Shown here piece by piece: positions 1 to 64,000 of a stretch of 64,000 bases of DNA. How positions within the stretch are numbered: position 1 is the first letter of the stretch; each line of letters starts with the position of its first letter. The stretch is from assembly GCA_018003015.1 (NCBI GenBank), contig JAGNEZ010000001.1, positions 140,808-204,807 of the forward strand, in the 5' to 3' direction. Under the pieces are notes generated by a model. That model ran no database searches. It saw nothing but the letters and a program-made list of their open reading frames with translations, and had not been told where the DNA came from. The stretch comes from Phycisphaerae bacterium (GTDB taxonomy: Bacteria > Planctomycetota > Phycisphaerae > UBA1845 > PWPN01). Made by a program: the position numbers and the translations under genes.

Positions 1-733
1 CCACGATGACGTCCGGGTCGGCCACCCACAACCCGGCGTGGGCATCGGACCAGTCGCCGATGTACAGCCGGTCCTCACCGTCCAGGGCCAGTCGGAGCGG
101 GCTGTTCGACGAGCTCGTACCCCAGTCAACCCCGCCGGTCAACGCGGTATCCCCCTGCCCCACGGCATCAGAGAAGTCGGCGTTCATCACGTAGACGCCG
201 TCGTTCATGGGCCGCAGGGCGACCGTCTTGGTGGCGTTGCCCTGCGATACGTAAATCCGTCCATAGTACGGACTCGCCGGGTTGGTGTTGACCGCCACAC
301 CCATCGGGACACCAAAGTTGTTCTGCACCGAATCCGTGCTGATCAGCGTCCACGCGGCGTAGCCGTCGTCCGCGGTGACAATGTCGACCTTGTAGTCGCC
401 GTCCGGCACCAGCTGGCCGAGATCATCCTTCTTGTCCCAGATGAAAACCTGCATGCCCTTGGCCTGGCTGACAATGGCCACGGTTCGCACCACCGTGCCG
501 TCACCCGCCCGGCGAATCTTGACGGTCACACCGGGGTTGACCCCGTCGCCGTCGGCGTTCTCGTTGAGCACGTAGCGGATGGCCACCGGATCGCAGGTCA
601 AAATGTTGAGATCGTCGTCCAGGACCTTGAGCCCGGACGGATAAACGTTGGCCCGGGCGGGCGCCGAAACCATGGCCGCACAGAGGGCTAAAACCATTGA
701 AAACAGGTATAAAGCTCTATAAAGAGTTACCAC
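1..733 (-). CDS. Exported FlgD-Ig / beta-propeller-like protein (partial, C-terminus beyond window)
   Basis: The frame is open from a GTG at 733 to the left edge of the window, so only about 244 N-terminal residues are visible. The start is chosen because AAGGAG lies seven bases upstream. The first ~28 residues form a signal peptide (hydrophobic stretch ending in APARA before NVYPSG). Residues ~45-105 look like a FlgD-type Ig-like domain (VKIRRAGDGTVVRTV, then VFIWDKKDDLGQLVPDGDY). After that come short repeats typical of an NHL/beta-propeller (GVPMGVAVN, GRIYVSQG, DGEDRLYIGDW). Likely secreted or surface located; no enzymatic motif is visible in the part present. Similar exported proteins are common in planctomycetes. 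The identity of the whole protein cannot be judged from this fragment. Confidence 0.7.
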   Translation of the reverse strand, partial: MVTLYRALYLFSMVLALCAAMVSAPARANVYPSGLKVLDDDLNILTCDPVAIRYVLNENADGDGVNPGVTVKIRRAGDGTVVRTVAIVSQAKGMQVFIWDKKDDLGQLVPDGDYKVDIVTADDGYAAWTLISTDSVQNNFGVPMGVAVNTNPASPYYGRIYVSQGNATKTVALRPMNDGVYVMNADFSDAVGQGDTALTGGVDWGTSSSNSPLRLALDGEDRLYIGDWSDAHAGLWVADPDVIV

Positions 734-942
734 GGCGGTGCTCCTTTCCAGCTCGAGAGATGCCCGGATGTGTCCACACGGTGGGCACGGCCGGCTTCCC
801 TCGAAGCCTCCCGACCACGGGTCGATCCGGTCCCTTCAGTGTAGTGGGACCGGCGCGGCGGGTCAACGCAAAACGCCCGCCCCGCGCCCGGAAGAACGCG
901 TCCCCGGGAAACCGCATCCCGGCCTTGCCCCCCGGCAACGGC
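734..942. other. Intergenic region, no gene seen
   Basis: GC-rich spacer between the end of cysA and the start of the exported protein gene, both on the minus strand. It must hold the promoter of the exported protein, but I could not pick out a convincing -35/-10 pair or a terminator hairpin with a T-run. Confidence 0.4.
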
Positions 943-2028
943 TCAGGCCGGGACGCCCGCCGACTGGTTGTCCACGAACACGTTGATCTCCCGCGGAGTG
1001 ACGAAGACCGTCTGGCTGACCGCCAAGCCGAGTTCCCGGTAGCGGTCGTGGGGAAGCTCGACATGAACGCTCTGGCCGGTGTCGGAGAGGAGTTCGATCT
1101 TGACCTGCGGGGCGGCGGCGTTGATATGCAGGATAGTGGCTCGGAAGCCGGGCTTGCCTCCGGCCTCCAGGGCGAGGTCGAAATGATAGGGCCGAACCAG
1201 ACCTCGTGCCGGCAGAACAACGTCGGTCGGGCTGTCGGAGTACTCCACCTCCAGCGGCCCGAAAATGGCCTTGTCGCCCTCGATCCGACCGTGAAAGATG
1301 TTGACGTGACCGAGAAACTCAATGACGAACTCGCTGCACGGGCGGTGAAAGACCTCTTCCGGTGTACCGGTCTGTTCGATGCGGCCCTCGTTCATGATCA
1401 CCACGCGATCGGCAACCTCGAGGGCCTCCTCCTGGTCGTGAGTGACGAACACACTGGTCACATGCAACTCGTCGTGCAGGCGGCGCAGCCAGCGGCGGAG
1501 TTCCTCCCGGATCCGGGCGTCCAGAGCCCCGAACGGCTCGTCCAGCAGCAGGAGCTTGGGCTCGATGGCCAGGGCCCGGGCCAGGGCGACTCGCTGGCGC
1601 TGGCCGCCGGACAACTGCCCGGGGTATCGGTCGGCCAACCAATCGAGCTGCACCAGCCTGAGCAGCCGCATCACCCGCTGGCGAATCTCAGTCTTGCTCG
1701 GCCGCTGCCGGGCAGGTCGAACCCGCAGCCCAAAGGCCACGTTCTCGAAGACCGTCATGTGCCGGAAGAGGGCATAGTGCTGGAACACGAAGCCGACCTG
1801 CCGCGAACCCGCGTGACTGACGGTCACATCCTCGCCGTTGAGCAGGATCAGCCCCTCGCCGGGATCGGGAACTTCGAGACCGGCGATGATTCTCAGCAGC
1901 GTGGTCTTGCCCGAGCCGGACGGCCCGAGCAAGGCGACCAGTTCGCCGGTCCTGACTTCCAGGCTGACATGCTTGAGCGCCCCGAAGTCACCGAAGTGCT
2001 TGGTCACGTTGCGAACTTCAATACTCAT
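943..2028 (-). CDS. cysA: Sulfate/thiosulfate ABC transporter ATP-binding protein CysA
   Basis: 361 residues, the usual size for CysA. The nucleotide-binding domain has Walker A (GPSGSGKTT), signature ([15 protein letters not shown]), Walker B ([12 protein letters not shown]) and switch histidine (VTHDQEEAL) in order, followed by a C-terminal TOBE-type regulatory domain from about residue 240. It energises sulfate import at the cytoplasmic membrane together with CysT and CysW. Its ATG overlaps the end of cysW by 11 bases, so the two are probably translationally coupled. It is the last gene of the sbp-cysT-cysW-cysA operon. The gene set (Sbp-type binding protein, two different permeases, CysA) supports sulfate or thiosulfate over molybdate. 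Confidence 0.93.
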
Positions 2029-2935
2029 GGCTCGGCCCTCGCTCGGCTGATTCCTGGGCCAGCTGCTGCTTGAACCGCCACTCCGCGAGGCTCTTGAGCG
2101 CCAGGGTCACCAGAGCCAGACAGGCCAGGAGTGACGCCACGGCGAAGGCCCCGACAAAGTTGTACTCGTTGTAGAGGATCTCTACGTGCAGAGGCATGGT
2201 GTTGGTGACGCCCCGAACGTGCCCGGAGACGACCGAGACCGCCCCGAACTCGCCCATCGCCCGGGCGTTGCACAGAATGACGCCGTACAGCAGCCCCCAC
2301 TTGATGTTCGGCAGGGTCACCCGGAAGAAGGTCTGCCACCCGCTGGCCCCCAGCGAGACCGCCGCCTCTTCCTCCTCCGTGCCCTGAGCCTGCATCAACG
2401 GGATCAGCTCGCGGGCGACGAAGGGAAAGGTCACGAACACCGTGGCCAGGATGATCCCGGGCACGGCGAAGATGATCTCCACGTTGTGCCGGGCCAGCCA
2501 GGGGCCAAAGTAACCCTGCATGCCGAAGAGAATCACGTAGATCACCCCGGACACCACCGGCGAAACCGCAAACGGGAGATCAATCAGCGTAATCAGCACG
2601 CTTTTGCCGACGAACTCGAACTTGGCGATGGCCCAGCTGGCGGCCACCCCGAAGACCAGATTCAGGGGCACGGCAATGGCCGCGGTCAGCAGGGTCAGCC
2701 GGATGGCGGCCAGGGCATCCGCGTGGGCCAGGGCACCGAAATATGCGTGGACACCCTTGGCCAGAGCCTGGCTGAAAACCGCGGCCAGGGGGACGAGCAG
2801 GAAAAGCCCGACGAAACCCATGGCAATACTGGTGAGCAGCACCCGGACCCAGAGCGGCTCCGTCGTCGCCCGGTCAGGGAGCTGAGTCGGTCTCATCGCG
2901 TTGGCGAGTTGTCCGATCTGCACGCTTCGCTCCAC
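2018..2935 (-). CDS. cysW: Sulfate ABC transporter permease CysW
   Basis: About 305 residues with six predicted membrane spans and the binding-protein-dependent permease signature ([16 protein letters not shown], the EAA loop that docks on CysA). Partner of CysT in the heterodimeric sulfate channel. The open frame starts at a GTG at 2935; an alternative ATG at 2896 would remove 13 residues and neither has a strong ribosome binding site. It begins 19 bases after cysT and overlaps cysA at its end, as expected for one transcript. Confidence 0.9.
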
Positions 2936-2954
2936 CCGCGTCCGAGGACGCCGC

Positions 2955-3884
2955 CTAGTGCCCCTGCCCGGAATGCCGCCGAACGCTCCATCGCTGCAGG
3001 CCGTTAATTACTAAAAGGAGGCTAAAAGAAGCAAAGAGGATCAGTACCGCGATGGCCGTCGCCCCGGCGTAGTCAAACTGCTCGAGCTTCATGACGATCA
3101 GCAGGGGCACGATTTCGGTCTTCATCGGCATGTTGCCGGAAATGAAGATGATCGACCCGTACTCGCCCAGGGCCCGGGCCAGGGCGAGGGTGTAGCCGGT
3201 CAGCAGGGCCGGCCAGAGTTCGGGGAGGATCACCCGCCAGAGGGTCTGCCAGCGGCGAGCCCCCAGGCTGGCGGCCGCCTCCTCAAGCTCCGGTTCGAGG
3301 TCTTCCAACAACGGCTCGATGGTTCGCACCACGAACGGCAAGCTCACGAAGGTCATCGCCACGATGACGCCGAGCGGGGCGAAGGCGACCTTGATACCGA
3401 CCGCTTCCAGGAAATGCCCCAGGACACCGTTGCGGGAGTACACCGCGGTCAAGGCGATGCCGGCCACCGCCGTCGGCAGGGCAAACGGCAGATCGATCAG
3501 CGCGTCCACCAGCCGCCGGCCGGGGAAACGATAACGCACCAGCACCCAGGCCACGATCAAGCCGAAAACCAGGTTGACCGTGGCCGAGATCGCCGCGGCT
3601 CCGAAGCTCAGGCGAAACGCGGCCAGCACGCGGGAATCGGTGACCGTTTCCCAGAAGGAGCTCCAACCCGCGGTCGAGGTCTTCAGGAACAGCCCGGCCA
3701 ACGGAATGAGCACGATGAGGCTGAGGTAGGCGATGGTGAATCCCAGGGTCAGGCCGAAACCCGGCAGCACGCTTCGCTGCTTGAGCGTCGGCCAGGAGGA
3801 GCAGGAGGCGATGCCAGGTCCGTCGGGCCAGGGCGCTCCTCCCGTCATGCCAACGGTCCCGACAGCTCCGCCTTCACCGTTCAC
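2955..3884 (-). CDS. cysT: Sulfate ABC transporter permease CysT (CysU)
   Basis: Six-span permease with EAA loop ([19 protein letters not shown]). Residues ~35-60 start the first span ([20 protein letters not shown]). The frame extends upstream into sbp, but the start is set at a GTG at 3884, ten bases after the sbp stop and preceded by TGAGG. An ATG at 3848 is a possible alternative. From either start the protein is about 20-30 residues longer at the N-terminus than typical CysT; this extension is rich in P, G and S and may be partly untranslated. Second gene of the sulfate uptake operon. Confidence 0.87.
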
Positions 3885-3894
3885 GTTTCGGGCC

Positions 3895-4950
3895 TCACTT
3901 GGACGGCTGATAGATCTGGTCGAAGATGCCCTTGTCCGCGAAGTGGATTCTCTGTGCCTCCGCCCACCCGCCGAAATCACCGTCGATGGTCAGCAGGGTG
4001 AGGCTGGGGAATCGACTGGCGTACTTCTCGGCCACGGCCTTGTCCCGCGGGCGGTAGTAGTGCTTCGCGGCGATCTCCTGGCCCTCAGTCGAATACAGGT
4101 ACTCGAGATAAGCCTTGGCCACTTCCGCCGTGCCATGGCGCTCGATGTTCTTGTCCACGAAGGCCACCGGCGGCTCGGCCAGGATGCTGATCGACGGGGT
4201 CACCAACTCGACCTTGTCCTTGCCCAGTTCATCGATGGCCAGGAAGGCTTCATTCTCCCAGGTGATGAGCACATCGCCGATCTCCCGTTGCACGAAAGTG
4301 GTGGTCGAACCGCGGGCCCCGGAGTCGAGCACCGGCACGTTCTTGAAGATCCGAGAGACGAGTTCGCGGGCCCTGGCCTCGTTACCACCCGGCTGCCGGA
4401 GTGCGTAGCCCCAGGCGGCCAGGTAGTTCCACCGGGCCCCGCCCGAGGTCTTGGGGTTGGGGGTGATGACCGAGATCCCCTCCTTCGCGAGGTCATCCCA
4501 GTCCTTGATGCCCCTGGGGTTGCCCTTGCGTACCAGGAAAACGACCGTGGAGGTGTAAGGGCAGCTATTGTCCGGGAGTCGTTTCTGCCAACCGGCGGGC
4601 AGGAGCCTCGCCCGAGCGGCGATCTCATCGATGTCGTAGGCCAGAGCCAGCGTGACCACGTCGGCCTGCTGGCCATCGATGACCGCCCGAGCCTGCTTAC
4701 CCGACCCCCCGTGCGACTGGCGCAGGGCGACCGTCTGGCCGGTCTTGGCCTTCCACATGCGGGTGAAGGCCCCGTTGAACTCCTGGTAGAGCTCTCGGGT
4801 GGGGTCATAGGACACGTTCAGGAGGACCGCTTCCCCGGCAGCCGGTCCGGGTTGACTGGCGGCCGGCTCGGCGTTGTCGTCGCAACCGGCGAGGGTGCCT
4901 GCCACCACGGCCCAGAAGGCCAAAGCAATGTACCCTCTTCCGATCGACAT
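3895..4950 (-). CDS. sbp: Sulfate-binding lipoprotein Sbp/CysP
   Basis: 351 residues. The N-terminus is a lipoprotein signal (hydrophobic stretch then LAGC, lipidated Cys at ~22), so the protein is tethered on the outer face of the cytoplasmic membrane or in the periplasm. The mature part carries Sbp-family hallmarks: [30 protein letters not shown] and [13 protein letters not shown] near the start, then [18 protein letters not shown] in the middle. It captures sulfate (or thiosulfate) and delivers it to CysTWA. The ATG at 4950 follows AAGGAG by seven bases. First gene of the operon; the upstream region has a sigma-54-type promoter signature on this strand. Confidence 0.92.
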
Positions 4951-5033
4951 TCATCGACTCCTTAGGCCACAGGGCGGGCATCAGGACCAGGGTCTCGCCG
5001 CGCCGGGGCGTACTCGTCTGGTCGTCGGGCATA

Positions 5034-5055
5034 TGGCACTGCAATTGCCATACCA
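5034..5055. promoter_or_regulatory. Overlapping, nearly palindromic sigma-54 (-24/-12) promoter signatures on both strands
   Basis: Plus strand 5034-5048 reads TGGCAC-TGCAA-TTGC, an exact match to the sigma-54 consensus TGGCAC-N5-TTGC, pointing to the activator gene at 5199. Minus strand 5055-5041 reads TGGTAT-GGCAA-TTGC with the invariant GG and GC at the right spacing, pointing to sbp (start 4950). Both share the central GCAATTGC. The adjacent gene encodes a sigma-54-dependent activator, which strengthens the call. Function is inferred, not shown. Confidence 0.6.
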
Positions 5056-5157
5056 CGACGGCAGATGGCGATGTTATCGCAACCTAGGGGCAAACGCAAG
5101 AGGCAGAGTCGAGAGACGCCCTTGACAACTCCAGCTTATTTGATAGGTTGTGATGAT

Positions 5158-5180
5158 ATATGATAGATAATCAATCATAT
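5158..5180. promoter_or_regulatory. AT-rich inverted repeat, candidate activator binding site
   Basis: Perfect 7-bp arms ATATGAT (5158-5164) and ATCATAT (5174-5180) with a 9-base spacer, in an unusually AT-rich island of this GC-rich window. It lies about 125-150 bases upstream of the predicted minus-strand sigma-54 start (~5030), a typical enhancer distance, and 19 bases before the activator's ATG. A TATAAT (5178-5183) overlaps its right arm, so it could equally be an operator on a sigma-70 promoter of the activator gene. Confidence 0.45.
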
Positions 5181-5198
5181 AATATGGGATGATCTGCG

Positions 5199-6770
5199 AT
5201 GCGTAAGTTCATGCCGTTGTTGCTCGACATCTGGCGGGAAGCGTGTCGGCACATTGAGATTAGCGAGTCGGTCGATCGTATTACGCCGATACTTGCTCAG
5301 CGGGTGCCGGTGAATCGGGTGGTCGTCCGGCGGCTCGATTTGCAGCGATGCTGTGTGGAGACGGTGGCCGTCGGACAGGCCGTGTCGGACGCCGCTGCGG
5401 AGTCAACGCGGAGTGAGGGTACCAGCGAGCGGTTCGAGGGGGTTGTGAACTGGTGTCGGCGGGGCGAGGTGCTGCGTGGCCCGGTGGATGAGGTGGAGGG
5501 TCTTCTGCCGGGGCTGCTGCCGGCCGGACTGGAGGGCGAGGTTCTGGCCGGTGGGTTGCGGATTGACGCCGAGCCGGTTGGAGTTCTGATTCTGGTGGGT
5601 GGAACGGTAGGCATTTTCCGCGGCGAGCATGAGAGCATCATGCGGGCGCTGCTTGAGCCGTTTGCCATGTCGTTGGAGAACGACCACCAGCTTCGAGAGT
5701 TGACCCGTCTCCGGGAAGCCGCGGAAGCCGATCGCCGATCGCTTTTGTCCCGGCTGGGTCGCCAGGACATCAGTGACTCGGTGGTGGGCGCGGAGACCGG
5801 ACTTCGCGGCGTTTTGGAGCGGGTTGAGCTGGTCGCCCATTCGGACGTGCCGGTGCTGATCCTGGGCGAGACCGGTTCCGGCAAGGAGGTGGTTGCTCGG
5901 GCGATCCACAATCGGTCGCGGCGGACGGGTGGTCCGTTTCTGCGTGTAAACTGTGGAGCGTTGCCGCCGGAGCTGATCGACTCGGAGCTGTTCGGCCACG
6001 AGCGCGGCAGCTTCACGGGGGCGGTGGCCATGCGTAAGGGTTGGTTTGAGCGGGCCGACGGCGGGACGTTGTTCCTGGATGAGATGGGTGAACTGCCCGC
6101 CGCCGCGCAAGTTCGGCTGCTGCGTATTCTTCAGGACGGTTCTTACGAGCGGGTTGGCGGCCAGCGTCAGCTCCATGTTGATGTGCGGGTCGTGGCGGCC
6201 ACGAATCGTGACCTGCACCAGATGGTGGCCGACGGCCTGTTCCGTGAGGATCTCTGGTACCGGATTGCGGTATTTCCGATCCGCATTCCCCCGCTTCGCG
6301 AGCGGATCGAGGATATTCCCGCCCTGGCGGCCCATTTCGCGCTGCGGGCCGCCCAGCGGCTAGGGACGCCCTCGCTGGTACCCGCGCCCGAGGACAACAA
6401 TCTGCTGGTGGCGTATCCGTGGCCGGGGAATGTGCGTGAACTGGCCGCGGTGATCGAGCGAGCGGCGATCCTGGGGAACGGGCATCGGCTGGAAGTGGCC
6501 AAGGCGTTGGGCGTGGGGATGTCCCTGCCCTCGCCGCGGGCGGCCGTCGCCGGGGAGTCGGCCACACGATGGTCACATCGAGGGGAACTGGCCACGCTGG
6601 ACGCGGCCATGAAGACTCACATCGAGCAGGCCTTGCTTCGCACGCGGGGACGGATCGAAGGGCCGCATGGCGCCGCCCGTCTGCTAGACATCAATCCGCA
6701 CACGCTCCGGGCGCGCATGCGCAAACTCCAGGTCGACTGGAGCCACTTCAGGCCACTGGAAGCATCATAA
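5199..6770 (+). CDS. Sigma-54-dependent transcriptional activator (GAF-AAA+-Fis)
   Basis: 523 residues in the order of NorR/FhlA-type activators. Residues ~15-165 look like a GAF sensor domain. The AAA+ domain follows with Walker A GETGSGKE at 223-230, GSFTGA at 270-275 (the sigma-54 contact loop, with Ser instead of the usual Ala) and Walker B LFLDEMGE at 291-298. The C-terminal ~45 residues are a Fis-type helix-turn-helix (GAARLLDINPHTLRARMRKL). It should remodel sigma-54 RNA polymerase in response to a small-molecule signal. It is transcribed divergently from the sulfate transporter operon, whose promoter region has a -24/-12 signature, so it is the obvious candidate regulator (inference). 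The ATG has only a weak ribosome binding site. It ends ten bases from the convergent nth gene. Confidence 0.88.
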   Translation: MRKFMPLLLDIWREACRHIEISESVDRITPILAQRVPVNRVVVRRLDLQRCCVETVAVGQAVSDAAAESTRSEGTSERFEGVVNWCRRGEVLRGPVDEVEGLLPGLLPAGLEGEVLAGGLRIDAEPVGVLILVGGTVGIFRGEHESIMRALLEPFAMSLENDHQLRELTRLREAAEADRRSLLSRLGRQDISDSVVGAETGLRGVLERVELVAHSDVPVLILGETGSGKEVVARAIHNRSRRTGGPFLRVNCGALPPELIDSELFGHERGSFTGAVAMRKGWFERADGGTLFLDEMGELPAAAQVRLLRILQDGSYERVGGQRQLHVDVRVVAATNRDLHQMVADGLFREDLWYRIAVFPIRIPPLRERIEDIPALAAHFALRAAQRLGTPSLVPAPEDNNLLVAYPWPGNVRELAAVIERAAILGNGHRLEVAKALGVGMSLPSPRAAVAGESATRWSHRGELATLDAAMKTHIEQALLRTRGRIEGPHGAARLLDINPHTLRARMRKLQVDWSHFRPLEAS

Positions 6771-6780
6771 TCCAGAGGGT

Positions 6781-7539
6781 TTATGGCTCATCCAGGCCGG
6801 CGGACGGGCACAGCTTCGCCAGACCGCAAGCCCCGCAGTTCGGCTTGCGAGCCGAACAGACTCGACGTCCATGCCAGATCAGGGCATGGGATGTGTAGGT
6901 CCATTCCGCGCGGGGCAGAACCTGCATCAAGTCCTGCTCGATCTTGACGGCGTCCTTCTCATCTCTGCTCGACCAAGTCAGTCTTAAGCGATGGGCCAGC
7001 CGGCCAACGTGGGTATCGACGACCACGCCTTCCTCTTTGTGGAACCACGTGCCCAACACGACGTTGGCCGTCTTGCGGGCCACGCCGGGCAACTGGGTCA
7101 GCTCGTCCATGGTCTGGGGCACCTGGCCGCCGAACCGCTCGACGATTCTGCGGCAGGCCCCAATGATGCTCTTGGTCTTCTGCCGGAAGAAGCCGGTGGA
7201 GTGCACCACGCGTTCGATGTCGGCGGGATCGGCGGCGGCCAGCGTCTCCGCGTTGGGATAGGCGGCGAAGAGAACGGGCGTGACCTTGTTGACCATCTCG
7301 TCAGTGGACTGGGCTGAGAGGATCGTGGCGATGAGCAGCCGCAGGGCGGAGTCGTGCTGAAGGGCGCACTCGGCGTGCGGGTAGAGTTGCCTGAGGCGTT
7401 CGAGGATCTTGGCCGTCCGCTTTTTCCGAGCCTCGAGGCTCTCGGCCGTGTTGCCTCGCCCGAGGCTGGCCTTGCCCGACCGGGCCTTGACCTTGGAGGT
7501 TGGGGTTCGTTTGCGGCTTCGCGGAACCGATCGGCTCAT
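6781..7539 (-). CDS. nth: Endonuclease III (DNA glycosylase/AP lyase)
   Basis: 252 residues. Cuts DNA at oxidised pyrimidines in base excision repair. The helix-hairpin-helix is visible (LPGVARKTANVVLG, with the catalytic Lys), followed by VDTHVGRLAHRL containing the catalytic Asp. The C-terminus carries the [4Fe-4S] ligand pattern C-x6-C-x2-C-x5-C (CSARKPNCGACGLAKLC). The N-terminus has about 40 extra residues rich in R, K and S (SVPRSRKRTPTSKVKARSGK) compared with E. coli Nth, possibly a DNA-binding tail or a start placed too far upstream. Tail to tail with the sigma-54 activator gene, with no obvious terminator between them. Confidence 0.93.
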   Translation of the reverse strand: MSRSVPRSRKRTPTSKVKARSGKASLGRGNTAESLEARKKRTAKILERLRQLYPHAECALQHDSALRLLIATILSAQSTDEMVNKVTPVLFAAYPNAETLAAADPADIERVVHSTGFFRQKTKSIIGACRRIVERFGGQVPQTMDELTQLPGVARKTANVVLGTWFHKEEGVVVDTHVGRLAHRLRLTWSSRDEKDAVKIEQDLMQVLPRAEWTYTSHALIWHGRRVCSARKPNCGACGLAKLCPSAGLDEP

Positions 7540-8028
7540 CTTATCCTGCTCCTTGAGGCGATCCTGCCCTCATGAGGTTCCAACGTCCGCCGGGGCGACG
7601 CTTGGTGCGTCCGGTGCCTTGGCCGCCCGGCGAGTCCGCCCACCGCCCGGCGCGTGCCGCGGGATCATCCATTCGTATTCGGTGCTCCGAGCACTCTAGC
7701 AGGTCAAGGATTGGATTTCGAGGACCCCGGCGGGCAGATGTTGGGTGTCAGACCGGGCATCGGCCGCAGCGGCTCAGGCCGAGCTGCCTCCTGGGCTACC
7801 AGCTCCAACGGATGAAGTACAAAAGAGAGATGGACCTGGCACGGGGTAAGAACCACGTCCGATAAGCCCCCCGCGAGCACCGTCCGTTCTGTATTGCTTT
7901 TCCACGGAAACGCTTTAACGATTGTATTGAGAACCACTTACATTCACCGATCGTATTGCAGGTATGAAACGTGGTAGCCTGGGTTCGGAATGGGACGTCC
8001 GAATTGTACAACTTTTTTTGGAGAGCCC
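7540..8028. other. Long intergenic region between nth and the sigma factor gene
   Basis: About 490 bases with no frame I would call a gene. The first ~320 bases are GC-rich with no recognisable motif. From ~7880 the DNA turns AT-richer (CTTTTCCACGGAAACGCTTTAACGATTG region), which suggests regulatory sequence for the gene at 8123. No tRNA, riboswitch or CRISPR structure was seen. Confidence 0.4.
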
Positions 8029-8081
8029 TTGTAACCGTACCGAAATGGTGCTATATTTAATCGTACCAAAGTGGTCCTAGA
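8029..8081 (+). promoter_or_regulatory. Sigma-70-type promoter overlapped by two operator-like repeats
   Basis: -35 TTGTAA at 8029-8034, a 17-base spacer, then -10 TATATT at 8052-8057, upstream of the sigma factor gene. Two similar copies overlap it: CGTACCGAAATGGTGCTATA (8036-8055) and CGTACCAAAGTGGTCCTAGA (8062-8081), 26 bases apart. Each contains a small dyad ACC-N5-GGT. The first fills the -35/-10 spacer and the second covers the expected start site, the arrangement expected of tandem repressor operators. Confidence 0.5.
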
Positions 8082-8122
8082 TTCTTGAGGACTGAGCTGT
8101 CTTGAAAGGTACAGGCGAGACT

Positions 8123-8941
8123 ATGGTACACACGAAAGCCCCAGCCAAGAGTGCGTCGGGTCGTCATCCGGGGTCGAACGAACCCGAGGCTCGACCTCTG
8201 TGGTATGCCGCGAACGCGATGATTCGCACCAAGGCCGCTTGCGAAGACACGATCCGGTTGGCGGATCGAATTTGTTCGACGGAGTTGGGTCCGGTCCCGG
8301 ACGAGCAGGAGTTGTTCATTGCCCTCCACACTGCGGCCTATCAAGCCTCTCGACCGGTGAACCAGCGTCGTTCGGCCAGGTTGGAGCGCGAGGCCTGGAC
8401 TGAGCGATGGGAGGCCATCCGGGAGTTCATCGTTGAGCAGAACCTGGGGCTGGTTTATTCGATGATTGGGCGATTCGGTTCCCGGCACATGGACGAGGAC
8501 GATCTTCAGAGCGAGGCCATGTTTGCCCTATCGAGGGCGGTGGACCGCTTCAATCCGTGGCGGGGGTACAAGTTCAGCACCTACGCGTGCAACGTCATTG
8601 CCCGGGCGCTGATGCGTCGGGGGAAGCAGGAGACTCACTACCGGCGGCTGTTCCCCGTTCAGCACGATCTGAGTTTCGAGCGGCCGGAAGGCATGCCCGA
8701 CCTTGACGCGGGGTTGTACGTCGAGCGGTTGCAGCGCGTTCTGGACAGGAATTTGGGTGAGCTGACCGACCTGGAAACGCAGATTCTCTCGCATCGTTTC
8801 CCGCCGGAAGAGGAGTCGCGACTGACGTTTCAAGAGATCGGGGAAGTGATCGGTTTGAGCAAGGAGCGTGTCCGGCAGATTCAGAACATCGCCCTGATCA
8901 AGCTGCGGGGCGTACTGGATCTAGATCCGGTGCTGCAATAA
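8123..8941 (+). CDS. Sigma-70 family RNA polymerase sigma factor
   Basis: About 272 residues from the ATG at 8123 (a TTG at 8102 would add seven). Region 2 is clear: LVYSMIGRFGSRHMDEDDLQSEAMFALSRAVDRFNPWRGYKFSTYACNVIARAL spans the core-binding and -10 recognition helices. Region 4 closes the protein (TFQEIGEVIGLSKERVRQIQNIALIKLR). There is an N-terminal segment of about 100 residues with no 1.1-type acidic region. The protein is longer than ECF sigmas and shorter than RpoD, so it is probably an alternative group 3-like sigma factor. No anti-sigma gene is adjacent. Its promoter carries tandem operator-like repeats and a strong terminator follows the gene, so it is a stand-alone unit. Confidence 0.88.
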   Translation: MVHTKAPAKSASGRHPGSNEPEARPLWYAANAMIRTKAACEDTIRLADRICSTELGPVPDEQELFIALHTAAYQASRPVNQRRSARLEREAWTERWEAIREFIVEQNLGLVYSMIGRFGSRHMDEDDLQSEAMFALSRAVDRFNPWRGYKFSTYACNVIARALMRRGKQETHYRRLFPVQHDLSFERPEGMPDLDAGLYVERLQRVLDRNLGELTDLETQILSHRFPPEEESRLTFQEIGEVIGLSKERVRQIQNIALIKLRGVLDLDPVLQ

Positions 8942-9001
8942 ACGCCGGGATGGTCGGAGGGCGCGGGTTATGATCCGTGCCCGAAGCGGAGTTCCGGGGA
9001 G

Positions 9002-9044
9002 GAGTAGCGGGCGACCGAGGAGTTGGCCGCTACTCGCGGTTTTT
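9002..9044 (+). terminator. Rho-independent terminator after the sigma factor gene
   Basis: Perfect 9-bp stem GAGTAGCGG (9002-9010) / CCGCTACTC (9027-9035), a 16-base loop, then GCGG and five Ts (9040-9044). It lies about 60 bases after the sigma factor stop and just before the convergent priA stop. The T-run orientation fits termination on the plus strand only. Confidence 0.75.
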
Positions 9045-11328
9045 ACAGGAGAGATACGGGGTCCACATCGATGAGCACATGCCTGGTGGAGATCTTGATG
9101 ACACCCTCCTTGCGGAGCCGATCGACCACTTCCATGAGCCGGTTGGCGTTGGCCGCTCGAATGAGCAGGTCGTATCGATAGCGGTTTTTGAGTCGGGACA
9201 AGGGGGCGCTCTGGGGTCCCAGAACCTCAGCAGCCATCTGAAGGTTGACGAGGAATTGGCGGAGGGTTTCAGCGGCTTCCATGGCGAGTTGAGCCGCCTG
9301 GCTCTGGCTCGGGTCAGAGACGACCAAGCGAGCGAGGCGGGTGAACGGAGGCCACCCGAGGGCCTGGCGGATGCCGAGTTCGTGCCGAGCGAACGCCGGG
9401 TAGTCGTGTGTCGTCGCGAACTGAAGGGCGGGCGTTCCGGTCATGAACGTCTGAACGATGACCCGGCCGCCGGCCTCTGCCCGCCCAGCGCGTCCGGCCA
9501 CCTGGGTAACCAGTTGGAAGGTTCGTTCTGCCGCCCGGAAATCAGGGATTGCCAGTGACGTGTCCGCGTTGACGACGCCCACGAAGGCCACGGATGGGAA
9601 GTCCAGGCCCTTGGCGATCATCTGCGTGCCGAGCAGGATGTCGAGCTGATGCTCGGCAAAGGCTTTCAGCACGCGTTTGTATTCCTCGAAATGGGTCATC
9701 GTATCGCTATCGGCGCGGGCGATCCGGGCGGTAGGGAATTTGCGGTGCAGTTCTTCTTCGACGCGTTGCGTGCCCATTCCGAAGCGTACCAGTGTTCCGC
9801 CGCAGGACGCGTCGCCGCAGCGCCTGGGGACCACGATGCGGGTATTGCAGTAATGGCAGACCGCCTTCTCGGTGGTCTGATGGAAGACCATGTTGACCCG
9901 GCATTGTGGGCAGACGATCGGGCGGCGGCAGCGAGTGCAGACCAGGTAGTTCGCATATCCACGACGGTTGAGCAGCAGGACCGCCTGCTGTCCGGCGTCG
10001 AGCGTCTCGGCCAACAGCGATTCCATGCGTGGAGAAAGAAGGTGGATGCCTTTGCGTTCGCGCTGGGCCAGGCGCATGTCGGCCAGTTCGACCGCGGGCA
10101 TCGGCAGGCCGGAGATACGTGCGGGCAGGAAGATGCGCTCGAAGTGGGCGAACCGATCGCAGTTGTACCAGGTTTCGAGCGACGGCGTCGCCGAGCCGAG
10201 CACGACGGGAATGGAGGTCATCTGCGCGCGTTTGATGGCCACGTCGCGGGTATGGAACCTCGGTGACTGCTGGTTCTTGTAGCTACCCTCCTGTTCCTCG
10301 TCGAGGATGATCAAACCGAGATCGGGACAAGGGGCGAAGACGGCGCTCCGGGTACCGATGATCACTCGCTTGAGTCCCCGGGCGATGGCCGACCAGGTCA
10401 ACGAACGCTGCACGCCGGTCAAGCCGCTGTGAATGACCGCGACATCGCGGAACCGGCTCACCAGGCGATCGACGAGATGCGTGGTCAAGGCGATTTCGGG
10501 CACCAAGAGGATGGCCTGCCGCCCGGCGGCCAGGACTGAGCGGATGGAGTGGATGTAGACCTCGGTCTTGCCGCTGCCGCTCACGCCGTAGAGCAGGACG
10601 GTCTTGAACTGACGTGTGCCGGCCAGAGCGGAGACCCGCTGGATGGCCTCCTTCTGGGGGGTGTTGAGTTGGAAATCCGGTTCCGCGCCCGGCCGGTCGA
10701 AGTTCGGGGCCGGAGCTGGTTCACGCCGGGTCTCGACGGCCAGGAGGCCGGCCTTGACCATGGCGGTCAGGATTCCCCGGGTCACGTTCGCTCGGGTGCA
10801 GAGGGTCTCCTCGTCCATGGGTTCCTCTTGGCTGGCGAGGGCCTTGATGACTTCCTGGCGCCGGGTCGAACGAAGGGCCTTGTGGGGTGGCGAGCTGGCG
10901 TCGTCGTGGAGTGGCCGATAGCCTCGGACGGTGTGGAAGCCGCTCTGGTCGCGGATCGAGGCCGGCACCATGGCGGACAAGGTTCGGCCCAGGGGGCAGG
11001 CGTAGTAGCGTGAGATCCACTGGCCCAGTTCAAGAAGTCGGTCGCTGAGCAATCGCTGGTCGTCCAGGACCTCGATGACCGGCTTGAGGGTGCTGGTCCA
11101 CGGCTCGGGTGCGACGGAGACACAGAAGGCGGTTGCGGGGCGGGCTTTCCTGCCGAAGGGGACGGTGAGGCGTTTGCCGGGCATGATCTGGGCGGCGAGG
11201 GTGTCGGGCACGCTGAAGCTGTAGAGCTTGTCGACGGCCGCCAGCATCGCGACCCGGGCGACGGGGCCGATGCGCACCTCGGGCGACTCGGTCCAAAGAC
11301 GGGCTTGAGCATCGGGGGCCGGCGTCAC
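9043..11328 (-). CDS. priA: Primosomal helicase PriA
   Basis: 761 residues, a GTG start at 11328 with GAGGAT upstream. Restarts stalled replication forks. Walker A is LYGVSGSGKTEVYI. The Walker B box reads LIILDEEQEGSYKNQ, i.e. DEEQ instead of the usual DEEH. The zinc-binding insertion is intact, with the paired cysteines CTRCRRPIVCPQC, CHYCNT and CGDASC. The N-terminal 3'-end-binding and winged-helix domain (residues ~1-200) and the C-terminal helicase motifs (GTQMIAKGLDFPSV, QVAGRAGR) are present. Convergent with the sigma factor gene. Confidence 0.93.
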   Translation of the reverse strand: MTPAPDAQARLWTESPEVRIGPVARVAMLAAVDKLYSFSVPDTLAAQIMPGKRLTVPFGRKARPATAFCVSVAPEPWTSTLKPVIEVLDDQRLLSDRLLELGQWISRYYACPLGRTLSAMVPASIRDQSGFHTVRGYRPLHDDASSPPHKALRSTRRQEVIKALASQEEPMDEETLCTRANVTRGILTAMVKAGLLAVETRREPAPAPNFDRPGAEPDFQLNTPQKEAIQRVSALAGTRQFKTVLLYGVSGSGKTEVYIHSIRSVLAAGRQAILLVPEIALTTHLVDRLVSRFRDVAVIHSGLTGVQRSLTWSAIARGLKRVIIGTRSAVFAPCPDLGLIILDEEQEGSYKNQQSPRFHTRDVAIKRAQMTSIPVVLGSATPSLETWYNCDRFAHFERIFLPARISGLPMPAVELADMRLAQRERKGIHLLSPRMESLLAETLDAGQQAVLLLNRRGYANYLVCTRCRRPIVCPQCRVNMVFHQTTEKAVCHYCNTRIVVPRRCGDASCGGTLVRFGMGTQRVEEELHRKFPTARIARADSDTMTHFEEYKRVLKAFAEHQLDILLGTQMIAKGLDFPSVAFVGVVNADTSLAIPDFRAAERTFQLVTQVAGRAGRAEAGGRVIVQTFMTGTPALQFATTHDYPAFARHELGIRQALGWPPFTRLARLVVSDPSQSQAAQLAMEAAETLRQFLVNLQMAAEVLGPQSAPLSRLKNRYRYDLLIRAANANRLMEVVDRLRKEGVIKISTRHVLIDVDPVSLL

Positions 11329-11525
11329 TAGCTTGATCCTCGAATCATCGTGCGTCTGGCAGTATAAGAGAGAGGTTGCCCCACAGGTAGGTGGCAGGCC
11401 GGGGAGCGAAGCCGATGGCCGGCCTGATTCGTGGCGTGGGCCGTTTGGGGTGCCGTACGGCCGGGCCGGGCAGCCGTGCGGGCGACCGCCGGCTGGGCTA
11501 CTGGGCGGAATCGGGAGTCCGCATC

Positions 11526-12374
11526 TTGAGTCATGTTGAAGTGCGCGATCTGGTCAAGAGCTTTCCGACCGTGGACGGTCAGGAGAAGCTGGCGGTGGCC
11601 GGGATCAGTTTCCAGGTGTCGGCCGGTGAGATTTACGGACTTCTGGGTCCCAACGGAGCAGGCAAGACCACCACGCTGCGCATTTTGGCAGGCCTGATGC
11701 GGCCGACGAGCGGTCAGGTACTGATCAACGGTCACGACGTATGCGTTGACTCGTTCTCCGCGAAGAAGTGCATCGGTTTCCTCACTGCCAACGCGGGGCT
11801 GTATCAGCGGCTGAGTCCCCGCGAACTGCTCCCCTATTTCGGACTGCTCAACGGCATGGAGATGCCGCTCATTGAGGAGCGGGTCAACAAGCTGATCGGC
11901 TGGCTGGATATGGATGAGTTTGCCGACACGCGCTGCGGGGCTTTGTCCACCGGTCAGAAGCAGCGGACCCACATCGCCCGGGCGCTGATCGCCGATCCGC
12001 TGATTCTGATTCTGGACGAGCCGACACTCGGGCTGGATGTACTCACGAACCGGATCATCCTCGACTTCATCCGACAGGAGCGGCAGCTCGGCAAAGCCAT
12101 TCTGCTGAGCACCCATTATCTGGACGAGGCCGAGCGACTCTGTGACCGGATCGGTCTTCTCCACCAGGGCCGTCTGATTGCCGAGGGCGACATGCCCGCC
12201 CTGCGGGCGCTGAGCGGCTGCCAGCGGCTGACGGACATCTTCCTCAAGTTGGTGGACCACAAGTCGGAGATTGCCCCTCGGGCGGTCGAAGGCGCGGCGG
12301 CCACCGATGCCCTCCGCGTGGCCCAGGCGGAGCCTCTCTCGCAGACCGCCCCATCACAGGAATCCGCCTCATGA
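11526..12374 (+). CDS. ABC transporter ATP-binding protein (NatA/CcmA-like)
   Basis: About 282 residues. Walker A GPNGAGKTTTLRIL, signature LSTGQKQRTHIARAL, Walker B LILILDEPTLGLD and the switch His (LLSTHYLDEAERL) are in order. It resembles the ATPases of NatAB-type sodium or ABC-2 exporters. The frame is open further upstream, but the TTG at 11526 is chosen because GGGAG lies nine bases before it and homology-like sequence (HVEVRDLVKSF) begins right after. It overlaps the permease gene by four bases (ATGA), indicating coupled translation. Substrate unknown. Confidence 0.88.
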   Translation: MSHVEVRDLVKSFPTVDGQEKLAVAGISFQVSAGEIYGLLGPNGAGKTTTLRILAGLMRPTSGQVLINGHDVCVDSFSAKKCIGFLTANAGLYQRLSPRELLPYFGLLNGMEMPLIEERVNKLIGWLDMDEFADTRCGALSTGQKQRTHIARALIADPLILILDEPTLGLDVLTNRIILDFIRQERQLGKAILLSTHYLDEAERLCDRIGLLHQGRLIAEGDMPALRALSGCQRLTDIFLKLVDHKSEIAPRAVEGAAATDALRVAQAEPLSQTAPSQESAS

Positions 12375-14494
12375 GCCGCATCCAGCAGTTCCGGGTCATC
12401 TACCGCAAGGAACTCACGGACATCCTCCGCGATCGGCGGACGCTGATGGCCATGATCCTGATCCCGGTGGTGCTCTACCCGGTACTGATGCTTGGTTTTG
12501 TCTGGGCGGCTCAAGCGGAGCGGGCGTCGCTCCGGACCCAGCAGTACACGATTGCTGCCGGCGATGCGGTGACTGCGGAGCATTTGAGGGAGCTGATCCA
12601 CAGGGCTCAGGAGGCTCGCCCGCCATCGGAGGAGAAGCGAGCGACCTTCGTGGTCGAGGTGCAGGACACCCCGGACGAGAAGCTCGGTGATATCATCCAG
12701 GCTCGTGTGGACCTCGATTTCCCGGAAGGGCCTCACGCTCAGCCCGCGGTACTGAACATCCGTATCCGTTACAGTGAGGTCAACGTCCGCAGCCGAGCGG
12801 CCATGGAGGAACTCAGCCACCTGCTCGGCCAACTCCGCGAGGTTCTTGCCCGCGACTCGATCCAGGAACTGCTCGACAAGATGGTCCCTTCGCTGCCGGG
12901 CTCGGTCAATGCCCAGACCATCCTCAAGCCAATCGAGATCACGGCGAGTTCGACGGCCACCGACCAGCAGCGGGGTGGGTGGGCTCTCGGGCAGATCATT
13001 CCCATCATTCTGGTGCTCATGACCATCACTGGGGCGGTCTATCCGGCCATCGACCTGACCGCGGGCGAACGCGAGCGCGGCACGTTGGAAACGCTCATGG
13101 CCACGCCCACGTCGCCGCTCACGCTCATCGTCGGCAAGTTCCTGGTGGTAGCTACCATCGGGCTGGCCACGGCGACGCTGAATCTGGCCAGCGTCGGAGC
13201 GACGATGCACTTCGGCGGTCTGACCCATGCCTTGACCTCGGAGATGCCGGTTCGTTTCCCGATCGGGATCTTGCCAGTTGTTCTGCTGTGCATGGTACCG
13301 TTTGCCCTGCTGTTCTCGGCGATCCTGGTGGCGGTGTGCAGTTTCGCTCGGACCTTTAAGGAGGCCCAGAATTACGTCATGCCGGTGATCATCGGGGCGT
13401 TGATTCCGAGTGCCGCCGTGACCCTCCCTTCGGTTCGACTCGAAGGTCCGATGCTGGTCCTGCCGGTGGGCAACATGGTGCTGCTGGCTCGCGAGCTGTT
13501 CCAGCAGACCTACGCCTGGAGCAGCGTGGCCGTGGTCATGCTCTCGACCACGCTCTATGCGGCGGCCGCGATCGCCCTGGCCGCCCGGCTGTTTGGCCAG
13601 GAAGCGGTGCTGTTCGTCGATGTCGGCTCGTACAAGACGCTGATCCGCCGGCGGTTTATGCGGCCGTCGCCGGCTCCGAGCATGTCTCAGGCGTTGGTGC
13701 TGGTGGCCTTGTTGTTTCCGGTTTCTTTTTATGCCCAGAACGTTCTTTTTGGCTCTTCGGTAGAGAACCTGCTGCACAAGCTGAAAGTCCTTGCCGTCAT
13801 GCAGTTCGCCGGGCTTTTCGCGGTTTTGCCGTTAGCGGTCTGCGGCTACCTCAAGATCGATGTGGTCAATACGTTCCGGCTGCGTTTTCCGCCGGCCAAG
13901 GCGTGGCTGGGCGTGATTCTGCTGGGATCATCGAGCTACCTGCTGGCCCACCGCTTCGTCCAGGCCCAATCCTGGCTGACGCCGCCATCGGACGCGTTGA
14001 GACAGTACGAACAGCAGATCAATGCCCAGCTGGGGGCCGCTCCGCTCTGGCTCATGGTTCTCCTGCTGAGCCTGACTCCGGCGATCACGGAGGAACTGCT
14101 GTTTCGTGGTTTTCTGCTTCGCGGACTGTCAGCCGGGCTTCGCAAGTGGTCCGCGATCGTCGTGGCGGCGGTCATCTTCGGTGTGTTCCACTTCATGGTG
14201 GAGCGTATGCCGCTGGCCACGCTGCTGGGCGTTGTTCTGGGATACGTCTGCTGGCAGACGCGGTCCGTTCTGCCGGGCATGCTGATGCACGCGATGCACA
14301 ACGCCTGGCCGCTGGTCGTGTCGTCCCTCGACGAGCGGGTGCCGCGTTTCCTGGGGATGGCCGAGGGCCACCATCCGTCGTGGGCCGTCAGCCTCACCGT
14401 GCTGCTCGGCGCCCTGCTGGCCTTCGTCGCGGGCATCTTGATCGTGCGGAGTGCTGCAAGGACGGAGGCCGTCGATCAGCACCCGGCGTGGTGA
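12371..14494 (+). CDS. ABC-2 permease fused to a CPBP intramembrane protease
   Basis: 707 residues. Residues 1-~430 are an ABC-2/NatB-type permease: a first membrane span (LMAMILIPVVLYPVLMLGFV), a large extracytoplasmic domain to ~200, then several spans beginning GQIIPIILVLMTITGAVYP. Residues ~440-700 are a CPBP (Abi) domain with its motifs TEELLFRGFLLRG, FGVFHFMVER and HAMHNAWPL, the Glu/His set of this protease family. Fusions of this kind are known in planctomycetes and relatives, so the fusion itself is not new. It works with the ATPase encoded just upstream. The substrate and the target of the protease half are not predictable. Confidence 0.87.
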   Translation: MSRIQQFRVIYRKELTDILRDRRTLMAMILIPVVLYPVLMLGFVWAAQAERASLRTQQYTIAAGDAVTAEHLRELIHRAQEARPPSEEKRATFVVEVQDTPDEKLGDIIQARVDLDFPEGPHAQPAVLNIRIRYSEVNVRSRAAMEELSHLLGQLREVLARDSIQELLDKMVPSLPGSVNAQTILKPIEITASSTATDQQRGGWALGQIIPIILVLMTITGAVYPAIDLTAGERERGTLETLMATPTSPLTLIVGKFLVVATIGLATATLNLASVGATMHFGGLTHALTSEMPVRFPIGILPVVLLCMVPFALLFSAILVAVCSFARTFKEAQNYVMPVIIGALIPSAAVTLPSVRLEGPMLVLPVGNMVLLARELFQQTYAWSSVAVVMLSTTLYAAAAIALAARLFGQEAVLFVDVGSYKTLIRRRFMRPSPAPSMSQALVLVALLFPVSFYAQNVLFGSSVENLLHKLKVLAVMQFAGLFAVLPLAVCGYLKIDVVNTFRLRFPPAKAWLGVILLGSSSYLLAHRFVQAQSWLTPPSDALRQYEQQINAQLGAAPLWLMVLLLSLTPAITEELLFRGFLLRGLSAGLRKWSAIVVAAVIFGVFHFMVERMPLATLLGVVLGYVCWQTRSVLPGMLMHAMHNAWPLVVSSLDERVPRFLGMAEGHHPSWAVSLTVLLGALLAFVAGILIVRSAARTEAVDQHPAW

Positions 14495-14749
14495 AGTCTC
14501 TCAGCCGAGGCCGGCGTGGCGGTGAGGCCCCGAGCCTGCCGCGGGGCGGACGGCAGCGGGAGGACGATCCTGCCCGGAGCGTGGTGCATGCCGTACCGTC
14601 AGCCCACCGGTCTGGGCAGCGGACGCACCTGATCGCATGTCGGATGTAGGCGAACGAGGGTGCGGGTGGTGACGCGTCGAGCAGCGTGGCGGCCCGAGTG
14701 GCCCCCCGAGGATCCTCATTCCCGGCAGAACGGATTCGATTTGGAGCAC

Positions 14750-15694
14750 TCAGCTTGGCCGGACGCTGTTGACTTCGGAGATGAAGTCCTTGCAGGCCTG
14801 CTCGATGCACTTGTCCCACTCGGAGGTGAAGCGCTCGACGTACTTCATGTTCTCGTAGGCGTAGATCACGCTTCGGGAGGCGGTGATGAGGGCGCCGGTG
14901 CCGTCCAGCTTGAAACAGGGCACGATGTCCTCGGCCTTGCCGCCCTGGGCGCCGTATCCTGGCACGAGGAAGATGGACTTGGGCAGCATGCTTCGGAGCC
15001 GCAGAGTCTGCTCGCGATCCTTGGCGGCGACCACCGCACCGAGGCAGCTGTAGCCGCACTTGCCGATGAGGCTCGGGTCGCTTGCCCACAGGGTGACCTG
15101 TTGGGCGATCAGTTCGGCCACGCTCTGGCCGTTCTCGAACCGAGCGTTCTGGATGACATCGGCCGACTCATTGGTCGTGCGAACCAGGGCGAAAACGCCC
15201 TTTTGCTGCTCGCGGGCCACATCCAGGAAGGGCTTGACGCCGTCCAGACCGAAGTACGAGGCCACGGTCACGGCGTCTGGGCCGGTCAGGCTGTCCATAT
15301 CGGTGAAATCGGGCTCGGCCAGGGCGGAATGGGCGTACAGTTCCGCCGTCGAGCCGATGTCCCCGCGCTTGCAGTCGCCAATAACCAGAAGCTTGGCGTC
15401 GCTGGCTTCCTGGATCAACTCATAGTAGGCCTCGACCCCTTCCCAGTAATAGCGCTCGAAGAAAGCACTGTTGATCTTGACGGCGGGAACCAACGGGGTC
15501 ACGATCTTGATGACACGGCGGCAGAACTCCAGGACGGCGTCTAGAGCGGCCTCGGAGTCGGTCTCATCGTTCAGGTCTTTCTGTTCGGTGATTTCGGCCG
15601 GCAGCTTGCTGTACACCGGATCGATGCCCACGCAGACAGGGGCGTTCTTGGCCTTGATGGCCGCCAGGAGTCGGTCCGCAAAGTTATCCGGCAC
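14750..15694 (-). CDS. pyrF: Orotidine-5'-phosphate decarboxylase (long, group 2 type)
   Basis: 314 residues, the length of the group 2 PyrF family rather than the ~230-residue E. coli form. Decarboxylates OMP to UMP, the last step of de novo pyrimidine synthesis. VGIDPVYSKLP near the start and the catalytic D-x-K-x-x-D in IGDCKRGDIGSTAEL are visible; VPGYGAQGG near the end is the phosphate-binding loop. GTG start at 15694 with AAAGGA eight bases upstream. Stands alone between two plus-strand units. Confidence 0.93.
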   Translation of the reverse strand: MPDNFADRLLAAIKAKNAPVCVGIDPVYSKLPAEITEQKDLNDETDSEAALDAVLEFCRRVIKIVTPLVPAVKINSAFFERYYWEGVEAYYELIQEASDAKLLVIGDCKRGDIGSTAELYAHSALAEPDFTDMDSLTGPDAVTVASYFGLDGVKPFLDVAREQQKGVFALVRTTNESADVIQNARFENGQSVAELIAQQVTLWASDPSLIGKCGYSCLGAVVAAKDREQTLRLRSMLPKSIFLVPGYGAQGGKAEDIVPCFKLDGTGALITASRSVIYAYENMKYVERFTSEWDKCIEQACKDFISEVNSVRPS

Positions 15695-16337
15695 GGCAGT
15701 GTCCTTTCGTGTGTTGACTTTCCCCTGCCAACTGCAGCCAGTTCGTCAGACTGGGCAGTCTAGCCTCGCCCTCCCCGACCCGCAAGCGGCAAACAGGCGG
15801 AATTGTGGCGCGTTTCCGACCGTGGTGCGGGTGTTGGCCGGACTTCGATCACACCTTGGAGTCTGCCGCGAGTCAGCGGACTCCCGTTCGACGGTGAGCA
15901 GGAGGTTCAGGGTTGTCGAGCGTGCCCGGAGGGGTCGCCGTACGCACCGGGTCCATTGAGGTGTTCGTTAACCTCTTCCTGGTCAAAAGGTTGAGGTTGG
16001 TCCCAGGTGCGGTCGTTTGGTCCTGCTGATCTGAAGGGCAGGCTGACCGCTCGCTCATCGCTCTCGAATCCGGACGCTACCGACGGCGACGATGGCCCGG
16101 GTGTTGGGCGTACTGGACGGCAAGAGGACGGGATACTGAGCGCGCAAGCTGGTACCGCGATGGGTGCGGTGTCTTGGAGTGGTCGATGGAGCGGCTCGAT
16201 ACCACCCATTGGGCCATTGTGGGCGGTTCCCTATTCACATTCCCGGCGGGCGAGTATCATGGTGGCTTACGGCTGGGGCCGCGTGGGCGGCTCAGCGGCC
16301 GGCGGCAAGGTTACTGTTCGCTTTCAGCGGAGCTTCC
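15695..16337. other. Long intergenic region between pyrF and the GspE-like gene
   Basis: About 640 bases separating divergent genes. It must contain both promoters. Frames in it are short and look like chance. A short dyad GAGGT/ACCTC occurs near 15958. No RNA gene or repeat was recognised. Confidence 0.4.
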
Positions 16338-18182
16338 ATGCGAGTGCCCTCAAGCAAGCCGACCAGGGGATGGTGGGCAGGCGTGGTCCTGGGTGCATGG
16401 CTGGTAGGCCAGGACACGGCCTTGGCTGCTGGCCCCTTGGCCGAATTGCCCGAACCCGGCGGGTACACCAGTTGGATTCGCATCCTCGTCATTCTGGTCA
16501 TGATGGTGCCCTGGCTGCTTTTCTGCCAGTGGGTGGACAAGGACGCGCTCTTTGTCCGGCGGGTGAACCAGACGATGTGGAACGTCATTGTTCTGGCCGG
16601 CGGTGTGATCGGGCTGATCGTCTGGCTGTTCCTGCCCTGGCGGACCGCAGGCCTGTTCGCGGCCGGATTCGGCTTGTGGCTGGTCATCACAGCCACGAGT
16701 TGTGCCATGTACGTGGTGGTACGGAACGGGGTGGTCGATCCCAGCGCCCGGGTCTTTACTCCCAAGCACATCAAGTCCTGGTTTGCGAATCTCGGCAAGA
16801 AGCAGGCTGACAGGCATGCGGTTGAGGAGCGAGTCAAGCTGGTAGCCTGCGACGGGCGGAAGATTCCGGTCCCGGACGATCCGGCCAAAGCCGAGCCCTA
16901 CGAGGCCGCTCAGATTCTGCTTCACGACGCTCTCTGGCGGCGGGCCACGGAGGCGGAACTGGTGGTGACGGCCAAGGGTGTGAAGCTGGCCTATCGCATT
17001 GACGGGGTGGCCACGCCGCGAAGCGATCTGATCGACCGGGACAACGCCGAGCGGGCTCTCTTGTTCATCAAGCAGATCGCCGGGCTGGACATTACCGAAC
17101 GGCGGAAGCCGCAGACCGGCGAGATCCGGGCCTCGATCGGCGGCGACCGCGGGATGACTGAAGTCGACGTCCAGACCAGCGGGACCACCCAGCATGAGCG
17201 ACTCAGCCTGAAGATTGTCGGTGAGGAGACCAAGCTGCGGCTTCACGATCTGGGCATGTCGCCTTCGGACCTGGAGAAGTTTGAGAGCCAGGTGAGGCAG
17301 CCCGGGGGGGGGCTGTTCCTGATCAGCGGTCCGGCGGGCAGCGGCGTAACCTCCACGCTCTACGCCGCCCTGCGATCCCATGACGTCTTCATGCAGAACC
17401 TGCTGACTCTTGAGCGTGAGCCGCTCATGGAGTTGGAGAACATCACTCAGAACATCTATGACTCGACCAAGCACGAAGGCAGCTATGCCCGGCAGCTCCA
17501 GACCGTGCTTCGCCGCGAACCGGATGTGGTCATGGTCAGTGACTGTCTGGACCGTGAGACGGCCCATTTGGCGGCCAAGGCAGCCAAGGATGGCAAGCGC
17601 ATCTATCTGGGGATCCAGGCGAAGGACAGTTTTGACGCGCTGAAGAAGCTGGTCAGCCTGGCCGGCGATACCGACACCGTGGCCTCGGTGATCAAGATGG
17701 TCACCAGCCAGCGACTCATCCGCAAGCTGTGCATCGCCTGTCGGGTGGCCTACAAGCCGGACCCACAACTCCTCCAGAAGGCCAATCTGGCGGTCGGCAA
17801 GACCCAGCAGTTCTTCCGCCAACCCAAGCCGGAGGAACTGGTGGACGAGAAGGGCAAGCCCCGAATGTGCGCCAACTGCCAGAACAGCGCCTATTACGGC
17901 CGGACCGGTCTATTCGAGGTCCTCACGATCGACGACACCATGAGGGACCTGATCAGCCGGGGCCAGTCGATCAACGAACTCCGAGCCCAGGCCCGCAAGA
18001 ACGGGATGCTGTATCTCCAGGAAGTCGGCCTGCAGAAAGTGATCGAGGGAATCACGGGCATGAACGAGATGCTTCGAGTGATGAGAGACGAGGAGAACTC
18101 GCCACCTCCCGCCGCTCCGGCGGCCGGCAAGGGCGGGGACAATCCTCCGGCGGCCCCCGCGGCCCCCAAGAAGGGAGCGTGA
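16338..18182 (+). CDS. Membrane-anchored GspE/PilB-like protein with degenerate ATPase motifs
   Basis: 614 residues from the ATG at 16338 (CGGAG upstream). A signal-peptide-like N-terminus (to ~31) is followed by hydrophobic spans at ~45-64, 83-100 and 104-127, then a cytoplasmic GspE-like domain from ~185. Type II secretion/type IV pilus ATPase landmarks can be aligned: the P-loop GPAGSGVTSTLYAAL (331-345), a Walker B-like VVMVSDCLDRETA (397-), and the tetracysteine metal site (CIACRVAYKP and CANCQNSAYYGRTGLFEV). But the P-loop Lys is Val (V337), and the Walker B Glu that activates water appears as Asp. So it is probably not an active ATPase. The C-terminal tail is rich in P and A. It precedes the CvpA-like gene by six bases. 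A run of nine Gs lies within the gene near 17304. Confidence 0.8.
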   Translation: MRVPSSKPTRGWWAGVVLGAWLVGQDTALAAGPLAELPEPGGYTSWIRILVILVMMVPWLLFCQWVDKDALFVRRVNQTMWNVIVLAGGVIGLIVWLFLPWRTAGLFAAGFGLWLVITATSCAMYVVVRNGVVDPSARVFTPKHIKSWFANLGKKQADRHAVEERVKLVACDGRKIPVPDDPAKAEPYEAAQILLHDALWRRATEAELVVTAKGVKLAYRIDGVATPRSDLIDRDNAERALLFIKQIAGLDITERRKPQTGEIRASIGGDRGMTEVDVQTSGTTQHERLSLKIVGEETKLRLHDLGMSPSDLEKFESQVRQPGGGLFLISGPAGSGVTSTLYAALRSHDVFMQNLLTLEREPLMELENITQNIYDSTKHEGSYARQLQTVLRREPDVVMVSDCLDRETAHLAAKAAKDGKRIYLGIQAKDSFDALKKLVSLAGDTDTVASVIKMVTSQRLIRKLCIACRVAYKPDPQLLQKANLAVGKTQQFFRQPKPEELVDEKGKPRMCANCQNSAYYGRTGLFEVLTIDDTMRDLISRGQSINELRAQARKNGMLYLQEVGLQKVIEGITGMNEMLRVMRDEENSPPPAAPAAGKGGDNPPAAPAAPKKGA

Positions 18183-18188
18183 GCCAGT

Positions 18189-20063
18189 ATGTGGTTTTCG
18201 CTATTCGCTGTGGTCCTGATCCTGACGATCACTTTCTTCCAGGGGCTGCAGGGCCTGTTCAGCGCCGTGATCTCCTGCTTCCTCACCATCATGGCCGTGG
18301 CCCTGGCGTTCGGGCTCTACGAGGACATCTACTACGCTTTTCTCCTGGAGCGCCAACCGGATCACGGGCGGGCCTTTGCCCTGATGGCGGTATTCATCTT
18401 GTCGCTGCTGATCCTTCGAACCGTGTTCGACATGCTGATCACCGGCAACATGCGCTTTCCGATCCTGGTGGACCGGATCGGAGGCGGCGTGGTGGGCCTC
18501 TTCACCGCGATGCTGATCGTCGGCACGCTGGCCGTCGGGCTGCAGATGCTGCCGTTCGGCACGACTTTCCTGGGCTTCAGCCGGTACCAGCCCGTCGACA
18601 AGAGTACCGGCCAGATCCTGGCCTCGACTTCTGACAAACCCGAGGAGGTTCGCAGCTACCCGACCAAGATCAACTGGAGCACGACCGAACTGCGACCACG
18701 AAGCATGTGGCTCAGTCCCGACGGACTCACGGTATCGGTGGCCTCGCACTTGTCGGGCAACGCCCTCCACGGCCGTACATCCATGGCCACCATCTACCCC
18801 AACCTGCTCCACAGCCTGTACGCCGCCCGATCGGGCTATTTCCGCGAGACCCGGCATGCGGTACCGGCCGGCGTGGTCCGGGTCGAGCGGTATGACAATC
18901 TGCCGCCCCGGTCTCTCTACCTCCGGGAGAGCCCCAAGGAGGGATCCAGATCGAACGAGACCCCGATCACGCTGAAGCTCAGCACCGAACAGCCGGCCCC
19001 CGGTCACAAGTGGGTCGTCGTTCGAGTGACGATCGATTCCGCCGCTCGAGACGAAGACAACGTGCATCGGTTCACCACCGAGCAGGTCCGGCTGGTGGGC
19101 GGTGACAAGGCGGACGGCCCGGCCAAGGAGTACTTCCTCGTCGGGGTCAACCTTCCGCATCTGCCGCGATGGGTCAGGTTGTACCGCGGGGAGCAAGTCA
19201 CCCGCGACAGCGATCAACTGAAGGTTGACTGGATCTTCGAGGTGCCGGACAACCCGGGCTTCCAGCCGCGCTTCGTGGAGTTCAAGCAGAACGCCCGGGC
19301 GGAGATTCCGGTCCAGGTCGTCGATCCGAAGAAGCCCAAGGCGGCACTGACCCCGCTGTCACCGGCCGTCAAGAAGACCGGACCGGAGGGTGATGACCAC
19401 AAGGAGGGGGTGGCGCCCGAAGGTGGGGCTGACACCGGGTCGGGAGGCGGATCGAACACCGCCCCACCGCCTCCGCCGGGAGGGGACCGCATCTCCGGCC
19501 TCGGAGCCGCCCGAAAGGAATCGACCTTCAGTGATCAGCTGCCTTTCGCGCTGGTCAACTACAACGGACAGGATCTCCAGTTGTCCAACGGAACCCTGAA
19601 CGGCGGGCGGGTCAGAGCGACGCTCAATCCCGATTGGACGCCCAAGGCAGGCAGCGAACCGTCCATCGAGAGGTTCCAGGTACCCGAAGGCAAGGTCATG
19701 CTCCAGCTCAGCGTGGAGAAGCTGCAGCCGCAGAGCTGGCTGGGGAGCATTTACGGCGGCATGATCGACAACATCGGTGACTTCTACATGATCGATGCCA
19801 AGGGTACCAACTACCGGCCGGCGGGAAGCTACGCCATGGCAGTGGTCGGCGGCCAGGCCCGATTCGAGCTGATCTACCTGGATGACGTCGCCCGAGACAT
19901 GGCTCGTCTGCCCAAGTTCGAAACCATCAAAGCATCCCACATGGTGGGCAACTACTCCGTCTACTACCTGTTTCATGTCCCCCCCGGGACCCAGCCGGCC
20001 AAGCTGCACACCGGGCGAACGAACGTTGACCTGAGCGCCCTCAATCTCGTCGCCCCAGGATGA
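18189..20063 (+). CDS. CvpA-like membrane protein with large C-terminal domain
   Basis: 624 residues. The first ~130 residues hold four hydrophobic spans resembling CvpA family proteins (FAVVLILTITFFQGLQGLFS, then FTAMLIVGTLAVGLQML). The remaining ~490 residues are hydrophilic and probably extracytoplasmic, with a P/G-rich linker (~400-440) between two beta-rich parts. No catalytic motif is visible. The gene starts six bases after the GspE-like gene and is surely cotranscribed with it, so the two are likely a membrane complex of unknown purpose. CvpA itself is linked to colicin V production and envelope homeostasis, but that is only a family association. Confidence 0.65.
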   Translation: MWFSLFAVVLILTITFFQGLQGLFSAVISCFLTIMAVALAFGLYEDIYYAFLLERQPDHGRAFALMAVFILSLLILRTVFDMLITGNMRFPILVDRIGGGVVGLFTAMLIVGTLAVGLQMLPFGTTFLGFSRYQPVDKSTGQILASTSDKPEEVRSYPTKINWSTTELRPRSMWLSPDGLTVSVASHLSGNALHGRTSMATIYPNLLHSLYAARSGYFRETRHAVPAGVVRVERYDNLPPRSLYLRESPKEGSRSNETPITLKLSTEQPAPGHKWVVVRVTIDSAARDEDNVHRFTTEQVRLVGGDKADGPAKEYFLVGVNLPHLPRWVRLYRGEQVTRDSDQLKVDWIFEVPDNPGFQPRFVEFKQNARAEIPVQVVDPKKPKAALTPLSPAVKKTGPEGDDHKEGVAPEGGADTGSGGGSNTAPPPPPGGDRISGLGAARKESTFSDQLPFALVNYNGQDLQLSNGTLNGGRVRATLNPDWTPKAGSEPSIERFQVPEGKVMLQLSVEKLQPQSWLGSIYGGMIDNIGDFYMIDAKGTNYRPAGSYAMAVVGGQARFELIYLDDVARDMARLPKFETIKASHMVGNYSVYYLFHVPPGTQPAKLHTGRTNVDLSALNLVAPG

Positions 20064-20552
20064 TGGCGTGCCCTGGGTAGAGTGGCCGGCCGAACAAGTC
20101 TGATTCCTCCTCTCCTGAGCGACCGGTCTGCAGCTTGGTCTGCCCTGCTTCGCTCTCTTCACTTGTGATGTTCGACCGCTCGCTGTTGCCTTTCTCCTCG
20201 CCCGGTCGTCCTGTGCGGTGGATCCCGAAGAGGCTGAACCGCTGTGGACGGAGGGGAACGCGAGCTTTGCCCCCACGGGCCCACTCCCTCCCGCACCGGA
20301 TGGGCGATTGTCCCAACGCGAGCGGCTCAGTTGCGTCGGCCGGGTGAGTCGGTGACCGCCGGTGGCCGAAGACGGTGACAGGCGGGTGCCTGGTTTCCGG
20401 AGGGAGAGCGCGGACGAGCCCGCCCGGGTGTCGGGCTGCGCGAGTCCCCCCGGGGGCGAGCACGATCTGGTCGCCCTGCGCCGCGAATCGACAACCTTGC
20501 TTCCAGGGGCTACATTCCACCGCGTGGTTTGTCTCTTCGGGAGGATCGCGCC
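20064..20552. other. Long intergenic region, no gene seen
   Basis: About 490 GC-rich bases between the CvpA-like gene and the glycoside hydrolase gene. Frames across it on both strands lack ribosome binding sites and recognisable protein features. No clear terminator, repeat or RNA gene was found. Confidence 0.35.
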
Positions 20553-23500
20553 ATGTTAGGACACGGGTGGTTGACTTCAACGGCCTTGGTCGGCCTGATG
20601 ATCGCCTGGGGGTGTGCAGCGGTGGCCGAGGAAGTGTCGCCGGCTTCGCTGGAGAGACAGTTCCGCGAGTTGCCGATGGAGGCCCGGCGATGGACCGGCC
20701 CGCTTTTCTGGTTGCACGGCGACGAGAGCAAGGAGCGGCTGGAGATGTACGTCGGCAAGGTCGCCGAGGGTGGGAACGGCTGCTTCACAGCGGAATCGCG
20801 CCCCCACGTCGGCTGGCTGGAGGAGAGCTGGTTCCGCGACCTGGCCATCTGCCTCGACGCGGCCAAGAAGAACCACCTCAAGATGTGGATCTTCGACGAG
20901 AAGTGGTGGCCCAGTGGCGAGGTCGGGGGGAAGGTTCCGGCGGAGCACGGCGGCAAACGGCTGGTAACCACGACCGCCGAGTTTGACGGTCCGGGCGTAT
21001 TCAAGACCGACGGCTGCGGGGGGCCGAATTTCATCGCCGCGGTGGCCGGAGAAGACGGCCCGGACGGCATTGAGGGTGCCAGCCTCATCGACCTGGCTTC
21101 CTCGATTCGCCAAGGCCAGTTGACCTGGGAAGCGCCGGCGGGACACTGGAAGATCATCAAGTTCATGTGGAAGAACCAGCCCGTGGGCGACCGCTATCTC
21201 ATCGACGGGGCCAGTCAGGCCAGCGTCGACTGGTACATCCGTACCGTGTATCAGCCACACTACGATCGCTTCAAGGGGGATTTCGGCAAGGACATCCTGG
21301 GCTTCTTCTACGACGAGCCGGAGATCAAGGCCGACTGGGGCACCGAAGTCCCGAAGGTCCTGGCGGAACGCGGGGTGGACTGGAAGAAGGCCCTGGTCGC
21401 TTTCAAGTTCAAGCTGGCCGGCGACGAACAGGCCGCGGCCAAGTACCAGTACATGGACGCCTTCGCCGAAGCCTGGGGCCGGACCATGTACGGCGGCATT
21501 TCGCGTTGGTGTCGCGAACACGGCGTGCTGTCGATCGGCCACTTCCTCGAGCATGGAGGCACCTATGCCCACTTCGACCTCTGCGCCGGGGACATGTTCA
21601 AGCTCCAGAAGTACAGCGACATGGGCGGCATCGACCTGGTCTTCTCACAGCTCAAGCCCGGCCAGCGGGCGGCGTACGACGCACCGTGCTGGCAGGTCCC
21701 CAAGATTGGCAGCTCGCTCACCCATGTCTACGGCAAGCCCGACGACGTGACCATGGTGGAGATCTTCGGAGCCCGTGGCCAGGATCTGAGTTACCCGGAG
21801 ATGAAATGGTGGACCGACCATGTCCAGGTGTCGGGCGTCAACTTCCTCATCCCGCACTCGTTCAACCCGCGTGCGCCGCGCGACACCGACTGCCCGCCCT
21901 ACTTCTACAACGGCGGCTTCGAACCCCGCTGGCCGCTGTATCGCGTATTTGCCGACTACACCAGCCGGCTGACCCTGATGCTCACAGGTGGGCGACACGT
22001 TTGCCCGGTGGCCCTGCTCTATGTCGGCCAGAGCGCCCATGTCGGCAAGTGCATTCTGCCCGACCAGATGAGCGAGACCCTGCAGGACGCCCTTTTCGAC
22101 TGCGATTGGATGCCCTACGAGGTGTTCGAAGGCTCGACGGAACTGATCGGCAAGACCATCCAGATGGGCCAGGAGTCGTTCCGAGTGTTAGTCGTGCCGC
22201 CGGTCGAGGTGATCCCATACGCCACGCTCGCGAAGGCGAAGGACTTCTTCGATCGCGGCGGTGTGATCGTGGGTTATGGTTTTCTGCCCAGCAAGTCGGC
22301 CACGCTGGGTAAGACGGCGGCGGATATCGCCCGGCTGCGCGAAGCCGTTTGGGGCGATGCCCAGCCCGGGCTGGCGGTCTGCAAGACGAGCGCCGCCGGA
22401 GGCCGCAGCTACCTGCTACCCGGGAAGCCGACCCCGGAGCAGTTGCAGAAGGTGCTGGCCGAGGACGCGGGCGTTCATCCAACGCTCGAAGTGGTCGAGG
22501 GCACGACCGATCACTGGCTGCACGTGCTGCACCGGGTCAAGGCGGACTGCGACCTGTTCTTCATCACCAACCAGAATCACCTCGGCGATGCCCGGCGGTT
22601 CAAGTTCCGCATCACCGCGGACGGCGAACCGGAATGCTGGGACGCGATGCGCAACGAGATCACCCGTGTGTCCCATATTCGTCAGGGCAAGCAGGTCGAA
22701 CTCGATCTGACGCTCGAACCGTCGGAAAGCGTGCTGCTGGTTTTCCAGCCGAAGAAGCGCCCTCTACCGATGCGACTGGAACCGGACGCTGCGAAGCCCA
22801 CGACGTCGATCACCCTGGTTCGCGATGCGACCCCGCCAGGACTCGCCCCGAAACTGGATGCCGCGTCGGATCCGGCCGCGGGCCTGGAGGGCTGCTCCTG
22901 GGTCTGGTATCCCGAGGGCGACCCGGTGGCCAACGCCCCGGCGGGCCAGTGCTTCTTCCGCAGACAGATCAACCTGCCCGAGGGCCGGAGCATCAAGGCG
23001 GCCGTATTCCATGCGACGGCCGACAACGGCTTCACCCTGTACCTGAACGGCAAGGATGCCGGCCGTGGTGACGACAGCGGCGACGGCTGGCGGAACCCCG
23101 TGCGACTTGACGTCAAGCCCCTGTTGCGTGCCGGGGCGAACGTACTGGCGATTGCCGCGGCAAATGCCCAGGCGACCATGGGTGCCAACCCCGCAGGTCT
23201 CATCGGCCGGCTGTCGATCACGTTCGAGGATGGCGGGCCTCTGGATGTGAAAGTCGATGCGAGCTGGAAGACGTCGCGCGAAACAGGTGGCAACTGGCTG
23301 GGGCGAGGATTTGACGATGCCTCCTGGAAGACGGCCATGGAGATCGCGCGGTTCGGCGATGCCCCTTGGGGGCGGCTGAACTCCAAGCTCACGCTCAGTC
23401 CGGTCAAGGCGGATCCGTTCGTCGGCCACTGCGAGATCGCGGCGACTGCGGATCTGGCTCAGTCGCGGGTCTGGCTGGAGATGGACTCGCTAGCCCCGGA

Positions 23501-23660
23501 GGAGGCCGCTCGTGTCGTCGTCAACGATCAGGACGCTGGCGGCTTCATCGGCCGTCCGCTGCGGCTCGAGGTCACGGCGTATCTCCGGAGCGGTCGGAAC
23601 GTGGTGAAGATCGAGCCGTTCGCGCCGACCTCCGCCCGGCTGGTGTTGCGGCCTCGATAG
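20553..23660 (+). CDS. Exported glycoside hydrolase, GH106 (alpha-L-rhamnosidase)-like
   Basis: About 1035 residues from the ATG at 20553, which follows GGGAGG by eight bases. A signal peptide ends near AVAEE. The catalytic part begins with RWTGPLFWLHGDES and KMWIFDEKWWPSGEVGGK and continues with FFYDEPEI, a pattern seen in GH106-like proteins (TIM barrel with inserted domains). Residues ~780-900 form a galactose-binding-like beta-sandwich (FFRRQINLPEGRSIKAAVF, GFTLYLNGKDAG), which also occurs at the end of GH106 enzymes. Probably removes rhamnose or a related deoxysugar from plant or algal polysaccharide outside the cytoplasm. The family call is from pattern memory; other GH-A type families are possible. 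Confidence 0.6.
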   Translation: MLGHGWLTSTALVGLMIAWGCAAVAEEVSPASLERQFRELPMEARRWTGPLFWLHGDESKERLEMYVGKVAEGGNGCFTAESRPHVGWLEESWFRDLAICLDAAKKNHLKMWIFDEKWWPSGEVGGKVPAEHGGKRLVTTTAEFDGPGVFKTDGCGGPNFIAAVAGEDGPDGIEGASLIDLASSIRQGQLTWEAPAGHWKIIKFMWKNQPVGDRYLIDGASQASVDWYIRTVYQPHYDRFKGDFGKDILGFFYDEPEIKADWGTEVPKVLAERGVDWKKALVAFKFKLAGDEQAAAKYQYMDAFAEAWGRTMYGGISRWCREHGVLSIGHFLEHGGTYAHFDLCAGDMFKLQKYSDMGGIDLVFSQLKPGQRAAYDAPCWQVPKIGSSLTHVYGKPDDVTMVEIFGARGQDLSYPEMKWWTDHVQVSGVNFLIPHSFNPRAPRDTDCPPYFYNGGFEPRWPLYRVFADYTSRLTLMLTGGRHVCPVALLYVGQSAHVGKCILPDQMSETLQDALFDCDWMPYEVFEGSTELIGKTIQMGQESFRVLVVPPVEVIPYATLAKAKDFFDRGGVIVGYGFLPSKSATLGKTAADIARLREAVWGDAQPGLAVCKTSAAGGRSYLLPGKPTPEQLQKVLAEDAGVHPTLEVVEGTTDHWLHVLHRVKADCDLFFITNQNHLGDARRFKFRITADGEPECWDAMRNEITRVSHIRQGKQVELDLTLEPSESVLLVFQPKKRPLPMRLEPDAAKPTTSITLVRDATPPGLAPKLDAASDPAAGLEGCSWVWYPEGDPVANAPAGQCFFRRQINLPEGRSIKAAVFHATADNGFTLYLNGKDAGRGDDSGDGWRNPVRLDVKPLLRAGANVLAIAAANAQATMGANPAGLIGRLSITFEDGGPLDVKVDASWKTSRETGGNWLGRGFDDASWKTAMEIARFGDAPWGRLNSKLTLSPVKADPFVGHCEIAATADLAQSRVWLEMDSLAPEEAARVVVNDQDAGGFIGRPLRLEVTAYLRSGRNVVKIEPFAPTSARLVLRPR

Positions 23661-23805
23661 CAGGTCCACACGGGGCGGACCTGATCCGTCAAGCCGGTGA
23701 CGGCGGGAAGACCCGGCATTTGGCGGCGTCTTGCGATCTGCTGCGCCCCGAATGTAGAATCGCGGCCGGCAGAGGTCACGATCAGCGTTGCAGCGGTGAG
23801 GGTTC

Positions 23806-24411
23806 TTGTTGCACACCACGCAGACCGATCTTCTCCGGGCAGTCCGTGACACCCAGAACCGTGAGGCCTGGGGCCAGTTTTACCGCATTTACACGCCGAT
23901 GCTCTGCAACTTCGCCCGGCGGCTGGGACTGTCCGACGCGGACACGGACGATCTCAGCCAGGAAGTGCTCATGATCGCCCACCGTTCGCTGCGCGACAGT
24001 CTGTACGACCCCAAGCGCGGCTCGTTCCGCAAGTACCTGTACGGGATCGCCCACCGGCAGGCCCTGGCGACGTTTCGGGCCCGCGGGCGGCGGACGCGGG
24101 TTCAGTCGGTCACTCCGGAGAGCGGCGTCAACCTGCTCGACCAGCTGGAGGACCATCGCAGCGAGGAGACGGTCCGTGAGATCTGGGACCAGGAATGGCG
24201 CTACGCCATGCTCGATGAGGCCCTCCGTCACGTCCGCTCGGAGGTCGGCGAGAAGCCGTACCAGTCTTTCACTCTTTTTGCCATTGATCGCCGCCCGGTG
24301 CAGGAGGTCGCGAACCAGGTGGGCATCGCGGTGGCCAGCGTGTACGTCTACAAGAGCCGGGTCCTGGATGCCATCCGGCGATGGATCGCCCAGTTCGAGG
24401 ATCGCGATTGA
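23806..24411 (+). CDS. ECF-type RNA polymerase sigma factor
   Basis: About 200 residues with only the sigma-2 and sigma-4 regions. Region 2: FARRLGLSDADTDDLSQEVLMIAHRSLRD then GSFRKYLYGIAHRQALA. Region 4: RRPVQEVANQVGIAVASVYVYKSRVLDAIRRWI. It starts at TTG (23806 or 23809), preceded by GTGAGGG. No anti-sigma gene follows; the neighbour at 24442 is convergent. Planctomycetes carry many such sigma factors, often of unknown stimulus. Confidence 0.87.
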   Translation: MLHTTQTDLLRAVRDTQNREAWGQFYRIYTPMLCNFARRLGLSDADTDDLSQEVLMIAHRSLRDSLYDPKRGSFRKYLYGIAHRQALATFRARGRRTRVQSVTPESGVNLLDQLEDHRSEETVREIWDQEWRYAMLDEALRHVRSEVGEKPYQSFTLFAIDRRPVQEVANQVGIAVASVYVYKSRVLDAIRRWIAQFEDRD

Positions 24412-24441
24412 CTCTTCGGAATCCCGGCCGCATCGGTGCGG

Positions 24442-26322
24442 TCATCTTGCACAATTCGAGTCGACCAGTGCATTGGTTCCGCTGAAGCAGCGTTGCAGGA
24501 CGGCAAAGTCGTCGAGATCCACGTCTTGGTCGGCGTCGAGGTCGGCTGCTGCGCAGGTGTTGGATGGGGGGATGGCCATGCCGGTCAGGCAGGTTCTGAG
24601 GGCGGTCAAGTCGGTAGCGTCCACATCGGCGTCGTGGTCGAGGTCCGCACGGCAGGAGACGAGCGGTCCGGCGGCCAGCGGCGTATCGGTATTCGCGAAG
24701 TAGAGCCAAGTCGTGGGGGCCAGGCCGGACCAGGTGGTCAGCCAGACGCCGTCGCCGGACCAGGCGACCTGATTCGGGAGGCTGGCCGGCAGCGGTGGTG
24801 TTCCGGGCATGCTCCCATCGGGCCGCTGGGCGGGGTTGAGCACGTGATCGAGCAGCCATTGGGCGCCGGGCCCGCGGGCGCAGACATACTGGGCAGTGCC
24901 TTCGTACCAGACGGAGAACGGTCCCTGGCCGTCGAAGGCCTCGACGGTACGGGTGAAGTCCCAGGTCCGCAGGGCCTCTGTGGCAAAGCCGAGCGCGGCC
25001 AGGGCGTCCTGCTGTTGGCCGATCGCCACGTGGATCGGGCTACCCCAGTTCTGGCAATCGAGTGAGTTCCACCAGCCTCCGGTCCGGCCACCGATCCAGC
25101 GGCGCTGGGCGGGGTCCCAGACGCAGTTCAGGAGATAGGCGAGCATCTGGTCGGCCTCGGCGTGGTAAGCGGTGGCCTGGAATGCCCACCAGCTGTCGAT
25201 GTTGCCTTCCGTGACCCAGTGGATGGACATGCCGCGGCAGTCGTCCTGGAGCCGACCGACGAGGTAGGCGGCGCCGCGAAGGGCGGACCGGGCGTAAGCC
25301 AGGCTCGCGGTGTGCTGGGCGTAGCGGGCCAGGGCGTAGGTCATCCAGGCGATATCACCAACCCAGAACTCGGCGTCGAGGGTATCCATGGGAACGACCT
25401 GTTTCGTGGCCGCGTCGTAGCGGCGGTGCCAGGAACCGTCGGGAAGCTGCAGCGAAAGCAGGGTGGCGGCGAGTTGGGCGGCCTCCTGCGGATGGGTGTG
25501 CATCAGGACCATGAGGGCCAGGGCGTCGTCATAGAGATAGGCCCACGGGCCGAAATCACCCGCCCAGGAGGGGATCAGGCCGGTGGTTGCATTTCGGCGG
25601 CCGGCGATCCATCCGGCGGCGGCGGCGGCGACGTCCGGGCTGCCCGAGAATCGCTCGAAGCCGGCGGGAGTCGCCCGGACCTTGCTGTTGCAGGAGGTGA
25701 TCAGGTCAACGTCGAACGTGCCGGAATAGGTGGGTGGCTGTTGGGAGTAGTCGGTCGGGTCGCCGCGTGAGATAGCGACGAGGATTTCGCGAATGTCGGA
25801 CCAGTCGAGGACCCCGTCGCCGACAGTGGCGTCCTGGTCGTTGAACAGACGGTGATCGATGTAGAGGTGAACGTAGGCAGGGACGTGAGCCACGCGTGGG
25901 ACGTGGACAATGAACTCGTCATCAGCGTCCTTCAGTTTGATTTCCAGGCGGTGCTCGGAGGCAAGCGGCGTGCCGCGGTACCAGAGCCCAATGAAGTCAT
26001 CACTCGACAGATTGACTGCTTGGGGAAACCGACAGTTGGCGATCACCCAGTTGTCGCCGGAGAGGTCATAGTTGAGGCGGAGGCCGCTGTGATGCATGCC
26101 GTCCGTGGCCGTGAGGGTGATCGACGCGCCGGCGGGGTGGATCGTGCTCCACTGGGCGGGGCTTTCGCAATCCTGGATCGTCCTTGAGGACCAGAGTAAC
26201 CGGGGAAACCCGGCGGCCGGTTCAATCGTGGGCGTCCAGTTCAGCTCTGCGGCGACGATGGGCAGGAGCAGAGGAGACTGAACTACCGCCCAGGCCATGA
26301 GGATGGATCGACAGGAGCCCAT
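24442..26322 (-). CDS. Exported alpha-barrel protein with dockerin-like C-terminus
   Basis: About 626 residues. The ATG at 26322 is chosen because GGAGG lies five bases upstream. A signal peptide covers the first ~25 residues. Residues ~30-230 resemble a beta-sandwich carbohydrate-binding module (LSSDDFIGLWYRG, HRLEIKLKDADDEF). Residues ~240-540 have the aromatic-rich helical repeats of an (alpha/alpha)6 barrel (GDFGPWAYLYDDALAL, WVGDIAWMTYALARY, GNIDSWWAFQATAYH), as in many glycoside hydrolases. The last ~60 residues are two dockerin-like calcium repeats (DLDHDADVDATDLTAL and DLDADQDVDLDDFAVL). The tail is typical of planctomycete exported proteins and need not mean a cellulosome. Glycan substrate unknown. 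Confidence 0.72.
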   Translation of the reverse strand: MGSCRSILMAWAVVQSPLLLPIVAAELNWTPTIEPAAGFPRLLWSSRTIQDCESPAQWSTIHPAGASITLTATDGMHHSGLRLNYDLSGDNWVIANCRFPQAVNLSSDDFIGLWYRGTPLASEHRLEIKLKDADDEFIVHVPRVAHVPAYVHLYIDHRLFNDQDATVGDGVLDWSDIREILVAISRGDPTDYSQQPPTYSGTFDVDLITSCNSKVRATPAGFERFSGSPDVAAAAAGWIAGRRNATTGLIPSWAGDFGPWAYLYDDALALMVLMHTHPQEAAQLAATLLSLQLPDGSWHRRYDAATKQVVPMDTLDAEFWVGDIAWMTYALARYAQHTASLAYARSALRGAAYLVGRLQDDCRGMSIHWVTEGNIDSWWAFQATAYHAEADQMLAYLLNCVWDPAQRRWIGGRTGGWWNSLDCQNWGSPIHVAIGQQQDALAALGFATEALRTWDFTRTVEAFDGQGPFSVWYEGTAQYVCARGPGAQWLLDHVLNPAQRPDGSMPGTPPLPASLPNQVAWSGDGVWLTTWSGLAPTTWLYFANTDTPLAAGPLVSCRADLDHDADVDATDLTALRTCLTGMAIPPSNTCAAADLDADQDVDLDDFAVLQRCFSGTNALVDSNCAR

Positions 26323-26553
26323 TCGCACCTCCGCTTTCATTATACCGGATGGGCTCGTCCTGCCAGGGCCGCGCCATCTTGTCGTCCGGGACGCTCGCCC
26401 GTGGCAGGTTCACTGCTTCATGGCGAAGGTCCACGTCAGGGTGGCTCGATTGGATTGCCGGGCAGGCGAGATCATTGACCGCGTTTGGTTTTATCGGGAC
26501 GATAGGCCTTCGGTCGGCGGTTACGATGGGGGAGGAGCATCAGGGAGATACTC

Positions 26554-27717
26554 ATGGCGAGCAAGCGCGTTGAACACCCAGGCAAGTCCGGGGGCGGTGC
26601 GAACGGCGGGGAGTACAGCGGTTCTTTCGGTGGCTCGCGGACTCGATCTCGCGTCGATCCGGGGGGGGGGAACAGGGCGAGGCAGGCGAGCGACCCTCAG
26701 CCGTCGACCGAAAACCGGGGGAGACGCCGGAAACGAGCGGCTCTGGCCGGTCTGAATCTGGCCAGGCTCAAGCTGCATTCGGTCCATGACCGGCGGCATC
26801 TGGCCCAGGTGGCGGCCTTCGCGGGAACGCCCGAGGCGGGGGTTTCGTTCGCGGCGTGGATGGATTCGCTGCCGGCGTTTCTGGGGGTGAAGCGGCTCCG
26901 GGCGGCGGTGGCAGCGATCGTGGCTGCGCGTCGGGCAGAGCGGCCGGTGGCCATGGCCATGGGTGGACACGTGGTCAAGGTTGGCTGCGGGCCGGTGGTG
27001 ATCGACTTGTGTCGAAGGGAGATCGTGACCGCAGTCGTCTGCCACGGGGCGACGGCGATTCATGACGTCGAGATTGCCATGATTGGAGCCACCAGCGAAG
27101 ACGTCGGCGACACGATCCGTGACGGGCGTTTTGGCATGGTTCGAGAGACGGCCGAGTTCTTCGCCGCGGCGGCCAAGGTGGCCGAGCGATCGCGAATCGG
27201 CTACGGTCGGGCCATCGGGCAGCTCGTTCTCAAGCGCCGCCTGCCACACGCCTCACGCAGCATCCTCGCGGTGGCTGCCGAACTGGACCTACCCGCGACG
27301 GTACACGTGGCCATCGGCACCGATACCGTGCACATGCCGACCATGGCTGATGGAGCCCGGATCGGCCGGGCGAGCATGGCCGACTTTCGCCGGCTTTGTG
27401 GCGTGGTTCATGACATGGGGGCGGCCGGCAAGGGCGGCGTCTGCGGCGTCTGGTGCAACGTTGGATCCGCGGTCATCCTGCCGGAGGTGTTCCTCAAGAC
27501 CGTGGCCGTCGCCCGCAACCTCGGGGCCAGGCTCGATGACCTGACCACGGTCAATCTCGACATGCTCCGCCAGTACCGCACCGGGCAGAACGTAGTCGGG
27601 CGGCCGGTCAGCCCCGGCCATGGTCACGACATTGCCGGCCACCACGAGATCATGCTGCCGCTCCTGCGTCAGGCGGTTATTGAGGCCTGGAGTCGCCGGA
27701 CGATGCGGGAGCTGTAG
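26554..27717 (+). CDS. Conserved protein of unknown function, possibly deoxyhypusine-synthase-like
   Basis: 387 residues from the ATG at 26554, preceded by AGGGAG. The first ~60 residues are low-complexity (G, S, R, N). From ~65 a folded domain begins (LKLHSVHDRRHLAQVAAF), with recurring glycine-rich motifs: GHVVKVGCGPVVIDLC, CHGATAIHDVEIAM, HVAIGTDTVHMPTMADGA, NVGSAVILPEVFLK, LTTVNLDMLRQYR and GHHEIMLPLL. I recognise this as a conserved bacterial family that may share the NAD-binding fold of deoxyhypusine synthase, but I cannot name a function. A run of ten Gs (26661-26670) lies in the low-complexity N-terminus. Convergent with the next gene. Confidence 0.6.
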   Translation: MASKRVEHPGKSGGGANGGEYSGSFGGSRTRSRVDPGGGNRARQASDPQPSTENRGRRRKRAALAGLNLARLKLHSVHDRRHLAQVAAFAGTPEAGVSFAAWMDSLPAFLGVKRLRAAVAAIVAARRAERPVAMAMGGHVVKVGCGPVVIDLCRREIVTAVVCHGATAIHDVEIAMIGATSEDVGDTIRDGRFGMVRETAEFFAAAAKVAERSRIGYGRAIGQLVLKRRLPHASRSILAVAAELDLPATVHVAIGTDTVHMPTMADGARIGRASMADFRRLCGVVHDMGAAGKGGVCGVWCNVGSAVILPEVFLKTVAVARNLGARLDDLTTVNLDMLRQYRTGQNVVGRPVSPGHGHDIAGHHEIMLPLLRQAVIEAWSRRTMREL

Positions 27718-27750
27718 GCGGGCTGCGACGGAGGATGCGGAACTGAAGAA

Positions 27751-28509
27751 TCAGGTTGGGGATCTGAAATCCGAGATATCTCGGCGACCGCGCGGTTGGG
27801 ACCAACGGGGGAGGTGACCGCCAGCCGACGTCCGGCGCATCTGGCACCGTTCCAGTTCGCAGTACTCGCAAGGCAGACCGTGGGCGATGACTTCGGAGGC
27901 CGCCCCGATGCCGGCCAGACCGGAGATACTCTTGACCGGGGACATCATCATCGAGGGCAGGAGTCTGACGCCGATGGGCGAGGCATCCACAATCGAGAAG
28001 AGCGTCTTCTGCTGCTCGATGGATATGCCGCAGAAACCGGGGCTGAACGGCGGGGTCACGCCCTCGTCGGGCCCGGCCTCGTGCTGCCACAAGTAGTCGA
28101 CGAAAGCATCCGAAGCAGCGTCCGCAGCGCTGGAGCCGATGGACTGGAGGATGTACCCCTCCAGCGGCTTGCCGTCCAGCCGGCGCTCGTTGGCGATCCG
28201 CTCCAGATCACTGCCGATCGTCACCGCGAAGACGGCCACGCGCCCGGCTGGTCTGAGGAACGCCGCGATCGGCCCGTGAAAGCTGCCCGCTCCCTTGAGG
28301 GCGAGTTCCCTATCCGTCAAACGCTCGACATTCCAGACCCCGTAAACCCCTCGCGTCCTCAGATAGGGAATCGACTCCTCCAGCAGGCGGTTGACCATCT
28401 CGAGGAGTTCCGGGCGCACCGCTTCCTGGTGGGCTCCACCCATCATCCGCAGGACCTCGCGGAGGGCCAAGTCGAGTTTCAGCTCAATGACGTGCTGATG
28501 GTTGGCCAT
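27751..28509 (-). CDS. Vitamin B12-dependent methionine synthase activation-domain-like protein
   Basis: 252 residues. The C-terminal half matches the MetH activation-domain pattern: FSPGFCGISIEQQKTLFSIVD and IGVRLLPSMMMSPVKSISG, the region that binds adenosylmethionine and reactivates cobalamin. A cysteine group (CEYCELERC) follows near the C-terminus. Stand-alone proteins of this type accompany corrinoid methyltransferases, and here the downstream-of-promoter neighbours on the same strand are a UroD-type methyltransferase and a corrinoid protein. Probably reactivates or loads the corrinoid (inference). A 14-bp perfect palindrome CCGAGATATCTCGG lies in its last codons (27771-27784). Confidence 0.75.
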   Translation of the reverse strand: MANHQHVIELKLDLALREVLRMMGGAHQEAVRPELLEMVNRLLEESIPYLRTRGVYGVWNVERLTDRELALKGAGSFHGPIAAFLRPAGRVAVFAVTIGSDLERIANERRLDGKPLEGYILQSIGSSAADAASDAFVDYLWQHEAGPDEGVTPPFSPGFCGISIEQQKTLFSIVDASPIGVRLLPSMMMSPVKSISGLAGIGAASEVIAHGLPCEYCELERCQMRRTSAGGHLPRWSQPRGRRDISDFRSPT

Positions 28510-28593
28510 GTACCGCCGTAAACTGATGTGCGTCCCGACAACCCGAGACGCGCCCGGCGAGATGCCGGTGCCACACGACTCTTCGGACGCTCC

Positions 28594-29751
28594 CTAGCGC
28601 TTCCTGGCCCGCGCGGCGTCGACCATGGCCTTCACGTTGGCCGTCGGGCTGAATGAGTCGATCTCACAGCCCGGCATGACGCACGCGGTCGTGTGCGGCA
28701 AGGTCGAATCGATGAACTCGCGGACCATCCGGGTCACCTGCTCCGACGTGCCGTGACACGCCAACTGAGTCGTCGGCGCGTTGGCCGCGCACTGCTTGCC
28801 CTTGAGCATTTTGGCGACCTGCTCGAACCACTGCGGCCAAGGCATCTCCTGCCCGTAGTAGGGCATGTCGTACTGTACGGCCTTGATGCCCTGCCAGCCC
28901 GAAACCATTTGTAGCGCGTGCGGCAGGTTGTGGCCACAAATGTGCCAGAAAAGGTAGGGGAAGATCGTGCGAGCCTTTTCGACCCAGATGCGGTCCACGT
29001 CGCCAAACTTATCCAGGTGCCTGGGCCCCCAAGTACGGGCTCCGCCGAACGCGCAGCAGAACTGGGCACCGTTCTTGGCCGCGAACTCGGCATAGAAGTC
29101 CAGGGCCGCAAGCCGCTCCTTGAGGCACAGATCGAGATAGTATCGGATCTTGCGCTCCGGTTCGGTCACCATCCACTTGAGGAATCGCTGGACCTCGACG
29201 ACGGTTTCAGCGTAGTTCGTCGGGGTGCCGATGCCCACGATAATGGGCACCTGGCGGTCCATTTTCTCCTGGAACTCCAGCAGTTGGAGCATATGGGGCG
29301 TGTAGTGCGTGGCCGCGCGCGAGTCGGGGCCATACTTTTCCCAGACCTTCTGTTCGAACATGGCAATGGCATCGTCGAGCGTCTCGGCCACCGGCTTGAA
29401 GAGCAGGTAGTCCTTGTCCCCGCGGAGGATGAAATGCTCGGCCCGCTTCTCGGGCGGGACGAAACTCTCGAGCTGATGACCGATGTCCACGTACATCCAG
29501 ATCGCGTCGGTGCGGATGTCCGCCCAGGTCTTGATGCAGGCATCGGTGGTCTTGTCGACGTCGTTGTAGATCTCCCGGTGGCTGTAACCGGCATAGGTGA
29601 TCTGCCAGTAGTCGAGTTCCGGGGCGGCGGGCACGTAGTCGGTCCGCTTGAGGTCGAAGGCGTCGGCCATGCGTTGCCAGTGGGTCATTTCGCCGACGGG
29701 GGGCAATTTCCCCTTGAGACGCTTCACCCATTGATCCACGATCGTGCTCAT
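28594..29751 (-). CDS. UroD-fold (MtaA/CmuA-type) methyltransferase
   Basis: 385 residues of the uroporphyrinogen decarboxylase superfamily. In this setting it is expected to be a corrinoid-dependent methyltransferase that moves a methyl group between the corrinoid protein and a substrate or carrier, not a heme enzyme. Visible: HWQRMADAFDLKRTDYVPAAPE near the start, then FPYLFWHICGHNLPHALQMV, AVQYDMPYYGQEM and the C-terminal HTTACVMPGCEIDSFSP with a conserved PGCE-like signature. Preceded by GGAG ten bases upstream. It lies 161 bases after the corrinoid protein gene and 84 bases before the activation-domain gene, all on the minus strand. Confidence 0.83.
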   Translation of the reverse strand: MSTIVDQWVKRLKGKLPPVGEMTHWQRMADAFDLKRTDYVPAAPELDYWQITYAGYSHREIYNDVDKTTDACIKTWADIRTDAIWMYVDIGHQLESFVPPEKRAEHFILRGDKDYLLFKPVAETLDDAIAMFEQKVWEKYGPDSRAATHYTPHMLQLLEFQEKMDRQVPIIVGIGTPTNYAETVVEVQRFLKWMVTEPERKIRYYLDLCLKERLAALDFYAEFAAKNGAQFCCAFGGARTWGPRHLDKFGDVDRIWVEKARTIFPYLFWHICGHNLPHALQMVSGWQGIKAVQYDMPYYGQEMPWPQWFEQVAKMLKGKQCAANAPTTQLACHGTSEQVTRMVREFIDSTLPHTTACVMPGCEIDSFSPTANVKAMVDAARARKR

Positions 29752-29912
29752 CGCGATTCACTCCATCCCACGTGCCGCGGGCGTGGGGCCCACGGTCGAG
29801 CCAGCCTCTGGTGTCGTCAGGTGGGAGTCCCACATCAGAGACTGAATGCCGGGGGGGACGCCCGGGCCTCGCCAGCGCGAAGCCGGTGCTACACAGGTTG
29901 ATCGATACACTT

Positions 29913-30560
29913 TCACTTGCCCAGCAGCTTCTTGATCTTGTCCACGGCCTTCCAGGCATCGTCGCTGGCGTCGTCGGCGCCCATCCGGCGGGCGGCCTCG
30001 GGGTCGACCGCCGGTCCTCCGCAGATAATCTTCACCTGGCTGCGGAGTCCCGCCTTGGCGATGGCCGCCACGGTTTCCCCAGTGTGCATGAAGGTCGACG
30101 TCATGTAGGTCCCGAGTCCGACAATCTGGGGCTTGTGTTTGCGGATCGCGTCGACGAACACCTGGTCATCCAGACTCTCGCCAACGTCGATCACGCGCAG
30201 GCCATTCGCCTCGAAGACCGGAATGGCCACGTTCTTCCCGACGGTATGGATGTCACCGTGGATGTTCCCGAGGACCATGGTTCCGAGCCTGTTCTCAGCT
30301 CCGGAGGCGGCCAGCAGCGGGCGAACGACCTCGAGACCGGCGAAGTAGACATCGCAGGCGACCAGGACCTCGGGCATGAACATGTCACCGGCGTTGAACT
30401 TCTGCCCGACCCGGCGCATGCCCAGGGACAGGCCTTCGTTCAACACGGTCGCGGGCGACAAACCGGCCGCCAGGGCATCCTGAGCCAGAGACTTGACTGC
30501 GTTGGCGTCCATTCCCTCGATAGCGCCGGCCAGACGTTCAAGAAGCGGGGAATCACTCAT
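29913..30560 (-). CDS. Corrinoid (cobalamin-binding) methyltransferase protein, MtaC/MtbC-like
   Basis: 215 residues, the usual size of MtaC/MtbC-type corrinoid proteins. The N-terminal helical cap (to ~90) is followed by the B12 Rossmann domain. The base-off ligand motif D-x-H-x-x-G is present at 103-108 (GDIHTVGKN), with H105 the expected cobalt ligand. VGLGTYMTSTF and CGGPAV are the other B12-binding loops. GGAGGAG lies eight bases before the ATG. It carries the methyl group between the UroD-type proteins nearby. The gene is divergent from a second UroD-type gene at 30716. Confidence 0.88.
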   Translation of the reverse strand: MSDSPLLERLAGAIEGMDANAVKSLAQDALAAGLSPATVLNEGLSLGMRRVGQKFNAGDMFMPEVLVACDVYFAGLEVVRPLLAASGAENRLGTMVLGNIHGDIHTVGKNVAIPVFEANGLRVIDVGESLDDQVFVDAIRKHKPQIVGLGTYMTSTFMHTGETVAAIAKAGLRSQVKIICGGPAVDPEAARRMGADDASDDAWKAVDKIKKLLGK

Positions 30561-30715
30561 TGCCGAGGCTCCTCCGGAGGCTGTATATTCCCAAATGGGC
30601 GATGCTCACCAACACTCGCCCATGCTACTGTCGACCAAGGCCGGTGGCAAGGAACGGCTGACTCGCCGAAGCGATCCCCGGGGCGTAGAATGCCACCTGC
30701 TGATGGGAGGTGTTC

Positions 30716-31705
30716 ATGACGCCGCGCCAACGGTTCATCGCCGCCCTGGAAGGTTGCCCTTTGACCGGGCGGGTGCCGCATTTCGAGCTGGTCTTCTTCC
30801 TGACCATGGAGGCCTTCGGGCGAATCCACCCCACCCATCGTTCCTTCGGGCAGTGGCGGCAGATGACCGAGTCCGAACGGCGCCTGCATCGCCACGACGC
30901 CGCCGAGACGTACGTGCTGACCGCTCGGCACTATGAGCACTCGGCCATCTTCCTTCACGGATTCGGGGCCCCCGGCGAGGAAGAGGAACTCCGGCTGATC
31001 GACGAGGTCCGCCGGTTGTCCGGAGACGAGTTCTTCCTGATGATGCACGGCGACGCGACCTACGCGATCCCTTCCGGCGGGGACATGACCGAGTTCTGCA
31101 GCGCCCTGGCCGACCACCCTGAGCAGGCCAAGGAGAAGGCCCGCCGACAGGTAGACGAGGCTCTGGCCCGCGGGGAACGGTTCCAGCGACATGGCGGCCT
31201 GGACGGCTGGGCCCTCTGCTCCGATTACTGCTTCAACACCGGCCCGTTCTTCAGTCCGGCCTGGTTCGACGAGTTTGTGACCCCCTACCTGGCCGACCTG
31301 TGCCGCGGCTATCGCGGGCAGGGCTTCTACACGGTCAAGCACACCGATGGGAACATCATGCCGATTCTCGACCGGTTACTGCTGGGTGAGCCGCACGCGC
31401 TGCACTCGCTCGATCCGCAGGGCGGCGTGGACATCGCCGAAGTCAAGCGGCGGGTCGGTGATCGCGTCTGCCTCATCGGCAACGTCAATTGCGGCCTGCT
31501 CGATACCGGCACCGATGAGCAGTGTGTGGCCTCCGCCCGCTACGCGCTCAAACACGGCATGCCCGGCGGGCGGTATGTTTTCTCCACGAGCAACTGCGTG
31601 TATACCGGCATGAGGCTGGAGAGATACCATCTGATCCTGGATGTGTGGCGGAAGGAAGGAGAGTATCCCGGGGAGTCGCTTGTGGAGAAGGCAGGAGGTA
31701 AGTGA
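30716..31705 (+). CDS. Second UroD-fold methyltransferase
   Basis: About 329 residues from the ATG at 30716, which follows GGGAGG by five bases. It belongs to the same UroD superfamily as the gene at 28594 but is clearly a different branch (PRQRFIAALEGCPLTGRVPH at the start, GFYTVKHTDGNIMPILDRLL and HSLDPQGGVDIAEVKRRVG in the C-terminal half, RYVFSTSNCVYTGM near the end). It is divergent from the corrinoid protein gene, with about 155 bases between the starts, so both could share one control region. One enzyme may load methyl onto the corrinoid and the other remove it (inference). Confidence 0.8.
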   Translation: MTPRQRFIAALEGCPLTGRVPHFELVFFLTMEAFGRIHPTHRSFGQWRQMTESERRLHRHDAAETYVLTARHYEHSAIFLHGFGAPGEEEELRLIDEVRRLSGDEFFLMMHGDATYAIPSGGDMTEFCSALADHPEQAKEKARRQVDEALARGERFQRHGGLDGWALCSDYCFNTGPFFSPAWFDEFVTPYLADLCRGYRGQGFYTVKHTDGNIMPILDRLLLGEPHALHSLDPQGGVDIAEVKRRVGDRVCLIGNVNCGLLDTGTDEQCVASARYALKHGMPGGRYVFSTSNCVYTGMRLERYHLILDVWRKEGEYPGESLVEKAGGK

Positions 31706-31864
31706 GTAGGGAGGCCATGGGAGGATCGCCCTCCGCCGGCGAGCGGAGCCGAGCCGCCCTTGCGGCACCTGATCCCCCGGACGCTCGTTTCCTCCTTTCT
31801 CTTCTCGATTCCCCGCTTTCAGTGCGCACCGTATCGTCCTCGATAGATTGGGAGGAGACTGATC

Positions 31865-34270
31865 ATGCACACCGCACTTGTTCTGTTGGCTGTCAGCGCC
31901 CTGGTGGGGGCCACGGAGCCTGCCCCGTCGTTTGTTTCCGCCAAGCCGATCTGGCCCGAAGGCCGGGACACGGAGATGAACCTCCTAATCGGATTCCGGG
32001 CCGGCTTCGAGGCTCCCGAGTCGGGCCGGACCGTCCTGCGCGTCACCGGTGCAAGCCTCTACCGGGCCTTTGTCAACGGTGAGTTTGCCGGTCACGGCCC
32101 GGCCCGCAGCCCGCACGGCTGGTTCCGGGTCGACGAGTGGGACATCTCCAGGCTGGTGGAGCAAGGCCGCAATAACGTCGCCATCGAGGTGGCCGGCTAC
32201 AACGTCAACAGCTATTACCTGCCCGACCAACCCGCCTTCCTGCAGGCCGAAATCGTGGCCGGGGGGAAGGTCCTGGCCTCGACCGGGGGCGATGGGGGCG
32301 TCTTCGAAGCCACGGTCCTCAAGGAGAGAGTCCAGAAAACCCAGCGTTACAGTTTCCAGCGGGCTTTCTCGGAGGTCTACCGCCTGAGCCCGGGCTATGA
32401 TCGCTGGCGGCAGTACCCGGGAGCCGCGATCGAACCGGCGAAGTGCGCCGTGGCCGAGGCCAAGAACCTGCTGCCCCGCCGGGTCCCCTACCCCACGTTC
32501 AACCAGCGACCCGCCCTGTGGCATGTCTCCCAGGGGACGATCAAGACGGGTATCGAGGTCAAGAGCCCCTGGAAGGACCGGGCCCTGGTCAACGTCGGCC
32601 CGCAGTTCAAGGGCTACAAGGAAAGCGATCTCGAGGTCATCCCGTCGCTCGAACTGCAGGCCATCGCCACGGCGACCCGGGCACCGGTTGATCGTGCACT
32701 CGAGTCGAGCGTCAGACTCCCTCTCCGGGCCAACAGCTTCCAGATCGTTGACTTCGGCACCAACCTGACCGGTTTCGTGGGAGCGAAGATCTCCTGCCGG
32801 GTCAGGACCCGCCTGTTCTTCACCTTCGACGAAATCCTGCGTGACCAGGACGTCGACTTCAAGCGCCTGGGCTGCGTCAACATCATTGAGTACACCCTCG
32901 AGCCCGGCGATTACCTGGTCGAATCGCTCGAGCCCTACACCCTCCGATACGCCAAGCTGATCACCTTCGCCGGCGAGTGCGACGTCGAAGGCATCTACCT
33001 TCGCGAGTACGCCAACCCCGACGTGTGGGGCGCCCACTTCGCCGCCTCGGATCCGCGGCTAAACCGGCTCTTCGCCGCCGCCCGGGAGACATTCGCCCAG
33101 AACTCGGTCGATCTGTTCATGGACTGCCCTTCGCGCGAGCGGGCCGGCTGGCTGTGCGACAGTTTCTGGACAGCCCGCACGGCCTACGATCTGAGCGGGC
33201 ACACCGCGGTCGAGGAGGCGTTCATCGAGAATTACCTTTTGCCAACCCGGTTCGAGTTCCTCCCGGGGGGCATGATTCCCATGTGCTATCCGGCGGACCA
33301 CAACGACACCGTGTTCATCCCCAACTGGGCGATGTGGTTCGTGGTCGAACTCGAGGAGTACCTGGCCCGCAGCGGCGATCGATCGACGGTCGACGCCCTT
33401 CAGGGCCGGTTGAGCGGCCTGCATGAGTTCTTCCGGCAATACGAGAACAGCGACGGCCTGCTCGAGAAGCTGCCGAGCTGGGTGTTTGTCGAGTGGTCGG
33501 ACGCGAACAAGTATGTCCAGGACGTGAACTATCCGAGCAACATGCTTTACGCCGCGGTCCTGGCGGTGGGCGGGCGCGTCTTCGGCATGGTCGATCTTGT
33601 CGAAAAGGCCGACCGAGTCCGCGAGGCGATCCGCAAGCAGGCATTCGATGGTGAGTTCTTCGTGGACAACGCGATCCGCAAGGATGGCAAACTCGAAGTC
33701 ACCCGCAACCGCACCGAGGTCTGCCAGTACTACGCCTTCTTCTTCGACGCCGCCACGCCCAAGAGCCACGAGCAGCTCTGGAACGTGCTTCGCACCGAGT
33801 TCGGTCCCAGGCGCAAGGCGACGGGCAAGTACCCGGAGATCTCGAAGACCAACCAGTTCCCGGGCAACTTCCTGCGACTCGAGCTGCTCTCCCGTGAGGG
33901 GCTCTGCCAGCAGGTTCTCGACGAGTCGGTGGACTACAACCTGTACATGGCCGATCGCACGGGCACGCTCTGGGAGAATGACGGTGACTACGCGAGCTGC
34001 AACCACGGTTTCGCCTCGCACGTGGCCCACATCCTGTTCCGCGACGTACTCGGTGTTTATCGCGTCGATGCGGTCGAGCAGGTCGTGACCCTGCGGTTCG
34101 CGGACCTGAAGATGGACTGGTGCGAAGGTCGCGTGCCGACCCGCGGCGGAGCGGTGAACCTGCGCTGGTGGCGAGAAGGCGAAAGGCTGCTCTACAAGAT
34201 CGACACCCCCGCCGGCTTCAGGGTCGAGGTCCGGAATCTCACCGGCAGGCCGCTCGTGCGGCAGCCGTGA
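31865..34270 (+). CDS. Exported GH78-family alpha-L-rhamnosidase
   Basis: 801 residues. A signal peptide ends near VGATEPAP. Residues ~25-330 are the N-terminal beta-sandwich domains of GH78 (LYRAFVNGEFAGHGPARS, NVAIEVAGYNVNSYY). The (alpha/alpha)6 catalytic barrel carries the family signature DLFMDCPSRERAGWLCDSF with the acid Glu in SRER, then YPADHNDTVFIPNWAMWFV and VFVEWSDAN. A C-terminal beta-domain follows. It would release L-rhamnose from pectin or related glycans outside the cytoplasm. Together with the GH106-like gene at 20553 this suggests use of rhamnose-containing polysaccharides. GGAGGAG precedes the ATG. Confidence 0.82.
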   Translation: MHTALVLLAVSALVGATEPAPSFVSAKPIWPEGRDTEMNLLIGFRAGFEAPESGRTVLRVTGASLYRAFVNGEFAGHGPARSPHGWFRVDEWDISRLVEQGRNNVAIEVAGYNVNSYYLPDQPAFLQAEIVAGGKVLASTGGDGGVFEATVLKERVQKTQRYSFQRAFSEVYRLSPGYDRWRQYPGAAIEPAKCAVAEAKNLLPRRVPYPTFNQRPALWHVSQGTIKTGIEVKSPWKDRALVNVGPQFKGYKESDLEVIPSLELQAIATATRAPVDRALESSVRLPLRANSFQIVDFGTNLTGFVGAKISCRVRTRLFFTFDEILRDQDVDFKRLGCVNIIEYTLEPGDYLVESLEPYTLRYAKLITFAGECDVEGIYLREYANPDVWGAHFAASDPRLNRLFAAARETFAQNSVDLFMDCPSRERAGWLCDSFWTARTAYDLSGHTAVEEAFIENYLLPTRFEFLPGGMIPMCYPADHNDTVFIPNWAMWFVVELEEYLARSGDRSTVDALQGRLSGLHEFFRQYENSDGLLEKLPSWVFVEWSDANKYVQDVNYPSNMLYAAVLAVGGRVFGMVDLVEKADRVREAIRKQAFDGEFFVDNAIRKDGKLEVTRNRTEVCQYYAFFFDAATPKSHEQLWNVLRTEFGPRRKATGKYPEISKTNQFPGNFLRLELLSREGLCQQVLDESVDYNLYMADRTGTLWENDGDYASCNHGFASHVAHILFRDVLGVYRVDAVEQVVTLRFADLKMDWCEGRVPTRGGAVNLRWWREGERLLYKIDTPAGFRVEVRNLTGRPLVRQP

Positions 34271-34369
34271 CAGTGGCCGGCCCGGGCGCAGAAGCAGCGT
34301 ATAGAGGTTTACGGCGGGGCTGATGCGGCGAGTCTGGCGGGAGAAGACGGACTGGAGACGAGCTGAACA

Positions 34370-34768
34370 ATGGTGTTCGAGCACCCTCTACGAGTGAAGC
34401 TGGAGGACATTGACGAGATGGGGCACGTCAACAACGTGGTTTATCTGCGCTACGCCCAGGACGCAGCGGCGGCCCACTGGATCGCACTGGCGTCCGAGGA
34501 GCAGTTGAAGAGCTTCGTGTGGGTGGCCCGGCGGCATGAGATCGATTACCTCCGCCCAGCCTTCCCGGATGAGGAGCTTCTGGCTCGCACCTGGGTCGGG
34601 GAGGCTTCGGGAGCCACCTATGAGCGTTTCGTCGAGATCGCACGCCCCAGAGACAACGAGACGCTGGCCCGGGTGCGCAGCGTGTGGGTCCTGCTCGACG
34701 CCAAGTCGCATCGCCCTCGGCGGGTCACCGAGGAACTCCGAGCCCGGTTCGGCGGTGCCGAGGCGTGA
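34370..34768 (+). CDS. Acyl-CoA thioesterase of the 4HBT (YbgC) hotdog family
   Basis: 132 residues. The signature DIDEMGHVNNVVYLRYAQ (with the catalytic Asp/Asn region) is typical of YbgC/FcbC-type thioesterases, followed by VARRHEIDYLRPAFPDEEL. Cytoplasmic; releases CoA from short acyl-CoAs. It starts 100 bases after the GH78 gene, with a GGAG about 12 bases upstream. The specific substrate cannot be told. Confidence 0.88.
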   Translation: MVFEHPLRVKLEDIDEMGHVNNVVYLRYAQDAAAAHWIALASEEQLKSFVWVARRHEIDYLRPAFPDEELLARTWVGEASGATYERFVEIARPRDNETLARVRSVWVLLDAKSHRPRRVTEELRARFGGAEA

Positions 34769-35012
34769 CTGGACACCTGCCCCCGCCAGCGGATGACCAG
34801 GAAGGCGGCCGACGCCGCGGGTAGTCTGGCGGTTGCCGACCAACCGGAGGAATTGGCCGGCCCGCGGGCGAAAACCCTTGTCGGCAGGATGGGGACATGC
34901 GAGCCTGCTTGTCCTTTTACCCCCTCTGCATGCCCGACCTCGAGGAACACGCCTTCACCCGCTGGACCGGCGGGCGGATCGTGCCCGACACTCCGGCCCC
35001 GGCACGGCGCGT

Positions 35013-36308
35013 TCACGCCCCCTCCTTGTCCAGGTGGAAGAGGGTTCGGAGCGCGTCGGCGTAGACGCGGCGGGTGCCGTCCGGGGGGCCTTCGCCCAGG
35101 AGCTGGAGCGGGTCATGGAGGATCTTCTGGATGACGCGATGCAAGAGCTGCTCGACGAGCTTGTGGTCCGCTTCCGAGAGGTGCTCGAACTTCGGCGAGG
35201 CCCACGCCAGTTCGGCTTCGGAGATGTCCTTGAAATGCTCGCGGAGGGCCTGGATCAGGGGGCCGAGATCACGACCGGCCTTGCTTTCCAGGAAGGCGAC
35301 CACGTTGGCTTCGATGATCTCGTGACAGCGGTTGATGGCCTCGCGACGCTGAATCAGGGTGGCCTCGGTCACCATCTGCAGATCGTCGATGTTGAACAGA
35401 TAGACGCTGTCGTGCCTGCCGACTTCGGGATCGATGTCGCGCGGGACAGCGATATCGATCAGGAGCAGCGAGCGATACCTGCGCCGCCTCGGGATCGGCT
35501 CGAAGGCGGCGGCGGTGAGAATCGGATCACGAGAGCCGGTCGAACTGATGACCACATCGACCTCTGCCAACCGATCGATCCACTCGCTCCACGGAACGAC
35601 CTGGGCATCGACGGCATGCCGGCGGCGTATTCGTTCGGAGAGCTCAACGGCCCGCTGGTCGGTGCGATTGGTGACCCAAAGGGTCTTGGGGCGGGTCGCC
35701 ATCAAGTGGTTCAGCGTGACCTCGCCCATCTTGCCTGCCCCGACCATGAAGATGGTCTTATCGTCGAGCCGGGAGAAAACCTGACGGGCAAGATCCACGG
35801 CCGCGCTGCCCACGCTGGTCCGGCCGGTCGCGATCGCGGTGCGGGTGTGGGCGTCTTTGGCGACGCTGAAAGCCCGCTGAAACAGCTCGCCGAGCGTCGC
35901 GCCCGCCGTGCCGGCTCGGCGCGCGATCTCAAAAGCCTGCTTGGACTGGCCGAGGATCTGCGATTCGCCCAGGACCATCGAATCGAGCGAACTGACCACG
36001 CGAAACAAATGGCGAACGGCCTCGGCATCCTCGTAGCTGTAAAACGCCTCGGCGAACTCGGGCACTTCGAGTCCCTTGAAGCCGACCAGGAAGGCAATGG
36101 CCTCGCCGATTCGTGGATGGTTGTAGACCGGAGTGGAGATATAGAGCTCGATGCGATTGCAGGTCGAGATGAGTACCGCCTCGGCGTGCGGATACTCCGC
36201 CTTGAGCGCCGCCAGGAAGGCGGGAACATCGGCCCCGCCAAACGCCAGGCGTTCCCGGAGTTCAACGGGCGCCGAGCGGTGATTACAGCCTATGACCAGC
36301 GTTCTCAT
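35013..36308 (-). CDS. hemA: Glutamyl-tRNA reductase
   Basis: 431 residues from the ATG at 36308. First enzyme of tetrapyrrole synthesis from glutamate. The catalytic Cys (LISTCNRIELYI), the substrate motif SLDSMVLGESQILGQ and the NADPH domain start (FMVGAGKMGEV) are all present. The frame is open far upstream, but MRTLVIGCNHRSAP is the normal N-terminus. Its ATG overlaps the stop of the hemX-like gene by four bases. Third gene of a heme/siroheme operon. Confidence 0.95.
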   Translation of the reverse strand: MRTLVIGCNHRSAPVELRERLAFGGADVPAFLAALKAEYPHAEAVLISTCNRIELYISTPVYNHPRIGEAIAFLVGFKGLEVPEFAEAFYSYEDAEAVRHLFRVVSSLDSMVLGESQILGQSKQAFEIARRAGTAGATLGELFQRAFSVAKDAHTRTAIATGRTSVGSAAVDLARQVFSRLDDKTIFMVGAGKMGEVTLNHLMATRPKTLWVTNRTDQRAVELSERIRRRHAVDAQVVPWSEWIDRLAEVDVVISSTGSRDPILTAAAFEPIPRRRRYRSLLLIDIAVPRDIDPEVGRHDSVYLFNIDDLQMVTEATLIQRREAINRCHEIIEANVVAFLESKAGRDLGPLIQALREHFKDISEAELAWASPKFEHLSEADHKLVEQLLHRVIQKILHDPLQLLGEGPPDGTRRVYADALRTLFHLDKEGA

Positions 36309-37126
36309 TGGTGTATGGGCGAGCCGAACTCCCGCAAGAGAAACACGATCACGGTCAGCCACATGCCGCAGGTCGCCAGGAGAGCCGCCTGGCGGCCGCG
36401 GACCTGCGGCCGGAACGTCAACGAGCCCAGCAGGCAGGCGTACACCAGCCAGACGAGCGCCGAGACAAGCACCGAACCATCCAGATACCAGGCGGTCCGG
36501 CGAAGGTCTTCGCGGTGAGCCACCCCGCACATGCCGGTCAGGATGCCGTAGGTGAAGAGGGGGAAACCCAAGGCCATCATCCAGCGACCGAAGCGATCGA
36601 GCGACTCGAGAGAGGCGACCCGGCCCATGAGATCGAGGGCCCGCTTGCGATGCAGGACTCGATGCACGAGCAGATAAGCCATGCCGGCCGCCCCGCCGAT
36701 CACGAAGCAGGCTCCGCTGACCGCGAAGGCTACGCTGTGGCTGACGAACCAGCTCTTGTAGGTGACCGGGCTGGCCGGCTCGCCCACCGCGGCCAGGGCA
36801 AGCAGGTTGACCACGGTCGCAAGCAGCAGGAGCACGCCGTCCAGACCGCGCAGGGCCCGCGAGAAATGGGTGCCGACGGCCGCCATGGCGACAAGCGTGG
36901 CCAGGAGCATGGCCGCCTCGTGGTTCTGGCGAAAGGTCCCGACCGGGCCGTGGTCGAGGAGGGCCCAGACGACATATCCGCCGTTGACCGCGACCCCGAA
37001 CAGGGTTGCCGAGAGGAGATACGGACCCATACCCCGCTTGTGACGGCGCACCTCGAGGTAGCCGACCGCCGCCGCAGTCGCGAAGCACAGGCCCGCCAGA
37101 ATGAGCACCAGGACCGGTCCGGTCAT
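36305..37126 (-). CDS. HemX/CcsA-like cytochrome assembly membrane protein
   Basis: 273 residues with about eight hydrophobic spans (AGLCFATAAAVGYLE, LYACLLGSLTF and others) and the pattern of HemX/CcsA family proteins found next to hemA in many bacteria (SWFVSHSVAFAVSGACFVIGG, REDLRRTAWY). Proposed roles are in GluTR regulation or cytochrome c maturation. It sits between the siroheme synthase gene (six bases upstream) and hemA (four-base overlap), which fits a single tetrapyrrole operon. Confidence 0.78.
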   Translation of the reverse strand: MTGPVLVLILAGLCFATAAAVGYLEVRRHKRGMGPYLLSATLFGVAVNGGYVVWALLDHGPVGTFRQNHEAAMLLATLVAMAAVGTHFSRALRGLDGVLLLLATVVNLLALAAVGEPASPVTYKSWFVSHSVAFAVSGACFVIGGAAGMAYLLVHRVLHRKRALDLMGRVASLESLDRFGRWMMALGFPLFTYGILTGMCGVAHREDLRRTAWYLDGSVLVSALVWLVYACLLGSLTFRPQVRGRQAALLATCGMWLTVIVFLLREFGSPIHQ

Positions 37127-37132
37127 TCGGCT

Positions 37133-37765
37133 CTACCTCCGCGGATGATGGTCGAGCATGCCATCAAACCAGTCTCGCCAAGCCTGCCGGCCGTCGCGCG
37201 CGAGCCGCTCGAGCGATTCATCGGTGCTGAGAGCCTCCAGGACCTGCCGGCGGACTTGCGGATCCACCACCCGATCCTGCACGATGAGCCGGGCACGGGC
37301 CAGTTCGTCCACAAGAATACCCAAGTCGGGACCGAATTGCGACGCGAGGCGATCGCGCACCCTGGCGGCCAGCAGCGGGCTGGCTCCGCCCGTGCCCACG
37401 GCGATACAGAACCGGCCCCGGCGAACAATCGCTGGCATGAAGAAGTCGCACAGCCCGGGGTCATCGACCACGTTGCACAGAATTCGCCGGTTCCGGGCGT
37501 CGGCCAGGATCCGGGCATTGAGTTGACGGTCGTCGGTACAGACGAATATGAGACAGGCGTCTCCCAGGAGCTCCGTCGAATACCGGCATGCCAGGCGCTC
37601 GATATCGGTTCTGGCGAGCAGTCCCGGATCGAACTCAGGACTCACCACGCGCACCCGGGCTCCAGCCTGACACAGAATGTCGACCTTGTGAGCCGCGACC
37701 CTGCCACCCCCAATCACCACGATCAGGCGGCCAGCGACCTCAAGTTGGATGGGAAGCACGGACAT
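37133..37765 (-). CDS. Siroheme synthase N-terminal type (precorrin-2 dehydrogenase / ferrochelatase)
   Basis: 210 residues, matching the CysG N-terminal half or Met8. NAD-binding start LIVVIGGGRVAAHKVDIL, then CNVVDDPGLCDFFMPAIV and CIAVGTGGASPLLAARVR. It converts precorrin-2 to siroheme, the cofactor of sulfite and nitrite reductases. First gene of the operon with the hemX-like gene and hemA. Relevant to the sulfate uptake genes at the start of the window, as sulfite reduction needs siroheme. Confidence 0.88.
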   Translation of the reverse strand: MSVLPIQLEVAGRLIVVIGGGRVAAHKVDILCQAGARVRVVSPEFDPGLLARTDIERLACRYSTELLGDACLIFVCTDDRQLNARILADARNRRILCNVVDDPGLCDFFMPAIVRRGRFCIAVGTGGASPLLAARVRDRLASQFGPDLGILVDELARARLIVQDRVVDPQVRRQVLEALSTDESLERLARDGRQAWRDWFDGMLDHHPRR

Positions 37766-37888
37766 GGCAGACGTCAGATCGTCAAACCGTCGAAACCATA
37801 GATACCTGGAGACAACCGGAGCCCTGACTGATCCGGTTGAGCTGTAAGCTCGCTTCTCGCCTGCCTGGTCGCCGTGACGAGTCCCGGC

Positions 37889-38380
37889 TCACTTCCCCTT
37901 CGCTTCCGCCTCGGCCAGCCAGGCGATGAAGTCCTTGGGCGACAGGGTGCCGACTTGTCGCGCCACAATGTCGCCCCGGCTGCTGAGGATCATCAGCGTG
38001 GGGACGGTCTGGACCGCGAAGCGAGCACCGACGGAACTCTGTTCGTCGACGTCGACACTCACCGGCACCCAGAGGTCCAAAGCCCTGGCCACATCGCTGC
38101 GACTGAATACGTCGCGGTCCAGGATCTTGCACGGCCCGCACCAGGAAGCATGGAACTTCACCAACACGAGCCGGTCTTCCTGGGCCGCCCGGCGGAGGCC
38201 GGCCTCGAGGTCGGTGGTCCATGCCACGGCCGTGGGGACCGGCCGGCTCGCATAGACGTACAGGACCGCAACCACCAGCAGGGCACCTGCCATCACCCAG
38301 TTGGCACGTTTGCGGCCGCACAGGCCGTCGGCCGTCGAACATGTCCCGGACGGCCTGCCCCGATCATCTCCGTCAGCCAT
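37889..38380 (-). CDS. Membrane-anchored thioredoxin-like protein
   Basis: About 163 residues from the ATG at 38380 (AAGG eight bases upstream; the frame is open further, but the upstream part is R/A-rich). One N-terminal membrane anchor (WVMAGALLVVAVLYVYA) is followed by a thioredoxin domain with KFHASWCGPCKILDRDVF and VPTLMILSSRG. The active site faces the extracytoplasmic side if the anchor inserts in the usual way. Possible role in disulfide exchange or cytochrome maturation next to the hemX-like gene (inference). Confidence 0.83.
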   Translation of the reverse strand: MADGDDRGRPSGTCSTADGLCGRKRANWVMAGALLVVAVLYVYASRPVPTAVAWTTDLEAGLRRAAQEDRLVLVKFHASWCGPCKILDRDVFSRSDVARALDLWVPVSVDVDEQSSVGARFAVQTVPTLMILSSRGDIVARQVGTLSPKDFIAWLAEAEAKGK

Positions 38381-38579
38381 ACGGTACCTTGCTCCCGCTG
38401 CTGTAACCGATGCATCGAGGGCCGCACGCCCGCCGTGCAGCGCAGACGGCGGAGCGGACGCGTCCCACACGCGAGATTATAGGGGCCCTCATTGACAACG
38501 CCTCCGGGCGAGGCTGACAATACACGTTCCGGAGTGCAGGTATCTGAAGCATGAACCAGTCTTGAGGGAGGCATCATTC

Positions 38580-40199
38580 ATGGCCAGCGAGCATTCACAC
38601 AGGTGCGGTTCGACAGGCTCGACAGGCGGGGCATGCTGTAATGCAGCCGGCCTGCGGGCGTTTTACGAGAGGGCGGCCCGGGGCATGGTCTCCCGCCGGC
38701 ATGTGATGGCGGGCCTGGGAACCGCGGCGGTCGGAGCCTGGGTACTGACCAGCCGGAGAGCCAAGGCTGAAGCTGGAGCCGCATCCACCCCGCCCACGAT
38801 TACGCCTGCCAAGGAACTGATCGTTCAACCCATACTCACGTATGCCATTCCCAAGCGTGCGGAACAGACCAGCTGGCGGCCATGGGGCGGGCTCATGGAA
38901 CCATCCGACGTAGATGAGGAAGCCAAGCGGATCACGAGCGAGCTGGGTGAGCTGGCGAGCAACACCGGACTGGCGGTCAAGTTCCTGCCGGTAATACCCG
39001 TAGACAACCGGGCCAAGGCGGAGCAGGCGGCCAAGACAGTCTGCGACGTGATGCTGATCTACGCCTCAGGCGGCGATGGCGACGTACTGGAGAAGCTGGT
39101 CGTCCCCGACCGACCGACGATCTTCTTTCTGCGGCATCGCTCCGGACCGGTCTCCCTGTGGTACGAGATCATGCATCCGCGTTTCCTGCGCAAGACAACC
39201 GACGAGTACAAGCAGCCGGGCGTGGATGTAGGAGACGTGGTCGTGGACGACCGTGACGACCTCACCTGGCGGCTGCGAGGTCTGCTGGGCTTGCGGCGCA
39301 CGCTGGGACAGAAGGTGGTGACCATCGGGGGTGCCGCGGGCTGGGGCGTCGGTGGGCAGATCGCGCCCAAGATCGCCAAGACGGTCTGGAAGCTGGAGCT
39401 GCCAGATGTCAGCTACGAGACGTTGAGGCAACGGATCGGGAAGATCAAGGACGACACTCACGCCGTGACCGAGGCCGGCCGCCAGGCCGAGGAGTACCTC
39501 AAGGACTCCGGCGTCGAGCTGTTCACCGAAAAGAAGTACGTGGCCAACGCCTTCTTGCTCACCCGGCTGTTCAAGGAGCTCATGACCGAGCAGTCCGCCA
39601 CCGCGATTACCGTCAACCACTGCATGGGCACGATTATGCCCATGTCGGAGACGACCGCGTGCCTGACACTGAGCTTGCTGAATGACGAGGGGTATCTGGC
39701 GTTCTGCGAATCGGACTTCGTGGTCATTCCCTCGGGCATCCTGATGCACCACATCACCGGGACGCCGGTGTTCCTCAACGACCCGACCTGGCCGCACCAC
39801 GGCGTGGTCACCGTGGCCCACTGCACCGCCCCGCGCAAGATGAACGGCGAGCGTCTCGAGCCGGTCAAGATTCATACTCATTTCGAGTCGGACTATGGCG
39901 CCGCGCCCAAGGTCGAAATGGCCGAGGGCCAGCGGATCACCATGGCCGTGCCTGATTTCGCCTGCCAGAAATGGGTCGGCTTCACCGGCAGAATCGAGGC
40001 GAACCCGTTCCACGCGATCTGCCGCGCCCAAATGGACGTCACCATCGACGGCAACTGGCCCAAGCTGGTCGACGAGATGCGCGGCTTCCACTGGATGATG
40101 GTTTACGGGGATTGTGCCCGGGAGATCGGATACGCCATCAAGCACCTGGGCATCAAATGGCTGAACGTCTCGGCCGAGCCAACTCCCGGAGTGGCGTAG
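38580..40199 (+). CDS. Tat-exported L-fucose/arabinose-isomerase-like protein
   Basis: About 539 residues from the ATG at 38580, which follows GGGAGG. A twin-arginine signal is present but late: SRRHVMAGLGTAAVGAW begins around residue 38, after a 37-residue n-region with three Cys and many G/S/T (RCGSTGSTGGACC). The main domain has isomerase-family features (ITVNHCMGTIMP, FCESDFVVIPSGILMHHITG, HHGVVTVAHCTAPRKM), where Glu/Asp/His would bind metal. Family members are normally cytoplasmic sugar isomerases, so export points to another role. It is followed six bases later by a large lipoprotein gene, so they are cotranscribed. Confidence 0.72.
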   Translation: MASEHSHRCGSTGSTGGACCNAAGLRAFYERAARGMVSRRHVMAGLGTAAVGAWVLTSRRAKAEAGAASTPPTITPAKELIVQPILTYAIPKRAEQTSWRPWGGLMEPSDVDEEAKRITSELGELASNTGLAVKFLPVIPVDNRAKAEQAAKTVCDVMLIYASGGDGDVLEKLVVPDRPTIFFLRHRSGPVSLWYEIMHPRFLRKTTDEYKQPGVDVGDVVVDDRDDLTWRLRGLLGLRRTLGQKVVTIGGAAGWGVGGQIAPKIAKTVWKLELPDVSYETLRQRIGKIKDDTHAVTEAGRQAEEYLKDSGVELFTEKKYVANAFLLTRLFKELMTEQSATAITVNHCMGTIMPMSETTACLTLSLLNDEGYLAFCESDFVVIPSGILMHHITGTPVFLNDPTWPHHGVVTVAHCTAPRKMNGERLEPVKIHTHFESDYGAAPKVEMAEGQRITMAVPDFACQKWVGFTGRIEANPFHAICRAQMDVTIDGNWPKLVDEMRGFHWMMVYGDCAREIGYAIKHLGIKWLNVSAEPTPGVA

Positions 40200-40205
40200 G
40201 AGCCG

Positions 40206-43085
40206 ATGCGAACATCGAGGTCATGGAAGCCGATCGTTCGGACTGCCGCGGCGGCCGCAGCGGTCCTTGCAGGCTGTGGTCCCCCTTCCGGGACGGCCAT
40301 GATTCTCCGCCCCACCGTCGAGACCATCACCCTCCGGCCGGCAGCGCAACCTCTTGCGCGGGAACCGCTGTTCACCTCGTGGCTGCCAGACGTCGGGAGG
40401 ATGGGCGAAGAGGTCCGCCGACGGCATCAGCCACCCGGTCCGGGATGGGCAAAGGTGCTGGCCGAGGAGTTCCGCGAGGCCGCGACCGAGGTCGTACCCG
40501 GCTGGCGAATCGTCGATTTCCCTTCGCTGAAGATCGCGGCCCTGAACGGGCGGCGGAGTATCGAGATTCGCGGGCCGGCAGACATGAAGGCACCCTGCGG
40601 TCTGGAGTGCGATCTGAGCGCCGCCTCTCTCACGGGCCGGGACGCCCGGCTGGACTTGTGTCTCAGCTGCCGATCACCGCAGCAAGCAGAGGCCATCCGG
40701 GGAATCAGAATCACCGTTGCCGCCGACGGTACCGCCGGCCAGAGCACGTCGGTCACCGTGCCGCTGCAGTCGGGCGTATCACCGGGCTGGGAATGGCAAC
40801 ACGCATGGTTGCGGTTCGAGTCGGGAATTCGGGCCGCGACCCTGAAGATCGTGGCCGAGCGACCCGGCGCGGCGGTTACGCTCGGTGCGGTTCACCTGGC
40901 CGCACGGCAATCTGCCCAGTCGGGGAATTCGCCGTCGATTGACCCAGCCGCCACCCAGGCCGCCAGTCACACCGGATCCCAGGTCCGCAATTGGCTGGTC
41001 GGCGGCGGCTTCGAGACCGGCTCGCGGGGGTTCTACACCAGCGCCGTCACCCGTTGGCCCAACGGCGGCGAGCGCGTCATCCCCATCGATTGGCGACTCT
41101 CCGAGGATGCCGCCGAGGGCACCACAGCGCTGGCGATCAGCGTGCCCGAGTTCGGAGGCCGTGTAGGGTTCGGCCCCCTGAACCTGGACCGGGCAGCCGT
41201 TCCCTCGCCGCAGGTCCATCTCCGTTTTCTGGCCAAGTCCGCCCGTCCAACGAAACTCACCGCCACGTTGCGCGGTCGCGCCAGGACAATCGGCCAGCGA
41301 ACGTTCGCCCTGTCTCCAAGCTGGCAGGGATTCCACAGTCTCTTCCGGATCAACACCCGCCATGAAGACGACCGACGTGAATGGGCGGCGGCCGAGCTGG
41401 TCTTCGATTTTGCCGGAGACCGCGCACCGGAGGTCAACGAGTGCGGGCTCGACGCGGTGGTACTCACCCACTCAGCGATCGATTCTCCCGGCCTGCGAAG
41501 CGCCCCGGTCGAGATCGGCATCCTCGGACCCCATCCCGAATCGGGTGACCTTGGACATCTCATCGACGAGCGGGCAAAGGCCTCGGTGACGATCCGGCTG
41601 GTGGGCGACCCGCTGGCCGCTCCCTCGGGAACATCCGCTGCGAGCCAGCCGGCCCGAACGGCCGAACCCCGGTTCTCAGACCGCCGCGCGGGCGAGCTGG
41701 CCGTCGACGTCCTCGATGCCTGGGGTCGTTCGGTCGGCAGGCTGACCCGGGCGATCTCGCTGCCGCTGAGCGGGATGGCGATCCTGAACGTCGACCTGGA
41801 CGGGCTGACACGCGGATACTACTGCATCGTGGCCTCGCTCTGGGACGGGGTGCCAGGGAGCTCGACGATGATCTCCCAGGCCACCTGCCCGCTGGGCGTC
41901 ATCTCCTGGTCGGATGCCGTTCCCAAGGATAGCCCCTATGGGCTCTCGACTTCGCAGGGCATTGTGTCCGTGCACACGAGCCGCCTGGGCACCCGATGGG
42001 TTCGTATGGATTTGCCAACAAAGGAGTTACAGACGGCGCCGACCTCGTGGGGCTTCGGCGTCTGGGCAGCGATGATGGGTTCCTGCCGCGCCAACCAGAT
42101 TGAGGCCATTACCGCGTTGATGCTGCCCGCCGACACCCCGTCGCGCCAAGCGTTCGTCGAACAATGGCTGGCGGATGGCTCGCTCTGGCCCGGCGGTGTG
42201 CTGGTTCGCCGGCCGTCGATCACCACGCAACCGACGGAGGCCTATCTGGCGGAGCTGAAGTGGCTGGGCGAGCAGCTTGCTCGGCGGGCGCCAGGCCTAC
42301 GACTGGTGAGCGATTCGCTCGTGGATGGACGGGGCGGCGAGGGTGTCGTGCTCGGGATCGCCTGCCCCATGACGCCGGTTCCGGAGGAGTGCGAGAGACA
42401 ACTCGAGGCCATTGGCCACCGCCAGTCGCCAGAGCAGGTGGTATGGGACCCTTATGTTCCGGTTCGTCTTGGGGGGGCGCAACCTTTTGGCACCCCGCTG
42501 GTTACGTTGGCGTCCCAGAGTCGAGGGGCGGTTCAGCTGCTCGAGAGGCCGATCGATCCGGTGGTGTCCGCGTCGCACATGGTCCGGTCGCTGCTGATTC
42601 GATCGTTAGCTGTCGCCGAACTCTCCTGCAGCGAAGCGGTCGCCCTGGATCCGGTCCGGTCTGCGTTCGATGACGATCGCCGCCGCCTGCATGAGCCGGA
42701 TCTGTCCCCTCGGCCGGCACTTGTCGCTTTTGACGTGCTGACCGAGTTGCTGAACCGCGGCGTCCTGAAGCGGTGGGTGGATGTACCGGGCGGGACACGG
42801 GTGCTGTACTTTGAGGTGAGTGATGGGCGTGGAGTGGCGGCGGTGTGGCGGCCCTACGGGATGAGCCCGACCCGGCTGGCGCTGCCGGGCTTGGGGTCAT
42901 CGGTCACCGTGATGGACTGCCTCGGGGTGGTGGAGCCTGCGGTCGTGGAGTCTGCTTGTCGAGTGGTCGAGGCGAACGAAGTCGTTCGCTTTCTGATCGC
43001 CGCGGATCGGGACCGGCCGGCGCTGCAACGATCGCTGGAGAACATCCGCGTTCTCCTCGACACCCCGGATCAGGCGGCACGTTGA
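40206..43085 (+). CDS. Large lipoprotein of unknown function, possibly a glycoside-hydrolase-like fold
   Basis: 959 residues. Lipoprotein signal with AAVLAGC (lipidated Cys at ~24). The first ~550 residues look like several beta-sandwich domains (LDLCLSCRSPQQAEAIRGIR, VHLRFLAKSARPTKLTATL, ASLWDGVPGSSTMISQ). Residues ~580-930 could be a (beta/alpha)8 barrel, ending in ALVAFDVLTELLNRGVLKRW and GVAAVWRPYGMSPTRLALPG, a C-terminal pattern seen after clan GH-A barrels. I could not point to a convincing pair of catalytic acids. It starts six bases after the isomerase-like gene and probably acts with it on the cell surface. Confidence 0.6.
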   Translation: MRTSRSWKPIVRTAAAAAAVLAGCGPPSGTAMILRPTVETITLRPAAQPLAREPLFTSWLPDVGRMGEEVRRRHQPPGPGWAKVLAEEFREAATEVVPGWRIVDFPSLKIAALNGRRSIEIRGPADMKAPCGLECDLSAASLTGRDARLDLCLSCRSPQQAEAIRGIRITVAADGTAGQSTSVTVPLQSGVSPGWEWQHAWLRFESGIRAATLKIVAERPGAAVTLGAVHLAARQSAQSGNSPSIDPAATQAASHTGSQVRNWLVGGGFETGSRGFYTSAVTRWPNGGERVIPIDWRLSEDAAEGTTALAISVPEFGGRVGFGPLNLDRAAVPSPQVHLRFLAKSARPTKLTATLRGRARTIGQRTFALSPSWQGFHSLFRINTRHEDDRREWAAAELVFDFAGDRAPEVNECGLDAVVLTHSAIDSPGLRSAPVEIGILGPHPESGDLGHLIDERAKASVTIRLVGDPLAAPSGTSAASQPARTAEPRFSDRRAGELAVDVLDAWGRSVGRLTRAISLPLSGMAILNVDLDGLTRGYYCIVASLWDGVPGSSTMISQATCPLGVISWSDAVPKDSPYGLSTSQGIVSVHTSRLGTRWVRMDLPTKELQTAPTSWGFGVWAAMMGSCRANQIEAITALMLPADTPSRQAFVEQWLADGSLWPGGVLVRRPSITTQPTEAYLAELKWLGEQLARRAPGLRLVSDSLVDGRGGEGVVLGIACPMTPVPEECERQLEAIGHRQSPEQVVWDPYVPVRLGGAQPFGTPLVTLASQSRGAVQLLERPIDPVVSASHMVRSLLIRSLAVAELSCSEAVALDPVRSAFDDDRRRLHEPDLSPRPALVAFDVLTELLNRGVLKRWVDVPGGTRVLYFEVSDGRGVAAVWRPYGMSPTRLALPGLGSSVTVMDCLGVVEPAVVESACRVVEANEVVRFLIAADRDRPALQRSLENIRVLLDTPDQAAR

Positions 43086-43200
43086 CTTGCGGACCGCGGG
43101 AGATATGATCGACCCGAGACTTGCCGGTCGTCGTCCGCGAAACGCGGGCAATGTTCAAGGGCGGCGAAACGGGACACGGATCGTGACAAGGAGTTGATTC

Positions 43201-43683
43201 ATGAGCGCGAAGATGACTTGGGTACTGATGGCGGGGCTGGGCCTGATCGTCGGGCTTTCGATGGGCTGCAACAAACCGCAAGCGGAAGAGCCTATTGTAC
43301 AGGCTCCGGAGCCGGAGGCTCCTCCTTTTCCGGAGAGCACCGTTCCCTCGGCCGAGGTGCAGCCGACCAGGCCGGTCGTAACGACCACGCCTCCGCCACC
43401 TCCCCCGCCGCCGGTTGAGACCGCCGCGCCGCCGGTCGACACGGGAACCCCGGACGCCGCCGCCCGCAAGGCCGCACCCGCACCAAAGGAGCAATACGCA
43501 TCCAGGAAAGCCTCGTCGAGCGGGCGCACCCACACCGTAAAGAAGGGCGAGACGCTGCAGACCATCTCTCAGAAGTATTACGGAACAACCAAGAACTGGC
43601 GCAAGATCTACGACGCCAACCGAAAGCAGCTGCCCAAGGGACCGGATGAGGTCATGGTCGGTACCAAGCTGCGGATACCTTGA
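43201..43683 (+). CDS. LysM-domain lipoprotein
   Basis: 160 residues. Lipobox LSMGC at ~20-24, a proline-rich linker (TTPPPPPPPPVETAAPP), then a C-terminal LysM domain (TVKKGETLQTISQKYYGT and GTKLRIP) that binds peptidoglycan or similar sugars. It was probably placed to anchor something to the wall or to act as a structural protein. AAGGAG precedes the ATG. Stands alone, 115 bases after the large lipoprotein gene. Confidence 0.85.
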   Translation: MSAKMTWVLMAGLGLIVGLSMGCNKPQAEEPIVQAPEPEAPPFPESTVPSAEVQPTRPVVTTTPPPPPPPPVETAAPPVDTGTPDAAARKAAPAPKEQYASRKASSSGRTHTVKKGETLQTISQKYYGTTKNWRKIYDANRKQLPKGPDEVMVGTKLRIP

Positions 43684-43908
43684 TGGCAGTCGGGTTCCCG
43701 CGGACTCCGCTCGGCAGGTCCATGGCTCAAGCCTGTCGAAGGCAGTCGAGTCGCGATCGGTCGTTGGTCATGGTCGGGCGGCCGGCGAGCGTCGGTGACG
43801 CGGGCATCTGAGAGATGAGGCGGATGGGGAGAGTCCATTCGCAGTGCGAATAACGGGCTTCGCCGATCTATCCAGGATCGACGAAGCCTGTTCCGTCTGG
43901 ACAACCGG

Positions 43909-46089
43909 ATGGCGAGCGTGGGCAATCCAGGTCAACAACGTCCGGAGAACGTGTCCCAAGCCGGCACCGGACCAATTCGGTCCAGCATTCTGGAACGTCC
44001 GGTACAGTTCCTTCGAGGCGTCGGGCCACACCGAGCCAAGATCCTCGCGGAGATGGGCATCCAGACCGTTGCCGACCTGGTCATGTACTTCCCCTTTCGA
44101 TTCGAGGAGCAGCCCCGCCCACAGACCATTGAGTCGCTTCGTCTCGACGAGCCCGCGACGGTGATCGGCACAGTCGAGTCGGTGAAATCGCGCCGCGGTT
44201 GCGGCCGGTTCGGCCCCGCCGTGTTGAACGTCATTCTCCGCGACGGGACTGGGCGGATGCGGGTCACCTGGTTCAACGCGGATTATCTCTGCGATCGCGT
44301 CCAGCGCGGGCAGGTCCTCCGCGTGTTCGGCAAGGTCGGCGTCGAAGGGGATCTGGGACAACTGACCAATCCAAAAGTCGAGTGGCTTGACCCGGACGAC
44401 GATCCGGCTGGTTGGGACTTCAGCCGTCTGGTGCCCGTCTACCGGGCTTGCGGCAATCTGGCTTCCAGCCAAATCGCCCGGATCGTCGCGTCCGTACTCG
44501 ATGAGGCGGTGGACGTGATCAGCGAGCCGCTGCCGGAATGGCTACTTCGCCGGCGGGAGTTGCCTTCGCGCGGGACGGCGATCACGGCGATGCATCGCCC
44601 TCGAACGCTCGAGGAGATCGCTCCGGCCCGGCGGCGGTTGGCCTACGAGGAACTGTTGCTCATGCAGCTGGCGGTGACGCTCCAGCGGGGTTGGGCGGCC
44701 CGCAACCTACAAGCCCCCCCCTTGCCGACCAGCGAGAAAGTCAACCTGCGAATCCGCCGGCGGTTTCCGTTCGCTCTGACCGAATCCCAGAACCGGGTTG
44801 TCCGGGAAATCGTCGCCGACCTCGCTCGGACACGCCCGATGACCCGCTTGCTGCAGGGTGATGTCGGCAGCGGCAAAACCGTCGTCGCCCTCTACGCGGC
44901 TCTGGTGACCGTGGCCAACCACCGGCAGTGTGCGATCCTTGCTCCGACAGAGGTGCTTGCCAGCCAACACTACGCAAGTGTTGAGAAGTACCTGGCGGGA
45001 AGCCGAGTGCGTCGCTGCCTGCTCACCGGCCGGACCGCCAGAGCCGCGCGGCGGCAAACGCTGGAAGCCATCGCCCAAGGTGAAATGGACCTGGTAGTCG
45101 GCACGCAGGCGCTGCTTGAGACCAAGGTCAGCTTCCCGTCTCTGGGCCTGGTGATCGTCGACGAACAGCACAAGTTCGGCGTCATCCAGCGAGCGACGCT
45201 GAAGAACTCTCCCCTGACTGGAGAGGTGACCGGCCCACCGGTCGTGCCTCACTACCTGGTCATGACGGCCACGCCCATCCCGCGAACGCTGTCCATGACC
45301 GTGTTCGGCGATCTGGACGTCTCCGTCATCGACAAGCTACCGCCCGGCCGTCAGCCGATCACCACTCGGATGATCATGCCCCGGCAGGAATCCGACGCCT
45401 GGTCCGCGGTCCGCCGACGGATCTCCTCCGGCGATCAGGCGTACGTCGTCTACCCGCTGGTCGAGGAATCGGACGCTCTGGACCTCAAGGCCGCGACGGC
45501 AGAAGTGGACCGGGTCGCTCACGAGTTGCTGCCCGGCACGCGGGTCGGACTGCTGCACGGCCGGATGAAGAAGCACGAGAAAGCCACCGTGATGCAGGAC
45601 TTCGTCGAACACCGGCTGGATGTCCTGGTCTCAACGACGGTGATCGAGGTCGGCGTGGACGTACCCAACGCGACCATCATGGTCGTCCAGCACGCGGAGC
45701 GGTACGGACTGTCTGCCCTGCACCAGTTGCGCGGCCGGGTCGGTCGAGGCAGCAAGCCGTCGGCCTGCCTGCTGATGAGCGAAAGGCGGGGCGGACTCGC
45801 TGCACGACGACTGAAGGTCCTGTGCCAGACCACCGATGGCTTCAAGATCGCCGAGGAGGATCTGGCCCTGCGTGGACCGGGCGAGCTGCTGGGCACCCGC
45901 CAGCACGGCTTCCCCGAGTTCCTGGTGGCCAACCTGGTCGAGGACGTGGATCTGCTCATGAAGGCCCGCGACGATGCCGCCCGGATCGTGCGCCAGGACG
46001 CCGGCCTCCGCCAGCCGCACCATGTTGTACTGAAAGCCGAGTTGCGTCGGAAGTTCCGAGACAAGATAGCGTTAATCGACGTGGGATGA
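43909..46089 (+). CDS. recG: ATP-dependent DNA helicase RecG
   Basis: 726 residues. N-terminal wedge/OB domain (FLRGVGPHRAKILAEMGI, RMRVTWFNADYLCDRV), then helicase motifs: LLQGDVGSGKTVVAL (Walker A), VIVDEQHKFGVIQR (DEQH box), MTATPIPRTLSMT, and TTVIEVGVDVPNATIMVV near the C-terminus. Rescues stalled forks and processes recombination intermediates. The ATG at 43909 lacks a strong ribosome binding site; a nearby alternative start is possible. Confidence 0.94.
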   Translation: MASVGNPGQQRPENVSQAGTGPIRSSILERPVQFLRGVGPHRAKILAEMGIQTVADLVMYFPFRFEEQPRPQTIESLRLDEPATVIGTVESVKSRRGCGRFGPAVLNVILRDGTGRMRVTWFNADYLCDRVQRGQVLRVFGKVGVEGDLGQLTNPKVEWLDPDDDPAGWDFSRLVPVYRACGNLASSQIARIVASVLDEAVDVISEPLPEWLLRRRELPSRGTAITAMHRPRTLEEIAPARRRLAYEELLLMQLAVTLQRGWAARNLQAPPLPTSEKVNLRIRRRFPFALTESQNRVVREIVADLARTRPMTRLLQGDVGSGKTVVALYAALVTVANHRQCAILAPTEVLASQHYASVEKYLAGSRVRRCLLTGRTARAARRQTLEAIAQGEMDLVVGTQALLETKVSFPSLGLVIVDEQHKFGVIQRATLKNSPLTGEVTGPPVVPHYLVMTATPIPRTLSMTVFGDLDVSVIDKLPPGRQPITTRMIMPRQESDAWSAVRRRISSGDQAYVVYPLVEESDALDLKAATAEVDRVAHELLPGTRVGLLHGRMKKHEKATVMQDFVEHRLDVLVSTTVIEVGVDVPNATIMVVQHAERYGLSALHQLRGRVGRGSKPSACLLMSERRGGLAARRLKVLCQTTDGFKIAEEDLALRGPGELLGTRQHGFPEFLVANLVEDVDLLMKARDDAARIVRQDAGLRQPHHVVLKAELRRKFRDKIALIDVG

Positions 46090-46223
46090 TACAGTAGAGG
46101 CCGTGTGCGAGCGGACCGGAGGGCCGATGAATCCGGGGGCGATGCCGCGGACGTGGCGGCCGATGCGGGCGAAGACGGGCCGCTGAGCGACGACCCCACA
46201 CGATCCAAGCACGAGTGGAGACC

Positions 46224-46613
46224 ATGCAGGGGCTAGACGATCTGAAGTATGACGCCAACGGGCTGATCCCGGCCGTTGTCCAGGACGCCGAGACCGGCGA
46301 GATCCTGATGATGGCCTACATGAACAAGACCAGTCTGGCGGAGTCGATTCGGACCGGCAAGACGCATTTCTGGTCGCGATCCCGGCAGAAATACTGGATG
46401 AAGGGTGAGAGCAGCGGACACACTCAGGACATCCAGGAGGTTTTCGTCGACTGCGACCTGGACACGATCCTGGTCAAAGTCAAACAGCACGGCGCCGCCT
46501 GCCACGAGGGGTACCGTAACTGCTTCTTTCGCAGATTCGACTCCGCGTCACAGGAGTGGAAGGTCTGTGCGAAGCGGCTGCTGGATCCCGAGAAGATCTA
46601 CGGCAAGACGTAG
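46224..46613 (+). CDS. hisI: Phosphoribosyl-AMP cyclohydrolase
   Basis: About 129 residues, the length of stand-alone HisI. Third step of histidine synthesis. Conserved MAYMNKTSLAESIRTGKTHFWSRSR, WMKGESSGHTQ, the metal site DCDLDT and the Cys pair in HGAACHEGYRNCFFR. The ATG at 46224 is used; a GTG at 46215 would add three residues. No other his genes are adjacent. Confidence 0.94.
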   Translation: MQGLDDLKYDANGLIPAVVQDAETGEILMMAYMNKTSLAESIRTGKTHFWSRSRQKYWMKGESSGHTQDIQEVFVDCDLDTILVKVKQHGAACHEGYRNCFFRRFDSASQEWKVCAKRLLDPEKIYGKT

Positions 46614-46649
46614 CCCGCTCGAATCGATCAGGGGCAGGGGGAGTGATAC

Positions 46650-48584
46650 ATGCCTGATCCGAGACCGATCAGCACGACACCTGGGCGCACCCGCTTCACT
46701 TGGTTTCTTGCGGCAGTGGCGGGGATAGCGGCTCTGGCCATGGGCTACGGTCTGGCGGGCGCGTCCGAACCGCTGGTTTCATCCCAGACAGTCCAACTCG
46801 CGTTTCGGGTCTGCGCGAGTCTGTTCGTGCTCAGCCGATTGCTCATGCTTGTTCCGCTGCGCGGGTTGGGTGTCCGGCTCCGCTGCTGGTGGGTGGACTA
46901 CGTCCTGTTGCTCGGAGGCCTGGCCTGGTGGCTGCTGAACCTGTCACGCGGACCGATGGTCCTCGAATTGATCACCTGCTACTGCCTGGCGATGGCGGTC
47001 TGGGCGATCGCGTATGAAGGCCTGAAATCCCTCACCCGCGGGGCGGAAAACGGCCGGGTCCGTGCGGCCGGCTGGCGTCTGCTCACCGCCGGGCTCTTAC
47101 TGGCGGTTCTCGCCGGCGCGGTCCTCGCCCTGCCCGCCTGCTGGCACGGGGAGTACCCCGTTCCCACGGAGGGCGACTACGTCGGGTACCGGCTGGCGTC
47201 CCACTGGCTAAGATGCACGTTCACCGCGACGGCGGCTCTGACTGGAACCGGGCTGAGCCTCATCGACATCGGCCAGGAGCTGAGTCGCGCGGGCCAGACT
47301 GTCGTCCTCGTGCTGATGCAGTTCGGCGGACTCGCGATCCTGGCGATCGGAGCGGTGGCCGGCTGGCGGCTACGGCGGCTGGCGGGCTGGGGCTGCGAGG
47401 ACGACAACTGCTCGCCGCACGGGCCGGCCTGGCTGATCGTGTTCACGCTGATCCTCGCCCTGGGCCTGGAGGCGGTCGGCGCCTGGATCCTGCTCCCCAT
47501 GTGGGGCGACGAGACCCACCCCCCGCTTTCGATCCACAACGACCAGCTGTTCGCTTCCGCATTCCATGCCGTCAGCGCCTTCTGCAACGTCGGGCTGACC
47601 CTGGAGAGCAACGGGCTGGTGGCCAAGGCTGGCCACTACGGCGTGTTCGCGGCCATCCTGCCGCTGATGATCCTCGGCAGCCTGGGCGGGCCGGTGCTCT
47701 ACGATCTGTTCCGGCGGGTGCTCCACCTGCGCGGTCTCGGGCTGTCGTATCTGTCCCGGCATTTCTGGCTGGCCGTGGCGGGCAGTGCCGTGGTGACCGC
47801 CCTGGGCGCTGCCCTGCTGGTCGGCATCGAGAAATCACCCCGCCGCTGGCAATTGCGAAACCCGCGCTCGGACACGCCCGGCCGGCTGATGGTGGCCACC
47901 GCCCCGAGCACGAGCACGCCGGCCACAGCCGCCTCCTTGAGTTCCGCCGCGCCGGCCAGCGCGGAGAGTCCGCCCAGTCAGCCTTCGGAGCGAGCCAAGA
48001 CCGAACGACTCCAGAGCCAGAGCCGCGGGCAGTGCTGGGCCTCGGCTTTCTTCCAGAGTGCGGCGACCCGCACCGGCGGCATGCGCATCGTGCGCCTGGA
48101 CGAGAATTCCCTCGCACCAGCCAGCCGGCTCGTGCTGATGTGCCTGATGCTGGCCGGGGGCGAAGTGGGAGGCACGGCCGGAGGAATCCGCCTCATGGTG
48201 CTGTTCCTCATCCTGGGCACCCTTTTCTCCAGATCCGCTTCGTCGACCGACGCCACCTCCTCCAAGCGAGCCGTCGCAAGGCAGCATGTCCTGACCATCG
48301 CAGTCGGAGCGACCTTCTCTCTACTGGTCATCATTGCCCTGACCACCCTGGCCCTGACCTTCCGCGAGGCCGGCTCACCTCAGGCCTGCCTGTTCGAGGC
48401 GGTCAGCGTCGGCTGCAACGTCGGCTTCTCGGCCGGCTTGACCGGCCCTCACCTGTCTACCCAAGGCATCGTCATCCTGATCCTCTCGATGCTCTTTTCA
48501 CGCATTGTCCCCTTGGCAATCCTGCTTCGAAGCCGCCTCGTATCGCTTGCCACGGTCCATCCCCAGCGCGGAGACAACGACTGA
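46650..48584 (+). CDS. TrkH/KtrB-type potassium uptake channel subunit
   Basis: 644 residues with four pore repeats typical of TrkH/KtrB. Selectivity-filter stretches are FTATAALTGTGLSLID, SAFCNVGLTLESNG, SAATRTGGMRIVRLD and EAVSVGCNVGFSAGLTG. Two extra spans precede the first repeat. A low-complexity S/T/A/P-rich loop of about 60 residues (~410-470) sits before the third filter and is unusual for the family. GGGGGAG precedes the ATG. The cytoplasmic NAD-gating partner (TrkA/KtrA) is not in this window. Confidence 0.87.
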   Translation: MPDPRPISTTPGRTRFTWFLAAVAGIAALAMGYGLAGASEPLVSSQTVQLAFRVCASLFVLSRLLMLVPLRGLGVRLRCWWVDYVLLLGGLAWWLLNLSRGPMVLELITCYCLAMAVWAIAYEGLKSLTRGAENGRVRAAGWRLLTAGLLLAVLAGAVLALPACWHGEYPVPTEGDYVGYRLASHWLRCTFTATAALTGTGLSLIDIGQELSRAGQTVVLVLMQFGGLAILAIGAVAGWRLRRLAGWGCEDDNCSPHGPAWLIVFTLILALGLEAVGAWILLPMWGDETHPPLSIHNDQLFASAFHAVSAFCNVGLTLESNGLVAKAGHYGVFAAILPLMILGSLGGPVLYDLFRRVLHLRGLGLSYLSRHFWLAVAGSAVVTALGAALLVGIEKSPRRWQLRNPRSDTPGRLMVATAPSTSTPATAASLSSAAPASAESPPSQPSERAKTERLQSQSRGQCWASAFFQSAATRTGGMRIVRLDENSLAPASRLVLMCLMLAGGEVGGTAGGIRLMVLFLILGTLFSRSASSTDATSSKRAVARQHVLTIAVGATFSLLVIIALTTLALTFREAGSPQACLFEAVSVGCNVGFSAGLTGPHLSTQGIVILILSMLFSRIVPLAILLRSRLVSLATVHPQRGDND

Positions 48585-48660
48585 GAAAGCTGAGAGCAAG
48601 GCTTCGAGTTGATTCGGGAGAAACGGGGAGGAGCGGATCGCCAACGCCAGCTCGCCCGGC

Positions 48661-48870
48661 TCAGGCCACGCACAACCGCCGGCCGGCTTCCACGGGCACA
48701 GCGGAGAAGTCGGGTTCCGGTCGAGACAGCTGCGGCGAAACGAGCGCGGCGGTCTTCTGCATCTGACTGACAAGCTGGGCAACGCTGAGCCGGGGAGACT
48801 CACCCTCTGGACAGGCGCAAGGATGGCAAGCCATCAGTCCTGAGCACTGCATGCACTTGGGCAATGGCAT
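48661..48870 (-). CDS. Small cysteine-rich protein (possible)
   Basis: 69 residues from the ATG at 48870, which follows GAGAGGA by about ten bases. The N-terminus has a cysteine group C-x2-C-x5-C-x2-C-x-C (KCMQCSGLMACHPCAC), possibly metal binding. The rest is ordinary with no known motif. It is listed because of the good start context and the Cys spacing. It lies alone in a 685-base gap. Chance frame remains possible. Confidence 0.4.
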   Translation of the reverse strand: MPLPKCMQCSGLMACHPCACPEGESPRLSVAQLVSQMQKTAALVSPQLSRPEPDFSAVPVEAGRRLCVA

Positions 48871-49269
48871 AGATTCCGTCCTCTCGATGGGGACACCTGC
48901 CGCCCCTCGCGGGGCATTGCTGCCTACTCGGTTATACCCAGGGTCATCGGCATAAGCAACCATTTTCCACAGTATTAGCTGGACCAATAACAGGCGACGT
49001 TCCGTTTGCATGCACTAATGCTCAGCCCCAGCTGCGACAGGTCTGAATTGAACATAACCCCTTTCTCCACAAAGCAATACCAGGGTCTTGCGTCAAACGG
49101 CGCAGCCATGAGGTTTCTCGATCCTTGAGAGCACCCGGCCGCCCGATACCTGCGTTGTTCCCCACCCACGCGGGCCGGAAAACGCGGGCGATGTCAACAC
49201 GGTACCCCCCGGTAGTCGATCTATGAGCGGGCAACGATCCCTCGGTCATGCTCAGAGGCAGGTGCACTG
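48871..49269. other. Intergenic region before the STAS gene
   Basis: About 400 bases with no protein frame that I trust. An AT-richer stretch near 48950-49020 may be promoter sequence for the small minus-strand gene. No repeat, RNA gene or hairpin with a T-run was recognised. Confidence 0.35.
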
Positions 49270-49647
49270 ATGCTTGCGAAGTCCTACAGGCTGGAATCGG
49301 TCGGAGAGATCGGCATTGTCGAGCTGCTGGACCGGACACTGGTTGAGGCGGCCTCCCTCCAGGAACTGGGTGTGGCCATTCGTCGGCTGATCGCCAAGGG
49401 CACGTACCACATCCTGCTTATCGATTTTGCCAACGTCGCGTTTCTGGGATCCGCGGCCCTGGGAATCCTGGTCTCTCTTCGCCAGGAGATGGAGTACCAG
49501 AAAGGTCGAATCGAGATTTGCGGCATGCGTAAGGAACTGTTGCAGATCCTGCGCTTCTCTCGACTCGATCGGTTGTTCGTGCTGTACGAGAACCGCGAGG
49601 CCGCCTTGAAGGTCCTTCAGGAGGGCTCCGTGCCCATCGGCACCTAG
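49270..49647 (+). CDS. STAS-domain anti-sigma factor antagonist-like protein
   Basis: 125 residues, single STAS domain. The signature LLIDFANVAFLGSAALGILVSL aligns with the SpoIIAA loop where the phosphorylated Ser lies (the Ser in GSAALG), although the residue before it is Gly rather than the usual Asp. It would bind and release an anti-sigma kinase in a partner-switching system. No such kinase gene is adjacent. Three bases from the convergent LacI-type gene. Confidence 0.85.
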   Translation: MLAKSYRLESVGEIGIVELLDRTLVEAASLQELGVAIRRLIAKGTYHILLIDFANVAFLGSAALGILVSLRQEMEYQKGRIEICGMRKELLQILRFSRLDRLFVLYENREAALKVLQEGSVPIGT

Positions 49648-49650
49648 CCG

Positions 49651-50727
49651 TCACCCGCTCACGGGGCAGGTTCCGCCCGTGCGGACCATGGGGGGAAGAA
49701 TCAAGTTCTCGAATCGAAACTCCGCCCGGCTCTGTAGCTCGACCATCTTGCGGACCGCCAGTTCGCCGGCCTCGTACCAGGAAACGTCCACCGAGGTGAT
49801 CGCCTGCCAACCCGGGGCCCGCCAGAAGGAGGCGTCGCAGCCCACCAGGCACACCTCCTGCGGAATTCTAAAACCAGCATCGAGGCCGGCGTGCAAAGCA
49901 CCCACGCTGGCCACGGAAGAGGCCGCGTAAACTCCGTCCGGCCGCATATCCCGCAGCCGCGGCGTCAGCCACGCCATCGCCCCACGCTCGCCCACGTCCA
50001 GTGGAATCTCCAGCAGTTCAACTTCGATCCCGGCCTCCCGGGCCACGCTGAGCGCCCCTTCCTTGCGCAGCCGGATCGGCTCCCAGAAGAAATCGTCGCT
50101 GACGATCACCCACTTGCGCCGACCGGCATCACGCAGCAGCCGGGCCGCGATCTGACCGACTTCGAGGTTGTTCACGTCGATGGCGTTTGACGGGCAGGTC
50201 GTGGGATGCTCCGGAAAGACGATCACCACCGGCAAACCGAGTTCGATCTGCCGGCGCATCGGATCGTCCAGCACCGTCGGCGGGGTACGCAGAATGGCCC
50301 CGAAAACGCCGCCGTCGAGGACGCCGCGGACCCGCTGGACAGCCGCTTCGGGCTCCGGCGAGTCCAGACTGGCCAAGACCGGGTACAAATCCAGGACGCG
50401 CGAGGCCTCCATCGCTCCAGCCAGAAACTGGCCTTCGAGGGCTTGCACATGCCAGGAACTCGGCTGCGCCCGGGCATCGCCGCGCCCGCGGAGAATCAGC
50501 CCGTAAAACGTCGGATGACCACTCCGCAGGCTGATCGCCATCAGGTTGGCGGCGTAACCCTGTTCCTCCGCAATCCGTCGGACGCGGTCCACGGTCTCCG
50601 GCCGGAATCGTCTGATCACCTCCGGCCGATTGGCCAGGATGAGCGAGACCGTCGCCCGGGATACCCCGGCTTCCTCGGCAATGGCTTGAATGGTTGGACG
50701 CGTCTTCCGCTTTCCGGCGTCTGGCAT
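49651..50727 (-). CDS. LacI-family transcriptional regulator
   Basis: 358 residues. N-terminal helix-turn-helix and hinge (TIQAIAEEAGVSRATVSLILANRPEVIRRF) followed by a periplasmic-binding-like effector domain (YGLILRGRGDARA, GVFGAILRTPP, VYAASSVASVGALHAGLDAG, VCLVGCDASFW). It probably senses a sugar and controls nearby carbohydrate genes. The genes for a ceramidase-like and a beta-helix protein lie just upstream on the same strand, so they are candidate targets (inference). Confidence 0.92.
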   Translation of the reverse strand: MPDAGKRKTRPTIQAIAEEAGVSRATVSLILANRPEVIRRFRPETVDRVRRIAEEQGYAANLMAISLRSGHPTFYGLILRGRGDARAQPSSWHVQALEGQFLAGAMEASRVLDLYPVLASLDSPEPEAAVQRVRGVLDGGVFGAILRTPPTVLDDPMRRQIELGLPVVIVFPEHPTTCPSNAIDVNNLEVGQIAARLLRDAGRRKWVIVSDDFFWEPIRLRKEGALSVAREAGIEVELLEIPLDVGERGAMAWLTPRLRDMRPDGVYAASSVASVGALHAGLDAGFRIPQEVCLVGCDASFWRAPGWQAITSVDVSWYEAGELAVRKMVELQSRAEFRFENLILPPMVRTGGTCPVSG

Positions 50728-50986
50728 AGTATCCCGATTCTACCGCAACGGGGTCGTCATGTCTTGCACGCGGACCGCGACCTGCCGTGCAAAGGGCCTG
50801 GAGAGCCCACCCTGCGTCTTCCCGGCAGCCTCGCGCCCGACACGCGGTCCGGGCGACGCCAGGCATGCGAACGAAGCAGAGCTACCTGGAGGAAGTCAAG
50901 GCTATCTCGGGACGTTCATATCCCCTCCGCGGCCTGCGGATCGCGGATCCACCCTGGCTTTCCTCGCTGATTTGCCGCGTACTTGA

Positions 50987-52462
50987 CTACCGATCCTTGA
51001 ACAGCGACTCCCATGCGGCCATGATTCGCGGGCCGGCTTCCGGGCCACAGGAATTGGCCTCGCCGTACTGCCGATCCTTGCGACCGTAGGCGTAGGGAGC
51101 GACCCAGTCCCACTGCGACTTGGGGAGGATATAGCCAATCTCGTCGTTGGCCAGCCCGACGAGCATCTGATGCTGGCCCTTCATCAGGCCGAAAACCGAC
51201 GGCTCTTGGGGGGCACCCTGGAAGTCGGCGCCGGGATCCTGGGGGGCCTGGATCTTGCCGAGGGTCAGCTCGGGATAGATCTCGCCGGGGATGGCCGCGA
51301 TTTCGAGACCGCCGATGGTCAAGCGGGCTACCTCGGTCTTGAGGAAGAACTCGGGACCGGCCGCAGCGGTCGCAGGGGCATCAGCTGAGGCGGCGTCGGG
51401 CGTGGTCGGCGCGGGGGCCGTAGCGGGGATGGAGGTGCGCTCACCCTTCTCGTCGAAGACCTGCCGCCGCAGGATGCTCATCTGGGCACCGAGCCGGTAC
51501 ATCGGGTTCCACAGCGGGATGAGCAGTTCTTTGGCGTCAGCCCGGATCGGACCGGCGAGGGGCTCTGACTTCGCCAGAGTTCGCTCCGCGATGGTCCCAA
51601 TGAGACGACCGTAGGCCATCATCTGTTCGATCGGTTCGGTCGGGATCGGCTCGTTGGTGATCGGATGGGTCTTCGGCTCGCGCGGAGCGAGCAGCCCGCC
51701 GACCGTGCCGGTGTTGTGGATCGCCGTGCCACCGAACTTCTCCTCGAGATGCTCGCGTTCGGTGGACGGGAAGTCGCTGCTGAGCTGCTTGTTGCGCGAA
51801 CCGAGAACCTCCGGGTGGCACGGCATGTTGACCCAGGTGACGATGACCCTGCCGGTCTCGTCCTTGGCCTGAACAACGGTCAACTGCGAGTCGATGACGA
51901 TGGGCTGCCGCGAATCGCCAATGAGTTGAGCCATCTCGTTGGCATCCGCGTGGGCAATTCTCAGCATGGCCGGACGCATGGCGGCATGGGCATGACCAAT
52001 GACTCTTACGCATGCGGTTCGCACCTGCTTGAGATGCTCGGCATTGACACCGGTTCGCCCGATCGGCCCCCACAGCCCCACCGTGTCTGGCCCGGCATGG
52101 GTGTGCGTGCTGCTGACCAGCACGTAGTCGATTGGCGGCTTCAGTTGAAGCTGATCGACGTCTTTACGGACCCGCAGCACGTCTTCGCGGAACAAACCGA
52201 TGAGATCGCAAGCCACGATGGCCACGGTGCACTTGCCGTCGCTGATCACCATGGCCCGGGCGTAGATGTCGTCGTGAACCGCCTCGGCCTGGCGACCGGG
52301 CCCATAGCCGGCCAGCCAGACCGATGGCGCATCCGGGGCGACTTTGGGCGTGATGGCCTCCGACGCGGCCCCCATTCTGTAACCGTCGGCCGCCCTCGCC
52401 GGGCCGAGAGCAACAGCCATCCCGAGCACCAGAGACGCCAACGCCAGTGGCCAGTTTCTCAT
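50987..52462 (-). CDS. Exported neutral/alkaline ceramidase-like hydrolase
   Basis: 491 residues with a signal peptide ending near PARAAD. The N-terminal metal-site pattern of neutral ceramidases is visible (VSSTHTHAGPDTVGLWG) and NMPCHPEVLGSRN supplies a further His. Family enzymes cleave the amide bond of ceramides, but the planctomycete homologues may have other substrates. The ATG overlaps the stop of the beta-helix gene by four bases (ATGA), so the two are translationally coupled. Confidence 0.72.
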   Translation of the reverse strand: MRNWPLALASLVLGMAVALGPARAADGYRMGAASEAITPKVAPDAPSVWLAGYGPGRQAEAVHDDIYARAMVISDGKCTVAIVACDLIGLFREDVLRVRKDVDQLQLKPPIDYVLVSSTHTHAGPDTVGLWGPIGRTGVNAEHLKQVRTACVRVIGHAHAAMRPAMLRIAHADANEMAQLIGDSRQPIVIDSQLTVVQAKDETGRVIVTWVNMPCHPEVLGSRNKQLSSDFPSTEREHLEEKFGGTAIHNTGTVGGLLAPREPKTHPITNEPIPTEPIEQMMAYGRLIGTIAERTLAKSEPLAGPIRADAKELLIPLWNPMYRLGAQMSILRRQVFDEKGERTSIPATAPAPTTPDAASADAPATAAAGPEFFLKTEVARLTIGGLEIAAIPGEIYPELTLGKIQAPQDPGADFQGAPQEPSVFGLMKGQHQMLVGLANDEIGYILPKSQWDWVAPYAYGRKDRQYGEANSCGPEAGPRIMAAWESLFKDR

Positions 52463-54747
52463 GACTTGCCTTTCTGGTCAGGCCAGACCTTGATCGTGAT
52501 TCGGCCGGCACCAGGGTTTTCGACGGGTCCGGGAGCCGGGTTGGCTTCCTTTCGCGGTTTCCCGAAGTAGTCGGTGTTGATTCGAATCGGTGAGCCGTCG
52601 GGGCGCTCGTAGGGCAGGTTCGGAATGGCGGCCTTGCCCAGGAGATCCGTGGTCACCAGCTTGCGGCCTCGCTCCGTTATCCATTCCTTGTCGAGGCTGA
52701 TTTCGAGATGCCAGCCGTCGGGCCTCTCCACGATCTTGAGGGCGGGATCATAATCCGCCTTGATCAGCGGAGCCTTCTCGTGTTTCGAAGGTCTGGCACC
52801 CTTGAGGAAGACATTGCCATCCATCCACAAGGGCTGCTTGGTGGAGTCGTAAACGGCCAGTCCGTCCGGGCCGGCGAAGAGGTTGTTGTAGAAGCGGTCG
52901 TCGCCGCCCACGATCTTGCGGAGGCCGGCCACTTCGGTGGTATGGGCCGCGTGGAACGGCGTCTCACGACTCAGCTCCGGACGGGGCAAAATACGTCCCG
53001 CGAACAGATTGTGTGCATAAGCGCCGCCCTCGGACATGTTCAGCAGACTCGTTCGGGAGAGCAGGAAGTTGTTGTCCACAAGGAACGGCCCATGGTCCAC
53101 CTCGAAGAAAAGGTCCTGCCAGCCGTTGTCGTGGAAGAGGTTTCCGGTCACGAGGGTGCCTTGAGCCATCCAGTCCAGCCACAGGCCCTGGCAGCATCGA
53201 TAAATGTGGTTGTGGCTGATCGCCGTGTCGATCGCACCATGGAACTTGATGCCCGCCATCTCCGCTCCACCGAACAACTGGCGGACGTGGATGTCATGGA
53301 TGGTGTTGCCGGTGACCAGGCTGAAGATCGGTCCGAGGCTGCCGACGATACCCGCCTGCTCGCAATGGGTAACAGTGTTGTTGCGGACGATGTGGTGGCC
53401 AATGGTCTCCTTACTCCAGCCGCGTTTCAGGCCGCGCTCGATGGTCTTGACATAGCCCTCGGCCGTGTTGGCGGAGGTATTGTCGAACTCGTCACCGTGC
53501 TTGCCTAGGGAGATGCCGGAGCAGACCGAATGGCTGACCACATTGTTCTCGATAATCCAACCCTTGCTCCAATGAGTGCCGATCAGGCCGATCTGCTCGG
53601 CGGTGGGCGGGGCCCAGGGTGTGGCCGCGTGCCGCATGGCGAAGCCCCGAACGGTGATGTAGTTGCGGCCCGGCTGGTCGGGATAGAAGACCGTTCGGCG
53701 CACGTTGATTTCGACCCGTTGTCCGTTGGGATCAACACCCGGGAATTGCGCCCAGATCATCGTGTCTGACGTTTCCACCTTGGCGAGCCACAGCCCGGCG
53801 TTCAACGCACTCGGCCTGGGAGCTTTGAACACCAAGCACAGCGTCTTGGTCCCGCCGACCGGCTTGATCCGGGCGATGAACGAAGACCAGGATTGCCAGT
53901 CGCCGGTGTTCGGGATGACGCATGTCCCGAGCAGTTCTCCGTCGACCTTGTCGAGGCGGATTTCGATGGTTCCGCCGTCGGAGGCCGATGCGGCCCGGAT
54001 TTCCAGCTGCTCGACGGATTGGGCAAAATCAACTTTGTCGTAGCGGACCCAGTGGCCGTGCTCAATGAAGCCGATGCACTCGCCACCCTCCGAGCAAGCG
54101 GCATTCTGCGTACCGTTCTTGGCGGTGAAGCTGGTGGCCGGGATCCGCCCGGCGTCGCCGGTGTCTTTGCCAGGCCGAAGCCAAGCCACGTTGAGCAGAT
54201 ACTGGTGACCTGCCCGAGCGAGCCAGGCCGGCGCACTCCCGGCCGGGGCCAGTACTTCGTCCAACTTCGTGGCCTCGATCAGCCAGTCGTCATTGAGATA
54301 CACGGCACCGGTATGGTGCTCGCGCCCCTTGGGATCGAACCAGTCGCCGCGAATGAGGTCGCTATGAGGATTGAAGTCGCCAAAGAGCGAGTTGGGCACG
54401 GTCGCCTTCCAGGTGTCATTCTGGACCTTGATCCAGCCCTTGACTACTTCAGACCCTCTGAGCTCGACCTTCTCGCCCGGGGCTGCCTGATAGACGATGC
54501 GTCGGGCGTCCGATTCGCCTCCGCGCGGCGGGCTGATGCGTTCGCGGTAGGTGCCCTCATGCACGGTGACGGTATCACCCGGCTGAGCCAGTTCCGCGCC
54601 GCGCTGAATCGTGCGCAGTGGTGCCGCTTGTGTGCCGGGGTTGGAATCGCTGCCGCTGATCGCAACATGCAGCTCTGCGGCATGAGAAGAAGCGTGAATC
54701 CCGAGCGCCATAGCCATCACCAATGAAAGAGAGACACTTCTTGTCAT
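52459..54747 (-). CDS. Exported right-handed beta-helix protein with an inserted CBM6 domain
   Basis: 762 residues. Signal peptide ending in SSHAAE. The N-terminal part starts a parallel beta-helix (LHVAISGSDSNPGTQAAPLR, DTVTVHEGTYRERI). Residues ~220-320 match a CBM6 carbohydrate-binding module (GHWVRYDKVDFAQSVEQLEI, GGTIEIRLDKVDGELLG, NTGDWQSW). The helix resumes with many N-x-V/I repeats (IENNVVSHSVCSGISLG, VRNNTVTHCEQAGIVG, SHNHIYRCCQGLWLDW, VTGNLFHDNGW). The fold suits a polysaccharide lyase or hydrolase. AAGGAGG precedes the ATG. First gene of a coupled pair with the ceramidase-like gene. Confidence 0.78.
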   Translation of the reverse strand: MTRSVSLSLVMAMALGIHASSHAAELHVAISGSDSNPGTQAAPLRTIQRGAELAQPGDTVTVHEGTYRERISPPRGGESDARRIVYQAAPGEKVELRGSEVVKGWIKVQNDTWKATVPNSLFGDFNPHSDLIRGDWFDPKGREHHTGAVYLNDDWLIEATKLDEVLAPAGSAPAWLARAGHQYLLNVAWLRPGKDTGDAGRIPATSFTAKNGTQNAACSEGGECIGFIEHGHWVRYDKVDFAQSVEQLEIRAASASDGGTIEIRLDKVDGELLGTCVIPNTGDWQSWSSFIARIKPVGGTKTLCLVFKAPRPSALNAGLWLAKVETSDTMIWAQFPGVDPNGQRVEINVRRTVFYPDQPGRNYITVRGFAMRHAATPWAPPTAEQIGLIGTHWSKGWIIENNVVSHSVCSGISLGKHGDEFDNTSANTAEGYVKTIERGLKRGWSKETIGHHIVRNNTVTHCEQAGIVGSLGPIFSLVTGNTIHDIHVRQLFGGAEMAGIKFHGAIDTAISHNHIYRCCQGLWLDWMAQGTLVTGNLFHDNGWQDLFFEVDHGPFLVDNNFLLSRTSLLNMSEGGAYAHNLFAGRILPRPELSRETPFHAAHTTEVAGLRKIVGGDDRFYNNLFAGPDGLAVYDSTKQPLWMDGNVFLKGARPSKHEKAPLIKADYDPALKIVERPDGWHLEISLDKEWITERGRKLVTTDLLGKAAIPNLPYERPDGSPIRINTDYFGKPRKEANPAPGPVENPGAGRITIKVWPDQKGKS

Positions 54748-54914
54748 GCTGGTCCTCCTTAGACGAGCGGGAATGCCCGCCGTGTCTGTCCGATCAGGTT
54801 AACGATTGGCCTCGCAGTCGTCGAGGTGGTGGGGGCCGAACAAGGGGGATTGGAGCAGAAGAACCGTGATGGCGATCGGACGCCTCAAGCGGCTGGCAAG
54901 CCGTTAGTCTATAC

Positions 54915-56258
54915 TCAGAGTGCCTTCGTGCGACCGGGTACTGCCAGCGGGTAGCGGCCCTGGGCATCGGGCTTGACCGGTGGATCGGAATCCATGGTCA
55001 AGTCCTCCAAGCCAGGGGCGAGAACGAGGTCTGAGGCGAGGGCATCGTCCCAGGTAACCTCCCTGCCGGATTCGGCGGCCATGCGGCCGAGGATACCTGC
55101 GAGGGCCGCGAAGGCGGAGCGTTTGACCTCATTGTACGGCTTGTTCTGCCGGATGGCTTCGAACAACAGATCGTGCTCGACCTGGTACGAGTCGCCCTTG
55201 TCGCCCTTGAACCGCCAGATGATGCTCTCTTCCGCGGGCTTGTAGCCCTTGTAGATGAGCGGGTCGGGAATGCCTTCGCCCAGTATGGCCGAACCTTTGG
55301 CTCCATGGATCACATTGCCCCAAAAGCCCCAGCAGTCGGCCATATGCCGGGCCTGGGCGAGCATCCGCGTTCCGTCGGCGAAGGAGTATTCGACGGCATA
55401 GTGGTCGAACATCTGGTCAGGCTCGGCGCGGGGATACCGCCCGCCCTGTCCCTGGGCGGATATGGGCCAGGCGTTCTTGGCCCAGCAGCACACATCAAGG
55501 TTGTGAATGAGCCAATCCAGGATGAAACTCCCGCCCAACCAGTTGAAGTTGTGGAAATGGCGAATCTGGTGGGCCATTTCGCCGGTGCCGGCCGGTTTGG
55601 GCGCGATGCCCACGGGGCCGTGCTCGCGATAGGACCAACAGGTAATGACGTCGCCGATAACGCCGTCGTGGATTCGGCGAATGGCCTCCTGCAGCGGGGC
55701 GTAATGGCGGCTCATCAGGCCGCCGGCGATCTTGAGGTTCTTCCTGTCGGCCTCCTCACCGGCCTTGAGCACGCGGCGGACTCCCGGGCTGTCGACGGCA
55801 AACGCCTTTTCCATGAACACGTGGCAGCTCTTGGCGACCGCGTATTCGAGGTGGGGCGGCCGAAAGCCAGGGGGTGTGGCCAGGATGACCACGCCGGAGC
55901 CGCCGAGGGCGTCGATCGCCTTCTTGTAGGCGTCGAAGCCTATGAACTGGCGGTCTTTGGGAACGTTGACCTGCTTGCCGAATCGCTCGGAAATGGCCTT
56001 GAGACTGGACTGGAGCCGGTCGTCGAAGACGTCGGCCATGGCCACGAGTTGCGTCGGGCCGCTCTTGGTCGAGAGAGCGTTGATCGCGGCGCCCGTGCCC
56101 CGCCCGCCGCAGCCGACCAGGGCGACTTTGATGGTGTTGTCCTCCGCTGCGTGGACGGAAGAGACGGCCGCGGTCCCGAAAGCCGACAGGGCGGCAATCC
56201 GGCCGGAGGTATTCAGGAATTCACGACGCGACGCACGCCTGCCGGGTTTCTGACTCAT
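54915..56258 (-). CDS. Tat-exported Gfo/Idh/MocA-family oxidoreductase
   Basis: About 447 residues from the ATG at 56258 (AAGAGGG upstream). Twin-arginine signal RRASRREFLNTSGRIAALSAF. The dinucleotide-binding start is IKVALVGCGGRGTGAAIN, followed by VAMADVFDDRL and later FMEKAFAVDSPGVRRVL, the EK(P/A) motif typical of this family. Probably an NAD(P)-dependent sugar oxidoreductase carried out of the cytoplasm with its cofactor. A 14-bp perfect palindrome lies just upstream. Confidence 0.87.
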   Translation of the reverse strand: MSQKPGRRASRREFLNTSGRIAALSAFGTAAVSSVHAAEDNTIKVALVGCGGRGTGAAINALSTKSGPTQLVAMADVFDDRLQSSLKAISERFGKQVNVPKDRQFIGFDAYKKAIDALGGSGVVILATPPGFRPPHLEYAVAKSCHVFMEKAFAVDSPGVRRVLKAGEEADRKNLKIAGGLMSRHYAPLQEAIRRIHDGVIGDVITCWSYREHGPVGIAPKPAGTGEMAHQIRHFHNFNWLGGSFILDWLIHNLDVCCWAKNAWPISAQGQGGRYPRAEPDQMFDHYAVEYSFADGTRMLAQARHMADCWGFWGNVIHGAKGSAILGEGIPDPLIYKGYKPAEESIIWRFKGDKGDSYQVEHDLLFEAIRQNKPYNEVKRSAFAALAGILGRMAAESGREVTWDDALASDLVLAPGLEDLTMDSDPPVKPDAQGRYPLAVPGRTKAL

Positions 56259-56305
56259 GGATGTGCCCTCTTGACATCGACTCGCTCTTAGATGCCCCCC
56301 ACATG

Positions 56306-56319
56306 ATACCACGTGGTAT
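56306..56319. promoter_or_regulatory. Perfect 14-bp palindrome, candidate operator
   Basis: ATACCACGTGGTAT, fully self-complementary with a central CG, about 48 bases upstream of the oxidoreductase start and 44 bases after the stop of the fused acetate kinase gene (both minus strand). Centres of this kind are typical of LacI-family operators. No second copy was noticed. Confidence 0.45.
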
Positions 56320-56362
56320 GTTGGCCCGTCGAGCTCGAGGGTGACCTTGGAGCCCGGCCGGC

Positions 56363-58678
56363 TCAGTCCTGACTCTGAATCCCGTCGATGTAGCCCGTCA
56401 TACCGGTTCGGATGCCCGCGGCATTCCCTTCGTCCGTATCGATATGCATGGCCAGGCGGAAGCTCGGGTCTACACGGACGCGAACGTCGCCAAACACCAG
56501 CTCGCGATCGCCGGGTACCCGCACCCGCACCGTGAACTTGTCGCGTACCCCGTAACGAAGCGCATCCTCCGGTGTCATATGGATATGACGCAAGGCGCAG
56601 ATGACCCCTTTGTCGATGGTGAGTCTGCCGGCGGGGCCCTCCAGGGTGATGCCGGGCGTGTCCTTCAGGTCGCCGGACTCACGTATGGGTGGGTGGATGC
56701 CGAGCTTGAACTGTTCGGTCATCGCGATCTCCACTTGCGTGGCCTTGCGTACCGGCCCGAGGACCCGCACGCGCTCGACGCGGCCCCGGGGACCGACGAG
56801 CGTCACCTGCTCCTCGCAGGCGAACTGGCCGGGTTGCGAGAGGTCGCTCTGCCTGGTGAGTTGATGACCTTGACCGAACAGGGCCTCGACATGCTCCTGG
56901 GTCAGGTGGAGGTGATGGGCCGAAACCTCAATCGGGATAGGTGCCTGGCATTGTGTTTCGAGGGTCCGCATAATGGAAGAGCGGCTCAGAGCCCGCAGCG
57001 ACTCGCGGGCAATCATGCGCTCCTCGTCCGTCGGCACGACCAGCACGGTGACCTGCGAATCGTCGGTGGAAATGCGGCGAATCTCCTCGCAGCCATGGGC
57101 CTCCCGGTTACGCTGTTCGTCCAGGCTAATCCCCATACAGCCCAGCCCCTGTAAGGCCAGGGCTCGAACCCGGGCACTGCCTTGCCCGATTCCGGCGGTG
57201 AAAATGACCACGTCCAGACCGCCCATGGCGGCAACGTACGCACCGAGGTACTTCCGCAGCCGGTAACAGAACGCTTTCAGGGCCAGCAGGGCACGGTGGT
57301 TTCCCTCGTGTGCGGCCCGCTCGACTTCGCGCATGTCGGCGGAAATGCCCGACAACCCCAGCAACCCGCTTTGTCTGTTCAGCAAACCATCAATCTGGTC
57401 GCCGGTAAGACCTTGGGTCCGTTCGAGGTATACCAACACGCCCGGATCGATGTCCCCCCCGCGTGTACCCATGATCAGGCCCTCCGCCGGGGTGAAGCCC
57501 ATTGACGTATCGACGGAGCGGCCGTGGTCCACCGCACAGACCGAAGCACCGTTGCCCAAGTGACAACTGATGATCTCCAGCTCGTTGAGTCGGCGGCCAA
57601 GGTGCTGGGCGGCGGCCAGACAAACGTACGCGTGTGAAGTCCCGTGAAAACCGTAGCGCCGCACCCTGTTGTTCTCATAGTACTCGTAGGGCAGGCCGTA
57701 GAGATAGGCGAACGAAGGCAGCGTATTGTGGAATGCCGTGTCGCATACCGCGAAATGAGGGACCGAAGGAAACACCCGTCGGGCTTCCCTGATGCCGAGA
57801 AGGTTGATGGGGTTGTGCAGCGGCGCCAGAGGACTGAGTGCGTCGAGTTCCCGCAAAACGTCGTCGGTGATAAGCACGGTCTCGGCAAACCGCTCGCCAC
57901 CGTGAACCACACGGTGCCCGACGACGCTGATCTCGGCCGGTTTCGCGACGGCTCCCCCGTCCTTGTTGGTCAATGCGCGGAACATGGCCTCGAACGCCTC
58001 GCGGTGACTACCCTTGGCCAGGTTCTCCGTGACCTCCCCGCGCGGCCCGCGGCAGGTGTGCCGGGTAACGTCAGTGCCGATGCGGTCAACGAGGCCACGA
58101 ACGTTGTGCGATTCGTTCTGCGTGTCGAAAAGGCTGTACTTGAGCGACGAGGATCCGCAGTTGACGACCAGGACCCTCTCCGGTCGTTCACTCTTGAGAT
58201 GCATGCCGTAGGGATCCTCACTCTTGCGAAAGGCGGCGGCCTTGGTGGGGTCCTCCATCACTCTCTTGAACCGCTCCGAGATGGTCTTGGAGATGTGCTG
58301 CAGGGCGCGGGGCTCGGTCATGATCACCGACGAGAAGAGGCTGGCCGGCACCAGGAGCACACTACATCGCGTCTCCGCGATGATGTCGACTATGGTCTTA
58401 TCGCCGCTCATGAGGACCATTTCGCCGAACGTGTCTGCGGCCTTGAGATGCTCAAGCACCTGTCGATCGCCGCCCTCGGCAATGACGGACGCCGACGCCT
58501 GACCCTCCAACATGACGCCGAGATGCATCGCGTCTTCACCGAATTCAACAATGGCCTCGTTCGGCTCGTACGACATCACCTGCGATCCCACGACGAGTTC
58601 AGCCAGTCGCTCGGGGGGAAAGAACTTGAAGAGGCCAACGCTCTGTTTCAGGAAACCTGCAATTGCGGCATCGTTCAT
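56363..58678 (-). CDS. Fusion protein: cNMP-binding-like domain, acetate kinase, PduL phosphotransacylase
   Basis: About 771 residues from the ATG at 58678 (AGGTG upstream; an upstream ATG would add six residues). Residue numbers below count from a start eight codons upstream. Domain 1 (~10-160) is a cyclic-nucleotide-binding fold (FGEMVLMSG at ~92-100), but the Arg that holds the cyclic phosphate is not obvious. Domain 2 (~176-575) is acetate kinase: NCGSSSLKYS, VGHRVVHGGERF, YGFHGTSHAYV, IISCHLGNGAS, LIMGTRGGDIDP and FTAGIGQGSA (usual GIGEN altered to GIGQG). Domain 3 (~588-779) is PduL phosphotransacylase with its three His motifs: VSAHHLHL, RHIHMTPEDA and HIDTDEGNAAG. Together domains 2 and 3 would turn acyl-CoA plus phosphate into acyl-phosphate and then carboxylate plus ATP. 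PduL is known from bacterial microcompartments and as an acetyl-CoA enzyme. Confidence 0.85.
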   Translation of the reverse strand: MNDAAIAGFLKQSVGLFKFFPPERLAELVVGSQVMSYEPNEAIVEFGEDAMHLGVMLEGQASASVIAEGGDRQVLEHLKAADTFGEMVLMSGDKTIVDIIAETRCSVLLVPASLFSSVIMTEPRALQHISKTISERFKRVMEDPTKAAAFRKSEDPYGMHLKSERPERVLVVNCGSSSLKYSLFDTQNESHNVRGLVDRIGTDVTRHTCRGPRGEVTENLAKGSHREAFEAMFRALTNKDGGAVAKPAEISVVGHRVVHGGERFAETVLITDDVLRELDALSPLAPLHNPINLLGIREARRVFPSVPHFAVCDTAFHNTLPSFAYLYGLPYEYYENNRVRRYGFHGTSHAYVCLAAAQHLGRRLNELEIISCHLGNGASVCAVDHGRSVDTSMGFTPAEGLIMGTRGGDIDPGVLVYLERTQGLTGDQIDGLLNRQSGLLGLSGISADMREVERAAHEGNHRALLALKAFCYRLRKYLGAYVAAMGGLDVVIFTAGIGQGSARVRALALQGLGCMGISLDEQRNREAHGCEEIRRISTDDSQVTVLVVPTDEERMIARESLRALSRSSIMRTLETQCQAPIPIEVSAHHLHLTQEHVEALFGQGHQLTRQSDLSQPGQFACEEQVTLVGPRGRVERVRVLGPVRKATQVEIAMTEQFKLGIHPPIRESGDLKDTPGITLEGPAGRLTIDKGVICALRHIHMTPEDALRYGVRDKFTVRVRVPGDRELVFGDVRVRVDPSFRLAMHIDTDEGNAAGIRTGMTGYIDGIQSQD

Positions 58679-59219
58679 CGCTGACACCTGCTTCATGGTC
58701 AATAGTCAACGCACCGCATCATTGTCATGAGATGAACCGGCAAGGACAAGTGCGGCCGGCGAGGGCACCAGCCGTACCACGGGCGCCCACACTCTGGTGA
58801 GCAGTTCTCTACCGGCGATTACCCCAGCCTAGTCCAGCCCCTGAAGCCGATGTTACGCGTAAGCGCTTCGTCTATAGCCTCTTACGATGGACCGAAATCA
58901 GCACTGAACGCTCGATCATCCGCGTCGAAGTTGGTACCCGCGTCCCCCCGCGGCTAGACGATGAGCGGTGCTGATCGGCAGGGCAACGCGGGCTGCAAAC
59001 AGCAGGGCAGATCACCGCTTGCAGCTCGAACGGCCCGCGCTCATGCGCCCGCGGGCTAATCCCTGCCGGTTCATGTGCGACTATGACGCGTCCGCCACGG
59101 TCGTGCACCTTCCGGCGGGACCCTGCACTTTCGAATACTGCTGGGTCGATGAGCCGGCGGGGGCCGTCTGTGTAACCAGCGTGGTCTTCATCCCGTGAAT
59201 CGATCATGAGGACCGCCGC
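58679..59219. other. Intergenic region with a possible small plus-strand gene remnant
   Basis: About 540 bases between the ubiquitin-like operon and the fused kinase gene. A plus-strand frame ending at 59198 has strong third-position G/C bias in its last ~45 codons (start near MCDYDASATVV, end CVTSVVFIP), but no clear ribosome binding site and no recognised family. It may be the tail of a lost gene. Short perfect palindromes TTACGCGTAA (58853-58862) and AAGCGCTT (58861-58868) overlap near 58860. Confidence 0.35.
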
Positions 59220-60035
59220 TCACACCGATGCCCCTTCCGCCGGTGCGACGGGGATCGCAGACGGCCTGACCATGCACTCCGCCCAATCGAAGTGGGCCTC
59301 TGCATAGTGTAGCGCGCCGCAGAAATACAGATAGAACGCTGCAAACTCAAGGGCGGCCGCGTAGAAGTTCGAAAGCAGGATCTGAGGGGCGCCAGCCAGC
59401 AGGTCGACGCATGAGGGCCCGCCGGGAAGACGCTGGTATGATGCGCCGCGAAGCTCAGGGTGCCAGTGACAGGGTGACTTGGTGACATCCCGGCCGCCCT
59501 TGCGTATCTGGACGTAGACGGAGCCGTGCGTGCCGCGCTGCATCCGGCCGGTGCCGGGGTCCGGTTCAACACCATCGTTTCCAGAGAAGAAGACGGCGAC
59601 GTCGCGGAGCTGGGAACAGTAATCCGCAACCAGTCGCCGGCTCGGGTGGTTGTCGAAATTAGCGCTGACCACGTCGCCCTCCCGGATAATGTCCGCGATC
59701 GTCTCCTCGTTCACGTAGCGTTCGACGGCCACGAGCGTCAGCGGCCCCTCGGCAAAGATGGGGAACTCGAGCATGCCCTCGAGACTCGCCGCTGCTTTGT
59801 TTGTCAGTCGTTTGAAGATCTGCCGGGCGGCGTTCGAGTGCTCATAGGAATCCCCATCGACGAGAACCCACCGTGCCCTGCGGTTCTGCCGCATCAGGGT
59901 CGAGGCGACGAAAAGCGCGGCATACTGGTTGAAGATCCCGCCGGTGCCGCCAAGCCCGAGGACTTTGAAGGACTGGTTGTCCGGGATTTCAGGAACCAGG
60001 CGCTGTCCACGGTCTGCTCGTCGATTGGCATCCAT
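59220..60035 (-). CDS. E1-like ThiF-family ubiquitin-like-protein activating enzyme
   Basis: About 271 residues from the ATG at 60035 (GGGAGGG upstream). ATP-binding start VLGLGGTGG (26-34), then VLVDGDSYEHSNAARQIF, where D60, R71 and Q72 match the E1 adenylation residues; K80 and ANFDNHPSRR (D128) complete the site. Two Cys (C189 and C209, the latter in LPGGPSCVD) are candidates for the thioester. It would adenylate the C-terminus of the ubiquitin-like protein encoded at 61829. It resembles the ThiF protein of the PRTRC cassette. Its start overlaps the end of the JAB gene by 47 bases, in another frame. Last gene of the operon. Confidence 0.83.
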   Translation of the reverse strand: MDANRRADRGQRLVPEIPDNQSFKVLGLGGTGGIFNQYAALFVASTLMRQNRRARWVLVDGDSYEHSNAARQIFKRLTNKAAASLEGMLEFPIFAEGPLTLVAVERYVNEETIADIIREGDVVSANFDNHPSRRLVADYCSQLRDVAVFFSGNDGVEPDPGTGRMQRGTHGSVYVQIRKGGRDVTKSPCHWHPELRGASYQRLPGGPSCVDLLAGAPQILLSNFYAAALEFAAFYLYFCGALHYAEAHFDWAECMVRPSAIPVAPAEGASV

Positions 60036-60804
60036 GATTGGACCCTCCCTTATCGGGACATTCTTGCGTCTCCTCGGAATCGACATATCGCCTGTACGTC
60101 TCCTTGTGCACGCGGTCGATCCACCTCGTTGGCACGCGAAGCCGCAGCCTGCGATATCCGCGCTCCAGGATCGAGTCTGCAGCGATGGGGAACCGGTGGC
60201 CGTCGATCACGGCATCTACCTGCACGTGCGGCGGGTGATGGCGGGGAAACGCCCAGATGATGTGAACCATGGCCCGGCTGCGTTCATCCCATTGATCGAT
60301 GATGCTTGCACCGGCGTCATCTCCCGGATGGCTGTGGATGTCTCCGACCAGCATGAACTCCGGTGGCAGGTCCGGAACCTCGTACTTGACGCTCGAGTAC
60401 GTGACGCGCTGCACCGGGCAGATGAGACGATACCGACGCTTCCATCGGTCGTAACAGAGCAGCAGGAAGGATTCCGAGTTGTACATCCGAGCGACCCGGA
60501 CGAAGAATCCGAGGGCAAGCTCGGTCAACCGATAGGGGACCAGGGGCCAGTGAGCCTTGAGTGACGCTCGATGAAGAGCCAGCCCCGGCGGCACAGGCAC
60601 AGGGACGCTCGACTCGAACCAGGGATGATTGCGGCATCGGTAGACGACTGCCTCGGGCTGGCTTCCACCACCGTCGGCGAGCATGTAGAAGAAAGCATCC
60701 TTCGGCCATTGAACCGGCTCACGCTTGAGATAGAACGGCGTGTCCGGCTTCGCTTCGCCGCGCCGCGCCGGCCCCGGCTTCAGCGCATTGTCCTGTATAG
60801 CCAT
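59989..60804 (-). CDS. JAB/JAMM-domain metalloprotease (deubiquitinase-like, PRTRC protein A-like)
   Basis: About 271 residues from the ATG at 60804, which follows AAGGAG. The JAMM signature H-x-H-x7-S-x2-D is exact: HSHPGDDAGASIID, i.e. H157, H159, S167 and D170; E111 is a candidate for the upstream Glu. It would cleave after the C-terminal Gly of the ubiquitin-like protein, either to mature it or to remove it from targets. It starts 20 bases after the E2-like gene and overlaps the E1 gene. The N-terminal ~100 residues are of unknown fold. Close to protein A of the PRTRC plasmid cassette by architecture and position. Confidence 0.85.
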   Translation of the reverse strand: MAIQDNALKPGPARRGEAKPDTPFYLKREPVQWPKDAFFYMLADGGGSQPEAVVYRCRNHPWFESSVPVPVPPGLALHRASLKAHWPLVPYRLTELALGFFVRVARMYNSESFLLLCYDRWKRRYRLICPVQRVTYSSVKYEVPDLPPEFMLVGDIHSHPGDDAGASIIDQWDERSRAMVHIIWAFPRHHPPHVQVDAVIDGHRFPIAADSILERGYRRLRLRVPTRWIDRVHKETYRRYVDSEETQECPDKGGSNHGCQSTSRPWTAPGS

Positions 60805-60824
60805 GGTTCGCTCCTTGGAACCGA

Positions 60825-61697
60825 TCACCCGGCCTTACGCTGCCGGTGATTGAAGACGATCCTCGCCAGATCAGAGCACGACGTGGGCCGCTGCTCCATC
60901 GCACGCTGAAGCCGGAACATGCGGTCAATCACTCCCGCGACGGTCATCCCGGTGCTGATCAACGGGACGTCGAGAGTCCACAGGGGGTTCTCCCTGGTCG
61001 CATCTTCCCACGCTCGTGGGTTCGCAAAACGCTTGTCGCAACCGCGAAGGAGATACTCGGTGTACCACGAACGCTCCTCGTGGCGTTCGCTGCTGCGGTT
61101 GAAGGCCTTTCCGAGCAACACGTCCAGCAGAGTCCGCAGCGAGAGTCGAAGCCGCCGCGTCTCGTTCACCTCGCCGTCACAACTCCGATCCATGTGTTGC
61201 GTGCAAAGCCACGAGAGGGGCTTCGTTTCAGCCACCGGGGCCGCGAACTTCGACGCATTCAGCAGGCACGGGTAGTCCAGCGTATCCGATTGGATGTTCT
61301 CGATCGGTTTCCGGCGCCAGAACACCTCGCAATTCCCTTGCAGCACCTTGTGATGACGCGTCGGCCCCGGGCCCCAGAGCGCCAGGAGTACGACGTAAGG
61401 CCAGGAGATCCGGTAGTTGTGGTATACCGTACCCGGCCCGTAGTCGATCTCGCTGTCAGGCGAGATCCACCGAACCTGCGTGGCCTGTGCCGCCCGTTCG
61501 TACACAAACACCGACCAATCGCTCCGCGAGACGACGGACCGAACGCCGTTGGGCAGCACGTGAACGCCCGTGCTGATCTGCGGCCGGACCATCCGATCCA
61601 GAAACTGCTCCAGCGGCATCCTGGCGGTCGCACCTTCAGGCGAGGTGGCGACAACCTGCCCATCCGTGATGACAATCTGCTCTGTCCCTGCAGCCAT
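60825..61697 (-). CDS. E2-like protein (prokaryotic E2 family, PRTRC protein B-like)
   Basis: About 290 residues from the ATG at 61697 (GGGGAG upstream). The frame is open further upstream, but that extension runs through a hairpin and lacks a ribosome binding site. The central part has the pattern of prokaryotic E2-family proteins: HNYRISWPYVVLLALWG, then DYPCLLNASKF and PLSWLCTQHMD. C165 is the best candidate for the thioester Cys, with N147 upstream like the E2 Asn. The call leans on the position between the ubiquitin-like and JAB genes. Residue-level similarity to classical E2s is weak, so treat the catalytic assignment as inference. Confidence 0.6.
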   Translation of the reverse strand: MAAGTEQIVITDGQVVATSPEGATARMPLEQFLDRMVRPQISTGVHVLPNGVRSVVSRSDWSVFVYERAAQATQVRWISPDSEIDYGPGTVYHNYRISWPYVVLLALWGPGPTRHHKVLQGNCEVFWRRKPIENIQSDTLDYPCLLNASKFAAPVAETKPLSWLCTQHMDRSCDGEVNETRRLRLSLRTLLDVLLGKAFNRSSERHEERSWYTEYLLRGCDKRFANPRAWEDATRENPLWTLDVPLISTGMTVAGVIDRMFRLQRAMEQRPTSCSDLARIVFNHRQRKAG

Positions 61698-61762
61698 GAT
61701 TCTGCTCCCCACAGACCGCTCGTGTTCCAAGCCTTGAAATGCCGTGGCTCGGTGTGCAAGCC

Positions 61763-61781
61763 CGATTCGCGAAGCGAATCG
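61763..61781. other. Intergenic hairpin between the ubiquitin-like and E2-like genes
   Basis: Perfect 8-bp stem CGATTCGC (61763-61770) / GCGAATCG (61774-61781) with a 3-base loop. It lies in the 131-base gap after the ubiquitin-like gene. No T-run follows on the minus strand, so it is not an intrinsic terminator. It could stabilise or partly attenuate the transcript. Confidence 0.5.
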
Positions 61782-61828
61782 CGTGCGGCGGATCAAGAGG
61801 AACCCGGTTATCGCGGCCGACATCCACG

Positions 61829-62140
61829 TCACCTTGAGACGATCGTTCCCTTTTCTCCGATACGGGTGATGAACGTGAGCGACTGTCCCTCGCGCACGAC
61901 GGTCGAATCGTCGACCTCGCTGCCGTCCAACAGCGCGACCGCATCCGGGTCGATCTCGTAGGCGTCCGCGTAACGGCGACGCAATTCCCGGACCGTCGTA
62001 CCCGCCGGACACGTACCCATGTGAATCCCGGCGCTGATCAGCGCGGTCCCCGGGCTCGCCTCGCCCAGGGCAAACGGATCAGCCGACGCGTCGAGGGCGT
62101 CACGGGGACTCTCCCGCAACCTTGGCGTTTGTTCCAGCAT
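61829..62140 (-). CDS. Ubiquitin-like beta-grasp protein (PRTRC protein C-like)
   Basis: 103 residues from the ATG at 62140, chosen because AAGGAG lies just upstream (a start ten codons earlier has none). The N-terminal ~40 residues are a flexible-looking leader. The core ~42-98 is a small beta-grasp: TVRELRRRYADAYEIDP, ALLDGSEVDDSTVV and EGQSLTFITRIGEKG. The core ends at G95-E96-K97-G98 and is followed by five more residues (TIVSR). PRTRC protein C also ends in a G-x-K-G. There is no classical GG, so G98 would be exposed only after trimming. It would be the modifier attached by the E1 and E2-like proteins encoded downstream. Confidence 0.72.
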   Translation of the reverse strand: MLEQTPRLRESPRDALDASADPFALGEASPGTALISAGIHMGTCPAGTTVRELRRRYADAYEIDPDAVALLDGSEVDDSTVVREGQSLTFITRIGEKGTIVSR

Positions 62141-62188
62141 CGCTTTCTCCTTCTGGTTCTGGTTCCACATCCGAACCCGGCACAGGTC

Positions 62189-63445
62189 TCATTCCATGAG
62201 CTCATCGAAGTCCACGCCTGCCTCGAGCGAGTCCGCCGCGGCTACGTCATCGGGCGTCACCACGGTGCCCCCGCGCCATGTGGTGGCGGCGATGGCCGCG
62301 GCGAGCAGGCTGGCCGCCGCCCCCGGCTGGGCCTGCCCGTGCTGGGCGGACAACCGCAGCACCATGCGCCGGGCCGCCGGCTCGACTTCAACGCCACTTG
62401 CCGAAGCGTGCGAGTCCAGTGCCCGGGCCAACGCATCGCCCACCGGGGTCTCCAAGGGCGTCAGTACGAGCCGACGCCGCAGAGCACTGTCAGCCGCGAT
62501 CCGCCGGAGCGAGACCGAAGGAGCCTTGAGCGTGCCGAATAGCCGTAAGCCCCGATCCAGCCCCGCGGCCAACAGGGCGTGACTGATTGGCGTCCCGAGA
62601 AGCAGATCAATTCCCTTCACCAGGAACAGAGACCCGACCTGCTCCTGCATCTCGGTCAGCATCGTCATCAGAGCGGCGTCGCGGTCGGTCTCGAACATCG
62701 CGCCGGCCGCGACCACCGCCGCCTCGATTCGGAACACACGGCGCACGACCCTGCGCTCCATGAGCTGGTTCGCAGCGGCGACCATCACCGTGTCCTTGCC
62801 TGCCCCCGCAACCCCGATCACGATGGCCGCATGGGGCGGCTCGGGACGGGCCGCGATCATGGCAAGTTGTTCGGCCTGATAGGGCCGGATGCAGCGCTGC
62901 TCAGCGGCGGCGGCGTCCTCTTTGGTGATGACTTCGGCTCGAGCCAAGACCCGTCCGGTCGGCGATTCGTCTTCCGCCGGTGAAGCCGCGGTTTCCCGCT
63001 CCACGGCCTCCCGGACCCCTGCCAGACAGGACGAGCCGAACAGCTCGAGAACCTCTAGAAGAACATCTAAAACTCTATCGCCTGGTACCGGATCCAGGTC
63101 AAGTCGTCGCCAGCGGCGGCGACAGGGACCGCGGCGAAGCAGATCAGCCAGGCCGGGCGCGTCGCCACCCCGATACTCCAGATCGTCGTCCACCATGACG
63201 ATCGCGCCGCCGCATGCCGCCTGCCCGAGCACCAGCACGTTCGTTGCACCCTTGTTGAACCGCTCATTGGTGGGAACATCGGTGAACAGGACCATGCGGG
63301 CACTGCACATCTCGATGCCGATGCCGTAGGCCGCGAGCACGCCGACCAGCGGCTCGCCGACGTGGGCGAATCGGCCTGGGGGGCATCGGCCGAACCCGAC
63401 AGGAGCGTGGGCAGAACCGTCTCGGATTCGTGGGGGGGTGGTCAT
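62189..63445 (-). CDS. ClpA/ClpB-D1-like AAA+ protein with degenerate Walker B
   Basis: 418 residues. The first ~180 residues are of unknown fold (VGEPLVGVLAAYGIGIEM, TNVLVLGQAACGGAIVMVDD). From ~185 the protein aligns with a Clp first AAA+ domain: Walker A GVAGAGKDT at 211-219 (Lys kept), LTEMQEQVGSLFLVKGIDLLLG where the Walker B Asp-Glu is Val-Lys (~276-277), and GTLKAPSVSLRRIAADSALRRR in place of the sensor 1 and arginine-finger region. It probably binds ATP but does not hydrolyse it well. It overlaps the upstream AAA+ gene by four bases and lies 48 bases before the ubiquitin-like gene, so it belongs to the same operon. Confidence 0.7.
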   Translation of the reverse strand: MTTPPRIRDGSAHAPVGFGRCPPGRFAHVGEPLVGVLAAYGIGIEMCSARMVLFTDVPTNERFNKGATNVLVLGQAACGGAIVMVDDDLEYRGGDAPGLADLLRRGPCRRRWRRLDLDPVPGDRVLDVLLEVLELFGSSCLAGVREAVERETAASPAEDESPTGRVLARAEVITKEDAAAAEQRCIRPYQAEQLAMIAARPEPPHAAIVIGVAGAGKDTVMVAAANQLMERRVVRRVFRIEAAVVAAGAMFETDRDAALMTMLTEMQEQVGSLFLVKGIDLLLGTPISHALLAAGLDRGLRLFGTLKAPSVSLRRIAADSALRRRLVLTPLETPVGDALARALDSHASASGVEVEPAARRMVLRLSAQHGQAQPGAAASLLAAAIAATTWRGGTVVTPDDVAAADSLEAGVDFDELME

Positions 63446-64000
63446 GACGCGGCCCTCAGCAGTTCATGGCTCGAAACGATCGGGGATTGCTCAATCAGGC
63501 GGACGTCGCTGATCTGGCCGGCCCCGACATCCACGTATCCCGTGATATTGCCGCGATTGCACATCTCCGCAACATCGCGGATCTGCCGATCCAACGCGCC
63601 GAGAAGGACGCGGGTGGTGATTCCGACCTCCCGGCCGGTCTTGGCCTCCTGCCGACGAACCCTGCGCGCAGCCTGTTCGACCGCCTTGGCAACAATCGCC
63701 GGCGTGAGCATCTGGCGACGGTAGATGATCATCGGCGTGCTGCTGCCGACAAGGTAGACCTGGAGTTGCCCGGGATCGCCGTTCGGCGCGAACAGGAATG
63801 CCTCAGCCTCCGAAACCAGGCGCTGTCGTGCGGCCTTCTCGCCGGGCTCACCCTGGAGCGCGACCGGCAGCCTGCCGAGATGTTTGGCGATCACCGAGCG
63901 GAAGTGGTGCCGGTCGAGATGGCCAAACCGCGTGACCTGGAAGCGACGGGTAAATGCACTGTCCAAGGCCTCGACCAGGTTCGTCGTGGCGATCACGATC
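63442..64000 (-). CDS. AAA+ ATPase, C-terminal part (start beyond window)
   Basis: About 185 residues of the C-terminal part are visible; the frame runs off the right edge. It begins in the AAA+ core with the sensor 1 and arginine-finger region (VIATTNLVEALDSAFTRRF), then a helical lid. QVYLVGSSTPMIIYRR and VGITTRVLLGALDRQIRDV lie near the end. The arginine finger is intact, in contrast to the next gene, so this one is likely the active ATPase of the pair. It overlaps the Clp-like gene by four bases (ATGA), which makes it the first visible gene of the ubiquitin-like operon. The sub-family (Cdc48-, MoxR- or Clp-type) cannot be settled from this piece. Confidence 0.75.
   Translation of the reverse strand, partial: IVIATTNLVEALDSAFTRRFQVTRFGHLDRHHFRSVIAKHLGRLPVALQGEPGEKAARQRLVSEAEAFLFAPNGDPGQLQVYLVGSSTPMIIYRRQMLTPAIVAKAVEQAARRVRRQEAKTGREVGITTRVLLGALDRQIRDVAEMCNRGNITGYVDVGAGQISDVRLIEQSPIVSSHELLRAAS

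Follow-up and report, generated by a model that had tools for sequence, protein, structure and literature searches.

With high probability, the element at positions 5034-5055 of the window, the 64-kb stretch of DNA analysed here, is a sigma-54 promoter through which the neighbouring activator, acting at three nearby sites, switches on sulfate uptake genes. More specifically, we give a probability of roughly 0.85 to the reading in which a sigma-54 promoter on the minus strand (5055-5040) serves sbp-cysTWA and is opened on sulfur shortage by a NorR-like, divergently encoded activator acting from three dyads. The promoter, the sites, their spacing, the gene content and the conservation are all read from sequence. 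The features of the locus are as follows.

943-2028, minus strand: cysA, ATPase (TIGR00968, 387.5 bits, cut-off 342.75)
2018-2935, minus strand: cysW, permease (TIGR02140, 403 bits, cut-off 329)
2955-3980, minus strand: cysT, permease, given as the longest open reading frame (TIGR02139, 414 bits, cut-off 246)
3895-4950, minus strand: sbp, sulfate-binding protein (NCBIfam NF008022, 515 bits, cut-off 288)
5032-5052, no strand: exact 21-bp dyad TATGGCA-N7-TGCCATA in the sequence, holding most of both promoter readings
5034-5049, plus strand: sigma-54-like element facing the activator gene, TGGCACTGCAATTGCC (exact TGGCAC-N5-TTGC; matrix rank 2)
5040-5055, minus strand: predicted sigma-54 promoter facing sbp, TGGTATGGCAATTGCA (matrix rank 1 in 64 kb; transporter-facing in relatives)
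5122-5127, plus strand: TTGACA, possible -35 box of a sigma-70-type promoter for the activator, just before site 1 (from the sequence; kept in the congener L036)
5131-5146, no strand: predicted binding site 1, CCAGCTTATTTGATAG (site matrix rank 1 in 64 kb)
5151-5166, no strand: predicted binding site 2, TGATGATATATGATAG (site matrix rank 5 in 64 kb; 20 bp from site 1)
5172-5187, no strand: predicted binding site 3, CAATCATATAATATGG (site matrix rank 2 in 64 kb; 21 bp from site 2)
5199-6770, plus strand: activator of 523 amino acids, arranged as GAF, sigma-54 AAA+ and Fis-type HTH (Pfam, NCBIfam, and the GAF fold of residues 1-190)

The genes sbp-cysT-cysW-cysA (943-4950, minus strand) diverge from the activator gene across an intergenic gap of 248 bp that contains the element. 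Sbp, CysT, CysW and CysA all exceed the cut-offs of their families and comprise a SulT sulfate ABC transporter; CysA exceeds its subfamily model but falls below the E. coli-type equivalog model (417 versus 502). Since the TIGR02139 match begins only at residue 71 of CysT, the true start of this gene is probably more internal. The Pfam and NCBIfam assignments, with the transporter genes on the minus strand and the activator on the plus strand, agree with the earlier note, which had placed the element between sulfate uptake genes and a likely activator with a sigma-54 AAA+ domain. Past an endonuclease III gene, the window also encodes a sigma-70-family sigma factor (8102-8941) in which Pfam recognises regions 2 and 4 only.

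The activator had been said to possess a full sigma-54 AAA+ domain, and the match to Pfam Sigma54_activat (PF00158; 229 bits, cut-off 20.2, E 2.9e-68) confirms this. The GAFTGA loop that contacts sigma-54 is present as GSFTGA at residues 270-275, an A to S variant found in 11 of 11 aligned orthologs. Pfam further assigns a lid and a Fis-type DNA-binding domain (PF02954, 23.0 bits, cut-off 22). The same search returned no GAF match in the activator and nothing in residues 1-190. A structure model of these residues, made with 48 sequences, has a pLDDT of 92.3; its best PDB match is a GAF domain (3ci6_B, E 1.4e-6), and 3k2n, a domain of a Chlorobium sigma-54 regulator, is another of its GAF matches. 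Judged by this modelled fold, the N-terminus (residues 1-190) is a GAF domain. The best NCBIfam relative of the whole protein is NorR (NF003451), with 342.6 bits under an equivalog cut-off of 476. Two cysteines of the GAF domain (window 5199-5768) are conserved among the aligned sequences, C86 in 37 of 48 and C16 in 44 of 48, the latter figure being overstated because the search pattern that recruited part of the loci included C16. Both could serve as sensors of redox or sulfur species.

Direct reading of the element bears out the two overlapping motifs attributed to it. The plus strand has an exact TGGCAC-N5-TTGC at 5034-5048 (TGGCACTGCAATTGC) and the minus strand has TGGTAT-N5-TTGC at 5055-5041 (TGGTATGGCAATTGC); GCAATTGC (5041-5048) is common to both readings, and GG-N10-GC is kept in each. 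For the sbp-facing promoter, the -24 GG falls at 5054-5053 and the -12 GC at 5042-5041, and the -24 box is TGGTAT rather than TGGCAC. Sigma-54 itself is encoded in the genome (rpoN; PF04552, 180.5 bits, cut-off 22.8).

How far such motifs stand out from the background depends on the scan. When the 64-kb window is searched for TGGCACNNNNNTTGC with up to two mismatches, 65 matches are obtained versus 63.1 expected by chance. The match at 5034 is the sole one with zero mismatches, and the minus-strand match, which has two, is not above chance when taken alone. This chance-level count is the argument for regarding the element as a fortuitous resemblance and for giving sbp an ordinary sigma-70 promoter, an explanation that is extremely improbable in view of the element's position, its orientation, its spacing to the predicted sites and its recurrence in relatives. 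A promoter matrix trained on 40 away-facing promoters of relatives, with the window genus excluded, was also applied to all positions of the 64 kb: 5040 on the minus strand ranks first (17.3 bits) and 5034 on the plus strand second (16.4 bits). A third register, at 5035 on the minus strand, ranks 237 by the same matrix and was rejected.

The symmetry of the element has a simple source in part. TGGCAC-N5-TTGCCA is almost its own reverse complement, and therefore some of the two-way character comes free with the sigma-54 consensus, which gives TGGCA-N7-TGCCA on both strands here and likewise in three relatives (L037, L100 and L104). An exact inverted repeat such as TATGGCA-N7-TGCCATA could also be the operator of a dimeric repressor or activator, with the sigma-54 likeness being secondary, but several observations make this very improbable. 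The dyad exists as a single exact copy in the window and at a single place in the 6.86-Mb genome. With up to three mismatches allowed, the whole genome has 83 places per strand versus 107 for a control pattern, and for want of an excess of near copies the dyad is not a repeated operator. Its 7-bp arms are missing from the other relatives' upstream regions examined, in which the promoter position is nonetheless kept. Moreover, the symmetry is mostly a consequence of the promoter consensus, and a separate, conserved array of dyads is a far better operator candidate.

Relatives of the activator provide the context in which a sigma-54 promoter for sbp may be judged. Orthologs were identified by identity in 61 related genomes, and a profile built from just the N-terminal domain finds the family in 8 of 13 genomes of the window's family, 20 of 114 of its order and 18 of 392 sampled from the phylum. 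A scan of named genome contigs yielded 80 loci, the best 80 of 144 relatives, which by the titles of their records belong mostly to Planctomycetota and also to Chromatiaceae isolates (Thiocystis, Thiococcus), Hydrogenedentota, Desulfobacterales and others. The genes divergent from the activator are sbp-cysTWA, a TauE/SafE gene or one for a permease of SLC13 type (by Pfam, CitMHS together with TrkA_C and Na_sulph_symp); genes for cysK, cysC or cysteine dioxygenase also occur nearby. Among the best 80 of 144, an SBP, TauE, SLC13 or CysT gene lies divergently within 700 bp of the activator in 48 loci. A sulfur-panel gene is present within the locus DNA in 57 of these 80 and absent from it in 23; it is present in none of the 15 loci that served as controls and carry other AAA+ activators, the controls being about 4 kb long and the family loci up to 12.6 kb. 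As far as gene neighbourhoods can tell, an association of the activator with sulfur uptake that recurs in relatives is supported.

Individual loci depart from this layout in various ways. A gene for porin O/P separates the activator from sbp in L146 (3711-5231) and in L159 (4475-5902), and its product is perhaps an outer-membrane sulfate channel of the same operon. A Desulfobacterales metagenome-assembled genome (L113, 4726-5760) has the activator divergent from a PBP_like_2 binding protein that is not of the sulfate type, possibly a change of activator target. The related activator of L048 (8041-10079), with a frame that is missing the beginning of the GAF domain, adjoins a cysteine dioxygenase gene. 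Two further loci, L090 and L089, have clear binding sites and an activator-facing sigma-54 match; in neither were sulfate genes recognised, and L090 has a gene for a D-serine-dehydratase-like enzyme in the divergent position.

The direction in which the promoter faces was compared across two sets of loci, with a promoter called where at least 10 of the 12 consensus bases are matched. The first set was classified by hand and comprises 22 loci with sulfur genes, L048 having been dropped for having no usable region and L101 being counted although its divergent gene is an oxidoreductase with no proven sulfur role. A transporter-facing promoter is found in 15 of the 22 and an activator-facing one in 2, where 0.21 are expected per strand in Markov sequence; these 2 are the window and L036, the one congener that has been sequenced, and thus a single genus. 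The second set comes from a separate search, in which 11 of the best 80 of 144 relatives were set aside as training duplicates and 1 for short upstream DNA; in the 68 that are left, exact duplicates alone were removed and some close relatives are still counted. Within this selection from the best 80 of 144, 40 loci have a gene for a sulfate or sulfur transporter divergent from the activator; of these, 30 have an away-facing promoter, 10 have none at threshold, and 5 have an activator-facing one (0.6 expected). The 28 loci with no recognised divergent sulfur gene, drawn from the same best 80, have 12 away-facing and 4 activator-facing promoters (0.4 expected). Conservation of the sbp-side promoter in relatives had been suggested as a check on its reality, and these counts constitute that check. 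Taken with the matrix ranks, they leave the sigma-54 promoter for sbp well supported; the plus-strand reading is nearly as good by sequence and is not so by conservation.

The earlier note had gone further in proposing that one element could drive both the activator gene and the sbp operon. Its sbp half is upheld by the results above; dual drive is not supported as stated, the plus-strand match being limited to the window genus (2 of 22 loci) and opposing pairs being a minority. In a true two-way promoter, one orientation of the polymerase would transcribe sbp and the other the activator gene, and since the readings overlap by 10 of 16 bases, the two could be occupied only one at a time. We consider this unlikely, even though no other position in the 64 kb fits the promoter matrix as well as these two readings do and opposing promoters do recur elsewhere. 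A transporter-side promoter of at least 9/12 is present in 67 of 98 nonredundant loci; in 8 of the 67, an activator-facing promoter of at least 9/12 lies 16-60 bp beyond the away-facing one (0.67 expected), and in 2 it lies on the opposite side (0.85 expected). At a threshold of at least 10/12, opposing pairs number 4 versus 0.14 expected. Within 15 bp, there are 8 opposing promoters versus 1.8, of which 3 represent a trivial offset of 1. Against these figures stand the confinement of the plus-strand reading to one genus, the imbalance of 5 to 30 among the 40 loci from the best 80 of 144, and the fact that the 8 opposing cases amount, judged by eye, to about 5 lineages. Sequence identity between the window and L036 is uninformative in this respect and was discarded as support, as the element is spanned by an identical run of 27 bp (P 0.52).

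Some of the opposing pairs have a plain explanation. In L131, L143 and L147 (Planctomycetota, Pirellula sp. and Planctomycetaceae), sbp-cysT follows the activator in the same direction, and the activator-facing promoter therefore simply faces sbp; the activator-facing and away-facing sigma-54 matches start 17 bp apart in these loci. In two other opposing-pair cases, L151 and L172, sbp is divergent, and an alkaline phosphatase gene follows the activator in L151. To judge from these loci, a minority of relatives probably do have sigma-54 promoters that oppose one another, and the plus-strand element of the window is possibly a second promoter or a by-product of symmetry. One speculative extension, which we rate as doubtful, is that the overlapping readings of the window genus, with abutting -12 boxes (5040-5044 and 5045-5049), form a mutually exclusive switch of which the looser face-to-face pairs elsewhere are earlier or parallel versions. 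If this were true, one polymerase slot would fire either toward sulfate uptake or toward more activator, giving positive feedback.

Returning to a promoter that serves sbp, a pointer to its control lies beside the activator gene, at predicted sites that the earlier reading of the element had overlooked. The intergenic gaps of relatives carry a repeated 16-bp dyad, CCGTKATATWTMACGG, in tandem arrays of two or three copies 20-24 bp apart next to the activator gene, and 42 sites matching at least 12 of 16 positions are present in the relatives' upstream regions versus 1.9 expected. A site matrix was trained on these 42 sites, picked by similarity to a hand-typed consensus with the window genus excluded. 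The three window sites it identifies are degenerate, at 11.0, 8.7 and 9.8 bits versus a training-site median of 18.2. For the second set, taken from the best 80 of 144 relatives, at least two sites occur in 31 of the 40 loci with a divergent sulfur gene (0.1 expected) and in 20 of the 28 without (0.05 expected), and at least three in 22 and 8, respectively. The spacing from site to site is 19-24 bp in 68 of 85 cases. From the centre of the array to the -12 GC, the median distance is 116 bp (28 loci), compared with 117 bp in the window. Tandem sites some 100-200 bp from the promoter, a criterion for an enhancer-binding protein, are thus what the DNA contains, and 5131-5187 likely comprises the binding sites of the activator.

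A search of 20 whole genomes for the site pattern, with at most one mismatch, gave 7 distinct places; they are spread over 5 genomes, and each lies just upstream of the activator gene. A reversed control pattern gave 2. To judge from these genomes at this stringency, the action of the regulator seems confined to the adjacent gene. A wider regulon in the window's own genome was considered and rejected, the family site at two mismatches giving 3 matches and the control 2; none of the 3 lies at the window's activator because its own sites are degenerate.

The activator's own promoter is less apparent. The promoter scan of the window region called no sigma-70 promoter for this gene, which weakens the case for TTGACA as a -35 box. 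In a looser scan, the best sigma-70 score reaches at least 9/12 in 39 of 98 loci versus 17 expected, a weak excess because the binding sites are themselves TATA-rich.

From these elements, a mechanism may be proposed in which binding, looping and the signal are what we infer. RNA polymerase with sigma-54 would wait at 5055-5040, and the NorR-like activator would occupy the array at 5131-5187, whose three 16-bp dyads repeat roughly every two helical turns and lie some 117 bp from the -12 box. A signal of sulfur shortage, presumably read by the GAF domain, would free the AAA+ ring, and the activator would then loop to the waiting polymerase and open the promoter. Because the binding sites overlap the place where the activator's own promoter should lie, the activator probably limits its own synthesis as well. 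The plus-strand match would follow for the most part from the quasi-palindromic nature of the -24/-12 sequence.

Earlier literature was searched for a regulator of this type. Open-access literature on sigma-54 with sulfate uptake or transport gave no such regulator; the one close match, a Paenibacillus paper on nitrogen fixation, links no sulfate permease to sigma-54 in its available portions (PMC4774088). Desulfovibrio vulgaris is described as having six one-component activator genes divergent from sigma-54 promoters, and the accessible main text of that study is free of the terms 'sulfate transport', 'sulfate uptake' and 'sulfate permease' (PMC4641369). Similarly, 'sulfate' and 'sbp' are absent from the main text, as far as available, of a survey of sigma-54 regulons published in 2025 and extending to Planctomycetota (PMC12316311). 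In the available portion of a study from 2011 that compares sigma-54 and its activators, 'sulphate' appears in a single entry, for QseF, and, by the words searched, there is nothing on planctomycetes (PMC3162934).

The kind of mechanism is known, and the family of sulfate regulators appears to be undescribed. It is predicted to be a family for sulfate and sulfur uptake whose activator, binding site and promoter are each defined by sequence, and to span Planctomycetota and scattered other phyla, among them purple sulfur bacteria available in culture (Thiocystis, Thiococcus). Sulfate uptake would thereby come under sigma-54 control, and the set of promoter and sites is precise enough to be testable. 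The same target genes, those of sulfate permeases, are controlled elsewhere by CysB and CymR, which are LysR- and Rrf2-type regulators acting at sigma-70 promoters. The nearest counterpart in architecture is NorR with norVW of Escherichia coli, where a GAF-AAA+-Fis activator is likewise divergent from a sigma-54-dependent target. The two differ in target, NO detoxification for NorR and sulfate uptake here, and in binding site, GT-N7-AC for NorR and GT-N8-AC, inside the 16-bp dyad, for this family. NorR assembles on three intergenic enhancer sites upstream of norVW, all of which are needed, according to the available part of PMC2941729. In physiology, a comparison by description can be made with SfnR of Pseudomonas, which functions in dimethyl sulfone use under sulfate starvation and is also a sigma-54-dependent activator of sulfur-scavenging genes. 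To our knowledge, SfnR has no N-terminal sensor. By the titles of papers cited in PMC8234197, SfnR is a sigma-54 activator for sulfone use that is itself under CysB. The targets of SfnR are enzymes for sulfones and sulfonates, whereas the target here is the uptake of sulfate.

Follow-up and report, generated by a model that had tools for sequence, protein, structure and literature searches.

Two ubiquitin-like protein (Ubl) cassettes were found to flank the gene for an Mpa/ARC-like ATPase (g7) in a 13-gene operon (g0-g12) on a planctomycete chromosome. The downstream part of the operon lies within a 64,000-nucleotide stretch of DNA, here called the window, and the rest extends upstream of it. 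The interpretation we favor, with moderate confidence, is that two Ubl conjugation cascades serve this one Mpa/ARC-family ring unfoldase in a non-proteasomal extraction or disassembly pathway. The preliminary description of the window had claimed a single minus-strand operon of six genes, and all six were present with open reading frames. It had, however, seen only the downstream half. Recovery of the rest of the operon added 7 kb beyond the window, to approximately position 71159, making it about twice the length first seen and revealing a second complete Ubl system upstream of the ATPase, with a RING-type protein, E1, E2, a protein of unknown function, Ubl and JAMM protease. The genes are listed below in window numbering, with likely starts picked by Shine-Dalgarno sequence.

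59220-60035, minus strand: g12, E1-like ThiF-family adenylyltransferase of cassette 2, 271 aa (PF00899, E=4e-8)
59989-60804, minus strand: g11, JAMM/JAB metalloprotease of cassette 2, 271 aa (invariant JAMM residues)
60825-61697, minus strand: g10, E2-like protein of cassette 2, 290 aa (alignment, AF2 model, structural alignments)
61829-62140, minus strand: g9, ubiquitin-like protein Ubl2, predicted beta-grasp, 103 aa (alignment, AF2, Foldseek, VIA-align)
62189-63445, minus strand: g8, degenerate ClpC-D1-like AAA+ protein, 418 aa (profile match to ClpC, E=1e-5)
63442-65205, minus strand: g7, Mpa/ARC-like AAA+ ATPase, 587 aa (PF00004, E=2e-19); the 3' part, to 64000, lies in the window (whole gene, L002:6250-8013)
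65320-66483, upstream, outside the window: g6, JAMM protease, adjoins g7
66601-66927, upstream, outside the window: g5, Ubl1, 108 aa
66924-67760, upstream, outside the window: g4, conserved protein without assigned function
67757-68419, upstream, outside the window: g3, putative E2 (HxN..CLG)
68416-69684, upstream, outside the window: g2, E1
69684-70343, upstream, outside the window: g1, RING-type zinc protein
70578-71159, upstream, outside the window: g0, small protein

The g8 and g7 genes share an ATGA overlap, and a comparison of two congeneric genomes revealed purifying selection on all genes (omega 0.10-0.41). The locus, which sits on a 273-kb contig, occupies the same place in both congeners and is flanked by metabolic genes (a cNMP-acetate kinase-PduL gene and an oxidoreductase). 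A promoter and terminator scan gave no signal above chance.

What had been described as a partial AAA+ protein at the window edge is indeed an AAA+ gene, but its family had been missed. The g7 family profile aligned over residues 48-547 to Mpa/ARC chains, near full length, and the single window sequence aligned over residues 175-553 in phmmer searches. The N-terminal helical region, OB region, AAA+ domain and family-specific C-terminal region of Mpa/ARC proteins were all found in the g7 family, and a sister ATPase linked to Pup matched the proteasomal ATPase OB models. Judged by sequence, g7 is an Mpa/ARC-family proteasomal-type ATPase. The C-terminal GQYL/HbYX motif for 20S docking was absent from g7, which ends in ...SSHELLRAAS; none of 11 relatives had a GQYL end, while both actinobacterial ARCs did. 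The pore loop of the window protein (SHLLG) lacks an aromatic residue where nearly all relatives carry W or F, and its Walker B (LEEID) and arginine-finger regions are divergent, which may make it a weak unfoldase.

The second AAA+ protein, g8, had been called Clp-like, and a weak match of its profile to ClpC D1 (E=1e-5) is consistent with this. Its Walker A is degenerate (GVAGAGKD here, AAAGAGRD in genome G205), as is its Walker B (LFLVKGID, without DE), and g8 is probably dead as an ATPase. It was confined to G000 (the window genome), G001 and G205, representing two lineages. Because g8 has lost its Walker motifs and is missing from G366, L038 and L039, the two AAA+ proteins proposed earlier as a working pair find no support.

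In cassette 2, the GLGG, DGD, R71, NK, D128 and Cys209 residues of g12 were invariant across four lineages, with Cys209 the probable catalytic cysteine of the E1, and in g11 the residues E111, H157-S-H159 and S167-x2-D170 were invariant across the conserved set; the exact JAMM motif and E1 adenylation residues first noted in the window are included among these residues. The g9 protein, previously read as ubiquitin-like, was modeled by AF2 as one beta-grasp domain (core pLDDT approximately 89) which matched ubiquitin, SUMO and MoaD in Foldseek and VIA-align searches, with Z up to 8.6. A C-terminal glycine is conserved in both Ubls, within GEKG in Ubl2, where a short tail of 0-5 residues follows in most relatives, and in the conserved ...LG end of Ubl1.

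The E2 assignments are less firm. In g10 an invariant W-x-C-T cysteine (Cys165) is followed further on by N-x-SSE-x-H, and the AF2 model (pLDDT 71.5, pTM 0.65) had E2s or an E2-bearing chain as all of its best 11 VIA-align structural alignments, as the earlier E2 call would predict, but with modest Z of 3.7-5.2, and Foldseek gave no match at E<0.001 (matches E>0.1). The modeled g10 appears to resemble E2 enzymes best, with modest scores. In cassette 1, g3 is a putative E2 by its motifs, its relatives carrying HPN..CLG. Neither g3 nor g10 could be aligned by hhalign to the family-D E2s of Bacillota plasmids, and profile searches of the PDB yielded no useful match for g3, g10 or g4.

Coupling of cassette 2 to the ATPase is well supported. 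The ATPase was present in 7 of 392 planctomycete genomes and the cassette-2 E2 (E2b) in 4 of 392, all four within those 7, a co-occurrence which by our own arithmetic has a chance probability of ~4e-8 if the two are independent. The ATPase-Ubl2-E2-JAMM-E1 linkage recurred in every lineage with E2b (four planctomycete genomes, with three further loci in agreement), and in L038 and L039 E2b also lies directly downstream of the JAMM-ATPase pair. Chance adjacency of cassette 2 and ATPase was ruled out by this recurrence in independent lineages. The known ATPase loci number 11, those of G118 and G205 each split over two contigs, and a JAMM gene directly precedes the ATPase in all 11. Of the two AAA+ genes, g7 accompanies the cluster in every E2b lineage, and g8 occurs only in the three genomes named above.

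In the four ATPase loci without E2b (G110, G076, G073 and G007) the cassette-2 position is occupied by Pup, which ends in GGQ, GGE or SGE, together with a Pup ligase gene and another gene of the Pup-ligase family. The Ubl2-linked and Pup-linked sets formed separate groups in the ATPase tree, with support of 100/99 and 98/95. Since Pup and two Pup-ligase-family genes hold its place in the sister loci, cascade 2 was probably exchanged with pupylation: either it replaced pupylation as the tag read by a g7-type ATPase or the reverse occurred, the order not being given by the tree. The locus of G007, from the same family as the window genome, has the RING-type gene, g4, JAMM, ATPase and Pup, with E1, E2 and Ubl1 absent, which implies that the upstream genes do not necessarily constitute a cascade at every locus. 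No match to Pup ligase (PF03136) was obtained in G000, G001, G118 or G205, while the C. glutamicum control was matched. No 20S proteasome alpha or beta subunits were found in G000, where the sole proteasome-family match reads as HslV.

We infer from these observations how conjugation, tag recognition and unfolding may proceed, and what the substrates and physiological role may be. In cascade 1, Ubl1 would be trimmed by JAMM g6 to its conserved ...LG end, adenylated by E1 g2 and carried by E2 g3, with transfer directed by the RING-type protein g1. In cascade 2, Ubl2 would be trimmed by JAMM g11 to ...GEKG, activated by E1 g12 and transferred by E2 g10. Tagged proteins would bind to the g7 ring at its helical/OB N-region and, using ATP, g7 would unfold them or extract them from complexes, while the JAMM encoded next to g7 may remove the tag, by analogy with Rpn11 beside proteasomal ATPases. 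As the genome has no 20S core and g7 no docking motif, the pathway probably ends in disassembly or extraction, in the manner suggested for ARC with pupylated ferritin in Corynebacterium, or else in hand-off to another protease. The earlier idea of a tag-and-remodel system survives in the recurrent coupling of a Ubl cassette to an AAA+ unfoldase, but g8 is not its working partner and the alternation with Pup had been missed.

The same genes could instead form an anti-phage or immune-type conflict system, comparable to Bil/Bub and to FtsH-ternary systems, in which Ubl tagging of invader or self would be the effector and the ATPase would remodel the tagged complex. We consider this unlikely. Such a role would fit the patchy occurrence over distant families, which includes one Deltaproteobacteria MAG, the related Ubl tri-ligase systems in predicted conflict systems (PMC7159879), and weak PADLOC matches to E1-E2 and TRIP13/IetA, although the AAA matches are generic. 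However, no toxin, nuclease, caspase, sensor or vWA/MoxR partner was detected by Pfam among the 13 operon genes, the neighbors are metabolic and the position identical in both congeners, and E2b relatives were found neither in viral contigs nor in plasmids.

The remaining two alternatives are far less probable. A set of sulfur carriers, in which Ubl, E1 and JAMM thiolate a metabolite without protein conjugation and the ATPase is a bystander, seems very improbable: the Ubl2 model does match MoaD and TtuB besides ubiquitin, and the E1s are ThiF-type, but ThiS/MoaD sulfur-carrier pathways include neither E2-type proteins, of which the locus has two, nor a RING-type zinc protein, rhodanese and cysteine synthase genes are absent from the operon, and the JAMM-ATPase adjacency is constant. 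Largely refuted, and slightly the least probable of all, is the view that cassette 2 is a PRTRC-type plasmid-maintenance cassette that landed on the chromosome beside an unrelated Mpa-like operon. The preliminary description rightly noted that its order (g9-g10-g11-g12) equals PRTRC C-B-A-ThiF, and g11 is weakly PRTRC_A-like (E=4.6e-4; 19.8 bits, far under the cutoff of 101.8) and related to the JAB encoded in Ubl cassettes on Bacillota plasmids (hhalign, 97.9%). No NCBIfam PRTRC model matched cassette 2 above its cutoff, however, and the B, C and ThiF models gave no match at E<=1. The cassette has a conserved place rather than a plasmid or mobile-element location, is ATPase-linked in every E2b lineage, with an ATPase phylogeny that tracks this linkage, and its E2b has no plasmid relatives; model scores below the cutoffs and this last finding speak against a plain PRTRC cassette.

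Returning to the two-cascade unfoldase pathway, Ubl and Pup tagging are unrelated in both chemistry and fold, yet they alternate at one spot behind an Mpa-like ATPase and JAMM, which suggests that bacteria swapped one protein tag for another ahead of the same machine. More tentatively, at somewhat less than an even chance, one proteasomal-type unfoldase reads Pup or a folded Ubl according to lineage, the tagging chemistry (Pup ligase or E1-E2) being exchanged, with the window form using two Ubl tags at once without a proteasome and corresponding, in bacteria, to the ubiquitin-Cdc48 pathway. If true, this would be a natural experiment on the co-evolution of tag and unfolding motor, and the compact operon of E1, E2, RING-type, JAMM and ring ATPase genes would be a model for Ubl tagging before or without the proteasome.

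Coupling of Ubl and Pup conjugation in planctomycetes and Thermofonsia was mentioned in one sentence by Kaur et al. 2020 (PMC7159879), probably an arrangement of the kind seen in our Pup-linked loci, where genes for RING-type, E1, E2, Ubl and JAMM proteins adjoin Pup (G007 being the exception described above). The window lacks Pup and Pup ligase and has a second Ubl-E2-JAMM-E1 cassette there instead. Cassette 2 shares with the PRTRC and row 6d Ubl-JAB-E1-E2 operons (Iyer 2006, PMC1779556) its order, the conserved His C-terminal to the E2 cysteine and an N-terminal domain ahead of the JAB, but it is under all PRTRC model cutoffs, chromosomal and joined to an ATPase, and its E2 profile cannot be aligned to family-D E2s. 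The Bil/Bub antiphage operons also hold Ubl, E1, E2 and JAMM within one operon, but have a two-domain, ISG15-like BilA (PMC11354881), whereas the window Ubls are single-domain and belong to two cascades with an Mpa-like ATPase and no known defense link. The vWA, MoxR and double-FtsH AAA proteins with a caspase-like effector that define FtsH-ternary conflict systems (PMC7159879) had no counterpart by Pfam among the 13 operon genes. The Mpa/ARC Pup-proteasome of Actinobacteria uses the same ATPase family, with OB, AAA and C-terminal regions that align, but the window genome lacks Pup ligase, 20S core and the GQYL C-terminus and has two Ubl cascades instead. In the ubiquitin operon of Caldiarchaeum, which is archaeal, has near-eukaryotic sequences and serves a real proteasome, Ub, E1, E2, RING and an Rpn11-type JAMM are likewise clustered; the window locus differs in having no 20S core, in being bacterial and in encoding two Ubls.

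The minus-strand operon of AAA+, Clp-like, ubiquitin-like (Ubl), E2-like, JAMM and E1 genes that the preliminary description had reported at 59220-64000 proved to be real and ran on for 7 kb past the window end. The window itself covers bases 140808-204807 of a 273-kb contig in a genome of 6.86 Mb (98.7% complete). In window numbering, and in order of transcription, the extended locus contains:

g0, 71159-70578, minus strand: small protein with hydrophobic N-terminus; conservation seen in the congener only
g1, 70343-69684, minus strand: RING-type zinc protein
g2, 69684-68416, minus strand: E1
g3, 68419-67757, minus strand: E2
g4, 67760-66924 (L002, the operon locus, 9732-10568), minus strand: no family match in Pfam or PDB
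g5, 66927-66601, minus strand: Ubl1
g6, 66483-65320, minus strand: JAMM
g7, 65205-63442, minus strand: AAA+
g8, 63445-62189, minus strand: degenerate Clp-like
g9, 62140-61829, minus strand: Ubl2
g10, 61697-60825, minus strand: E2-like
g11, 60804-59989, minus strand: JAMM
g12, 60035-59220, minus strand: E1

Neighbours from g1 to g5, and also g7-g8, overlapped by 1-4 bases, the widest intergenic gap within g1-g12 was 131 bases and the G+C of the operon equalled that of the remaining window. The same 13 genes were found in the same place in one congener (G001). A separate minus-strand gene (56363-58702) encodes a fusion of cyclic-nucleotide-binding, acetate kinase and PduL-type phosphotransacylase (PTAC) domains, placing the entire acetyl-CoA to acetate step and a possible sensor in one protein.

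The coupling of the AAA+ gene to the g9-g12 set (cassette 2) was found to recur elsewhere. In a set of 392 planctomycete genomes, seven matched the ATPase profile and four the g10 profile; all four belong to the seven. When 84,980 species genomes were scanned for g10, five loci emerged, one of them in a Deltaproteobacteria MAG whose host assignment may be a binning error. Each is preceded directly by the ATPase, except that g8 lies between in the window's genus and G205. Contig breaks at matching points separate cassette 2 from the ATPase in G118 and the two halves of the ATPase in G205. A JAMM gene immediately preceded the ATPase in 11/11 loci.

The g7 family profile matched Mpa/ARC across nearly its whole length and the single sequence over the OB-AAA-C-terminal part, while a sister protein matched both proteasomal-ATPase OB models. 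In g7 the Walker A motif is intact and Walker B has the sequence LEEID; the aromatic pore residue usual in the family is missing only in the window's genus. No planctomycete family member carries the GQYL end, the proteasome-docking motif of actinobacterial ARC (PMC8223512). Both Walker motifs are broken in all three sequences of g8, a ClpC-D1 relative (E=1e-5), and three cassette-2 loci (G366, L038, L039) have no g8 separating g7 from Ubl2. We therefore read the supposed AAA+ pair as a single motor accompanied by an accessory protein that is probably a pseudo-ATPase.

A Gly close to the C-terminus is invariant in both Ubl proteins. Ubl1 terminates in HLG or RLG in three lineages, and the window's genus shows a tail reading CWGPRGG; Ubl2 carries GEKG in every lineage except G366 (SVRG), followed in most by a short tail of 0-5 residues. 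The beta-grasp fold expected of Ubl2 was borne out by an AlphaFold model from six sequences (core pLDDT ~89) with structural matches to ubiquitin, SUMO and MoaD. At L039 2250-3548 Ubl2 and E2 form one continuous open frame with GEKG at the junction, so cleavage there would be needed.

Pfam matched both E1 proteins to the ThiF family (g2, E=7e-15; g12, E=4e-8), and each set of relatives conserves the adenylation residues and one invariant cysteine. From its motifs g3 reads as a classical E2 (HPN then CLG in relatives, HSN..CLG in the window protein). The C4HC3-like pattern of g1, with eight metal ligands, was kept across seven genomes with small variations; its match to Prok-RING_1 was below cutoff (E=4e-4). 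The g6 JAMM has E219, H288-x-H290 and S321-x2-D324 and an insert with three invariant cysteines. Invariant E111, HSH and SxxD were found in g11, which hhalign matched to the JAB encoded in Bacillota plasmid cassettes (97.9%). The E2 fold proposed for g10 fared less evenly: its model was weaker than that of Ubl2 (pLDDT 71.5, pTM 0.65) and Foldseek found no match at E<0.001, but the first eleven places in structural alignment were all E2s or an E2-bearing chain (Z 3.7-5.2), and we assign g10 as a predicted E2 with moderate confidence.

At the other ATPase loci (G110, G076, G073, G007) two Pup-ligase-family genes lie directly downstream of the ATPase, with a Pup gene ending GGE, GGQ or SGE between them. 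The ATPase tree set the Ubl2-linked proteins (100/99) apart from the Pup-linked ones (98/95), with actinobacterial ARC separate; having no outside root, it does not give the order of the two arrangements. No Pup ligase was found anywhere in the window's genome, G001, G118 or G205, and G366 has a single distant Pup-ligase-family gene away from its operon (L055 6481-8364). The sole proteasome-family protein of the window's genome reads as HslV. In G110 and G076 (L018, L019; assemblies 90-94% complete) Pup and its ligases stand beside the Mpa-like ATPase, yet no proteasome-family protein, HslV included, was found. Besides the Ubl2-linked loci, g4 occurs in at least two Pup-linked loci. G007 belongs to the family of the window's genome; its Pup-linked locus (L013 5943-12470) keeps the RING-type, g4, JAMM and ATPase genes and lacks E1, E2 and Ubl1, a caution that the upstream genes may serve some function other than a complete cascade.

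The literature already contains cassettes like cassette 2 (2006, PMC1779556) and planctomycete Pup without proteasome genes (2008, PMC2588565), and a single sentence of a 2020 paper (PMC7159879) mentions that planctomycetes have a Ubl conjugation system coupled to Pup. Key subscription papers aside, we found no description of a pair of Ubl cascades flanking an Mpa-like ATPase or of an exchange with Pup.

It is only from linkage and the alternation with Pup that we infer recognition of Ubl2 by g7. The constant JAMM-ATPase pair resembles Rpn11, which stands beside proteasomal ATPases. The nearest tested precedent for the proposed working comes from Corynebacterium glutamicum: this species possesses Pup and ARC but lacks a 20S core, and its ARC has been proposed to disassemble pupylated ferritin without degradation (PMC8223512).
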